Source of the DNA: Meloidogyne chitwoodi
Taxonomy: Eukaryota > Nematoda > Chromadorea > Rhabditida > Meloidogynidae
DNA: 64,000 bases
Assembly: GCA_015183035.1 (NCBI GenBank)
Contig: JACZZP010000014.1
Location: 310,001-374,000, forward strand
Reading direction: 5' to 3'
Shown here: piece after piece, positions 1 to 64,000 of the stretch
Layout of the letters: every line of letters begins with the position of its first letter
How positions within the stretch are numbered: the stretch's first letter is position 1
Translations under genes and position numbers: made by a program
The notes under the pieces: model-generated
Databases searched by the model: none
What the model saw: only the letters and a program-made list of their open reading frames with translations
Told to the model about the DNA's origin: nothing

Positions 1-2325
1 TTTTTGAAGATGAGAGAATATTTCACACATTAATTCGGCAACAGTAAGCATTGCCTATGAAATTAATTTTTTTTAATTAAAAGAAAAACAAACAATAAAA
101 ATTTAAGGAAAAATTTGCTTTGAGGGCCCAGATTCCGATCTGTACAATATATATGTCATTCGAAAGAGCCCGTCGAGTAGAGTCGAACGACATCAAAAAA
201 AGTTTTGGGACTCAAGTCGGAGCCGAGATACAGGTCCCCGAAAATCGAAAAACCATAGGGGGGAGTAAGCTCATTTTTGGGGTGGAAATTCGAATATGAG
301 TATGATAGATCATTCGAAAGAGCTCTTCAAGACATATCAAACGAGACAAAAATTGTCAAGATTGAACGATTTTAAACAAAATTATGAAGGATCGAAGTTT
401 TTGAAGCACGCCAAACTTGGACCTATTGGGAGTGTTTTATGACTTCTTGATTTGGGAGCCCATCTCTCGTTGGCTTTTTGGTACATGCGTTATTCTACGG
501 CGCAAATTACAACAAAATAATTAATTCAATGAAAATAATTTAGGTGCAGCCGCGGTAATCACTTTGTAGAGCTTACTTCCCTCTATGGTTTTTCGATTTT
601 CGGGAGTCTGTATCTCGGCTCCGACTTGAGTCCCAAAACTTTTTTTGATGTCGTTCGACTCTTCTCGACGAGCTCTTTCGAATGACATATATATTGTACA
701 GATCGGAATCTGGGCCCTCAAAGCAAATTTTACCAAATTTAAATCAGTGGACCAGTTAATATACGAGCTGCGGATATCCGTGAATAAGATTTTTTTAAGA
801 AATAGATTTTAAGAATAATGTTGGCCAAGTGGTTAAGGCGTTAGACTATAATTTGAATGGGGTGGGTTCGAGCCTTATGAAAGGAAAATCAAATTAAAAA
901 TAATGTTCTTTCTATTTTTCCCGTTTCCTTATTTGATTTAATTATTTTTACATAATTTAAATTTTTATAGGCTTTAAAATTCCCATTCATACTTTTAAAA
1001 CTATTTAAAATTAAAAAATAAAAACCTCATGATAATGAAATTTGAAAGCCATTTCCAAATCTAAACCAACAAATTCTGTCATATGTCTATGTGTATTACT
1101 ATCTTCAGCTCGAAAAACAGCTCCAATTGTATAAACTTTATCAAAATCAGCAGCAATAGCCATTTGTTTGTAAAGTTGAGGAGATTGAGCTAAATATGCT
1201 GATCCTTTAAAGTAGCTAACCTTAAAAATAAAAAAGATAATTTTTAACATTTAAAAGAAAAATAAACCTCAAAAACATTTGCTCCACCCTCACTAGCTGC
1301 TGAAATTATTTTTGGAGTGTGAATTTCGATAAATCCTCTTTTATTTAGATTAGAGCGGAATTCATCACAAATAGCTGCTTGAAGTCGAAAAATAGCCTGA
1401 CTTGTTGGTGTACGCAAATCAAGCACTCTAAAAATAAATTGCTGTTTTTGAAATAAAAGTAATTTATAGTCGTAAAATATTTTAAAAAATTCAAAAAGGA
1501 CAGAATTTAAAATAAAATAGTTAATCCCGAAGAATCGCGGTGACTCAAAAAGTTTTCAAATGATTATATTTTGTATTTTCTAAAGTAGAAAATATGTTGA
1601 TCGAATTCTATTTAGTTCAGAATTAAACGATGAGCTCAATTAGTAGAATATTTCTTACAAAAAAATAATTTTTTAATCATTTCAAAACTTTTTTAAAAGG
1701 GAAAATCTTTAAACTCTCCCAAGGATGATCCCCCCAAAATAATAATAAACCTGTTATCCAATCGTGTATCTAATTTAACAACAGCTAATCCTCCTCCTCC
1801 AGTTTCATCTCCAATATCTGGTCTAGTAGCATCTTCTAATTGTAAAGGCAATCTTGGCTCTGAAGCAGAAACAACAAATAATTTTTTAATTCGTACTTCG
1901 ACATCACTCTGACTGCAACTGGAAACAGGTGAAGGTGTCTTTGATATTTGTCCAAAAACATCAATTAAAGTTTCCTGTAAATTTACAAAGTTTTATCAAG
2001 GAAAATTAATTTAAAAAAACCTTAGAAATATTTTGAGCATATTTAACAAATTCTTTGGTAATTTCATCCCCAACAAAAAGAACGCCTTGAACACTATAAA
2101 TCCTTTGGCGTAAGCAGATAAAACAGTTTTTGCCTTTACCGCGTGATTCCGCAACTCTAGCCCTTATCCAAATCTTTTTTTTTTTTAATAATTAAAAAAT
2201 AATTTTTTTATCAAAAAAACCTCTTGTCCATCTATATTTGAACTAATATTTTTAATGTCGAAAAAATTTAATTCACGCTTTTCCTTTGATTGAATAATGC
2301 CATACGAACCATAATTGGAAGCCAT
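1..2325 (-). CDS. DARS1: Aspartyl-tRNA synthetase, cytoplasmic (3' partial)
   Basis: Charges tRNA-Asp with aspartate in the cytosol. Exons read on the minus strand: 2325-2221, 2173-2021, 1974-1751, 1427-1268, 1220-1026 and 54-1, all phase-consistent. The start is the ATG at 2325 (MASNYGSYG). The N-terminal part carries the OB-fold anticodon-binding region ([13 protein letters not shown] onward). It is followed by the class II catalytic core with [15 protein letters not shown], then [19 protein letters not shown], then the motif 2 region [15 protein letters not shown], which binds ATP. The last exon seen reads [18 protein letters not shown], and the C-terminal catalytic part lies outside the window. 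The intron between 1026 and 54 is about 970 bases, unusually long for this gene, because a foldback repeat and a tRNA-like sequence lie inside it. The family assignment is firm; the symbol follows the animal orthologue. Confidence 0.93.
111..731. repeat. Foldback/TIR repeat in the DARS intron
   Basis: Arms of about 155 bases at 118-272 and 568-724 are near-perfect reverse complements, and the complementarity extends a little further out (AAATTTGCTTTGAGGG at the left edge). Recognisable pieces are a CATTCGAAAGAGC motif and a CGAAAATCGAAAAACCATAG motif. The same pieces recur at 13725-14520 and 36625-36780 and weakly at 27165-27240, so this is a dispersed family. No transposase is visible, so it is non-autonomous. 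Confidence 0.75.
818..882 (+). repeat. tRNA-like sequence with A and B boxes
   Basis: TGGCCAAGTGG matches the Pol III A box and GGTTCGAGCC matches the B box, at tRNA-like spacing. The acceptor, anticodon and T stems do not pair properly, so it is a tRNA pseudogene or tRNA-derived repeat rather than a working tRNA. It lies in the long DARS intron, antisense to the gene. A similar sequence is at 39376-39446. Confidence 0.5.
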
Positions 2326-2589
2326 ATTAAAGTTAATTTATAATTTTTAAGCTAACTAAAACAAAAAATTTAATTAAGCGAAAGGAATTAAATTTATGGG
2401 AAAAAATGAAATATTGCATAATGCAAAATCAAAACGGACAATTGAGTCAGGCAACGGCAACTGAGTATTAGGGGAAAAATAAAGAATTCTCAAATCATTT
2501 TAATCGACGCACTAATTCTAAATATAAATATTGAGTTAGAGAAATGATAAAATAATAGAGTGTATGTTTAGATTTTTTAAAATTTATTT

Positions 2590-2606
2590 ACTTCTTGCCT
2601 AAAATT
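2590..2606 (+). promoter_or_regulatory. Putative PSE of SL RNA genes
   Basis: TACTTCTTGCCTAAAAT begins about 60 nt before the leader start. Closely matching TTTCTTGYCTAAAAT sequences occur at the same distance upstream of all four SL RNA genes in the window, as expected of the snRNA-type proximal sequence element read by SNAPc. Confidence 0.55.
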
Positions 2607-2651
2607 TAAATATTATTTATTCATTTATTTTTGTAAACAGAGTAAATATTC

Positions 2652-2752
2652 GGTTTAAATACCCAAGTTTGAGGTAATCATACTGAAAGCTCTCGTAAGA
2701 GTGGCTTACTTGGGTTAAATTTTGAAATTGCTTTGCCTTTTTGGTGAAGCTT
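2652..2752 (+). ncRNA. Spliced-leader RNA gene, SL1-like (copy A)
   Basis: SL RNAs donate their 5' exon to mRNAs by trans-splicing. The 22-nt leader (2652-2673) equals canonical nematode SL1 except A instead of T at position 8. It is followed directly by the donor GTAATC. ACCCAAG in the leader pairs with CTTGGGT near 2709-2715 (stem I), and CTCT/AGAG forms stem II. AAATTTTGAAA is the Sm-binding site, and GCTTTGCC/GGTGAAGC forms the 3' stem-loop. Total length is about 101 nt, normal for the class. A putative PSE lies 58 nt upstream. The Sm site is AATTTTGA here against AATTTTGG in the other three copies. Confidence 0.88.
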
Positions 2753-2951
2753 AAAATATTTCTTTAATAAATTAGTTTTGCGTTTATTTATTGTTTTAAT
2801 CGTTCTTGAAAAAGATGGAGAATTATAAATATATGTATTTCTAAAGTATGAGAATTAGCATATCCTAAAATAACAAAAAAATCAAAAAATACAATAAATA
2901 AAAATAAATCAAATCGCAACACATCAAATTATTAATTTAAACCACATTTTT

Positions 2952-3052
2952 AAGCTTTACCAAAAAAGGTAAAGCACTTCCAAAATTTAACCCAAGTAAG
3001 CCACTCTACGAGAGCTTTCAGTATAATTACCTTAAACTTGGGTATTTAAACC
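2952..3052 (-). ncRNA. Spliced-leader RNA gene, SL1-like (copy B)
   Basis: Mirror copy of the gene at 2652. The leader (3052-3031) differs from canonical SL1 at position 8 (A) and position 20 (A instead of G), and is followed by the donor GTAATT. Stem I (ACCCAAG with CTTGGGT) and stem II (CTCT/AGAG) are kept. The Sm site is AAATTTTGGAA, as in C. elegans SL1 RNA. The 3' stem GCTTTACC/GGTAAAGC is perfect; relative to copy A both sides differ and pairing is preserved, which argues for function. Confidence 0.87.
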
Positions 3053-3287
3053 GAGTAGTTATTCAGTTTACCAAAATAAATGAATAAATAATATTTAAAT
3101 TTTAGGCAAGAAGTAAAAAATTAAAAAGAAAAGACTGTACATACACTCTATTATTTTATTATTTCTCTAATTTATAGTGAAATTACTTGCCCGATTAATC
3201 GCGGCAAGTTAGTCGCAGACCGGCTAACACAATTTTTTTCTTTTAATTAATTTTTTATTTTCAATTTATAGTTTTAATTAATTAAAA

Positions 3288-4642
3288 ATGTTTAAAAAAT
3301 TTGACTCAGGTGAAGATGTTATTGGTAGTCAGCAACTTAAGGGCTCTGTTCAGGTTTGTTTTTTAATGTATTTTTAAAATTAAATAAATCAAAATTAAGA
3401 AATCAATCAGAGCCAAATTAATCGAACAATTTCCTCTTATTGATGAATATATTGAACAAATTTTACCAAAAAAGGAAAATTTTAAATTGTTAAAATGTAA
3501 GGATCATTTGGAATTAATTGCTGATGTTAATGGAGAAATTCAATTTGTTAAGGTTTTTTTAAATTTATTTTTTCTGTCTTTAATTAATTATAATCTGGAA
3601 GGATGTTTTTCGAATAAAACACTGATTTTTATTTATTTTGTGCTGATTTTTTAAGATTTTATTTAATTTTGATTTAACAATTGGAAATTTAATATCTTTT
3701 TTGTAAACACTTTTTTTACAGCATCGAGATTTGCCTCAATATTTTCCAACTATTAGACTTCTCCATAAATATCCTTTTCTTCTTAAACATCAAAAGGTTT
3801 TCTTTTTTCTTATTTTAATTGAAATATTTTTTAAAAAAGGATGTACAAGGGGAAATTTATTTAAAAATCTTTTTGAATATTCTCTCCTTGTCAAAATTTA
3901 AAAAATAAAACTGCAAAATTTTGCTAAAATTTAGTTTTTTAAAGTTTTTATTTAGGTTGATAAAGGAGCTATTCGTTTTGTATTAAATGGTTCACATATA
4001 ATGTGCCCAGGATTGACTTCTCCAGGAGCTCAATTAAATGAATCTTGTAAAGAAAATGAATTAGTTGCTATTATGGGGGAAGGCAAGGAACATGCAATGG
4101 CTATTGGACAAATGAAGGTTTTTTTAATTTTAAATGATTAAAGTAAAGAGATTTAAGCAAAAATATACCCAATTTTTAGGGGAATATTTATTAGATATTT
4201 TAGAGGTTAAAAAAGAGTTAAAAATACCTAAATTAATAATTTAAAAAAATTATTAAAAATAAATATTTTTCTTTTTATTAGGAACATTTTTTGAATTTTT
4301 CAAACCTAAAAATTTTTCAAAATTTTTTTATATTTTTTATTTTTCTTCAGAAAAAAAAATATAATTAAACTTTCCAATAACTTTCGTCTTTAATTAAAAT
4401 ATTTTTTATTAAAAAATATTTTCAAAATTTTTAATTTTTTTCGGGACCCTAATTTTTATTTTTTGCCTATAATTTCCATTTAAAAGATTTTATATTATTT
4501 AATTATTTAAAAAATTAAATAATAATAATAATTAAAAAAGTAGCTTTCTTCAACAACAATTCGTGAAAAAAACACAGGAATAGCAATTGACAACATTCAT
4601 TATTTAAATGATGGACTTTGGAGAATTTTACGTTCAAATTAA
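3288..4642 (+). CDS. MCTS1: MCTS1 (MCT-1) translation re-initiation factor
   Basis: MCTS1 pairs with DENR and acts on the 40S subunit in re-initiation and ribosome recycling. Exons: 3288-3353, 3400-3552, 3722-3796, 3956-4117 and 4544-4642, all in phase. The start [11 protein letters not shown] matches the family N-terminus (MFKKFD). The middle reads [38 protein letters not shown] and [15 protein letters not shown], the last being the start of the C-terminal PUA domain. The protein ends [16 protein letters not shown], like animal orthologues. Length is about 180 residues, normal for the family. A TTTATAG 18 nt before the ATG could be a trans-splice acceptor. It is divergent from DARS with an SL RNA pair between them. 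Confidence 0.95.
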
Positions 4643-5396
4643 AGTTTATATTTTGTTTATTGTTGTTGATTTTTTTAAGAAATTTTTTTTAAATTAATTA
4701 ATTTTATAATTTTCAATTTTTCTGAGTTATTTATTTATTAAAAATTGAAAGAAAACAGTCTTTAATTTTATATTTTAGTTAATAATGTAAAGCAGTTAAA
4801 AAATAAATTATAAAATAATATTTGTGTTTAAAAATGTCTAGAACACGTATTTAAAAATAAAAAATATATTTAAAATATGTGGCAAATAAAATAAATGTTT
4901 GCTTTAAATAAATATTAAATTTATGGTAAGAATAAGTTTTCTGATGATGAAATTTAAAGTTTTGTTTAATAAATTGATATCAACCAAATTAATCAAGGCC
5001 TTTTGATCAAAACTGAAAAAATGGTGTTAAATCAATTGAGTTATCTTCAGGGTATTTAGAGAAGCTGATCGTAGAGGTTAATTTATAGTTTTACACATTT
5101 ATAAATTTTTTTTAAATAAATAAAGCAGTTCACTTTAGCAAAATCAAAATAAAATAAAAAAGATTAAAGAATAAATTTAAAAAATAAACTTTATACACAA
5201 TATTCACGTGAAAAATAAATTAAATATTAAAATTTTACAAGAGGAATTAACTGAATATTTTTTTTAAAGGAAAAGCTGCTGCGTGGCATGTTATGTTGTC
5301 ATTTCAAGAAAGCATTAAGGTATATAAAAGCAATGAAAAATATGAACAAAACATTCACATACAAAACACAAAATTAATTGTGTTGAGAAAAGAGAG
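4643..5396. other. Intergenic region
   Basis: AT-rich sequence with no ORF or RNA gene seen. Its 3' end holds the promoter of the mucin-like gene at 5397. Confidence 0.6.
5321..5330 (+). promoter_or_regulatory. TATA box of mucin-like gene 1
   Basis: TATATAAAAG lies about 70 bases before the ATG at 5397. TATATAAG boxes occur at the same distance upstream of the two paralogues (58052-58061 and 62111-62119, both minus strand), so this is a shared promoter element. Confidence 0.65.
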
Positions 5397-7202
5397 ATGA
5401 AAGGAATTATTTTAATACTCCCAATAATCTACTCTTTAATAAATTATATTGTTGGACAAACATGCGAACCACCGACAACAGAGCCTGTGTGTTATTGTAA
5501 ATGTGAATCAACACCTGGAGTTTCAACAATAACTCCAACAACAACAGTTGGACCAACAGGAACAAGGACAACAGGTACCCCAGGATCGACTGAATCTTCA
5601 ACACTAGTTCACTCTACTGGGGGACCAACAGCTACCCCAGCATCGACAGAAGCAACAGGTTCAACTGGACCATCTGAAGGAACAACAGCTACCCCAGCAT
5701 CGACAGAAGCAACAGGTTCAACTGGACCAACAGGACCGACTGGAGCACCAACTGGAACCCCAGCATCGACAGAAGCAACTGGTTCAACTGGACCATCTGA
5801 AGGAACAACAGCTACCCCAGCATCGACAGAAGCAACAGGTTCAACTGGACCAACAGAACCGACTGGAGCTCCAACTGGAACCCCAGCATCGACAGAAGCA
5901 ACTGGTTCAACTGGACCAACAGGACCGACTGGAGCTCCAACTGGAACCCCAGCATCGACAGAAGCAACTGGTTCAACTGGACCAACAGGACCGACTGGAG
6001 CACCAACTGGAACCGCAGCATCGACAGAAGCAACTGGTTCAACTGGACCATCTGAAGGAACAACAGCTACCCCAGCATCGACAGAAGCAACTGGTTCAAC
6101 TGGACCAACAGGACCGACTGGAGCTCCAACTGGAACCCCAGCATCGACAGAAGCAACTGGTTCAACTGGACCAACAGGACCGACTGGAGCTCCAACTGGA
6201 ACCCCAGCATCGACAGAAGCAACAGGTTCAACTGGACCAACAGGACCGACTGGAGCTCCAACTGGAACCCCAGCATCGACAGAAGCAACTGGTTCAACTG
6301 GACCAACAGGACCGACTGGAGCACCAACTGGAACCCCAGCATCGACAGAAGCAACTGGTTCAACTGGACCATCTGAAGGAACAACAGCTACCCCAGCATC
6401 GACAGAAGCAACTGGTTCAACTGGACCAACAGGACCGACTGGAGCACCAACTGGAACCCCAGCATCGACAGAAGCAACTGGTTCAACTGGACCATCTGAA
6501 GGAACAACAGCTACCCCAGCATCGACAGAAGCAACTGGTTCAACTGGACCAACAGGACCGACTGGAGCTCCAACTGGAACCCCAGCATCGACAGAAGCAA
6601 CAGGTTCAACTGGACCAACAGGACCGACTGGAGCTCCAACTGGAACCCCAGCATCGACAGAAGCAACTGGTTCAACTGGACCATCTGAAGGAACAACAGC
6701 TACCCCAGCATCGACAGAAGCAACAGGTTCAACTGGACCAACAGGACCGACTGGAGCTCCAACTGGAACCCCAGCATCGACAGAAGCAACTGGTTCAACT
6801 GGACCAACAGGACCGACTGGAGCACCAACTGGAACCCCAGCATCGACAGAAGCAACTGGTTCAACTGGACCATCTGAATCATCAACTGAAGAAACTGGCA
6901 CACCTGGACCATCAACAGGTACATATGGACCATCAAAAAGCACTCCTCGACCATCAAAAAGTACCTACAGACAAACTAAATCAACAACTCCAGTTCCCTC
7001 TACTGGAGCACCATCTGCAACCCCAGTATCAACTGAAGAAACCAGTACTAAGGCTACAACTCCAAAATGTAAATAATTATTTTAAAAAATTAATTACTAT
7101 TCTTTTACTATTTTAGTGTGTTGCAATTACCTTAAATGCAAAGTGTGCAATAAATATCAGACTTGTGCTGGATATAAAGGTTTCCCGGATCCATGTACTT
7201 GA
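5397..7202 (+). CDS. Secreted mucin-like T/S/P/G repeat protein 1
   Basis: No named family recognised. Exon 1 is 5397-7068 and exon 2 is 7117-7202, giving about 585 residues. The start is the ATG at 5397. Residues 1-20 ([20 protein letters not shown]) are a signal peptide. A short Cys-containing head follows ([20 protein letters not shown]). About 480 residues of Thr/Ser/Pro/Gly repeats come next, with two alternating units: a 22-residue type ([20 protein letters not shown]) and a 19-residue type with [17 protein letters not shown]. The small second exon encodes a Cys-rich tail, [16 protein letters not shown] then [11 protein letters not shown]. Without the splice the frame stops at once (AAATAA). 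The composition predicts heavy O-glycosylation and a surface or secreted mucin. Paralogues lie at 55588-57989 and 59781-62039. DNA between repeats is nearly identical, which points to recent expansion. Confidence 0.85.
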
Positions 7203-7396
7203 TAATTTTATAGAAAATCATTTATAAAAATAATTTTATTGTACTAGTTTATGTATTTGTAGTAATAAATAATGATTTATAATTAAATTTTTTTAAATAA
7301 TATTATGTATTTTATCTAATTTTTTAATAGGAAATCTTAATACTTTTTCGTCCTTTCCACTTATTAATATACTACTTTAATTCTTCTTTAATAGAG

Positions 7397-8118
7397 TTAC
7401 ACGACCTGCCGGCTATTAGACTCAAAGCTCCTATACGAGTCTACGCTCATGTGCGAGTCTAGTAACCGAGCGGGTGTCTTCAGAGGCGTTATCTTGTGTG
7501 GGGAATTAAGTGATTGGGAGCGCCAGTAGGAGTGAGTATATCTGGAGGAGGGGTGTTGTCTAACTCCTCACTGTTACTTGGTTAAGTTAGATTAATGAGT
7601 CTTAGTTGGGTCTTAAGGGATTGGGGACTACGAGTGTTTCATGGGTCTCACCGTGGCATTAGCCATAGTGGTGTGCTCATCGGACAGGAAGTGGAGGCGA
7701 ATAAGACAAGGAATCGGGGAATTAAGAATAACAATGGGACACAGAATGGGCTCTAAAGAATGCCTCTTAAGGAATGGTTCTTTAAGAGTGGGTCGTTAGG
7801 AAGTTTTCTAGCTTGCTTGTGATTGGGATTATATATGAGAGGTGAGGGGTGAAAGTCTAAGGATGAACTTAGTGGTTATTAGTGTATACGCTTTCTTAGT
7901 CGTGTTGCGGACTGCTGGGAAAGGTGATCCTTCATAAGGTTTGCAGGAAGGGAGTTAATAAGGTGAAGTGCAATGTATCTTGGGAACGGATGGGAAAGGA
8001 TGGTTAGAGATGGCCTAAGGAGATAAGTGGGTGAATGGATAGCTTAAGTGAGCTGGTGGGAATTGGTGATCATATGGGAGAGTTAGGAGTAAGTGGTGAT
8101 CAAGTTCACCACGCTACA
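7397..8118 (-). mobile_element. Solo-LTR-like insertion
   Basis: This block of 722 bases is clearly richer in G than its surroundings and has no coding potential. It is flanked by the direct repeat ATAGAG (7391-7396 and 8119-8124), which looks like a target-site duplication. On the minus strand it begins TGTAGCGTGG and ends CGTGTAA, close to but not exactly TG...CA, and a TATATAATCC box lies inside. Best read as a solo LTR. Another copy would be needed to confirm the ends. Confidence 0.45.
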
Positions 8119-8158
8119 ATAGAGAGAAGAAAACAAAGGATTTATTTTATAAATAATA

Positions 8159-8866
8159 CAGTGACCAGAAAGTAATGGAACACTTTTTAATTTTCCATAA
8201 CTCTTTTTATACTTTTTATTTTTAAATAATTTTATACTCGTTTTATAGTCTGTTCGATTATCTATTATTATACAAAATTTGGAATTATTTGGACGGGTAT
8301 AAAAAAAGTTATAGCATTTTCATTAAGGTATACCAAATTTTTCTCCACATAATTAACTTTCTGTATCTCAATTCTGAGAAGTCCGATTCTTGAGATTTCA
8401 AAAGAAATCAATCGAACTCACTTGCTAGTCAGACTAACTTTTGATATGAAAACGGTAACTGTGATATGGAAGGCTGTGATTAGATTTAATTCGATTTTGA
8501 GGGAAAATGTAATTTTCCATTTTAGTGTCGCGCGAAAACATAACTTTCAAAATCCTAGGCTAAAAAATTTTTTATTTTATTATTATTAAAGATCAGAGAT
8601 CTCTCTAGATTCTAAAAAAATTTAAGTCAATCCTTTCTCATTTTATAATTTTTTAAACAAAAATAAGTGTGAGGAGCTTAAGACAAAAATTTTCATTCAT
8701 ATTTTCGACCCTGTACCAAAGCAGAAGTAGGAATCTCCTAAACTCTTGGTAAATGTTATTTCCTATTTATTAGGTCTCTATCATATTATCTTTATTTTAT
8801 CTCGAAAACATAATTTTTAATAAAGTTATGATAAAAAATTTGTGTCCCATTACATTCTGGTCACCC
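8159..8866. mobile_element. Tc1/mariner-like non-autonomous element
   Basis: The terminal inverted repeats CAGTGACCAGAAAGTAATGG (left) and CCATTACATTCTGGTCACCC (right) match with few differences, with TA just outside the left end. The interior of about 660 bases holds no transposase ORF. Confidence 0.65.
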
Positions 8867-8883
8867 TTTACATATTTTAGTTT

Positions 8884-8955
8884 TGTTTGAATGTTTAGTT
8901 AAGTGGTTAATGAGTTAAGCAATTAAAACATTGTAATTAGATTTAAAAGTTTGAT
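8884..8955 (+). repeat. Weak tRNA-like sequence
   Basis: GTTAAGTGGTTAATGAG followed about 40 bases later by GTTTGATTCCTAGG resembles a tRNA D arm and T arm. The stems do not form, so at best it is an old tRNA-derived repeat. Confidence 0.25.
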
Positions 8956-9277
8956 TCCTAGGTATCTTATGGTCTGGAATAATGGGCGTTTTTTAATTAG
9001 TTTGATTAGATTTTTTAATCTAATTTTGGATTTTGTTGAATAATTTCTTTTAATTATCTAATATTTTTTGTCAAGGTAACCCTTCAACGTTTTAAAATAA
9101 TCTCTTTTTTTTTTAATTTTTGATAAATAAAAACAAAATTTATTTAAATATTTATTAAAGAATACTAATTTTTTACAAAATTACATTAATATAAGCTTTT
9201 CATATAAAGCAGTTTTTCAATATAATTAAATATATATTATAATTATTTTGTATTTATTTCACAATATAAACTTAGTA

Positions 9278-9793
9278 CTAATAACATTGTTTAGTTTTTG
9301 GATTACATTTATATCCTTTAGGGCATGGTTTATATTCACAAGAATATGATGGTTTAGTAGTAGTTTTGGTAATAGTTGTTGTTTTAGTAGTTGAAGGTAT
9401 AGGGTAGCATATACGATCCTTAAAGTTACATTTGTAACCATTAGGACAGATGCGTCCTCTAAAACATGGAATCCGTTTTGGTGTTGTTGGAGGGTTTGGA
9501 GTAGTTATAGGGTAACATATGCGATTATAACACTCATAACCTTTAGGACATAAAAATCCTCTGTAACAGTAAAAAGGTGTTGTGAGAGTAGTTGGAGCTG
9601 TAGTAGTAGTCTTAGGGTAACATATTTTAGAAATTGGGTTACATTCATAACCTTTAGGACAAGGTACATATTCACATCTAGGTGGAGGTGGAATTAATCC
9701 ATAAGCAGAGATTACACAAAACAAAATAATTGACAACACCTTTTTTTAAATTTTTAAATTAAATTTTTATTTTTAAATTTAAATTACCTTCAT
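9278..9793 (-). CDS. Small secreted Cys-module protein 1
   Basis: Not a named family. Exon 1 is only ATG AAG (9793-9788); a 48-base intron follows; exon 2 is 9739-9278, about 155 residues in all. The start was chosen because the same ATGAAG|GTAA micro-exon precedes two paralogues, while exon 2 opens with GTG, not ATG. A signal peptide (MKVLSIILFCVISAYG) is followed by four modules of the form C-x(3-6)-CPKGYEC-x(4-6)-CYP (one variant CPNGYKC), joined by Thr/Pro linkers. Each module has four cysteines in about 20 residues, suggesting two disulfides each. It is a lineage-specific secreted protein; an effector or surface role is inference only. The 5' part is duplicated in inverted orientation in the gene at 12252. 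Confidence 0.8.
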
Positions 9794-9938
9794 TTTAATT
9801 AAATTATTATTATTTGTTGTTATTTGTTTAATTATTTTTTAATTTTTCTTAGAATTATTTAAATAATAATAATTAAATAATAAACTGATTTGTATTGCTT
9901 TAATTATTTTTATTTTATATTAATATATTTATTTATTA
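9611..9938. repeat. Left arm of an inverted gene duplication
   Basis: The promoter region, micro-exon, intron and first Cys module of the gene at 9278-9793 are repeated almost without change at 12108-12434 in the opposite direction. The two genes are transcribed away from each other, with about 2.2 kb between the arms. Confidence 0.8.
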
Positions 9939-10868
9939 TTTTAATGTTTTTATTTAAATATTTTTAGATAAATTTATTTTTAATATTTTCCATTAATTTT
10001 AGTCACATTAATAACGTGGAATTAATTTTGTTTAAAGGAAGTATTATGTAAATATTAACTCTCTTTATTTAAATATTTTTATTTTTGTTTGTCGCCTCTT
10101 TAAACATTAAAAAAGGTTTTAAGAATATTTTTATTGTAAACAATTTTTTTTATTTTTAATTTATCAAAATTTTCCGTGAAAAATATCATTTTAATTCAAA
10201 TAAACAATTTTTTTATTATTTAACATATTTTTAAAAATTTAGTAATATTAAATATTATTTTTGGTAATAAACAATTTTTATTATTTTTTATTATTTAATT
10301 TTAATTTAATAATAAAATATGCTAATCGTCTAGATTTTGTAAAAATATATTTTCTTTTTTTAATTTAAATTAATCTAAAATAATACAATTAAAAAGAGTA
10401 ATTCAGAAATGTTTTGATTGTAAAAGGATAGAAATATTAAAATTAAAAAATTATTAATAATTAATAATTTGGGATTACCTGAATATTCCTCTCTGATAAT
10501 TTTGGAATATTCCCCTCTGTGTAGATTTAAAAAAATTTATTCATAAATTAAAGAATAATTTTGGATTATTTTAGTGGTTAATTCATTTTCCTTGGGGATA
10601 TTTCTATGCCCTAATTTTGAGATTAATCTAGGTTTTCGTTTTTGTCGTACCTCATAATTTTATTTCAAAAATTAACTTCTAATCAACATTATTAATAGAT
10701 GGGAATTTGTAAACAAAAGTATTGTCCTTTAATGTAATTATTTCAACAATTATTACAAAAACAAAATTTATTTAAATATTTATTTCAAAAATCAATTTTA
10801 CAAAATTAAATATATAATTAATTAATTTGTATATATTTCACACATTATAAAATAAATGAAGGATAAAT
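9939..10868. other. Intergenic, AT-rich
   Basis: No ORF, RNA gene or clear repeat was seen between the two minus-strand Cys-module genes. Confidence 0.5.
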
Positions 10869-11210
10869 TTAGTAACATAGAAAAAAATTTAGAATACATC
10901 CATAGCCTTTAGGGCATAGTTTATATTTACAAGAATATGATGGTTTTGTAGTAGTAGTAGTTGTTGGAGCTGCAGTTGTAGGTATAAAGTAACATATGCC
11001 CTTATAACATTCATAACCTTTGTGACAATAAGGTTTATATTTATTACAGTAAATTGGTTTTGGTGTTGTTGGAGTAGTTGTAGTACTATTAAGGTAACAT
11101 ATTCCAAAATAACATTCATAATCTTTAGGACAAATAGGTGTCGTTTTACAGAAAATTGGTGGTTCCCATCCTGACACAGAGAATATACAAAACAAAATAA
11201 TTATCAACAT
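10869..11210 (-). CDS. Small secreted Cys-module protein 2 (start codon moved)
   Basis: About 113 residues: signal peptide (MLIIILFCIFSVSGW), then three Cys modules (CPKDYEC, CHKGYEC, CPKGYGC) with Thr/Pro linkers. Unlike its paralogues, it opens with an ATG at the first codon of what is elsewhere exon 2 (GTG or GTT in the relatives). The ancestral micro-exon survives near 11491-11510, but its ATGAAG reads ATAAAG, and a solo LTR sits between it and exon 2. The gene seems to have lost its old start and gained a new one. Whether it is still expressed cannot be seen. Confidence 0.68.
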   Translation of the reverse strand: MLIIILFCIFSVSGWEPPIFCKTTPICPKDYECYFGICYLNSTTTTPTTPKPIYCNKYKPYCHKGYECYKGICYFIPTTAAPTTTTTTKPSYSCKYKLCPKGYGCILNFFLCY

Positions 11211-11250
11211 CTTTTTAAATTTATTTAAAAATTAAATTTTATTTTTAAAG

Positions 11251-11485
11251 TGTTGTATAAGAATAGTGGTCTTTTATAGACACTTCTAACGGTCTAGTAT
11301 TCATACTATATAAGCACCCATAATCAACCAGTCAGGGAGTTAGTTCTCGTCAACCTCTACACTTCTACCTATCTTCAACCTTCATTGTATTTTTCTACGT
11401 GATAAACTGTTTGCTTGTTGCTCGTCGACTTTCAGTATCTCGGACACAGCCTGTTACTCTTAAGTAGGCACTTAAGATCGTAACA
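11251..11485 (+). mobile_element. Solo LTR in the former first intron
   Basis: A 235-base block beginning TGTTGTATAAG and ending GATCGTAACA (TG...CA), flanked by AAAG on both sides (11247-11250 and 11486-11489). It contains a TATA-like ACTATATAAGCACCC near 11304-11318. No internal retrotransposon sequence remains, so it is a solo LTR. It splits the ancestral intron of the Cys-module gene at 10869-11210. Confidence 0.65.
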
Positions 11486-12107
11486 AAAGATTACCTTTAT
11501 TTTTGTAATTAAAAATTAAATTTTTATTTCTAAATTCTTTTAATATCTGTGGGATAGGATGTTTAGATTATAATTCTATTTTTCCTAAAACATTTAAAAT
11601 AAGAAAAGCCCAAATATTTAATTATTTTTAAAAATTAATTTTAGAAGGGATGTAAACTATTATCACTTTTCTTAACCTATTTTGCCTTTTTAAATTTAAA
11701 AATATAATTTATAAACTATTTTAAGTGAGATAACAATTATTAATTGTTAAAGCATTATTTTTAATATTTATTATAAAATTTTTGAAAAATTGTAAAATAA
11801 TAAAACATTTATTAATCCAATAAAATAAATATTTTTCACGGAAATTTTGGTAAAATTAAAAAAAAATGTTTACAATAGCTATAAATAAATATTTTTATTT
11901 TTTAAAACCTTTGGATCTTATTGAAGGCAAAAAACAAATAAATAAATAATTTTATAGAGTCAGTCGTCTTTACTTCCTTTAAAAAAATGTCCACGTTTTT
12001 AATATAACTCAAGGTATTTTTGCATTGAAAAAATAAAAAAAATAATAAAAATAAAATAAATTTATTTAAAAATAATATTGAAATCATCATAAATAAATAA
12101 ATAAAAT

Positions 12108-12434
12108 TATAAATAAATATATTAATATAAAATAAAAATAATTAAAGCAATACAAATCAGTTTATTATTTAATTATTATTATTTAAATAATTCTAAGAAA
12201 AATTAAAAAATAATTAAACAAATAACAACAAATAATAATAATTTAATTAAAATGAAGGTAATTTAAATTTAAAAATAAAAATTTAATTTAAAAATTTAAA
12301 AAAAGGTGTTGTCAATTATTTTGTTTTGTGTAATCTCTGCTTATGGATTAATTCCACCTCCACCTAGATGTGAATATGTACCTTGTCCTAAAGGTTATGA
12401 ATGTAACCCAATTTCTAAAATATGTTACCCTAAG
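12108..12434. repeat. Right arm of the inverted gene duplication
   Basis: Reverse complement of 9611-9938, nearly identical. It covers the promoter, micro-exon, intron and start of exon 2 of the plus-strand gene at 12252. Confidence 0.8.
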
Positions 12435-12869
12435 ATTATTACAACTCCAATTCCTCCAACAACACCAAAACCAATTATTTACTGTCAAAAATATAAACCT
12501 TATTGTCCCAAAGGTTATGAATGTGACTTCTATAATAATAAATGCAACCCTATTTTCACTACTACAACTCTCAACCCTTATTCCTGTCGACCTTTTAAAT
12601 ATTGTCCTCCAGGATATAAATGTAATCCATTAACTCTTAAATGTTATCCAATCACAACTCCAATTCCTCCAACAACACCAAAACCAATTATTTACTGTAG
12701 TAAATATAAACCTTATTGCCCTAAAGGTTATGAATGTGTCTTTTATATTGGCAAATGTTACCCTATAATTACTACTAAAATACCATTATATTCTTGTAAA
12801 TATAACTTATGCCCCAAAGGATATTATTGTAATACACAAACTTATATATGTTACAAAATTTATATTTAA
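12252..12869 (+). CDS. Small secreted Cys-module protein 3
   Basis: Exon 1 is 12252-12257 (ATG AAG) and exon 2 is 12306-12869, about 189 residues. The signal peptide and first module are the same as in the 9278-9793 gene. Downstream the two differ: here there are five modules (CPKGYEC, CPKGYEC, CPPGYKC, CPKGYEC, CPKGYYC), each followed by C-Y or C-N, with linkers such as TTPIPPTTPKP. A repeated block (linker plus module, about 210 bases) shows that modules are gained by internal duplication. Confidence 0.8.
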
Positions 12870-13179
12870 TTTATTTTAAAATGTGTGAAATAATTATATT
12901 TAATTAATTTTATATTAAAAAACTGCTTTATATACAAAGCTTATATTTATGTAAATTTTGTAAAATTTAATTTTTTAAATAAATATTTAAATAAATTTTC
13001 TTTTTGTTAGAATTATACTTAAAAAGCTTAAATAATAATATTTCTAATAAATACATGATTTTATAAATAGTCAAAAAAATAGAAATACACCCTTTAATTA
13101 AGCACAGCCTGACCATTTTTATCTATTCTTGAGCTTTGATAAAAATTAATTTTTTTTTATAATTTTTAAAGTTTAATTT

Positions 13180-13520
13180 ATAAAGCACTTTAAGAAGTAG
13201 TAATTTAATTATAAGTTTACACAACAGCTCTTTACTCATCAGAAGAAATTTAAAAAAGTATATAGAAAATCAAAATATCTATTTATATAATATCTGGTCA
13301 TTTCACTCATTGTCTTCTCATCTAGAATTAATAAAAGTTTAATATAAATTAAAAAATTAAATTAAATGTTTTTTTCACTCTCGAATGAATGCTTAAAAAT
13401 AGATTTAAAGAAAAAAACATTTATAAAATTAAATAAACCTTTTCACACTTTTCTCTCCACTTATATTGCTTATAACTATTTTAAAGAGAGAAAATATTAA
13501 GCGACATTTGAATATCGATA
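13180..13520. repeat. Diverged direct repeat
   Basis: Shares a run around TTTTTCACTCTCGAATGAAT, followed by a similar order of motifs, with 17130-17370. It may be an old segmental duplication that accompanied local gene amplification. Confidence 0.35.
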
Positions 13521-13564
13521 ATTTTTGTAAAATTTGTTTATATTAAATTTAACTGAATTATATA

Positions 13565-14637
13565 TACCGTATTTATTCTAATAGAACGACATGTCGTTCT
13601 ATTATTCAACCTCCTTCTGGACTGTCGTCCTAATAGAGACTGTCGTTCTAATAGAGACTGTCGTTTTATTATTCAACCCATTAAAAAAATATTAAAAAAT
13701 TTTCAAGCTATATCAGTATAGGTCAGGGGTGTGCCAAATTGAATTGTAAAAAACGAGATACGAGTAACGAATAGCCCCAAAAATACGAGTAATATATTTC
13801 AAAAAGGGTAATATTGTGTTGATGGCCCAAACTCCAATCAAGACAATATATATTCGAAAGAGCTCATCGAGCTGACAAGGGAACGTCACAACATGCCACT
13901 CACCGATTTTGGCAAAACTTATAACATTCGAAAGAGTTTTTTGGGTAGACACAGAATCCAAATTTTTATGTGCCCGTTTTAAGGTATTGTAAAGTTACGA
14001 GCTTTTAAAGTTTCAAAAAAGAGGATCGCCACACTTATGATCAACTCTATTCTCTATTTTCCTTTTGTTTTCCATACAGCGGAATCCTGCCTTCTCTTCT
14101 TTTCCTCTTTTTTCTTGGAGTAACTGGCAACCGCTGCAAGGAAAAGAAAAGAGAGAAGAGAGGTGATTTTAAGGGCGTAATAAAGAGTAGAGAAAAAGGG
14201 ACGCTTTTGAAGAGTAAAAGGAACATTTTTTTGAAACTTTAAAAGCTCGTAACTTTACAATACCTTAAAACGGGCACATAAAAATTTGGATTCTGTGTCT
14301 ACTCAAAAAACTCTTTCGAATGTTATAAGTTTTGCCAAAATCGGTGAGTGGCATGTTGTGACGTTCCCTTGTCAGCTCGATGAGCTCTTTCGAATGAGTC
14401 TCATATTTGAATTTTTTACCCTAAAAATGCTTGGTCCCTCCTATGGTTTTTTGATTTTCAGGGACCTGTATCTTGGCTCACATTTGAGATGGGAAACTTT
14501 TTTGATGTCATTCGACTAGTTAACTAATTATAAACAATGATATAACGTATAGGTCTAGATTAATTAATGATCCTAAAGGAAAAAGGAAAAACTGTCGTTC
14601 TAATAGAGACTGTCGTTATATTAGAATAAATACGGTA
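13565..14637. mobile_element. TA-flanked TIR element with nested foldback
   Basis: Left end TACCGTATTTATTCTAATAG and right end CTAATA...AATACGGTA are inverted copies (right arm 14591-14637). The subterminal motif ACTGTCGTTCTAATAGAG is repeated. Inside is a second inverted repeat: 13845-14020 matches 14240-14396 in reverse complement, with the CATTCGAAAGAGCT motif of the family in the DARS intron. Short ORFs in the arms are mirror images and not genes. Confidence 0.7.
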
Positions 14638-15050
14638 TTTTAAAATTAAATCACCTAACATAAATGACTTTAAAAAATTAATTTTTTTTAATTGTTTATA
14701 TTATTTATTAGTGTTCGTCCCCTTTCCTCAGGCGGGTATTTGACTCAAAAAACACAAAAGTATCCCCTGAGTTATTCTAGTTAATAATCTCCCTCCATCC
14801 ACGGCGCGTCACCCTGTAACATTTCTCTTCCCCATTCCCCATTAAAGCCCTGATATACGGGGACGAATCCCACTATTTATGTCAATTAATTCTATAAATC
14901 ACGAAAAAATATCAAAAAACAACAACAAATCTATTATATATTTATTTCAGAATATTAACTTTTACAAAATTACAATCAAGTCTTTTTAATGAAAGAAATT
15001 TTTCAATATAATTAAATAGTGATATATTATCACCTTTTGTTAAAAATAAC

Positions 15051-15704
15051 TTAAGGATAAGGAACATAGCAGACGCTACTTTCGTAATTACATTTATAGC
15101 CTTTAGGGCAATCAACATTATAATTACAGAAATAAGGTGTTGTAGGTGGAGTTGTTGTAGTTGTGGTGGTTGTTGTTGGGGGTTTGGTTGTTGGTTTTTT
15201 AGTTGTAGTTGGATTGGATATTTGGTCGTTGGTTTTTTGGTTGTGGTTGGGGTTGTGGTGGTTGTTGGGGTTGTTGTTGTAGTTGGGGGTTTGGTTGTTG
15301 GTTTTTTGGTTGTAGTTGGATATTTGGTCGTTGGTTTTTTGGTTGTTGTTGGGTATTTGGTGGTTGGTTTTTTGGTTGTTGTTGGGGTTGTGGTGGTTGT
15401 TGGGGTTGTTGTTGTAGTTGGGGGTTTGGTTGTTGGTTTTTTGGTTGTAGTTGGGTATTTGGTGGTTGGTTTTTTGGTTGTGGTTGTAGTGGTTGTTGGA
15501 GTTGTGGTTGTCGTAGTTGTTGTGGTTGTAGTGGTCACAGGTTTGCATACCTTATATTCACATACAAAACCATAAGGGCATGGATTATATTCGTCACAAT
15601 CTGGATATGCCACAGCCATTTGAATGACAGATATTATACATAAAAGAATTGCCAAAACCTTAAATTTATTTAATTTAATTAATCTAAATAAATATTACCT
15701 TCAT
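15051..15704 (-). pseudogene. Small secreted Cys-module protein 4, frameshifted
   Basis: Same gene plan as its relatives: micro-exon ATG AAG (15704-15699), a 40-base intron, then exon 2 from 15658. The signal peptide (VLAILLCIISVIQMAVA) and one module with CPYGFVCEYKVCKP are followed by a long Thr/Lys/Pro repeat (TTTKKPTTKYPTTTKKPTTK type). At 15211-15220 a 5-base unit (GGATT on the plus strand) is tandemly doubled compared with the same repeat near 15315. This shifts the frame. The conserved last module (CNYNVDCPKGYKC...) lies in the other frame and ends at 15051, while the open frame runs on to 14942 without cysteines. It may be a real null or altered allele or a base-call error. Confidence 0.65.
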
Positions 15705-15763
15705 TTTTATTTTTTTGTGTTGTTATTTTGTTAATAGTGATGTTCATAGCTTGAAGTCTTCTG

Positions 15764-15773
15764 CTTTTATATG
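15764..15773 (-). promoter_or_regulatory. TATA box of Cys-module gene 4
   Basis: CATATAAAAG on the minus strand, about 65 bases upstream of the ATG at 15704, followed by a short 5' UTR. Confidence 0.5.
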
Positions 15774-15774
15774 C

Positions 15775-17412
15775 CTCCATTTTGTTTTTTGTTAGATCTT
15801 TGTTTGTGTCAAGAAATTTGCTGCATAAATTTATTTTTTTTTAACATTTATAAAATTGAGACAACTAAAATACGTGGCAATTCATTATTAAAGGAAGTAA
15901 ATCTAGTTAAATAAATAACTTTTTTATATTCTTTAAAATTTTAATAAAAATTTGTCACTCCTTTTATTTTTATTATTTGTTCGAGTTTCCCTAATTTTTA
16001 TTATTTATCATTTGACAGAAAAATTATTTTTTTTCCGTCTTGTTTTATTTAATCGTGTTGTCATTTATTGTCATTAATTCATGTGAATTTATATAAAATT
16101 TTCATAATAAAAAGTTTTTTTAATTTTTTAATAAAATTATTATAATTTATTTATAAAATTGTGTAATATTCTAATCTGATCTACAGTTATCTCAAAAATT
16201 AATTTTGGAGAATGACAATTCAATAATTTAATCATATTATTTTGTATAGCAGACAATGTACTTGTAAAGAAGTCCCTCACAGATTTGGATAAGGATTTAC
16301 AAGTTGATGGAAATCAATTTCTAAAAATTCAGAAATGTCCTATTTAGAGTCCTGTAGAACGGGTCGGTCGGTTTTTAAACAAAAAACCAAACGAGCTCTA
16401 ATTTTTTAAACGCAAGAAAGGGTTTTTACGCCTAGTTTTGAAGATTTGTAGCATTGTTCTGAGCCATCGAAAATAATCCCACTAAAAGCACACAAAAATT
16501 ATTTAAAGAAGGCAAGTCTTCACTATCAACATTATTTCCGCCACTCACTATTAATAATCATAGATTTAAAATTAATTTTTTTAAATTGTTAATATTAATA
16601 GAATTAAAATAATTTTGTAATTTTGAAAGATTTAAAGTTAATTAAATTATTTTTAAAATATTTATTTTAGAATAAAATATAAAAATTGTTCAATAATAAC
16701 ACCTGCCTTCGAGAAATTGATGTTTGTTTTCAAATGATATTGAAACAATCAAATGAATTTTCTGGAAATAATATTAAATTAATAGATATGATAAATGAAC
16801 TTTTTAATTGAAAAAATAATAAATGATGATAAAAAAAATAGAGAATTTTGAAAAAGATGAGAATTATCAATTAAATGGTTATTCCAAACAAATGGATTGA
16901 CTGATCGTTTAAAAGATATTGCTTCAACAATTGAAACTTAAGTTGAGGATAAGTATTTCCACAGTTATCTTTTTTTACGCATATTGTTTCATTAAAATAT
17001 TTAATTGTTAAATTTAATTAAAATAATTGGTAATTTAATTTTTTTAATTTTATGAAAAATATTACATAATTATTTCGAGATATATTAATTAAATTATAGG
17101 AAAGTTCTAAAAATCTTATTTAAGTTCAGACATCATTACTAATATATATCTCTTATTTCACTCCATTTGCCTACTCAGATGCAATATAGGCGTGATAATT
17201 AAATACAAAATATATTAATTAATTTTATCATTTTTTCACTCTCGAATGAATTCTTAAAAATAAATGAAAACACACAAAATAAATATTCTTCACAACTTTG
17301 TACACTAATATTGCTTAAATAACTATTTTAAAAAGAGAAAAAGTTATTGACATTGAGAGAATAATAAATCTTTTAATGTCCTAAACTAGAGATATTTACG
17401 AGAAAAATAGAT
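15775..17412. other. Intergenic, AT-rich
   Basis: No intact gene. At 16690-16940 a plus-strand stretch (reads like CLREIDVCFQMILKQSNEFS and, in another frame, WLFQTNGLTDRLKDIASTIE) has protein-like composition but several stops. It may be a decayed exon. The segment 17130-17370 resembles 13180-13520. Confidence 0.4.
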
Positions 17413-17542
17413 ATAAATTAACCAAATATTTTAATTTTAGATTCTCTTTTCCTTTTTAAATTATAGCATCGAGATAGAGAAATAATAAATAAAAGAGAGT
17501 GAATGTTTTAGTCTTTTTCTCTTTTTAAAAAATATTTTATTT

Positions 17543-17554
17543 CTTGTCTAAAAT
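17543..17554 (+). promoter_or_regulatory. Putative PSE of SL RNA copy C
   Basis: CTTGTCTAAAAT starts 57 nt before the leader, the same position as CTTGCCTAAAAT before copy A. The inverted arm has the same motif before copy D. Confidence 0.55.
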
Positions 17555-17599
17555 ATATTAATTATTTAATCATTTAATTTGATTTTCCAGACATTCTTT

Positions 17600-17700
17600 G
17601 GTTTAAATACCCAATAAAGAGGTAGATAATTAAAGCTCTCTTAAGAGTGGCTACCTTTTCGGGTTAAATTTTGGAATTGCCTTGCCTTAATGGTGAGGTT
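17600..17700 (+). ncRNA. Divergent spliced-leader RNA gene (copy C)
   Basis: The leader (17600-17621) has the SL1 start GGTTTAAATACCCAA, but positions 16-19 are TAAA instead of GTTT before the same GAG end. The donor is GTAGAT. Stem I is maintained by different pairs: ACCC with GGGT, and GGTAG across the splice site with CTACC. Stem II is CTCTTAAGAG, the Sm site is AAATTTTGGAA, and the 3' stem is CCTTGCC/GGTGAGG. All SL RNA parts are in the right order and spacing, so it looks functional although the leader is not SL1. No SL2-type start is present. Confidence 0.85.
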
Positions 17701-17887
17701 TAAAATAATTAATAAATCGTTTGTGTGTTTCTCATGGTTTGCTTAGAATTTATCCCCACTATAGTGATGTCACAGATCTCTTTTTTAATTATATACAACA
17801 CATCAGCCATAGATTAAGGCTTAATTTATCTCAATTCTGAAATAACCACAATCTCCTAACTAAAACTTTAAATTTAATTAAATTTTA

Positions 17888-17988
17888 AGCCTCACCATTA
17901 AGACAAGGCAATTCCAAAATTTAACCCGAAAAGGTAGCCACTCTTAAGAGAGCATTAATTATCTACCTCTTTATTGGGTATTTAAACC
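17888..17988 (-). ncRNA. Divergent spliced-leader RNA gene (copy D)
   Basis: Mirror copy of 17600-17700. The leader (17988-17967) is identical to that of copy C. The body differs at only a few bases, for example TAATGCTCTC against TAAAGCTCTC, and GCCTTGTC against GCCTTGCC in the 3' stem, where a G-T pair still forms with GGTGAGGC. Sm site AAATTTTGGAA is intact. Confidence 0.85.
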
Positions 17989-18182
17989 AAAGAATGTCTG
18001 GAAAATCAAATTAAATGATTAAATAATTAATATATTTTAGACAAGAAATAAAATATTTTTTAAAAAGAGAAAAAGACTAAAACATTCACTCTCTTTATTT
18101 ATTATTTCTCTATCTCGATGCTATAATTTAAAAATAAAAATCTAAAAAGAGAGTCTAAAATTAAAATATTTGGTTAATTAAT

Positions 18183-19046
18183 TTAGGTATTTTTTGTCTC
18201 TAATGCTTACAATTAACACTAGAGACAAATTATAGAAAAAGAAAAATGAGAATGATGAGAAAATGCATCACATTTTTCCGTGTCCCGACAATTCGTACCA
18301 CGAAATTTCACGACATTTCGTCCCAACGGCAAAAATTGTGATTAGGGTAAAAGAAATGTAAAGAGCCATGTTTTATTTTTACTAGACATTAAGAATTTTT
18401 TAATTTCCGGAAAATCTGCCATGTTGCTAAATACTTTCAGAATTGGAGAAAAAAGTAATATTAGTGCTTTTTTGTGAAACGAACTTTAATTCGTGGTTTT
18501 CCTCGTGTTGTTTAATTTCTTATTATTATTCAACATTTTTGTGACCAATATGATTATTCAAGATGAAATGTAAAAAATGTCGTCGATTAATTTTGAAATT
18601 AATTTTTTAATTATTTAAATATTTGAAGAAGAATTGTTTTATCTTTTGATAAAATACCTCAAAAATATCGACGTGACCTTTATGCATTCTCTCGAATAAA
18701 AAATAGCATTTTTCTTTTAATATTTTTTTTAAATGGCTCTATTTATTGTAAAATAAAAAATAAATAAAATATAAAAAAAGAGCCTAATTATTATCTTTTG
18801 TTATAAATCAACGTTAATATTTTAATAATTATTTGCTATTTAGTCAATATATATAAATAATTTTAATGTAAAATAAAATAAAATATTTTATTCTTTTTGT
18901 GTTTTCAATCAAAGATTTATTTTATAAAAATTTTTTAAATTTTTTATTCTTTGCTTTATTTTTAAAAACATTTTAATGACTTAAATTTATTAATTTGAGA
19001 TTAAATTTATTTATTTAATTATTTTTATATCTTTTTATTATTTCTT
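18183..19046. other. Intergenic, AT-rich
   Basis: No gene seen. A cluster of ACGAAATTTCACGACATTTC-like words occurs at 18290-18340. Confidence 0.5.
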
Positions 19047-19986
19047 TTATGATTTTCGTGGAGACTGTACAACATTAAAACAATCATTGTGAACAAACCA
19101 AACATTATTAATTCGCTTCCAAACTTGTAAATAAGCACCCGATTCTGTGCCTCTACTACTTAAATTAATATTTTTATTTATTTTACTTATATTTTTAAAT
19201 AAATTAAACTAAAAAATTTAAAAATTTTTTAATTATGCTGAAAAAATAATTTTAAAATATTATCCGATAATATATGTATTAATTATTTCTTCTTTTTTTT
19301 AATTAATTAATTTATTTATTTTTACCATTCTAAATGATAACTTCCTCTTTCAAAGGCCCAATCGCCTGAACCATTAACTTCTTCTGTTATTATCTAATTT
19401 TTAAAAATATTTAATAAAATTTATTTATTTTTACTTGTGCACTGCTAACACCATCTGACATATCTTTTTGAAAAAATGCTTCAATTCCTGAACGACCTTT
19501 TACTGGAGAATGACCATTTGGCATAAAATAACCTTTTTAAATATTAACTTTAAATAAATTTAAAATAATAATAACCATCAGGATCATAAATTTCAGCAGC
19601 TCCTTTAGCATCCCCTTCATTAAATGCTCGCATAAAATCTCCTTGACGATTTTTGATTTCTTGAAAAAGTGCTGAAATTAATTATTTTTTTTAATTTAAT
19701 TTTTTTATTATTAAAAATATTTTTGACTTTTTTTAGCAAAATAATTTTTGTTAAAATTTAATAAATTTTGTATTTTTAAAATAAATTAAAAAAATATTTT
19801 TATTTAATTTTAAAATAATTAAAATTAATTACCCCTATTCATATTTTCTAAAATTGCTGAATTTAATGGAATATGATTAAATAAATTTCTTTCAGATTTT
19901 TTCTCATTTTTTTCAATTTTTTTAAAAATATTATTTCCATTTTGTTTTTTTTCAAAATTATTAATGTTGTTTATTTGTTCAGACAT
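19047..19986 (-). CDS. NTF2-like/SnoaL-type DUF4440 domain protein
   Basis: A small alpha+beta cone-fold protein of the NTF2-like superfamily. The family includes isomerases and many proteins of unknown role, so the substrate cannot be given. Exons (minus): 19986-19833, 19671-19576, 19532-19435, 19393-19326, and a last exon from about 19180 to the stop at 19047. Readable blocks are ALFQEIKNRQGDFMRAFNEG then DAKGAAEIYDPDGYFMPNGH (entry to the pocket), SGIEAFFQKDMSDGV, GDWAFERGSYHLE, and YLQVWKRINNVWFVHNDCFN near the C-terminus. The N-terminal about 50 residues (MSEQINNINNFEKKQNG...) are low complexity. An ATG-less extension upstream of 19986 was not used. The acceptor of the last exon is uncertain by a codon. 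Confidence 0.8.
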
Positions 19987-22900
19987 TTTATTTATTTTTT
20001 TATTAAAATATTTTAATAAATAAAAAAAAGTTAAAATTAATTTATAGGAAAGGTTAAAATTAATTCTGTTACTTTTCATTTTTTTTTCGAAATATTCCTT
20101 TCGGACAATTTTTGGAAAAATCCTTTTCAAATAATTTTTAAAATTATTTTTAATTTTGTTTTCTTATATTTTAATATTAAAATGATTATTTTAAAAATTA
20201 TTATTTAATTTATTAATTTAAAAAATTTTAAAATATATTTATATTTTTTTTATTTAAAATTTTATTTAGGAGGAATTTTTCAGAGAAGGATTTTCTGAGA
20301 AATTATCCTAAAAAATAAGAGAGGAATATTTATTAATAAAATAATAATATAAATAAATTAATATAAATAAGGCCTTTGATATTTGACATTTTTAGAGTTG
20401 ACATTTTGTCCATAATTGAGTTAGGATTATTTAGAGAAAATTATTTTATTTTTTTAAAATTTAAATAAATATTTTATCGTTATAAAAGTACTTACCCATA
20501 TTTATAAATTTAAAAAATAAATAAATATTTATTTATTTGTCGTTTTGATTAATTTTTTTATTTTCTTCTTCTCTACCCACGCAATACTTGACAAATAAAA
20601 GTTTATTTTTTAGTTTTTAAAATTATATTGCTGAAATTGACACTTGAAATATAAAAAAGAATAAAGAGAAAATAATACAGTAATTTTATAAATAAATATT
20701 TTAAATATTTACAAACAACCAAAATACCTACCACACATTTAATTAAATTTAAATAAAATTAATTAATTAATTAAATGTTTCTATTAAAGAGATATTTTAT
20801 TATTTTTGTAATAATTTAAATAATAATAATTTTTTTTATTATTTTAGTTTTACATTATAATTCTAAAATAAATTTAAATAATTTTTTATTTTCTTTATAA
20901 ATACGAGACAATGTTGAATAAAAGCAATCAAGAATTTTAAAATATTTAAATGTTCTCTCCTCTATTAAAAAAATAAATAATAATTTCCGTTTTTAAATAT
21001 TTTTCTTATAATTATTAATTTATTAAATTATTTTAAATAATAATATTTTTATCATTTTCTTTGCACTCAAAAATATATAATAATTTTGCTTATCGGAAAC
21101 AATTATTATGTGCACAAAATAAATAAATAAATATATTTTCGGACATATTTTAATATATAAAAAACCCAGTTTTAGGTGCACTATGCGGACTTTTGAGTAC
21201 ACACAAAGACGTGGAACCCGACAATAAATATTAAATAAATTGGGGGGAAATATTAAATGAGAAGTATTTTTTTTTACAATTTAATCGCAGACTAATATTT
21301 TATTATTATTATTATATTAAAAATAAATAATTATTAAATAAAAAAGATTATTTATATTTAAATTTATTTAATTAATAAATATTTTTTAATTAAAAATATA
21401 TCAAAGTAAAATAAAATAATTGGAACTTTCGCCAAAAATAATATTTTTGTTAGAACTATGATTAAACGGTGCCGTTAGCACTACATCGCCTACACCGTTA
21501 CCTCTATCTTCAATATTTTTTATTTAATTAAAATTGTAATTCTGATTCAGATTTTAATTCTTTTACTCGGGCATATTTCTAGTCTACTATTTTAATTTTT
21601 TTTAATTAATTAATTTATTTTTTTTTGAAAATATAAAAATTATCATTTGGAGTTAAAATAAATAAATAAATATAAAAATTTAAAAAATTCCTATATTAAA
21701 ATATGTAAATAATTTCAAAAAAATATAAAATTTAAATTTATTAATTAATTTAATAATAATTAAAATAATTATATTTAATTTTATTTAATTAATTAAATAT
21801 TTTGCGAATATATGGAAAGTTTCTCTATAAAATAAATAATTTGTGAAGGAATGTACCCAAACAAAAAATAAAATTATATTATTAATTTATCTTCTTTTAT
21901 CTTTCATTTTTGGCTTTTATATATTATTACTGATAATATTAAAGAATTAATTAATAAATAAAAAAGAGAAAAAGTAGTCGTCGCAATTTAACCCTAAGGG
22001 TAAACAAAGAAGGAAAATATTTTTGTATAGTCATATGTTGACTTGATATTTTGATATTAATAATAAAAAAAGTATTTAAAAAGAGAAATATATAATTAAA
22101 AAAATTATTTAATATATTTTAAATTAAAAAAAATAAATCTTTTTTACATAAATATATTTTAAAAAATGTTGATAAAAAAAATATATTTATTTATTTTAAA
22201 AAAAACTTTTAATTATTTTTTCTTAATTTATTACAAATAAAACATGTTTCGAATTTTTTCAATTTTCGATAATTTAAAAATGTTTAATTAAATTTAGATT
22301 CTTATTTCTTTTCTTTTTTGTTTTCCATAAATCTGCTAAAATATAAAATTAATAATTTAATAAATAAAAATATAAATATTTAACCCATGAGACATGAGTG
22401 CATAAATAAATAAATAAATATATTTTGATTTTTGTACCTTGTTCTCTGAATTACGCCCAAAAACAAATTATATATTTCTTAATTATTTACTATTTATTTC
22501 CTTATTTTTAATGTCTACTACATATCATCTAGTAAATAATAATAATAATAATAACCCAGTTGCAAAGATCACTTAATATTTACAAAAAAAGAAAATAATA
22601 TTTAGATTTATTTTTCCTTCATTACAAAATAAATTCTGATTTTTTATTTTATAATTCAACTATTATTTTAATATATTCTGAAATTTTTGTACAAAATTTA
22701 ATTTTAATTTATAGAATAATTGTATGTGTAAATATATATACTTCAGAATAATTTCAGAATAATATCAAAATAATATCAGAATAATATCAGAATAATATCA
22801 TAATATCAGAATAATATCATAAATCAGAATAATATCAAAATAATATCAGAATAATATCAAAATAATATCAGAATAATATCAAAATAATATCAGAATAATA

Positions 22901-23740
22901 TCAGAATATTTTCAGAATAAGTTCAGAATAATATCAGAATATTTTCAGAATATTTTCAGAATATTTTAAATTTTTTATCAATTTAATTATAAGTTTATTT
23001 AAATTTAATAATTTTATATTCTTACAGCTACATATTAAGTATATACTATATTTTTAAATGATATTATTTAAAAAATTATTTATTTAAACTCTTTATTAAA
23101 ATAAATGTACTAGTTATGTAAATATTCCATTTTAACTTTAAAAAATTTTAAAAATTAAAAAATTATATTATTTATGTAAAATCCCTCACTTTTTAAATTA
23201 AATTCAAACTTATGATCATCACAAATTTATTTTTATTTTAAACAAATTTTTTTAATTGGCCAAACTTTATTAATTTTTCTTCTTTTTTCTATTTTCTTTT
23301 AATTACGTCCTATTAAATTATTTTAAATTAATTAAATTGATGTATATTTATTTATTGCGTATTTTTATTGGACTAATAACTAATATTAAATTTTCTTTTT
23401 TTACGTTCATTTTTGTTTTTTTTTAATTTTTTTTTGTAAATATGTGTTTAGTAAGTAAAAATAAAAAATATTATTTTTTTTATTTTTTAATATTAATTAT
23501 TTCTAATTTGACGAATTATTAATTAAATCATGCTTTTTTAAAAATAAATATTTTATGAAAAAATATTTTTAAAAATTTTTATTTATATGAAATAAATAAA
23601 TATTTATTATTTTTTTATAATTTTAAAATTAATTTTTTTATTTACTAATTAATTTTAAGAATTAATTTTATAAAGTGCCTTATTTTTTAATTTAATATTT
23701 AACAACAAAAATATACTTAATTAATTTTTATTAATTTAAA
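19987..23740. other. Long AT-rich intergenic region
   Basis: About 3.7 kb with no credible ORF or RNA gene on either strand. It holds homopolymer-like A/T runs and a tandem repeat at 22742-22968. Confidence 0.6.
22742..22968. repeat. Short-unit tandem repeat (AATAATATCAG)
   Basis: About twenty copies of a 10-11-base unit such as CAGAATAATAT, alternating with CAAAATAATAT and ending with CAGAATATTTT variants. Confidence 0.8.
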
Positions 23741-26862
<3,122 letters not shown>

Positions 26863-27811
26863 GCAATTATTTATTTATTGAAATTATTTAAAAATAAAAA
26901 AGGTCATTTTTCGCTAGAATATTTGATATAAATATTTTAATGACATATACATATTTTAAATTTTCTTTTTTATATATATTTTTTATATTTAATTTGACAG
27001 AATAATTAACTTTTATCTTAATATTTTCAATTTAATAATTTTGAAATTTTTAAAATAAAAGAATTTTCTTTATTTTTCTTCACTTTTATTTTTAATTTAT
27101 GAACATTTTTGTTGAAACGAACCTTTTTTGGTGAAAATGAACTTTGGCTGTTCTTTAGTATATGGGACCCGAGCTCGGATCATGTAACACATGTCATTCG
27201 ATTCCTTCGAAGAGCTGAGCACAAATAGGTACATATTTTATTTCAAGGAAATATTTGAGCCGAGTTAAGGGGCCAATAACAATTAAGGAGATAATCGACA
27301 AACAACACGACAAATATTCGTTTGTCATCCGAAGTATGTCGTTTGTCGGTCGAATACATCGTCTGACGATATTATGGAAATTATCGTTTGTCAATTATCA
27401 TTTAGCGTTTGTCTCAAATAACAATTTAAAAAATAAACGATACAGTATATGGGTAGGGGACCTCATTCAAAAATTATTTTTCTATAGTTTTAATATTTAC
27501 TAATATTTATTTAAAATATATTTTATTTTTATCTGTATGTTGTTTTTTAATTTGTTTGAAATGAATTAAAAAAAATTAATTTTAAAAATTTTAATAGATT
27601 AATGAAAAATATACTCTTTACGAAGGCTTGAATATTATGGAAAAAAATCAAAACAAAATAAAGAACATAATTTATTACTTCATCTGTTTTCTATGAATTC
27701 TTATAAAATATAATTTAAATTATAAAATATTTAATCTAAAAGATGTTTTCGCTTTTGATAAATTAATATTGTGACCAGACAACAGCGATTATATGACAGA
27801 ATATTCTTCAA
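26863..27811. other. Intergenic with fragment of a dispersed repeat
   Basis: At 27165-27240 the words CATTCGATTCCTTCGAAGAGCT resemble, in pieces, the foldback family in the DARS intron. Overlapping short ORFs near 27194-27503 on both strands have no protein-like character. Confidence 0.45.
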
Positions 27812-28835
27812 ACTCACTATCGGGACAAAATGTCAATCACCCTAATGGGACAAAATGTCAATCAACCTAATTGGACAAAATGTCAGTCTCTTGTGGACAA
27901 AATATCATTAACCCTAGTAGGGCAAAATATCAGTAACTAGGTAGTGGGACAAAATGTCGTAAAACTAATAAACAAAATGTCGTAAAACTAATAAACAAAA
28001 TGTCAGTCACCATAGTGGACAAAATGTCAGTCACATATCGAGACAAAATGTCAGTACCAATAGAGGGATAAAATGTCAATTACCCTAGAGGGACAAAATG
28101 ACAGTCACCCTGACGGAACAAGACAACTGACGGAACAAAATGTCAGACAACTGACGGGACAAAATGTCAGTCACCTTAGTGGGACAAAATGTCAGTCACC
28201 TTAGTGGGACAAAATGTCAGTCACCCTGACGGGACAAAATGTTAGTCACACTAGCGGGATAAAAAGTCAGTCACCATGACGGGATAAAATGTCAGTCACC
28301 TTAGTGGGACAAAATGTCAGTCACCTTGGCGGGACAAAATGTCAGTCACCCTGGTGGGACAAAATGTCAGTCACCCTGGTGGGACAAAATGTCAGTCACC
28401 CTGGTGGGACAAAATGTCAGTAACCTTGGCGGGACAAAATGTCAGTCACATTAGCGGGATAAAAAGTCGGTCACCCTGATGGGATAAAAAGTCAGTCACC
28501 CTGGCGGGACAAAATGTCAGTCACATTAGCGGGATAAAAAGTCGGTCACCCTGATGGGATAAAAAGTCGGTCACCCTGATGGGATAAAAAGTCAGTCACC
28601 CTGACGGGATAAAAAGTCAGTCACCCTGACGGGATAAAAAGTCAGTCACCCTGACGGGATAAAAAGTCAGTCACCCTGACGGGACAAAATGTCAGCGACT
28701 CTAGCGGGACAAAATGTCAGTAACCGTAGTAGGACAAAATGCCAGTTAACCTAGTGGGATAAAATGTCAGCACCGTAGCGGGACAAAATGTCAGTTACCT
28801 TAGTGGGACAAAATGTCAGTAACCCTAATGGAAAA
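27812..28835. repeat. Minisatellite, unit about 25 bases (GACAAAATGTCAGTCACC)
   Basis: About forty direct copies of GGGACAAAATGTCAGTCACC plus a variable CTGAC, CTTAG or CTGGT tail. A second unit type, GGGATAAAAAGTCAGTCACC, dominates 28455-28680. Each GACAAAATGTC is itself a small hairpin (GACA/TGTC). Edge copies are more degenerate than the centre, as in unequal-exchange arrays. Confidence 0.9.
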
Positions 28836-29229
28836 TATAAAACAAACTGGCGGAGCACCTGTTGAACAACACAATTCGATCCAGCTCGTCGAGAAGATTC
28901 AAATAATATGTCTTTTTGCATCGTAAATTTTTTCCAAAAATCAAATACTCTTAATAATAAAATAATATTTTTTATAGTTTATAATTAGACATTATCAAAA
29001 ATATATTCGATTTTTACACTGAAATAAAAAATATAATTAAAAAAAATTTTTTTATTAGGAGGCAGTATCGCGGCATTGCGGGGGAAAAAAGATGTGTCGT
29101 CGGTGTCGTTATCCCTTTTTTAAATCACAAATTAATTGATTAGTTTCGCCCCAAAATTTTTCTGCTTTTATTCCCATAGGTAGTGGCTAGATTAAGAAAA
29201 TTCCTTTTCAAGAAAAACACGTTAATTTA

Positions 29230-29987
29230 AATTTTATCCCATATTTTCTAATAAGTCCTTTTACTTTACACCGAGAAGTGCTTTCAAAACAGTTAACACT
29301 ATTATCAGAATGATTATGTTATCTCTTGAGTACTTTACACAGCAATATAAAATATTAGAACATTAACGAATAACTTTATTAGAAGATGGGGATTTTGTTT
29401 TAGTGTTCATTTTTGTTAGAATGATTATAAAGTAAAGGTTTGAATTATTTCACCTTAATACTCTGATACATTATTTGATATATAAGCTTCACTTACTTAA
29501 ATATAATTCGTTGAATGTATAATAAATTTTGCTCATATACTCACAAAAGAAGAGAAGCATTGTAAAAGAGGAGGAGGAGGGGAGAAGATGAGAGGATATG
29601 CATCCTCCTCCGAATGCATATCCTCTCATCTTCTCCCCTCCTCCTCCTCTTTTACAATGCTTCTCTTCTTTTGTGAGTATATGAGCAAAATTTATTATAC
29701 ATTCAATGAATTATATTTAAGTAAGTGAAGCTTATATATCAAATAATGTATCAGAGTATTTAAGGTGAAATAATTCAAACCTTTACTTTATAATCATTCT
29801 AACAAAAATGAACACTAAAACAAAATCCCCATCTTCTAATAAAGTTATTCGTTAATGTTCTAATATTTTATATTGCTGTGTAAAGTACTCAAGATATAAC
29901 ATAATCATTCTGATAATAGTGTTAACTGTTTTGAAAGCACTTCTCGGTGTAAAGTAAAAGGACTTATTAGAAAATATGAGATAAAAA
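29230..29987. repeat. Hairpin 1, near-perfect palindrome
   Basis: Arms of about 375 bases match almost without mismatch around a centre near 29607 (ATATGCATCCTCCTCCGAAT region). Such perfect arms imply a recent origin or ongoing correction. Confidence 0.88.
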
Positions 29988-30352
29988 AATATTTATTGTA
30001 AGAGGGAATTAGTCACCCAAGGGTAAAGAGCAATTTCCAATACGTTCTAATGTACGCTATTTCACTTCTCATAACATATATTTATCCTCCCATTATTATT
30101 CTCATATTTACACATTTCTCCGTTATATGGGTTCAGTCAGAAGAGTTCAATTGGTGAGCTCAATCAAAGTTAGGGTGGTTCTCGCTTCTATTATTATCCA
30201 ATATACTTAATCTTGAAAAATTATTTTAAAGATATGTGGAAAAGTTTGAAAAATTATGACTATATTTGTAAAAATATTTGAAATCTTTTGAAAAATTATT
30301 TAGAAAATTTTTTAAACAAATTGAACTTCTCTTTGTGAAGCATAAATCATAT

Positions 30353-31062
30353 TTTTTAAATCCATTTTCGTCAAGATGCTTTACGATCGGATGTGCTTTC
30401 AAAATAATACACTATTATCGGGATTTAGGTTTATAACTAAAGGATTTTACAGAGCAACATAAAGTATCAGAACATTCATAAATAACTTTACTTGAAGAAG
30501 AAAATTTTATTTTAAATTCATTTTGATTAGGATCAAAAATTAATGATTAAAATTATTTCACCTCAAATATTCTGAACTCATCATTTGATATATTAAGATC
30601 AGCCTACTAAACGTCATTCATCTAAATGCATAAAAAATTGCTCGATACTCACAAGAGGAGAAGAATTGTGAAAGGGAGTAGGAGGAAAAGAGGAGAGGAT
30701 AAGCACCCTACTCCGAATGCTTATCCTCTCCTCATCTTCCTCTTTCACAATTCTTATCCTCTTGTGAGTATAGGAGAATTCTTAAAATATATCTTTACGA
30801 TGCGGAGCTTGATATATCAAATGATGAGTTCAGAATATTTGAGGTGAAATAATTTTAAACATTAATTTTTCATCATTCTGGTAAAAATGAATTTAAAATA
30901 AAATTTTCTTATTCAAGTAAAGTTATTTATGAATGTTCTGATACTTTATGTTGCTCTGTAAAATCCTTTAGTGATAAACCTAAATCCCGATAAAAGTATT
31001 ATTTTGAAAGCACATCTCGATCTAAATCAAACGACTTAGTTGACGAAAATGGATTTAAAAAA
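30353..31062. repeat. Hairpin 2, diverged palindrome related to hairpin 1
   Basis: Arms of about 350 bases around a centre near 30708, with more mismatches than hairpin 1. The centre (GAGGAGAGGATAAGCACC, CTACTCCGAATGCTTATCC) and the CTCACAAGAGGAGAAG flank are recognisably the same family as hairpin 1. Confidence 0.85.
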
Positions 31063-31257
31063 TATGATTGATGCACTCACAAAGAGAAGAAATTCAATAA
31101 AGTTATGTAATCTTTTCATTTCATTTAAAATGTTATCAAATAATTTTTAAAAAGATTACAAATATTTTTTCAAATATTTGTTCATACTTTTTCACATATA
31201 TTTTAAATAATTTTTTCAAAAGATTTAAAATATCTTTCCAAATAATAATTCAAAAAT

Positions 31258-32383
31258 GTGTCCCCCTACTCTGGTCATCCGTAACAATTATTTGCTTTTC
31301 TAATAAATGCTTCACTCCGAACCTACTTGTTAACTAGTAGAACCAAAGATGTAGATGAGGAATTTGAATGATCAAAACACAATTAATTGATTTCGTGAAC
31401 ATAAGAAAAAACAAGGATTTGAAAGTAAACAAAGGATAATATAAAATTTATTTTACAAAGTTAATAAACTTCATTCGAAAAAGCATACAAATAATTAATC
31501 ACACAATAAAAACAAAAGGAAAGAAAATCTCTAATATAATTGAGTATGTGTTGTAAGTTAGGGTTTCTATAGTAAACTGATTTAGAGGACGAGAAAATTG
31601 GCGCTTTTGAATTGATTAACGTTGTATACCATACAAACAAAATATTTTGATACGTTTTTTTGAGGGAAATATTTAACCCACTATCCACCGCGGCGTGTCT
31701 CAGCCTCAGCAGCCCCCACCGCAGCGTGGCTCAGCCTCATCAGCCACCACCGCATCGTGGTCTCAGCCTCAGCAGCCCCCACAGCAGCGTGGCTCAGCCT
31801 GATCAGCCACCACCGCATCGTGGTCTCAGCCTCAGCAGCCCCCACCGCAGCGTGGCTCAGCCTCATCAGCCACCACCGCATCGTGGTCTCAGCCTCAGCA
31901 GCCCCCACAGCAGCGTGGCTCAGCCTCATCAGCCACCACCGCAGAATTATACGAAATTCAACCCCTCACTCAAAAAAATTTATCAAAATATTCTGTTTCC
32001 TGATAAACAACGTTAATCAATACAAAAGCGCCAATTTTCTTTCTCTAAATCAGGTTACTATAGAAACCCGAACTTACAACACATATTCAATTATATTAGG
32101 TTTATTTCCTATTTGTTTTTATTATTGTATGATTAATTATTTGCATGCTTTTTCGAATGCAGTATTATTAAATTGTAAAATAAATTTTATATTATCCTTA
32201 AGTTTACTTTCAAGTCCTTGTTTTTTCTTATGTTCACGAAATTCAATTAATTGTTTTGATCATTCAAATTCCTCAATCTACATCATTGCGTTCTACAAGT
32301 TGACAAGTAGGTTCGGAGTGAAGCATTTATTAGAAAACAAATAACTAACATCACAGGGTGAACAGAGTAGGGGGATACATTTT
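31258..32383. mobile_element. Hairpin 3, TIR element with a minisatellite core
   Basis: The ends TGTCCCCCTACTCTGGTCAT and its reverse-complement counterpart TGAACAGAGTAGGGGGATACA pair. Arms of about 400 bases follow (for example GCTTCACTCCGAACCTACTT against its inverse at 32310). The centre is the tandem repeat at 31690-31945. Confidence 0.82.
31690..31945 (+). repeat. 63-base tandem repeat, GC-rich
   Basis: Four copies of a unit of about 63 bases, each made of two similar halves (CTCAGCAGCCCCCACCGCAG and CTCATCAGCCACCACCGCAT). The period is a multiple of three, so frames stay open on both strands (RGLSLSSPHRSVAQPHQPPP on plus). The array is far richer in GC than its surroundings. The ORFs end in the palindrome arms and look accidental. 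Confidence 0.8.
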
Positions 32384-32454
32384 ATTTTATCTTAACTTTT
32401 TTAAACTTTCTATTTTTAAACTATTTAATTCTATAGCCTATTCAATTCTGTATT

Positions 32455-33243
32455 ATCGGGGCGTTTGAGGGCCAAAGGCTCTCAAACGCCGGTGGGTTGC
32501 CCACCACTTCTAATCCTACCACAACTTCTTACTCACACAACTTTCAAACTTAAGCGAGGCGTATGAGGGCCAAAGGCTCTCAAACGCCGGAGGGTTGCCC
32601 ACCACTTCTAATCCTACCACAACTTCTTACTCACACAAATTTCAAACTTAAGCGAGGCGTATGAGGGCCTTTGGCTCTCAAACGCCGGAGGGTTGCCCAC
32701 CACTTCTAATCCTACTACAACTTCTTACCCACACAACTTTCAAACTTAAGCGAGGCGTTTGAGGGTCAAAGGCCCTCAAACGCCGGTGGGTTGCCCACCA
32801 CTTCTAATCCTACTACAACTTCTTACCCACACAACTTTCAAACTTAAGCGAGGCGTTTGAGGGTCAAAGGCCCTCAAACGCCGGTGGGTTGCCCACCACT
32901 TCTAATCCTACTACAACTTCTTACCCACACAACTTTCAAACTTAAGCGAGGCGTATGAGGGCCAAAGGCCCTCAAACGCCGGTGGGTTGCCCACCACCTA
33001 ATCCTACAACAACTTCTTACCCACCACACCTTTAAAACTTTTAGCGGGGCGTTTGAGGGCCGAATGCACTCAAACGCCGGAGGGTTGCACCTCCACTTCT
33101 GATCCTACAACAACTTATTACTCAACACCTTTAAAACTTTTAGCGGCGCGTTTAAGGGCCGAAGGCACTCAAACGCCGGAGGGTTGCACCTCCACTTTGG
33201 AACCCACGACGACTTCTAACCAACCACAACTTTCAACCTTTTA
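32455..33243. repeat. Tandem repeat of about 97 bases, eight copies
   Basis: Unit: GGCGTTTGAGGGCC, then AAAGGCCCTCAAACGCCGG (a hairpin), then GGTTGCCCACCACTTCTAATC and an ACAACTTCTTACCCACACAA tail ending TTAAGCGA. The last two copies are more diverged. The array stops right at the right terminal repeat of the composite element. Confidence 0.88.
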
Positions 33244-33462
33244 GTTACACTGGGCAATTAATTTGTGACAAAAAAAGAAAGGAAAAGACACCGACGACGC
33301 CTCCTTTTTCCCCCGCGATGCCCGCGACGCTGCCTGTCTACAAATAATTTTAGTATCAAAATAATAAATTAAATATCTTACATAAATTTATAACTTTAAT
33401 TTTTTTTAATTAGACCCATCAAGAAGCAGCCGATGATATTAGGAAGGAAACTGCGAACAGTA

Positions 33463-35240
33463 CTAGCTGCAGGTGGTGGTGCAGTCGAAGTTTGATGATG
33501 ATGATAAATTGTTCGAGGAGGAGGTTGATGTAGCTACAAATGATGTGTAGGTAGTTGTGACATGAGTTGCGGCCGATGATTGTTGTTGTACAGTTGCAGC
33601 AGCAGTCATCATTGAAGGATTCATTTGTTGTTGTTGCTAAATTCAAGAAAAATAGTATAAATTAAAAAATTATAATTGTGTAAACCGATTGGTTAGAGCA
33701 TTATAATATGCCATTGTAGTTTTGTTAATTGCTGTTGTTGCGATTGTTGCTGTATCGTTTGAGAAACACCAGACGTTGTAGAATTATTAATGATGTGCTT
33801 GAGGTGGTAAATCATTCGTCGCGAATTCCACTTTTTTATCAACTTAATTATTTAAAAAATTGAAAAATTTTTAATTTAAAACAACATACAATCAAAGGCA
33901 TCAGCAGAGAGAGAGTATCGTGCATCTGAGATATTTGTTGCTGAAAAAATTCCACATATGAAACAGTACTCAATCGCTTTGTTTGCGCAATATTAGAAGA
34001 ATTTTGTTATGTCAAATGTTCTTGCTGATTGCTTTGTGGAGAATGCTGCTGCTTATGACCAATTTGATTTTGAGGCTTTTGCATAAGGCCGATTGCGTTT
34101 TTAATTGATTAGTGTACTCCTGAGTGACAGACATCGAATGAGCAGCAGAGCGCCAAAAGAATCGGTTGACGTTCATCGCAATAGCAGCAGTTGATATTGA
34201 TTCGTAATAAGGTAGTGAGCTTGAATTAGAGACAACTGTTTGCCCACCATTACACAACGCGGACTGATTGGTACTCCCCAGTCAACAGAAGTGCTCCATC
34301 TAATAAAGTATAGATTATGCATAAAAAGTGGCGGGAACTTTTTTTTAATTCAAAAATATTCAAAATTTCTAAAACAAAAAATCTTACTCTTGCTCGACTG
34401 ACGTATTTTCATTTACACAATTTCCGTTCGATGAGTTCACTTCCAATAGCATTGAATTGATTTCAGCAGGTTGTTGTTGTTGAAAGGAATGAACACTATA
34501 ATGTTGTTGTTTGGCCTGATAATAAAATAATTTAAAATTATAAAAATTTTACAAATTTTAATTACCCGTGAGGATTCAACCGAAGCATCAGATGATGAGT
34601 TTATATCAGAAAATTGTTGCATCATTGGTGGTTGCTGTGAAGGAGGTGGTGGGTGCTGTGAAGGTGGTGGTGGGTGCTGTGAAGGTGGTTGAATCTTCTT
34701 TGGAGCGGCCACAGATGCAAAAGTTTTAGTTTTTGGTGGTTGTTCAATAATTGCTGCTGAATTAGCAGTTGTCCCAAGAGTTAAGGTGCTGTTATTATGC
34801 TCTAACGATGGCCAACTCAAAGTGTTTCCTGCTGGAGACTGCGCCATTGAAGATGAAGTAATAATTAAATTGTTAACAGTGTCGACAGATTTTAAGGTTG
34901 ATGGCTCGTAGACGCGTGGCCCAATTTTCTATAATATCAACACTTTATTTTATTATAAAAAGTTAAAACCTTTTGTTCATTTTCATTGTTCGCAGAATTT
35001 CGTGCTTTAGTAGTTTGTGTCTCTACACCAGCAGTAAATGTTCCAATAGAAAAGCTAGCAACATCCGCTTTTTCACCAACAATGCTGCTAGTCCGTTTGC
35101 CACAATTGACGTCATTCGTTTTCCAATCATTTACTTTATTCCTTGTTCTGCTTGCTGAACTAACCTCATTACAATCACGACGAAAACGATTCTCTAAAAA
35201 ATAAAACGTAATAAAATAAATTGCCATAACAAAACCATTA
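33463..35240 (-). pseudogene. Q/S/T-rich multi-exon gene, probably decayed
   Basis: Not recognised. Good exon-like stretches on the minus strand: about 35194-34971 (NRFRRDCNEVSSASRTRNKV onward, ending ENEQK before GT); 34931-34566 (KIGPRVYEPSTLKSVDTVNN, then MAQSPAGNTLSWPSLEHN, a Pro/Gln repeat PPPPSQHPPPPSQQPPMMQQ, and SSDASVESS); and 33633-33463 (QQQQMNPSMMTAAATVQQQ, then SSSNNLSSSSNFDC). Between them, 33700-34430 has Gln-rich bits (SQTIQQQSQQQQLTKLQW) broken by stops. Composition fits an RNA-associated or low-complexity regulatory protein. The breaks suggest a pseudogene, or introns I could not resolve. A further ORF at 35529-35326 (LLDKPDELVLWSHQCSNVRN) may be an upstream exon. Confidence 0.4.
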
Positions 35241-35640
35241 TTTAATTATCTAAAAAGAATTTTGTTTTTCTAATGACTTGGAAGAAAAACTGTTTTAGCT
35301 GCTCTATTTGAATTAAGAAATAAAATTATACAACCTCGTTGTGAGTCTCCTCTGCGTCCACCGCCTCATAAAATGTAATAACTGCTGATTTGGATTGTTG
35401 TATTTGCTGTCCCGTTGTGTATGTCCCAGAATTCAATGCTACTGCCAATGTCTTAATTGACTGATTGCGTACATTTGAACATTGATGACTCCATAGAACA
35501 AGCTCATCAGGTTTATCCAGCAACGACACGGTTGTTTCAACACAACCTTCGCTGTCAATGAGTGTACTTCAGCCACAGATTGTGTGCAATTTGTAAGCTC
35601 AATAACCTAGATATTTTTAATTAATCGACATTATATATAA

Positions 35641-36184
35641 AGATAAACCTTTCAAGTCTTTTATGTGAAGCAGCATCGTTATTAAAGATCGACATCCCGG
35701 TTGAATTCTGCAAATCTTAATTGTTTATTTGTCGCTAATATCGGCTTTTGAATATCTGGTCATCACCCAACTCTGAAAATGATATAAAGGTTATTTTATT
35801 TATTTTGAGATATATAAAATGTGAAGGAAGGTAATGGACCGGTCAATAATAAAATTGCACAAATACTTTTTGGGGAATATCTCTAACACGCGAATGTTCT
35901 TAAATCAATAATAAGAGACGCGACTTCTCCTTAAGAACAAACATAAAAATAAAAAAAAGGTAAACAGAAATATTGGAATGTTTATAAATTAAAAAAAGAA
36001 AATGTTTGATGGGATGAAAAGGCAAAAGGGAAGAGAAAGCGTAGAAATTTAATACTATTAGTAGACACAATAACATTGAGCGAAAGATTTTTCGAGAAAT
36101 TAGACTTGAGAAAGAGTGTTTAATAATAAGAGAAGTTAGACTGATTGAGGAAAAATAAAACATTCCACTTTATCTCTATTTCTC
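35641..36184. other. Intergenic
   Basis: No convincing gene. The short minus-strand ORF near 35900-36163 is hydrophobic AT-rich translation with no exon signals. Confidence 0.45.
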
Positions 36185-37270
36185 TTTGTTTAACACGGAA
36201 CGGGCCTGTTCAGTACTGCCAGTTCAGTACTGCCACTTCAGTCCCGCCAGTTCAGTACGAGCCATTTCAGTCCCGCCATTTCAGTACCGCCAGTTCAGTC
36301 CCAGTACAAAAGGGCCATTTCAGTACCAATAAACTTTTAAGCAGAAATAATAGTTTTTTTCATTTCAATATTTTTTTTCATTTTTCGTAACTTGTTTTAC
36401 CTTTTATTTGTATTCTTTCTATTTTAGTATGGATTTCCAAGGAAATATTGATATTAGAGCGAAGAGGAATAAAAAAACTACAACACTAGAGATAGGAATT
36501 TTGAAAAAACCGGGATCGGGAAACGGGAAATTTAAAAATTGAACGATCGGGAGGGACCCGAATTGGGAAAACCAGGAATTCTCGATCCCGATTTCATCCC
36601 GGCCAGCCCGCGGTCTCAATTCCAGGCCGAGCTACAAGTCCCCGAAAATCGAAAAACCATAGGAGGTGTAAGGTCATTTGAGGTGATTACCGAGGCTGCA
36701 CTAGATAAATGGAGAAGTGATAAAACACACCAAATAGGTCCAGGTTGTACAAAGACCAACCGGCCATGGGCTTAAAAATGAAGTTAAAACACCCCCAATA
36801 GGTCCAAGTTTGTACAAAGACTAAGCAACCATTGACTCAAAAATGGACAACGTTATTTAAATAATAATCAACAAATTCCTAATGATCACCAATATTTAAA
36901 CCAATTATTGGATTACTTACCGGTATCTCTTCCAATTATCACATGAATGCTTAGTCAAATTTTTTCATTAGTCAATTTTATTATATTTTTTTTTACATTT
37001 TCAATAACAATGGAGTAGGGTTAATCCCTTGCCATTGTCAATTTATTGTTTATTATATTTTAATAATTTGTTTGAGTTTTTTTACAATTTTAATAATTTT
37101 TGTAAAACTGGTACTGAAATGGCCCTTTTGTACTGGGACTGAACTGGCGGTACTGAAATGGCGGGACTGAAATGGCCCGGGACTGAACTGGCTCGTACTG
37201 AAGTGGCGGGACTGAAGTGGCAGTACTGAACTGGCGGTACTGAAATGACCCCAACCGTGTTTAACATACT
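36185..37270. mobile_element. TIR element with CAGTTCAGTACCGC subterminal repeats
   Basis: Left end TGTTTAACACGGAACGGG and right end CCCAACCGTGTTTAACA are inverted copies. Inside each end, a short word of the type CCAGTTCAGTACCG or CCATTTCAGTCCCG is repeated about eight to ten times, in opposite orientation at the two ends (36210-36330, 37107-37245). Part of the foldback family (GTCCCCGAAAATCGAAAAAC) is inside at 36635. No transposase. Confidence 0.68.
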
Positions 37271-37440
37271 ATTGAGCGGCCAATCGGCCCGCGACCAATC
37301 GGCCGGCGGTTAGTCGGGCTGTACATTTATTCTAGATTTCATTTTATATATTAAGCGAAGTTATTCCAGCATAATTTTTGGCTTCAATTTTTACTTTTTT
37401 GTTTCTCTTAATTTTATATATTTATTAAGCATTTTTAAAA

Positions 37441-37458
37441 ATGTGGATCGTAAAATGA
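37441..37458 (+). other. Five-codon upstream ORF
   Basis: ATGTGGATCGTAAAATGA: its stop overlaps the ATG of the next ORF as ATGA. Such an arrangement would force re-initiation or leaky scanning if the transcript starts upstream of 37441. Confidence 0.35.
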
Positions 37459-37733
37459 CTTTAACAAATGGTTCATCTTTTGGAAATTCTGGTGCTAATC
37501 CTAGTGGCGGATTTGTTGGGTTTGATGCTGCTAATCTTTCGGCTTCAGCAAATATACAAATTTTTTTACAGACCAACAATGATCTGATTCTCTCAATCTA
37601 CAAAACGATTGTTGATTCAACTCAGGAAATTAATCGTAAAATTGTGAGTCACTCAAACTCGTTTTTTTGCGTTTTAAAAGAATTTAATTTATTAAGAAAA
37701 TATTCAAAATTTAAAAAAATAAAAATATTTTAA
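37455..37733 (+). CDS. Small unidentified protein, about 92 residues
   Basis: The first in-frame ATG is at 37455 (MTLTNGSSFGNSGANPSGGF). A Gly/Ser/Asn-rich start is followed by a helical stretch, NIQIFLQTNNDLILSIYKTI then VDSTQEINRKI. Its IQ..L..N..LI..I pattern weakly recalls the SS18 N-terminal domain, but that is only a hint. A good donor (AAAATT|GTGAGT near 37645) occurs after INRKI. No following exon was found before the neighbouring gene, so the end as annotated (LKEFNLLRKYSKFKKIKIF) may be intronic. Its stop overlaps that of the opposite-strand GTF3C5 gene. Confidence 0.45.
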   Translation: MTLTNGSSFGNSGANPSGGFVGFDAANLSASANIQIFLQTNNDLILSIYKTIVDSTQEINRKIVSHSNSFFCVLKEFNLLRKYSKFKKIKIF

Positions 37734-39982
37734 TTATCTTCATCGTCCTCAATTTCATCATAAACATCTTCATCCTCCTCCTCTTCATTTCCAACTACTT
37801 CATTGTTTCCAGTAAAAACTCCTGAATCACATAATTTTGAGGATGTTAAAGCAACATCTTTTTTCAATGCTGCACGAATTGAATTAATTTGTCCCTGAAA
37901 TTTTTTTAGATAAACTCAACAATTTTTTTATAATTTTTTAATTACCGATGGCAGCCATCCATTGACAGGATCACATTCTTTTAATGTTTCTAAATAATCA
38001 CGTTTACAAACTTTCTGTGCAATAGGCAAATTTATATCACATAAACAATACCACATTTGACGAAGTTCAGGCAAAACTCCTAATAAGAGGAAAGAGTTAA
38101 AAATTCTGATTTTTTAAAATAAAACCTGGTCTATAAACATAATCACAAAATTCTCCATATGGTGTTCCAGCTGCTGTTGTATTTGCTTTAAGTCGTTGTC
38201 GTTCAGGAATAAACTTTAAAAATAAAAAGTATTTTTAATTTATTTTTACCTGATTTCTTTTAAACGAAACCATAAGTGACTGATATTTTCTTCCTTCCTT
38301 GTCAATTCTGGGGTCATAACCAAAACGACACCAAAGGCGACCCCTTTAAAAATAAATTTAAAAATTTTTTTAATAAATACCAAGGTCCACTTTGAATGTA
38401 AAATGCATATTTTGCCAAAATTACTCTAAAAAATTAAAATATTTTTAAAATATTAAAATAATATAATTAAACTTTAAAAGTGCTGTGTGTAGCCGTAAAC
38501 GAAAACCAATTGCCACACGGGACCATAAAGGACGTTCAGAAAATAATTCAATCAGTAGACGGTGTTGATCAGGGTTTTTACATCTTAAAAAAATTATTTT
38601 TTTTAATAATTTAAATTAACCTCAAATCAACATCACGTAACGCCTCTTCACTTGGTGCAATCGGAAAGGGATCCTTTGCATTAACTGTAGTTGTCCATGC
38701 CTTCCTTTCAGTACGAAGACCTTTTTAAAAATTAAAAAATTAATTAAAATTTAATAAAATTAAAAAAACTTTTTCCGTGACCAACATTTCCACGTATTGA
38801 TTTATGGTCACTTTCATCATGTAATAAAAACTTTGAAGGATTATTGTAACGACTAAATTGATAAGGTGGTAAAAAATTATGGGCTTCATTAAATAATTTG
38901 GAGGAAATTGAAGATTTATTAGCTAAAAAAATAAATTAAATAATTTATTAATTTACTCAATTACACTAAATATTTTATTTATTTTTTCCGGAAAAATCAA
39001 TTTTTAAAAATATTTAATAAACTTATTTAAAATAATAAATTAAAAACCAGAATGATCCTCATCCCACCAAGATAATGAAGAGAGAAAATCGCTAGGAACG
39101 AGAATAGGTAATAAATCATGACGAATATGAGCTAAATAAATAAATAAATATATAAATAAAATTAATAATTTATTTAAAAAAAAACCTTCATCAACGCTCT
39201 CGTTTGTATTTAAATTGCTAAGAGGTAAATACTGAAAATCGCAAATTGTCCGAAAAGAATAAACTGTAGAAACCTTGAAAATATTACTTATAAAAAATTT
39301 TAAAATGGCTTACACGAAATCCTATTTTATAAAATTTCGTTTTTTAAAGATTAAATTAAAAAATCTAATAAAAAAGATAAGGTGGTCAAGTGGCTAAGGC
39401 ATTAGGCTACACTCCCAATGGGGAAGGGTTCAAGTCCTATTGTTAGAAATATATATATAAATTAATTTCTGTCTTGTTTTTTAATAAAATACTTTTTTCA
39501 TTTCTTTTATTTATTATTCTAACATAAATTATATATTTAATAAAAATTCAAAACTAACCATTCCTAAACATTTAATTTCCAAAGATTGTATTTTTTCTGT
39601 TACATTCTTCTCTGATGATATTAATGTCTGATCTTGTTTTCGTCTTCTAACACGTATAACTAAATTTAGATGTCCAGAGAAGACAACACCTTGATTACGC
39701 CGTTCAGCAACTAAAGAAGAATGAAAAAGATTATCTGGGCGAAATTGTAATTCTACAGGATTTGAAGCTAAATGTGCCTTTAAAAATTGGAAAAAAATTT
39801 AATAAAAATTACAAAGAAAATAAACCTTGAAAAAATAAATAATTAAAAAAAACATTTATTACCGAAGAAATAGTCTTTAATCCTCCAAGAGTTTGAATAG
39901 CAGCATCAACATTTTTAACTATTCCTGGATATTCAATTAATACAAATTCGACAAGATTTAAATTTTTTTGTTGTCCAAGCAT
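37730..39982 (-). CDS. GTF3C5: TFIIIC subunit 5 (TFIIIC63) homologue
   Basis: TFIIIC binds the A and B boxes of tRNA genes and recruits Pol III; this subunit belongs to the A-box-binding part. Twelve exons on the minus strand: 39982-39863, 39777-39559, 39273-39186, 39131-39048, 38922-38770, 38720-38621, 38583-38473, 38425-38381, 38343-38250, 38213-38126, 38079-37946, 37894-37730. Readable blocks: LVEFVLIEYPGIVKNVDAAI (N-terminal TFIIIC_sub5 region), LQFRPDNLFHSSLVAERRN, FLPPYQFSRYNNPS, LWSRVAIGFRLRL, AKYAFYIQSGPWGRLWCRFG then YDPRIDKEGRKYQ, and YRPGVLPELRQMWYCLCDIN, the best match to animal GTF3C5. An acidic tail (EEEEDEDVYDEIEDDED) ends the protein, as in the family. A tRNA-like sequence lies in intron 2. 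Confidence 0.87.
39376..39446 (+). repeat. tRNA-like sequence with A and B boxes
   Basis: TGGTCAAGTGG (A box) and GGTTCAAGTCC (B box) at tRNA spacing; acceptor stems do not pair. It lies antisense in intron 2 of GTF3C5, a gene whose product binds such boxes. Most likely a tRNA pseudogene related to the one at 818-882. Confidence 0.5.
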
Positions 39983-40129
39983 TTTTTAAAAAGTTTATAA
40001 AAATATTTTTAAAAAAATAAAATTAAAAAAATATATATAAAAAATTAAAATTAAATTGTAAGATTTTTTAAATTTTTATTAAAATTTATTTTAATTCAAT
40101 AAATAAAATGAAAAAGTTTTTAAGAATTT

Positions 40130-41095
40130 TTAAAAAATAATATTTAAAAACTTTTTCAATTCATTTATCGAAGTAAAATAAATTTTAGGAAAAATTTAAA
40201 AAATCTTTACAATTTATTGTTATATATATATTTTTTTAATTTAATTTAATTTCCTCTTTATTCTTTTTTTATAAACTATTTTTGCGACTATTTTCTCCGA
40301 ACTAATTTTATTTTTTTTAAGCTTAAATACATATATTATTTTCAGTCAAATTTTATTATGGCTGATGATTACCGTACCATACATCAATATTCTAATTTTG
40401 ATGGTTTAAATGGATTTAGTGATAGGGAAAAATAAATTTACCTAAATGGACCTTCCATTATGAGACAACAAACATCAATGGCCATTCTTCTTATTTCTTT
40501 TGCCGTGTAAGTTCATTTAGAATTTTAATTTTTTACTTTTGGGGTATGATATATTTATTTATGTAATTTTCGCAATTGTGGTCCTAGCGAAAATAGTGAC
40601 TATATGAAATATTCATAATTTTTAAATTTATTTTCGCTAGGACCACAATTGCGAAAATTACATAAATAAATATATCATACCCCAAAAGTAAAAAATTAAA
40701 ATTCTAAATGAACTTACACGGCAAAAGAAATAAGAAGAATGGCCATTGATGTTTGTTGTCTCATAATGGAAGGTCCATTTAGGTAAATTTATTTTTCCCT
40801 ATCACTAAATCCATTTAAACCATCAAAATTAGAATATTGATGTATGGTACGGTAATCATCAGCCATAATAAAATTTGACTGAAAATAATATATGTATTTA
40901 AGCTTAAAAAAAATAAAATTAGTTCGGAGAAAATAGTCGCAAAAATAGTTTATAAAAAAAGAATAAAGAGGAAATTAAATTAAATTAAAAAAATATATAT
41001 ATAAAAAATAAATTGTAAAGATTTTTTAAATTTTTCCTAAAATTTATTTTACTTCGATAAATAAAATGAAAAGGTTTTTAAATATTATTTTTTAA
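40130..41095. repeat. Large near-perfect palindrome, arms about 470 bases
   Basis: The left arm (40130-40596) and right arm (40624-41095) are reverse complements with very few changes, around a short centre. The arms carry what looks like the first exon and 5' flank of a gene (see 40358-41276), copied in opposite orientation. Confidence 0.85.
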
Positions 41096-41276
41096 AAATT
41101 TGAGCAAAAATGTAATAAAAATAAAAGATTAATTAAAAAATGATTAGTACGAATATATCGACTATTACCCTAAAGATCAACTTTATAAAAATAATAAATG
41201 GTCACCACGTATCGATACTTTTAGTGAACCATATTTCATCAAAAAAGATTTGATTGATTCTACCATTCAATTGAGA
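40358..41276 (+). pseudogene. Possible small secreted protein gene split by the palindrome
   Basis: After a TTTTCAG acceptor-like site, the left arm reads MADDYRTIHQYSNFDGLNGF, SDREK, then a stop. A second in-frame ATG gives MRQQTSMAILLISFA, which is signal-peptide-like and is followed by a GTAAGTTC donor near 40507. Beyond the right arm, plus-strand sequence after TGATTAG (41138) is open: YEYIDYYPKDQLYKNNKWSP, RIDTFSEPYFIKKDLIDSTI, then RRC and a stop at 41278. An exon 1 in the left arm and an exon 2 at 41139 would make a small secreted protein. Family unknown; the join is not proven. Confidence 0.35.
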
Positions 41277-41373
41277 AGGTGTTGAAATTTTTATTATTTT
41301 TGTGAAGTTGATCTATAGGATTGACCAGAGAAAAATATTTAAATAAACCTGTTGAATCCAAAAAAAAAATATA

Positions 41374-45149
<3,776 letters not shown>

Positions 45150-45465
45150 TTTTTAATTTTTAAAAATTAAAATAATTTCTTCAATTAATAAATAAAATAA
45201 TGAAAAAAAAGCGAAAATAAACGCAAAATAAAAATAAATAAAAAAACAATATATTTAATCAGAAAAAAACAAATTAAATAATATAAAATAGAATATACAT
45301 ATAATTGTAAAATTAACATTTTTGGTCATCCATAAAATCAAAAAAAAAACTTAAAATTATCGAAAAAAGAATATTTTTTTAAAATTCGAAATGAAACAAA
45401 ATTTCCAAAATTTTTTAAATAAAAAACCGAAAAATAATAAATCAGATTAAAACCTTGTTTTTATG

Positions 45466-47821
45466 TCAAAGTAAACTAAAAACAAATTCCCTTTCTCTCT
45501 CTTCACTCCATTCTGGTAATTCTTCATCATTAGATTCGTTAGGAATTAATTGTTTTTGATATTTTAGAAGTTCCCAACGTTCTTTTATTCTTTAAATAAT
45601 AATTTTAAAATTCAATATAAATTTTTTGGGAATTTTTTAAATAAAAAAATAAAAGAAGGTCCAGACAAAAAATTCCCAGAGGTCAAAAAATTTAAAAAAC
45701 CTGAATTGCTTATTTTTGCGTACTAATTCCGCTTCATGGTCAGACATTTCACTTTCATCGTCTTCTTCTTCTTCTTTAAAATTATTCTTCTCATTATCAT
45801 CATTCCTTTCATTTTCAAAAGCAACGGGTAACCAGGTTCCTCTAATTTTATTTTTTTCTATTTTATCATCTTTGCCTTCTTCTTTTTCTTCCCTTTCTTC
45901 TTTAAATAAATTTTTTTCATTTTCTTTTTCTTCCTCTACAAATCTTCCTTTTTCATCGTTTACCTCAGAGGAAGAAGAATTTCTCTTAGTTTTTTTCGAT
46001 TCATTTTTTTTATTTTTATCATTTTCAGTTTCTTCTTTCGTGTTTTCCTTTTTCTCTTCATTTTTGTCCTTCCCATCAGATTTTTTCGATTCAAAGGACG
46101 ATGTAGTTGAAGAATTATGAGTTGAAGAAGCAGATTTTGATGAAGAACTTGAAGAGCTTAAAAATAAGAAAATGACTTTTAAAAACTAAATGGTAATTTT
46201 ACGTTATGCTCATTGGGAGAATAAAAGAAAAGTATCTCAAACTATTTAATTTTAATCAAAAAATCTTCAAAAAATGTGATAAATTTAAAACCTATAAGAA
46301 GATGAAGTGGACGAAGAAGTTGAACTTTTAGATGAAGACGAAGTTGAAGAATATTTTCTGGAACGTTTAATTGACGATCTTCTATTATATCCATTCCTGC
46401 TGCTGTAAGAGCCTCGTCTTTCCCCTCTGTGTCTTCTACTATAAGATGAAGAAGAACGGCGACGTCGTCTTCGCAAATAACTTTCACTGAAATAAATAAA
46501 TTTTTTAAAATTAAATTTAAAATCTCTCAAGTCCAAAACTCCAAAAATATTTTTTTTAAGTTAAACCTGCTAGAACTTCTCCTTCGACTGCTTCTGCTCC
46601 TTCTTCGACGACTACGCCTTCTTACTCTTTGTGAGCGTCTAGATGATTTTGAAGATTCTGTTGAAGAATCAGAACGAGAATTATGCGAAGTTGAAGACTT
46701 TCGTGAAGAAACTGAAGATGAAGAAGAGGAACGATTATTTGAAGTTGTTGAATGATGAGAAGAAGAAGAATGTGAAGAGGAACGATGTGATGAAATGGAA
46801 CTATGACGGTTGGAAATTGAAGTGTCGACGGAAGGAAGACGGGGACGAGGAGAATGATGAGCGGGAAATTCTTCAATATTCTTTATTTCTTCGGACTTAA
46901 CATTTTCTTTCATTTGCTGCTTTTTGGTAGTTGAAGTATTTCTTAAAATTTAAACAAATTTTGACTTTAAAAAAATAAATTATTTAAAAAATTTTTAAAA
47001 TTAAAAAATACCCAACACTACGATCAAAAAACTTACGTTTTTACCCGGTCAAAAATCTGAAAATTTTGTAATTTAAATAATTTCCAATGTGCGTGTTAGA
47101 AAAAATATTATTGAGGAATTTTGGTTGAAATTATTCCATGAATTAAAAAAATTAATTTAGGAATTCATTAATGCTAAAAAATCCCCTCACAACCTCCATT
47201 GAATGATCAGCAGTGAAAAAACCTTCAAAACAATTATTTAAAAATTTTAATTTTCAGTTTTATGTGTCTTACACTCTTTTTTAGATGTTTTTTTACCTGA
47301 GTGCAACAGAGCAAAAATGTCAAAAACTAAAATTCTAAATTCAAATCTATTCAAATATTCACCAATTAAAAACAATAAACCATTGAGTCAATTTTCTGAT
47401 TAAAACAAAGGAAAAACCTTTTAATATCAAAAGCAGCAGTCGATGAAGGAGTTAAATGTTGACGAGCAATAGCAAAAGGCAAAAAACGTGGTAAAGATTT
47501 TTGTTGAACACTTTCTTCAATATTATTGTTGTTTTGTTTGCCATTTTCAACGACTAAACTATTCGAACTTCTCAGATCCTTTGTTAGTTGAAAATCTTCG
47601 TTAAATGAAGAATTTTGGTAATGCGAGGAGTTTTGGAATTGCTCGATTTTCTTTAAAAAAGCAAAAAGAAAATAAATTATAAAAAAAACCTCAATATTGT
47701 TCGATAAGATTTCCTCTTTTACAAGTTTCACAGGTTGCTCGTTTTGTAAACTTTCACTTTCATTGAAAGACAATGGTCTTTTTAGAACAATAGATATCTT
47801 TTTTTTACTTCCAGTATTCAT
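45466..47821 (-). CDS. Serine/arginine-rich (RS domain) nuclear protein
   Basis: The start at 47821 reads MNTGSKKKISIVLKRPLSFN. A Ser/Asn/Gln-rich N-terminal part follows (ending SLPRFLPFAIARQHLTPSST), then two RS-rich exons near 46913-46568 and 46490-46290 with RRSQRVRRRSRRRRSRSS and YSRRHRGERRGSYSSRNGYN. A Lys/Glu-rich acidic-basic region (45700-46160) and a last exon, RIKERWELLKYQKQLIPNES then ERERE, end at 45466. RS domains act in splicing-factor contacts, so a role in pre-mRNA splicing is likely but not specific. No RRM is visible. One exon junction near 47020-47060 is unresolved. The long antisense ORF at 45716-46120 is a shadow of the acidic repeats. Confidence 0.65.
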
Positions 47822-48187
47822 TTCTCTATATTTAAATTTAAAAAATTAAATTATAAAACTCTGAAAATAAGTATTGAGTAATTTAAGAAAATAATGTCTG
47901 CAAAATTTGACAAAACTGAAATTGAAAGTGAGTAATTCGCAAATAATTCGGTAATTTTACTTTAAATAGTCACTCTCTTATGTTCAATTAAAATAAATTA
48001 AATCAATATTATCTATTTACACGTGTATGGGCCAATACTCAAAAATATTTATAAAAGTTTTGTGTTCAGACTCAACCGTCTCTATACCCAACTAATCGCT
48101 ATTGCAATTTTCACGCGTATTTTGTCCAAAAATTATTTTTTTTAATCTTTTTATCTGACAGCCTTTACATATGAACAATTTTTAGTA
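47822..48187. promoter_or_regulatory. Divergent promoter region
   Basis: 366 bases between the divergent RS-protein and DHDDS starts; no specific element recognised apart from a TTTTTAG acceptor-like site just before the ATG at 48188, which suggests trans-splicing. Confidence 0.4.
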
Positions 48188-49444
48188 ATGGAAATAAATG
48201 ATAAGTGTAAGGACGTTTTTAATAATGAATTGATGTCTGTCAATAGTTGTGGGTGGTTTGAGCGACAGAAGTTGCCTTGGTGGTTTCGGCTGGTTATTTG
48301 GATTATAAAGGTTTTTTCTTAATTATTTTTATAAAATTTACTTATTTTTCTTCTTTGATTGACTTTCTTTTTAATTAGTTGGGCCCGGTTCCTAGACATG
48401 TTGCTTTTATAATGGATGGTAATCGCCGATACGCTCGTGCTCATAAATACGCAACTGTATTGGAAGGTCATGAACTTGGATTTAAACGACTTGTAAAGGT
48501 TATTTAAAACCGAAAATAATTTAATTAAACAAACAGGTTCTCGATTGGTGCGATTATGTTGGCATCAAAGAGGTCACTGTATATGCATTTAGCATAGAAA
48601 ATTTCAAGCGCTCTGATGATGAAGTTAAAGGACTTTTAGAATTGGCCGAGCTCAAGTTCTCACGACTTTTTGAGTTACTACAAACAAGGTTTTTTATATT
48701 TACATGAAAAGGAAAATTTTGAGTTATTTTAGTAAGCAATCTGCCGTCCATCAGGTTTGTATTCGTTTTTTTGGAGATCTTCAGTTGCTACCTGAAAATT
48801 TACGCACGTTGATTCTGAAAATTGAGGCACTTACAAGGGACAAAGGAAAAAGGTTTGGATAATATTATTTCCTTCTTATTTGTGCCCAGTTTTAATTGTT
48901 GTAAAAAAGAATATTTCAACAATTAAAACTGATTTCAAGTTCAGCACTTTTCTAAATATTTGTATGGCTTATACATCAACTAATGAGCTTTATCGAGCAG
49001 TGAAGGAGGCTAATCAAAAAATTAACTTCGAGAAATGTGAGAAAACAAGGTTTATTTCTATTAGGACTCATAGAATATTTTTAATTTACTAAAAGTGATT
49101 ACTTTTGTATGATTAACGATTGTATGATCACATCTGATTGTCTTCCTCTTGATATGGTCATTCGTACTAGTGAGAGGCGGCTAAGTGACTTTTTGCTTAT
49201 GAAGGTTTGTTCCAAGCAGAGTATGCTGCAGGTCCAATTTTTATTTTATTTTTTTTAGTTTCGCCCATCTACATATTTACATTTTGAGGAGAATGTATTA
49301 TGGCCTGATTTTTCACTTTGGAATCTGTTAAAATCAATAATTTCCTTCCAATTTAGCAGATTTGAAATTATAAAAATAGAAGCAACAAATAAGAATAGAT
49401 GCTATAAATTTTATGAATTATGGACTCTTACAAGTAAAAACTAA
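48188..49444 (+). CDS. DHDDS: Dehydrodolichyl diphosphate synthase (cis-prenyltransferase)
   Basis: Makes the long-chain polyprenyl diphosphate for dolichol, needed for N-glycosylation at the ER. Exons: 48188-48310, 48379-48498, 48537-48688, 48733-48852, 48945-49049, 49096-49204, 49259-49444, all in phase. Motifs: [19 protein letters not shown] (catalytic Asp and substrate loop), [64 protein letters not shown], and [13 protein letters not shown], then [20 protein letters not shown]. Animal enzymes have RTSGE-x-RLSDF here; this one lacks the Gly and is one residue shorter. The C-terminal tail is short. About 304 residues. Confidence 0.92.
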
Positions 49445-49863
49445 AGACACTCTAAATATTTAATTAGACTTCTAATTGTGCAATTTTTTATTTCTTCCTA
49501 AATTCTCTCTACCTGCCTTTGGAATTTAATTAAACAATGTAAATTTTACTAGAAAAGTTTATTAAATAAATATACTTTTGCCATCAGAGGATTTTATTTT
49601 TTTGTTATCCCAAAGAGGATATTTGAGGAAGAAAAAAAGTACAAAGACAATATTTATTAAATTTTATATAGATAAATTGTGTTATAAATAAAAAAATCAT
49701 ATCATAATAAAATAAATTTGTAATACGCCAAAATTATTTTAATAAGAGAATAAACAAGCTTTTTGAAATATTTTAAATATATAAATTCTAAAAAAAATGC
49801 GAACATTTTGCTAAAAAAATAATAATTTTTGGTTGATTTAATTGGACACAATTCCAAAAAATA
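49445..49863. other. Convergent intergenic region
   Basis: 3' ends of DHDDS and the collagen gene face each other; AATAAA-like signals on both strands and nothing else seen. Confidence 0.5.
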
Positions 49864-52051
49864 TTAATAGCCTGGTGGTGTTCTTGGCTTCGGACAGTGA
49901 TCTAAAAAAGGGAAAATATTTTATAAAATTGTTTAAAACTTACCACAAGATCCAACAGATCCATTAGGTCCTGGAGGGCCTTGAGGCCCGTGTTGGCCAG
50001 GTTTTCCATATGAGCCAGGATTTCCTTGGATAAATAAAAATTATAAAATAATTTTATTATTTTTTACCTTGATCGCCTTGAGGTCCTTGAGGTCCAGGCT
50101 CTCCTGGTTTACCTGAGAAAATGTTAAAATTTAAATAAAATTAATCTATTCCTTTAAATTTAAGTTAAAAAATTTTTTTAAATTAAATTACATAAAAAAT
50201 TCGTGGTCGCAGAGATTCGAACTCTGGCGGGGAAACCCCATCTGATAACTGTAATTTAGCATTCAATCATTGAATACTTCCATTTAGCAGTCAGACGCCT
50301 TAACCACTCGGCCACGACCACTGCACACATAATTCTCTTTTTATTTATTAAATACTCTCCATAAAATTATTATACAGTAAAAAAGTGATATAACAAACCT
50401 TTTTCGCCTGGAGGTCCTGGTAATCCCGGTGGTCCCTAAAATTATTATTAAATTTTTTAAATTGTTTTTCAAAAATTCAAAATTTATTTTTCAAATTTAA
50501 AATAAATTATTAAAATTTTCTCCCACCATTTCACCAGGTCTCCCTGGTGGTCCAGGGGGTGCAACTCCTGGTACATGCTTTCCTGGTTCTCCCTGTAAAT
50601 AAAATAAATATTTACCCAACGATATATTAAAAATGCTGTAAAATCCCTCACTTTATCGCCTGTCCTTCCAGGCATTCCAGGTGGTCCTTGTGGACCTTGT
50701 TTTCCGGTAGGTCCCCTTGGACCAGGCTTTCCAGCTGCTCCAGGCTCTCCTTGTTCTCCAGGATATCCTTTTGGTCCTTTATCTCCTTGGCTTCCAGGTG
50801 GACCTGGTGGCCCTTGAGGACATTCACGAACGCAAGGAGTAGCAGGCGCTGCTGGTGGGGCATCTAAAATAAATTAAAAAAATTTAAACCTAATTTTTGA
50901 AGCAGTGTATACCTTGCCCGGGTTGTCCATTCTGTCCAGGAGAACCGTCTGTAGATTAAAAAAATATTATTTAAAATTTGTCTTTAATTTTTTTACCTTT
51001 TCCTGGTGTTCCATCAGTGCCTGGATCTCCTGGAGGACCTGCAGGGCCAGCCTGACAACCACAACCTATTATATTAAATTTGTAAAAAAATTAAATTTTA
51101 TTTAATTCACTCACATTGCTCTCCACCACCAGTAGCAACAGGCGCTGAAGCTACTGGAGCAGAAGGGGCTGCTGCATAATTTGTAGCTGCAGAAGAGGAT
51201 TCTGACTGGAAAATAGATTATTAATTTTAATAAAAAATAAACTTTAAAAATTGTTTTTTTAATTGTAAAGAAATTAAAATTAACTGCTTCAGATGCTGCA
51301 GTATATGATGATGCTTGTTGTCTTCTAATTTCTCTTCCTTGTAGAGGAATATTATTATTCCCGTCTTGAATAAAATGTCCAAAAAGCCATCGTCCATTGC
51401 CATTAGCAGATGTGCTGCTTCGTTTAAGTCGGTTAACGTGTTCAATTTGGCCTTTACTTGTTTGAACACCAACAACTTCTGACCAGATATGACGATTACT
51501 GCTCTGAAATTATTTTTAAATTTAAATAATCTATAAAATGACAGACTCGACAAAAGTCAATGTCGTTACTAATAGAAGATTGAACCCGCTGAATATATTG
51601 ACAAGCAATTGGCATTAGTAAAACGCAAGCTAACATTGAAACTGTAGAAAGGGCAACAGCAACAAAAGCAATGCGTCGAAAATGCCTATATAAAATTGTA
51701 AACTTAAATTTGCAAACTTGATATTTTTAAGTTTAATTAAGCTGCTTTATAAACTTTATATTTTTAAGTTCTGATTTATAAACCTGAAAAATTATTTTAC
51801 AAACTTAATAAATTTTAATAAACTTGAAAAAAGACATTCTTTTTTATTTCATTTTACAAACTTGATAAAATCAGAATTTTCTTTAAATAAACATTTGTTA
51901 ATCTTTATTTTTAAATAAAATTCTGTTTTAATAAAATAAACATTAAATCAGAATTTTCTAATAAAATATAGAAGAATTAAATAAATTTTTATTACCTTAG
52001 GTCATTTTCACTGAATTCGCCTGCTTTTGTTTTATCCAATTGAGTGGTCAT
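49864..52051 (-). CDS. Cuticle collagen
   Basis: Structural protein of the nematode cuticle. The start at 52051 ([19 protein letters not shown]) follows directly on a TTTTCAG acceptor. A hydrophobic segment ([20 protein letters not shown]) belongs to the nematode cuticle collagen N-terminal domain. A subtilisin-like cleavage site, NRLKR, follows. The Gly-X-Y region then runs through many short exons: [20 protein letters not shown], an interruption with Cys ([16 protein letters not shown]), the long block [19 protein letters not shown] onward to [14 protein letters not shown], and later [13 protein letters not shown] and [19 protein letters not shown]. The tail [18 protein letters not shown] has two Cys for cross-linking. 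The stop is at 49864. More introns than most C. elegans collagens, and one houses a tRNA gene. Confidence 0.9.
50202..50321 (-). tRNA. tRNA-Ser(GCT) with an intron
   Basis: The acceptor stem GTGGTCG (50321-50315) pairs perfectly with CGACCAC (50209-50203), with discriminator G. The D arm is TGGCCGAGTGGTTAAGGC. The anticodon stem TCTGA/TCAGA encloses CTGCTAA with anticodon GCT (50288-50286). A variable arm typical of serine tRNA (GGGGTTTCCCC) and a T arm CAGAG-TTCGAAT-CTCTG follow. An intron of about 34 nt follows the base after the anticodon. It lies in a collagen intron on the same strand. Confidence 0.93.
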
Positions 52052-52054
52052 TGG

Positions 52055-52066
52055 CTGAAAATAAAA
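52055..52066 (-). promoter_or_regulatory. Likely trans-splice acceptor of the collagen mRNA
   Basis: A T-rich tract ending TTTTCAG stands three bases before the ATG at 52051, with no upstream coding exon seen. This is the typical nematode SL acceptor site. Confidence 0.55.
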
Positions 52067-54240
52067 ATAAAATTAAAAATGTGTTATCATAAAAATAAAA
52101 AGTTTGAATAAATTTACAAAAATTCAATAAGTGATTAAAAATGATCACCACAAGAGAAATAAAATATACGTAATTATTTCTATTATTTGTATATTTTCTC
52201 AATTTTTACGGTCACAAATTTCAGAGGAAAATAAACAAGTTAAGATACGGGAATTAGGGAAGAATAGTGAAAGTAATAAAACAAAAAATGAATATATAAC
52301 CTCAGGAAGCGCTCAGATCTGATATTTATAACGATCGAGCAGTAATGAGAATATGAGGGAAAATAAAAGGAAAAGAAGAGGAAAAAAGCTGTGTTTGGTA
52401 AGCATGAATGTAAAGCTGTGCGCATAAGGCTTTATGGGCATTATTTCTATTTAAAATTTAAAAATTAAAATACAAATCAGAATTTTTATAAATTTAAAAT
52501 TATCAGAATTAAAAAAATAAAACTATTTAATTGTGGTTCTAAATGTCAAAACTTTTAATTTAGTTATAAAAAGTTTTGCGCACAGCAAAGAATAAGATTT
52601 CCCAGAACTGAGGAAAAATAACCGGGTTGCCGCTGACGATGTCGACAAGCAACTGAGTTATTTGAGGGAAAATTAGGAGAGGAGGAGGAGAATCTCATTC
52701 CCATCTTCCTAATATTTTTCTTTAATTCCGTGAAGATGGAATGCGAACAAAAAACAACAAAAAATGAGTGAGTTAACACGAAGAGGAAAATGGATTGCTT
52801 TTTTGTTACTCATACTTTGTAATAATAATTTAAAGAGGACGGACACCCATTGTGATGGATGCTAATTAATAGTTTTTGTTTTTTAGTCGCCTTTACTGGC
52901 CTTTAAGTTGTTTTTTTTAATTAAGGTAATAACAGGATTACTATTCTTATCTTTGTAATATTAAAAATTAATTTTTTTCATAGAAATAAATTATTTAGCA
53001 TTTTAGTTATTAATTACTTTGTTTTAAAAAATTAAAGAACAAATTTTTTGCTAGTCGAAAAGCCAATTTTTATTATTAAATATTTTGGCGCACAGCTAAA
53101 TTTTACTATAAGCTTATTGCTTAATAAAAATTCTGATTTGTATTTTTAGTTTAATTAAAATTCTGATTAAAAAATGAATTAAATAAAATGTGTGACAGTA
53201 TGTATTTTTGTTTATAAATCAATGTTTCTGGTTATATTAAAAATAAACTTGAAAGTAACGGAAAAACGACTATAAAACTGTTAAAGTAGAAAAACTATTA
53301 TAATTTAATTAGTGTGTCTGCTAACTGAAAATAATTTAAAAAATATTTTTAATCAAAAGTGCTAATGGACGTTGGTTTTAAGCATTTTATATATTTATAT
53401 TTTTTTTATTTTTATAAAATATTTTTATAGCAAGTTTTGGGGGAATTTATTTAGTCTCTCTTATCGTTCATTTCCAGTCATTTCTAAAAATTCAGGAATT
53501 TACTTGGATTAATGCAAAAACATAAAAATGTTCTTTAGAACGTTAAATAAGATAGAAAAAGTAATAAATTAAAGCTTTATTAAGATAATATCAAAAATAA
53601 AATAAAAAAAATAAAAAATTAATTTTCTCTACGCCTTGGGGGATGAGGGCAATAAAAAAATAATCCGCATTTTTTTATTATTAAGATAAAAATAACATTA
53701 ATAATAAGTTAAATAAACAAGGAAATATTTTTAGAGTTGGGATTTTTTGTTAAAAATTTTAAAAATTTTTTTTAATAAAATATATAAAATTGATCTACTA
53801 GGTTGTTGAAAAAATTAAAAAAATCCAGTTAAGACTTTAAAAAAATAAAATTTTAATTTTCTAAATTTTTATAATTATTATATAATCTAATTAATTTTTT
53901 AAAAATATTTATAAATGTACAGTGTCAAAAATACAAGAAATACAAATCTAGTTGATAAAATGCAAAGCAGTTTTTATTAAGTAGATGTTTTGAAATATTT
54001 ATCTTTGAAAATTACAAAATAAATAATTGTGTCTATTTGTTAAAAATATCCCTTTTAGATGTTTTAAAATTTACCACTTTTGTTCTTTTATTCTTTTCTT
54101 TACTTTCTCTCATTAAAATTATTTTCTCTGATTGTCAATGGAAAAATTTTTTCAATGTTTTTCGGTTTTTAAAAGAAAAAGCGACTTTCCTTGGCTGATC
54201 TCAATTCTTTTATTATTTTTTACTTTAAAATATTTTTTAG
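52067..54240. other. Intergenic, promoter side of two genes
   Basis: 2.2 kb between the divergent collagen and DnaJ genes. No gene supported; short ORFs at 52131-52322 (opens with GTG) and 52564-52779 lack protein-like features. Confidence 0.5.
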
Positions 54241-54251
54241 ATTATTTTTAG
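54241..54251 (+). promoter_or_regulatory. Likely trans-splice acceptor of the DnaJ mRNA
   Basis: ATTATTTTTAG runs directly into the ATG at 54252. Confidence 0.5.
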
Positions 54252-57200
54252 ATGTCAAGAATTCATTGTTTTCGCTATAACAGAAAAGCCCTTTCATATA
54301 CAATTTTGAGTTTTGTAGAAGCATTTCCATGTTGCAGCAGAGTTTATTCTACTTCAAAGTTTAATATAGGATTAATTCAAAAAAGAATAGGAAAAGTTGT
54401 TTGTCAACGTTTTTTTGGCACTTCAGGCCAAAAAAATTTATACGAAATTCTCGAGGTTAACCAAAGTGCAAGTCAGGATGAATTAAAAAGTGCTTTCTAT
54501 AAACTTTCCAAAAAGGTTTAATTTTTAAAAATAATTTCGTACATTTATTTTTAATTTTAAGTATCATCCAGATGTTTCTGGTTCAAGTGAGGAGTCAAAT
54601 AAAAAATTTGTTGAAATTTCTAATGCTTATGAGACACTTAAGGATGAAAAGGTTTTTATTTTTTTCAGGCAATTTAAAATTATTTAAAAAATGTAACCAA
54701 AAAATATTTTTTTAATGAAGATAAACGTTTTAATTTATTTTTTGATTTAGAAGCGTAGAGAGTATGACTTACAATTAGCTGGAGGTTATCGGAGACCAGA
54801 AAGTACTGCTAGGGAAAGAGGACAGCCGACATGGAGCACTGACTTTCATCCTCGCCCTCCATTTAAAACTCAGCAATGGGAAAGGGAATGGAAATGGCAA
54901 TTTGGTGGATCTGAACGGCAAAGGAAACGTCCATTTTCTCCATTTGATGACCTTTTTGGAGGACCTCCACCTCGTGATGCTTCACCTTTTGAGCGATGGC
55001 AGTGGGATCAAGAACGAGTAAGAAGGCAATGGACAGAATGGGAATGGGGACAAGAAATTGAAAGAAGAAAACGTGAAGAAAAGGAATTAAATGAGGTTTG
55101 TATTTTATAAAAAATAAAAATGTTGAACAACATCCGTGGGACCTTTATCCACGGAATGGACGTAGGGGAATGAAATTTAAAAGATTTCCTCGTTAGACTT
55201 ATAATTTTTCTTTAACAATTCTGATTCCTTTAATTGAATATGTTCTAATTGTTAGATTAAATTGGGAACATTTAGGCTTGTACTTATCCAGTTTAGGTAT
55301 CCATCCCATTTATTCGCAGGAAAATATTTTGTCTTTTAGTCATTTTTTGGTGTAACTATTTTCTTGCGAATAAATGGAATATCTAAACTTGGAAGTTACG
55401 ACTATTATAAGGGAAACGTTGTAGACTTATAAGGATTTAAATCTCATAACTTATTGAGTGTAAAAAATGAATAGAAAAATAATTTAATCTAATTAATAAA
55501 TTTATCAAAGCTAAAAACTACAAGTGTTTTTAAAGTATTTAGACTACATAACATGATAATCTACTTAAAATTTATTATCAGATCATTTTATACACAAGGA
55601 TTGGGAAATCCTCCATATCCTTTGCATTTTTGGTAACCATTACAAACTTGGCAAGTAAAGTAATTGCAGCACACTGAAAATGGAAATTCTAATATTTTCT
55701 ATTGTTTGAAAAGAATTTACGTTTTTTAGTAGTTTGAATTGGTTTGAATGTAGTAGGAATGGAAGTTGTTGGCTTGTTTGATGGTTTTGTTGATTTGGAA
55801 GAGGGACTTGCAGTACTTGATGGAGCGGGTGAAGATGATCCAGTTTCTTCTGTTGATCCTGGAGTTGCAGTTGGTCCTCCAGTCGGTCCGGTTGGTCCAG
55901 TTGAAGCAGTTTCTTCAGTTGATCCTGGAGTTGCAGTTGGTCCTCCAGTCGGTCCGGTTGGTCCAGTTGAGCCTGTTGCTTCTGTCGATACTGGAGTAGC
56001 TGTTGGTCCTCCAGTTGGTCCGGTTGGTCCAGTTGAAGCAGTTTCTTCTGTCGATACTGGAGTTGCAGTTGGTCCTCCAGTCGGTCCGGTTGATCCAGTT
56101 GAGCCTGTTGCTTCTGTCGATACTGGAGTAGCTGTTGGTCCTCCAGTTGGTCCAGTTGAACCAGTTTCTTCAGTTGATCCTGGAGTTGCAGTTGGTCCTC
56201 CAGTTGATCCAGTTGAGCCTGTTGCTTCTGTCGATACTGGAGTAGCTGTTGGTCCTCCAGTCGGTCCGGTTGGTCCAGTTGGACCTGTTGCTTCTGTCGA
56301 TACTGGAGTAGCTGTTGGTCCTCCAGTTGGTCCGGTTGGTCCAGTTGAGCCTGTTGCTTCTGTCGATACTGGAGTTGCAGTTGGTCCTCCAGTTGGTCCG
56401 GTTGGTCCAGTTGAAGCAGTTTCTTCTGTCGATACTGGAGTTGCAGTTGGTCCTCCAGTCGGTCCGGTTGATCCAGTTGAGCCCGTTGCTTCTGTCGATA
56501 CTGGAGTAGCTGTTGGTCCTCCAGTCGGTCCGGTTGGTCCAGTTGGGCCTGTTGCTTCTGTCGATACTGGAGTTGCAGTTGGTCCTCCAGTCGGTCCGGT
56601 TGGTCCAGTTGGGCCTGTTGCTTCTGTCGATACTGGAGTAGCTGTTGGTCCTCCATTTGGTCCGGTTGGTCCAGTTGAAGCAGTTTCTTCAGTTGATCCC
56701 GGAGTTGCAGTTGGTCCTCCAGTCGGTCCGGTTGGTCCAGTTGAGCCTGTTGCTTCTGTCGATACTGGAGTTGCAGTTGGTCCTCCAGTTGGTCCGGTTG
56801 GTCCAGTTGAAGCAGTTTCTTCAGTTGATCCTGGAGTTGCAGTTGGTCCTCCAGTCGGTCCGGTTGATCCAGTTGAGCCTGTTGCTTCTGTCGATACTGG
56901 AGTAGCTGTTGGTCCTCCAGTTGGTCCAGTTGGTCCAGTTGAACCAGTTTCTTCAGTTGATCCTGGAGTAGCTGTTGGTCCTCCAGTTGGTCCAGTTGAA
57001 CCAGTTTCTTCAGTTGATCCTGGAGTTGCAGTTGGTCCTCCAGTTGATCCAGTTGAGCCTGTTGCTTCTGTCGATACTGGAGTAGCTGTTGGTCCTCCAG
57101 TCGGTCCGGTTGGTCCAGTTGGGCCTGTTGCTTCTGTCGATACTGGAGTAGCTGTTGGTCCTCCAGTCGGTCCGGTTGATCCAGTTGAGCCTGTTGCTTC

Positions 57201-59017
57201 TGTCGATACTGGAGTAGCTGTTGGTCCTCCAGTTGGTCCAGTTGAACCAGTTTCTTCAGTTGATCCTGGAGTTGCAGTTGGTCCTCCAGTCGGTCCGGTT
57301 GGTCCAGTTGAACCAGTTTCTTCAGTTGATCCTGGAGTTGCAGTTGGTCCTCCAGTTGATCCGGTTGGTCCAGTTGAGCCTGTTGCTTCTGTCGATACTG
57401 GAGTAGCTGTTGGTCCTCCAGTCGGTCCGGTTGGTCCAGTTGAGCCTGTTGCTTCTGTCGATACTGGTGTAGCTGTTGGTCCTCCAGTTGGTCCGGTTGG
57501 TCCAGTTGAGTCTGTTGCTTCTGTCGATACTGGTGTAGCTGTTGGTCCTCCAGTTGGTCCAGTTGAGCCTGTTGCTTCTGTCGATACTGGAGTAGCTGTT
57601 GGTCCTCCAGTTGGTCCGGTTGAACCAGTTTCTTCAGTTGATCCTGGAGTTGCAGTTGGTCCTCCAGTTGATCCGGTTGGTCCAGTTGAGCCTGTTGCTT
57701 CTGTCGATACTGGAGTAGCTGTTGGTCCTCCTGTTGGTCCGGTTGGTCCAGTTGAGCCTGTTGCTTCTATCGATACTGGTGTAGCTGTTGGTCCTCCGGT
57801 TGGTCCAGTTGAGCCTGTTGTCGTTGTTCCTGTTGGTCCAACTGTTGTTGTTGGAGCTATTGAAGACACTCCAGGTGTCGATTCACATTGACAATAGCAT
57901 ACAGGAGGTGTAGTTGGTGGCTCGCATGTTTGTCCAACAATATAATTTATTAATGATAGGATTATTGAAAGAATAATTATTCCTCTCATCTTTCTTTTTT
58001 CAACAATTTTTTTGTTGTGAATTTAATATTTTCCTACTCTTTTTTCAAAGCTTATATATACATTTTGTTTATTATCTATTAACTAACCTTTTATTTTTGA
58101 TGCAAAAATTTATTTATTTTTTATTCATGTGGCATTTTTCATGTGAATTTATCAGAATTTTGTGTTTTAAAATTTTGACTTTCAGTTTTTTCTTGTCATC
58201 TCAAACCTTTTTATTTCTTTATTTTGTTTTATTATTTTTTTGCTTGCTTTTTTTATTTGTTTAATAATATTTCTTTGACCAAACTTTTAAAAATTTTATT
58301 CTGTAAACAATTTTTTGTCAATTTACTCTCCTTATTTTAACGTGTTTTTTTTTTAAACGTGTATTTTTAAAATAATTTTATTGTATATTTTGCTAACAAT
58401 TTTTTAGTAATATTTTTGATTTCATAGCATTCAAATTTTATTTTTATTTAGTTTTATTATTAGTTGTATATATTTTATTAAACTGACTATAAACTCCAAA
58501 CTGCATTTTTCAGAGAGATAAAAAAGATCATTGTTAATATAATTAATAAAGTCAAATCCAACTATTTATTTATCTTTCATCATTTAGGCCATATTACTTT
58601 AAGGATTTGAATACTAACAATTTTTCATTAAATTAAATTTTTTAAAATATATATTATTTAAAACAGAGTAGATGAATTTTAAAACCGAGATACAGTATTT
58701 TTCCTTTTATTTAATAAACTTTAAATATCTATTTTAAAAATTAAAATTTTCTTAAACAAAATTAATTTTTTTACCCTAAGTTATGGATTAAACTACGAAA
58801 AGAATTTCAAGAAAAAAATAAAGAAGAATTTGATAAAATTCGTAGCAATCTCTCTGAAAGAGAATGGCGTGAAAGAGAACAACTTCTTTGGGATATGGCA
58901 TATTCAAAATGGGTAGAACAAAAAGAAAAAATTAGAGAAGATGAGCGTACAAGAACACAACGTAGCGTAATTATATTTCATTTAATTTTGTTAATTCTGA
59001 TATTGTTCTTTTTATGA
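54252..59017 (+). CDS. DnaJ (Hsp40) protein with C-terminal membrane anchor
   Basis: A J-domain co-chaperone that stimulates Hsp70 ATPase. Exons: 54252-54515, 54562-54651, 54751-55095 and 58781-59017. The N-terminal about 70 residues are basic and hydrophobic (possible mitochondrial targeting). The J domain starts [20 protein letters not shown] and has the HPD motif in YHPDVSG, ending [17 protein letters not shown] Trp/Arg/Glu-rich middle ([20 protein letters not shown]) continues into the last exon ([37 protein letters not shown]) and a C-terminal membrane helix ([15 protein letters not shown]). The plan resembles DNAJC4/DNAJC30-type proteins. The last intron (3.7 kb) contains a complete mucin-like gene on the other strand. 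The final exon was joined because composition, frame and splice sites agree. Confidence 0.8.
55285..55395. repeat. Small hairpin repeat
   Basis: CAGTTTAGGTATCCATCCCA...TTTATTCGCAGGAAAATA is followed by its near reverse complement (TATTTTCTTGCGAATAAATG). About 110 bases, MITE-like, in the DnaJ intron. Confidence 0.6.
55588..57989 (-). CDS. Secreted mucin-like repeat protein 2 (nested gene)
   Basis: Exon 1 is 57989-55721 and exon 2 is 55673-55588, about 784 residues. The signal peptide is [19 protein letters not shown]. The head [20 protein letters not shown] keeps the paralogue cysteines. A repeat tract of more than 600 residues has 22- and 19-residue units such as [20 protein letters not shown], with PGSTEETG variants. 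A Lys/Ser/Pro spacer ([17 protein letters not shown]) precedes the splice. The second exon gives [16 protein letters not shown] then [11 protein letters not shown]. The whole gene lies inside the last DnaJ intron on the opposite strand, with its own TATA box. The antisense ORF of 715 codons is a by-product of the stop-free repeat. Confidence 0.85.
58052..58061 (-). promoter_or_regulatory. TATA box of mucin-like gene 2
   Basis: GTATATATAAGC on the minus strand, about 65-70 bases before the ATG at 57989, the same place as in the two paralogues. Confidence 0.6.
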
Positions 59018-59780
59018 TTTATGTTTATGACTTTTTAGGTGAATAATTTATGTTTATTATATTTTTAATTTAAGTTTTTAGTTGAATTGAAAGATATATT
59101 TAGTAAATCTCTTATATAAAATGAAAAAATAAATTTTTATTTTTTATAAATATTTAATTCTTTAAATCAACTTAAAAATACAATTTTCTTAAATTTTTTT
59201 TCTTTTTTTATTTGGATAAAAAACATTAACCGATATATTAAAAAATGGGATAAATAACTCGGTAATTTGTGATTCAACGTAGCTGTTTAAAAGTCCTCAG
59301 TTTATTCTATAAAAGAATCAAAATAGTTTATGAATAGGAATGAGAAAAACATGACAAAAAATCGCAAAATATGACCTAAAACATGACAATTTTTTCCTAA
59401 AATATAACATGAAATATGACAAATTTTTTTAGAAAATTACGACAAAATTTTAAGTATATATATATAACGTAAAACTAATGTTTCCGAACTTTTGAAATAG
59501 TAAAAACATTTAAATATGTTCAAAAACATTTTAGGATTGTTTTTTTTGACGTAATGTGAAGAGAAATATCCATATTTTTATCTACATATAATATGTATAA
59601 TTTTTTATAAACTATTTTTAATGTGCCTAGATTATCATTAACTTTACCTTTTTAATAATATTAAATAAAAAAATATATTTCGTTTAAAATTTTATTGAAA
59701 AACTACAAACTAGAATATAAAATATAAGCGATAGAAATTTAACATATTTTTGGTAACAAAATTAAATTTTTGTCAAATTA
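59018..59780. other. Intergenic, convergent
   Basis: AT-rich; a loose repeat of ACATGACAAAAA-like words at 59345-59455. No gene seen. Confidence 0.5.
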
Positions 59781-62039
59781 TTAATATTTATTAACGCAAG
59801 GACGAGGGAATCCACCATATCCAGCACATTTCTGATTTTCTTTGCATACCTCGCATTTAAGATAATTGCAGCAAACTGTAAAATGAGTTTTGTAATTATT
59901 TAATTTAAATAAATTATGTTTACGTTCTGGAGTAGTGGGTTTAAGAGTTGATCCTGGGGTTGCAGTTGTTGGTCCAGTAGAGGGACCTTGTTTTGTTGAT
60001 TTAGTTTGTCCAGGAGTGCTTTTTGATGGTCGGTAAGTACTTGTTGAAGGTCCAGGTGTGCCAGTTTCTTCAGTTGATCCTGGAGTTCCAGTTACTGGTC
60101 CAGTTGAGGGACCTTCTGTTGAAGATTCAGTTGATCCTGGGGTAGCTGTTGATGGTCCAGTTGTGCCAGTTTCTTCAGTTGATCCTGGGGTTCCAGTTGG
60201 TGCTCCGGTAGAGGGACCTTGTTTTGTTGATTTAGTTTGTCCAGGAGTGCTTTTTGATGGTCGGTAAGTACCTGTTGATTGTCCAGGTGTGCCAGTTTCT
60301 TCAGTTGATCCTGGAGTTCCAGTTACTGGTCCAGTTGAGGGACCTTCTGTTGAAGATTCAGTTGATCCTGGTGTAGCTGTTGATTGTCCAGTTGTGCCAG
60401 TTTCTTCAGTTGATCCTGGAGTTCCAGTTACTGGTCCAGTTGATGGACCTTCTGTTGAAGATTCAGTTGATCCTGGTGTAGCTGTTGATTGTCCAGTTGT
60501 GCCAGTTTCTTCAGTTGATCCTGGAGTTCCAGTTACTGGTCCAGTTGATGGACCTTCTGTTGAAGATTCAGTTGATCCTGGAGTAGCTGTTGATGGTCCA
60601 GGTGTGCCAGTTTCTTCAGTTGATCCTGGAGTTCCAGTTACTGGTCCAGTTGATGGACCTTCTGTTGAAGATTCAGTTGATCCTGGGGTAGCTGTTGATG
60701 GTCCAGGTGTGCCAGTTTCTTCAGTTGATCCTGGTGTTCCAGTTACTGGTCCAGTTGAGGGACCTTCTGTTGAAGATTCAGTTGATCCTGGGGTAGCTGT
60801 TGATGGTCCAGTTGTGCCAGTTTCTTCAGTTGATCCTGGGGTTCCAGTTGGTGCTCCGGTAGAGGGACCTTGTTTTGTTGATTTAGTTTGTCCAGGAGTG
60901 CTTTTTGATGGTCGGTAAGTACCTGTTGATTGTCCAGGTGTGCCAGTTTCTTCAGTTGATCCTGGAGTTCCAGTTACTGGTCCAGTTGAGGGACCTTCTG
61001 TTGAAGATTCAGTTGATCCTGGTGTAGCTGTTGATTGTCCAGTTGTGCCAGTTTCTTCAGTTGATCCTGGAGTTCCAGTTACTGGTCCAGTTGATGGACC
61101 TTCTGTTGAAGATTCAGTTGATCCTGGGGTAGCTGTTGATGGTCCAGGTGTGCCAGTTTCTTCAGTTGATCCTGGAGTTCCAGTTACTGGTCCAGTTGAT
61201 GGACCTTCTGTTGAAGATTCAGTTGATCCTGGGGTAGCTGTTGATGGTCCAGGTGTGCCAGTTTCTTCAGTTGATCCTGGAGTTCCAGTTACTGGTCCAG
61301 TTGATGGACCTTCTGTTGAAGATTCAGTTGATCCTGGGGTAGCTGTTGATGGTCCAGGTGTGCCAGTTTCTTCAGTTGATCCTGGAGTTCCAGTTACTGG
61401 TCCAGTTGAGGGACCTTCTGTTGAAGATTCAGTTGATCCTGGGGTAGCTGTTGGTGGTCCAGGTGTTTCTTCAGTTGATCCTGGAGTTCCAGTTACTGGT
61501 CCAGTTGATGGCCCTTCTGTTGAAGATTCAGTTGATCCTGGGGTAGCTGTTGATGGTCCAGTTGTGCCAGGTTCTTCAGTTGATCCTGGAGTTCCAGTTA
61601 CTGGTCCAGTTGATGGACCTTCTGTTGAAGATTCAGTTGATCCTGGGGTAGCTGTTGATGGTCCAGGTGTGCCAGTTTCTTCAGTTGATCCTGGAGTTCC
61701 AGTTACTGGTCCAGTTGATGGACCTTCTGTTGAAGATTCAGTTGATCCTGGGGTAGCTGTTGATGGTCCAGGTGTGCCAGTTTCTTCAGTTGATCCTGGT
61801 GTTCCAGTTACTGGTCCAGTTGAGGGACCTTCTGTTGAAGATTCAGTTGATCCTGGGGTACCTGTTGTCCTTGTTCCTGTTGGTCCAACTGTTGTTGTTG
61901 GAGTTATTGTTGACACTCCAGGTGTTGATTCACATTTACAATAACACACAGGCTCTGTTGTCGTTGGTTCGCATGTTTGTCCAACAATACAATTTATTAA
62001 AGAGTAGATTATTGGTAGTATTAAAATAATTCCTTTCAT
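59781..62039 (-). CDS. Secreted mucin-like repeat protein 3
   Basis: Exon 1 is 62039-59924 and exon 2 is 59875-59781 when spliced, about 736 residues; unspliced it is 752. The signal peptide [20 protein letters not shown] and the head are almost the same as in gene 1. The repeat unit is different and longer, 35 residues ([20 protein letters not shown] then GSTESSTEGPSTGPV). Three blocks carry Lys-containing spacers (TYRPSKSTPGQTKSTKQGPS). The tail is CCNYLKCEVCKENQKC then AGYGGFPRPCVNKY. The 48-base intron is a multiple of three and has no stop, so it can also be read through. A shared head, promoter and tail with a changed repeat core shows the core evolving separately. Confidence 0.85.
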   Translation of the reverse strand: MKGIILILPIIYSLINCIVGQTCEPTTTEPVCYCKCESTPGVSTITPTTTVGPTGTRTTGTPGSTESSTEGPSTGPVTGTPGSTEETGTPGPSTATPGSTESSTEGPSTGPVTGTPGSTEETGTPGPSTATPGSTESSTEGPSTGPVTGTPGSTEEPGTTGPSTATPGSTESSTEGPSTGPVTGTPGSTEETPGPPTATPGSTESSTEGPSTGPVTGTPGSTEETGTPGPSTATPGSTESSTEGPSTGPVTGTPGSTEETGTPGPSTATPGSTESSTEGPSTGPVTGTPGSTEETGTPGPSTATPGSTESSTEGPSTGPVTGTPGSTEETGTTGQSTATPGSTESSTEGPSTGPVTGTPGSTEETGTPGQSTGTYRPSKSTPGQTKSTKQGPSTGAPTGTPGSTEETGTTGPSTATPGSTESSTEGPSTGPVTGTPGSTEETGTPGPSTATPGSTESSTEGPSTGPVTGTPGSTEETGTPGPSTATPGSTESSTEGPSTGPVTGTPGSTEETGTTGQSTATPGSTESSTEGPSTGPVTGTPGSTEETGTTGQSTATPGSTESSTEGPSTGPVTGTPGSTEETGTPGQSTGTYRPSKSTPGQTKSTKQGPSTGAPTGTPGSTEETGTTGPSTATPGSTESSTEGPSTGPVTGTPGSTEETGTPGPSTSTYRPSKSTPGQTKSTKQGPSTGPTTATPGSTLKPTTPERKHNLFKLNNYKTHFTVCCNYLKCEVCKENQKCAGYGGFPRPCVNKY

Positions 62040-62110
62040 CTCACTCTTTTCTCAACACAATTAATTTTGTTGTGAGTTTTAGTTAATAATGTCTTCTTCA
62101 TATTTTGTTA

Positions 62111-62119
62111 AGCTTATAT
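62111..62119 (-). promoter_or_regulatory. TATA box of mucin-like gene 3
   Basis: CATATATAAGCTT on the minus strand, about 75 bases upstream of the ATG at 62039; conserved in the family. Confidence 0.6.
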
Positions 62120-62751
62120 ATGCTTATTTTTCATTTAAATTTTTCTTTCCACGAATGTTTATTAAAAAAAGAATATTTTTCTTGTATTATGATTTAAGTA
62201 TGTGGCAATCTTAATTCTATTTTCACGTGAAATTTATTAACTATTTGTTTTGATTTACATCTTCTTGTGTGATTTTTAACTATTTTTCTAATTTTTTTTT
62301 AAATTTTATTACTTCTTGGTGTTGGTTATATTTATTATTTGTTATTACAGTTATTTTTTAACCAATCATTTACAACCTCAAAATTATTTTAAAACTTTCT
62401 TGTTGTCATTTTTATTTGAATTGAGTTTTTTCTAATTTAACACATTTGAAACGTGTATGATGTTATATTTATTTCTTTAATATTTTTTTAGTTATTTTTT
62501 TTAATTTTTATTTTATTAATTTTTATATTTCTGATATATTTATTCTTCTAATTTATTTCTGAAAAATAATCATTTATATAAAATATTTAAAAATAGACAA
62601 TAATTAGAAAAAGCTTTTCGAGCTGAGAGTCTACTGTATATTATTATTTATATTTCTAAAAAGTATTTTTATTTGAAATATTTTTTAAATTTTATTATTT
62701 AATTAAAAGAAAATTGAAAAAAATATTTAAGTATTAAATAGTTCTGAAAGT

Positions 62752-62868
62752 TTTAATTAGGGTAGCTCTCCGACCCCGACATTTATGCAGACAAGGGCTC
62801 TCGACCAGCCAACCCCCGACGACCCCAAATCCCCGTCTTCGACCAATTGATCGGAGAGCTACCCTAGT
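62752..62868. repeat. Short TIR element
   Basis: TAGGGTAGCTCTCCGA at 62758 is mirrored by TCGGAGAGCTACCCTA at 62850. The centre is GC-rich with CGACCCC-type words. MITE-like, about 115 bases. Confidence 0.65.
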
Positions 62869-63104
62869 TTAAATGTCTTTAATCTATGCAAAGCATATTT
62901 CATATTATTCTAAATTTTCTAAAATAAGCCATCTTTTATAAAAGAATTAAAATATGCCAAATCTCTAAAATAAGCCCCGGACTCTTCTGGTCTTTTTTAC
63001 TTTTATGGGAGAATGTTTTAATAAATATTACCAAAGATTTTTATAATTAAAATCTTTTTCTTAATAAAATTAATAAATTAATAATTCTTTTATTATTTAA
63101 TTAA

Positions 63105-64000
63105 TTAAATATCAAAATATTTTTTAATATTTTTCTCAACTATTTCTTTCAGATTTTCCAATTTATTATCATTATTATCAATTAAATTATTTTCAACTTT
63201 TTGACATATTTCATTTCCTAATTCTAATTTTGGACATTTATTTTTCCAATGATATTTTAAAGCAATATTAGCTGAAACATGAAAAGTTTTTGAAATATTA
63301 GAATTAATTCTGTGTAGTCCAAAATGATTAAAAACGCTAACAATACTACGAGTACTAAATTTAAATTAAATTATTAAATAAACTTTAAATTAAAAAATAA
63401 AACCTAATAAAACTTTTTCCATATTGATCTCTTTCCTGAACAATTTTTGAACGTTTATTTTTATTAAAAATACTTTTTTCTTCATTTTTAGTTAAATTTT
63501 GATTAAAAATATAAACATTTCTAATTGAAATAGAAGAAGGTTCAGATTTCCATTTTCCATCATTTAAAATATCAAAAAGCATTTCTTGCCAATTTTTATT
63601 TAATAATGGAATTATTAATTCATCTGTGTCTATAATCAAAACAAAATGATGAGTAGATGAATATCTAATTAATTAAAATATATTTATTTATTTTAATTTA
63701 AAGAGAAGGGTAAAATGTTGGGGAGGAAACTCTTTTTTGAAATAATAATTATTTTTTTATTTATAAAAATAAATTAATAAATATATTTTAATAGCCAATA
63801 TATACAAAAATAATACCTATAAAAACAATCATTTAAAGGAATTAATTCATTACGTCTTTTTTGTTGTCTGTTTCTCAAAATAAAATTTTGCTGGCTTGAA
63901 AATGTTATTAAATTTATTTTATCAGTTTATTTTTAATATAAAACCTCATTGGTTGATTTGGAGAATTTCCTGGTAATTCTAAGTCAACCTTTTTATAAAT
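63105..64000 (-). CDS. GT92 family (DUF23) glycosyltransferase, 5' partial
   Basis: GT92 enzymes are Golgi type II membrane proteins; in nematodes members such as GALT-1 add galactose to core fucose of N-glycans. Exons seen (minus): 64000-63945, 63894-63817, 63664-63404, 63354-63105. Readable: IYKKVDLELPGNSPNQPMS, RQQKRRNELIPLNDCFYR (NDC region), YSSTHHFVLIIDTDELIIPL with the acidic DTDE metal and sugar-nucleotide motif, NKNWQEMLFDILNDG, then VFNHFGLHRINSNISKTFHV and ALKYHWKNKCPKLELGNE. The order fits the C-terminal half of the family. The N-terminal anchor lies outside the window. Exact acceptor sugar unknown. Confidence 0.83.

Follow-up and report, generated by a model that had tools for sequence, protein, structure and literature searches.

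Sets of SL leaders have been described from several nematodes. In Strongyloides ratti, 19 SL1-like leaders are reported (PMC1657053), and 12 leader kinds are given for Aphelenchus avenae, with GGTTTAAATACCCAAATTTGAG (SL1c) and GGTTTAAATACCCTTTATTGAG (Variant 1) in the table of that paper, whose ESTs also included polygalacturonase homologues (PMC2825203). The repertoire of Heterodera glycines comprises 21 SLs on 2,532 transcripts; their use is described as promiscuous, with 45.5% of the SL-spliced transcripts associated with two or more leaders (PMC6362198). Among root-knot nematodes, five leaders were known for Meloidogyne hapla and at least ten more were found by SLIDR (PMC7986045), M. incognita harbors Mi-SL1a and Mi-SL1b (PMC9673304), and SL1M of M. 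javanica ends in AAG (PMC1657053).

The locus considered here lies in a stretch of 64,000 nt (the window; 28.5% GC). It is best explained as a convergent pair of SL1-variant SL RNA genes that are probably working, a reading to which we assign, judging from the sequence, a probability of about 0.8. A separate PSE-like promoter block would drive transcription of each copy, the presumably capped RNA would be bound by Sm proteins, and the 22-nt leader would be donated to pre-mRNA acceptors by trans-splicing, beside the genome's other leaders, with which it probably has its target mRNAs in common.

Anatomy of the locus

The two SL RNA genes face each other on opposite strands (Table 1). Both start with the leader GGTTTAAATACCCAATAAAGAG, which is followed directly by the donor GT (GTAG), the arrangement of a nematode SL RNA with its 5' leader of ~22 nt and subsequent GT donor; the 5' end is a predicted one. 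Further downstream, AAAUUUUGGAA agrees in both copies with the Sm rule purine-AU4-6-G-purine (PMC6362198). Taken by itself, the Sm string is not a rare one: the window holds 4, against 1.27 expected, and 4 of 100 shuffles contain at least as many. The first 15 leader bases, when up to 3 mismatches are allowed, are not rare either (5 in the window vs 6.85 expected). Four of these five matches are exact and correspond to the four SL genes of the window, which contains a second convergent pair at 2652 (+) and 3052 (-) with leaders ending in GTTTGAG and GTTTAAG. Compared with the gene at 2652, the leader in Table 1 has TAAA in place of GTTT at positions 16-19, as the first-pass annotation had stated (hence TAAA leader and TAAA pair in the following), and the stem II, Sm site and 3' stem that it had called intact are present in both copies.

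Table 1. Features of the TAAA-leader locus, in window positions.
Feature	Position	Strand	Basis or remark
SL RNA gene, + copy	17600..17706 (3' end approximate)	+	leader, donor, fold, DNA search, covariance model (trained with the + copy)
SL RNA gene, - copy	17882..17988	-	same leader as + copy; 3 differences from + copy
Leader GGTTTAAATACCCAATAAAGAG, 22 nt, donor GT at 17622-17623	17600..17621	+	sequence
Leader of - copy, 22 nt	17967..17988	-	sequence
PSE-like promoter block of + copy, start at -65 relative to the leader	17535..17565	+	matrix trained without the TAAA lineage
PSE-like promoter block of - copy	18023..18053	-	matrix trained without the TAAA lineage
Intron strand CUACCUUUU-C-GGGU, pairing with leader and donor (stem I)	17651..17664	+	predicted fold, pairing energies
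Sm site AAATTTTGGAA, + copy	17666..17676	+	motif search
Sm site AAATTTTGGAA, - copy	17912..17922	-	motif search
3' stem-loop	17679..17699	+	minimum-energy fold
Left inverted arm	17492..17706	.	99% identity to 17882-18096
Right inverted arm	17882..18096	.	counterpart of 17492-17706
Spacer separating the TAAA-leader genes	17707..17881	.	resembles the spacer of the C6:168k locus

Upstream of both copies stands a PSE-like block shared with other SL genes of this genome. It was scored with a 31-nt matrix trained on 51 genes outside the TAAA lineage; the training set took in the 2652/3052 pair and left out the TAAA pair. Both copies reach 27.9 at -65 and rank in the top four of the 127,940 window positions, these four being the four SL genes, whereas the best non-SL position scores 13.4. 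Scores of at least 13.3 are found in 51 of 54 SL RNA genes of the genome, partly by construction for those used in training. The next-best PSE-like sites of the window, 11657 (-) and 17112 (-), were considered as signs of a further SL gene and rejected, with no SL RNA recognizable behind them by eye.

The inner arms of the palindrome measure 215 nt each, are 99% identical and lie 175 nt apart, which places the leader starts at a distance of 388 nt. Three differences separate the arms (gene positions 35, 86, and 100), all of them within the RNA and none in the upstream 108 nt; this is the opposite of what is expected under selection on the RNA, n = 3 being few. Two of the three sit in the 3' stem and keep its pairs (G-U/G-C and C-G/U-G). 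The outer arms are weaker (83-96%) and reach 17398 and 18197, thereby enclosing the interval 17413-18182 of the palindromic SL RNA pair in the first-pass annotation, which is confirmed. The convergent layout recurs in the genome, with clearly different arms at C6:312652/313052 (400 nt between leader starts) and C6:167933/168327 (394 nt), and with nearly identical copies on contig C20 (about 670 nt). Long, almost identical arms at such a short distance could also mean that the palindrome itself is functional, as a hairpin or a source of double-stranded RNA, or that it arose as an artefact of long-read assembly. Both are very improbable in view of the recurring layout, the three inner differences and the diverged outer arms, since an artefact is expected to yield identical arms, and the artefact was rejected on these grounds. 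For a working gene pair, the arms would have been homogenised by a recent inverted duplication or by gene conversion.

Several other features were noted in the window. Four Cys/Thr-rich reading frames that look secreted and contain CPKGYEC-like repeats occupy 9278-9745 (-), 10869-11231 (-), 12300-12869 (+), and 14942-15694 (-); those at 9278-9745 and 12300-12869 share the same N-terminus on opposite strands, and a protein search with the former returned no homologue at E <= 0.001. Long mucin-like reading frames with Ser/Thr/Pro/Gly tandem repeats and a similar signal-peptide-like start are found at 5346-7076 (+), 55689-58022 (-), and 59781-62051 (-). A tRNA gene at 50202-50321 (-) is interrupted at the anticodon arm by ~40 additional nt that probably represent an intron. 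In the genome, GH28 was detected at 5 places above the cut-off, one of them with stops; together with the genome size (47.5 Mb) and the GC content of the window, its presence suggests a plant-parasitic tylenchine, and it may point to Meloidogyne.

Predicted fold and leader-intron pairing

For both copies, the minimum-energy prediction contains all three stems, i.e. stem I, stem II, and the 3' stem. Stem I comprises ACCC:GGGU and AAGAGGUAG:CUACCUUUU and thus reproduces the replacement pairs that had been proposed for it. The accompanying claim of a fold retained despite altered sequence is likewise supported by the predicted stems, and the predicted anatomy is that of working SL RNA genes. Within the changed stretch, bases 16-17 are unpaired and bases 18-19 form A-U pairs. 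The same fold pairs leader positions 2-6 with 66-70 and thereby covers part of the Sm site, which is single-stranded in the three-hairpin fold of nematode SL RNAs, so this pairing would need to be released before Sm proteins could bind. Compared with shuffled sequences, the fold energies are moderately better (z of -2.32, 5 of 200 shuffles as good, for one copy; z of -1.50, 15 of 200, for the other).

The TAAA leader pairs with its own intron at a calculated -15.3 kcal/mol, a value matched by none of the 52 introns of genes with other leaders. Against shuffled introns, 38 of 2000 of which do as well, the pairing is moderately unusual. With leader bases 9-22 and without the donor, 11 of the 52 foreign introns do as well, which leaves the own intron little above average, and with the variable part (position 14 onwards) 28 of 52 do, so that no advantage is left. 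The calculated strength of this stem is mainly due to the donor and the intron bases (GGUAG), with the changed TAAA pairing weakly.

These pairing energies suggest that, across the genome, leaders and introns vary in concert. Taking one gene per leader type (29 types), the own pairing averages -10.84 kcal/mol vs -8.86 (sd 0.38) for permuted partners, and none of 20,000 permutations is as good; without the TAAA lineage (27 types) it is 1 of 20,000. Restricting the leader to bases 9-22 gives 0 of 20,000 whether or not that lineage is included, the variable part 145 (included) and 133 (left out) of 20,000. Since the leader types are related by descent, the result is a strong one that amounts to no formal probability, and in several other genes the own intron pairs no better than foreign introns. 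Since the alignment of the TAAA pair with the 2652 pair is ambiguous owing to an indel, we make no case for site-by-site compensation between them.

The SL RNA family of the genome

The genome searched amounts to 47.5 Mb. The first 15 leader bases occur exactly at 8 places, 7 of which look like SL RNA genes by eye, and a DNA search with the + copy returned 16 places including the query. When up to 3 mismatches were allowed, canonical SL1 matched 43 places vs 1 in the control, several of them not SL RNA genes. The Sm-plus-3'-stem pattern AAATTTTGGAATTGN{10,28}CTTAA likewise gave 43 vs 0 in the reversed control; it catches the - copy and misses the + copy (by one 3'-stem base) as well as the 2652/3052 genes. 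A covariance model (R1) built on 29 genes including the TAAA pair was run on 71 sources, namely the window and loci fetched from the genome, and yielded 73 matches at E <= 0.1, corresponding to 63 distinct places. An Sm-type motif is present at 60 of these, and 54 of the 60 also show a GGT-type start and an AG|GT donor. These 54 SL RNA genes carry 29 leader types, both numbers being lower bounds for the genome, counted in the window and the fetched loci. The most common type is GGTTTAATTACCCAAGTTTAAG (14 genes), followed by canonical SL1 (6 genes); the TAAAGAG leader alone among the 29 contains AATAAA. With so many leaders returned by the family searches, the earlier view of a "second" leader is not borne out and was dropped.

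The nearest gene to the TAAA pair is C6:167933, with 88% identity and the leader GGTTTGAATACCCAATAGGAG, which differs in sequence and has the same build. In the tree, whose bootstrap had not converged, it joins the pair at 100/92; nearby are the genes of the 2652/3052 pair, in a group at 99/96 that includes one long-branched gene and whose inner order is not fixed. The resemblance to C6:168k extends over the whole convergent locus including the spacer (80.7% over 678 nt). The second gene at C6:168k carries another leader, GGTTTAATTACCCAAGCAAAAG, which suggests that the near-perfect palindrome of the TAAA pair is probably a later product of duplication or conversion. The probable ancestor of the TAAA leader itself was of the GGTTTAAATACCCAAGTTTGAG type and belonged to a small SL gene group on contig C6.

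Relative to C6:167933, the whole gene matches at 92 of 103 positions and is conserved least in the leader (18/22 plus 3 gap columns), while a spacer stretch (46/47) comes second only to the Sm region (13/13) among the stretches compared; an RNA more conserved than its flanks was looked for in this comparison and not clearly found. The spacer part 17740-17870, which holds the 46/47 stretch, is returned by a DNA search at three places including itself. A leader that has diverged the most would also suit silent or dying copies, i.e. duplicated SL RNA genes whose transcription or use has ceased, and some family members do look decayed (25-60 bits in the covariance model; C25:252412 without a PSE), so that the number of leaders in use may be smaller than the number of types. 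For the TAAA pair this is unlikely: every part looked for is intact in both copies, they sit on short terminal branches (0.019 and 0.027), and the PSE scores are high in a matrix from which they were held out. Retrocopies of SL-tagged mRNAs were considered as a sign of use and rejected, as CCCAATAAAGAG occurs 9 times in the genome vs 5 in the reversed control; two of the nine are the pair, six others were inspected and have no leader-like upstream part, and the ninth is C29:1982063.

Two further groups of sequences came up in these searches. Two near-identical small-RNA-like genes, at C1:2390890 (L066:1441-1540, +) and C10:809557 (L085:1498-1597, -), have no leader and share the Sm site and the 3' stem of the family, and by eye a PSE-like block can be made out; for L066, 1 of 200 shuffles folds as well. 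They possibly represent another Sm-class RNA such as SmY; no Rfam match of that kind was obtained at E up to 1. A dispersed repeat (L058, L104, and L105, at C1:593.9k, C7:611k, and C10:1497k) contains 20 nt of canonical SL1 (TTTAATTACCCAAGTTTGAG), has near-identical flanks and shows no SL RNA after the SL1 stretch; 22 of its bases are also found at C26 and C29. It is possibly an element that captured a leader in the past.

Relation to described leaders

In the main texts searched, the TAAA leader was not found as a string, and its kind is already well known. Within these texts, the earlier suggestion that no leader with this end had been described holds for the exact 22-mer, which is absent from them like a 20-nt form in RNA letters; it does not hold for leaders of this sort, which are described in tylenchine nematodes. 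The last 12 leader bases occur in two unrelated papers and the first 15 in the A. avenae paper, within another leader. Since the sequences of the M. hapla variants are in a supplement outside the search, the TAAA leader may be among them.

It is conceivable, and quite unlikely, that TAAAGAG-bearing transcripts form a set of their own or that this leader is used under special conditions. The 3' half of the leader is distinct, two copies are kept, and a precedent exists in the alternative leader of M. javanica, reportedly the subject of Koltai et al. (1997), with a title that suggests special conditions, and in the mention of SL1M. The promoter block and the Sm site are, however, of the common family type, and the leaders of H. 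glycines are described as used promiscuously (PMC6362198). A broader version, in which an unusually large leader set (at least 29) co-evolves with its introns, each leader and its own intron as a unit, and TAAAGAG marks a separate, condition-dependent mRNA set, seems improbable. On the preferred reading of a working SL1-variant pair, the TAAA leader string is worth including in read trimming and 5'-end mapping for this species. More useful is the wider picture of one genome whose 54 SL genes comprise at least 29 leader types, with leader and intron apparently changing together, as it makes the question of why tylenchines keep many leaders testable with existing reads.

Compared with Rfam SL1 (RF00198), the TAAA genes likewise have a leader, donor, stem II, Sm site, and 3' stem, yet neither copy (L003) gives a match to its covariance model even at E up to 1; two genes with the canonical leader (L034, L035) score 26.6 and 26.0 bits vs a gathering cut-off of 75. 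The TAAA leader shares the GGTTT start, the CCCA core and the GAG end with leaders reported from S. ratti and A. avenae. It follows the S. ratti rule (GGTTT, 5-8 nt, CCCA, 5-6 nt, AG), with spacings of 5 and 6 that fall inside both ranges (PMC1657053), and differs from the 12 leaders in the A. avenae table, none of which ends in AATAAAGAG (PMC2825203). The most common leader of this genome ends in AAG, as SL1M of M. javanica is reported to do (PMC1657053). Mi-SL1b of M. incognita is described as a satellite repeat (PMC9673304), whereas the SL genes found here are scattered or in small groups. The H. glycines leaders were shown by transcripts, those reported here are known from the genome sequence alone; as far as described, leaders are hypervariable and the Sm site is conserved in that species as well, and its RNA has three hairpins, a shape that the TAAA RNAs may have too (PMC6362198). 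M. hapla (PMC7986045) and M. incognita (PMC9673304), in the descriptions cited, resemble this genome in harboring several leader or SL gene variants per root-knot nematode, with exon, donor, and Sm site conserved.
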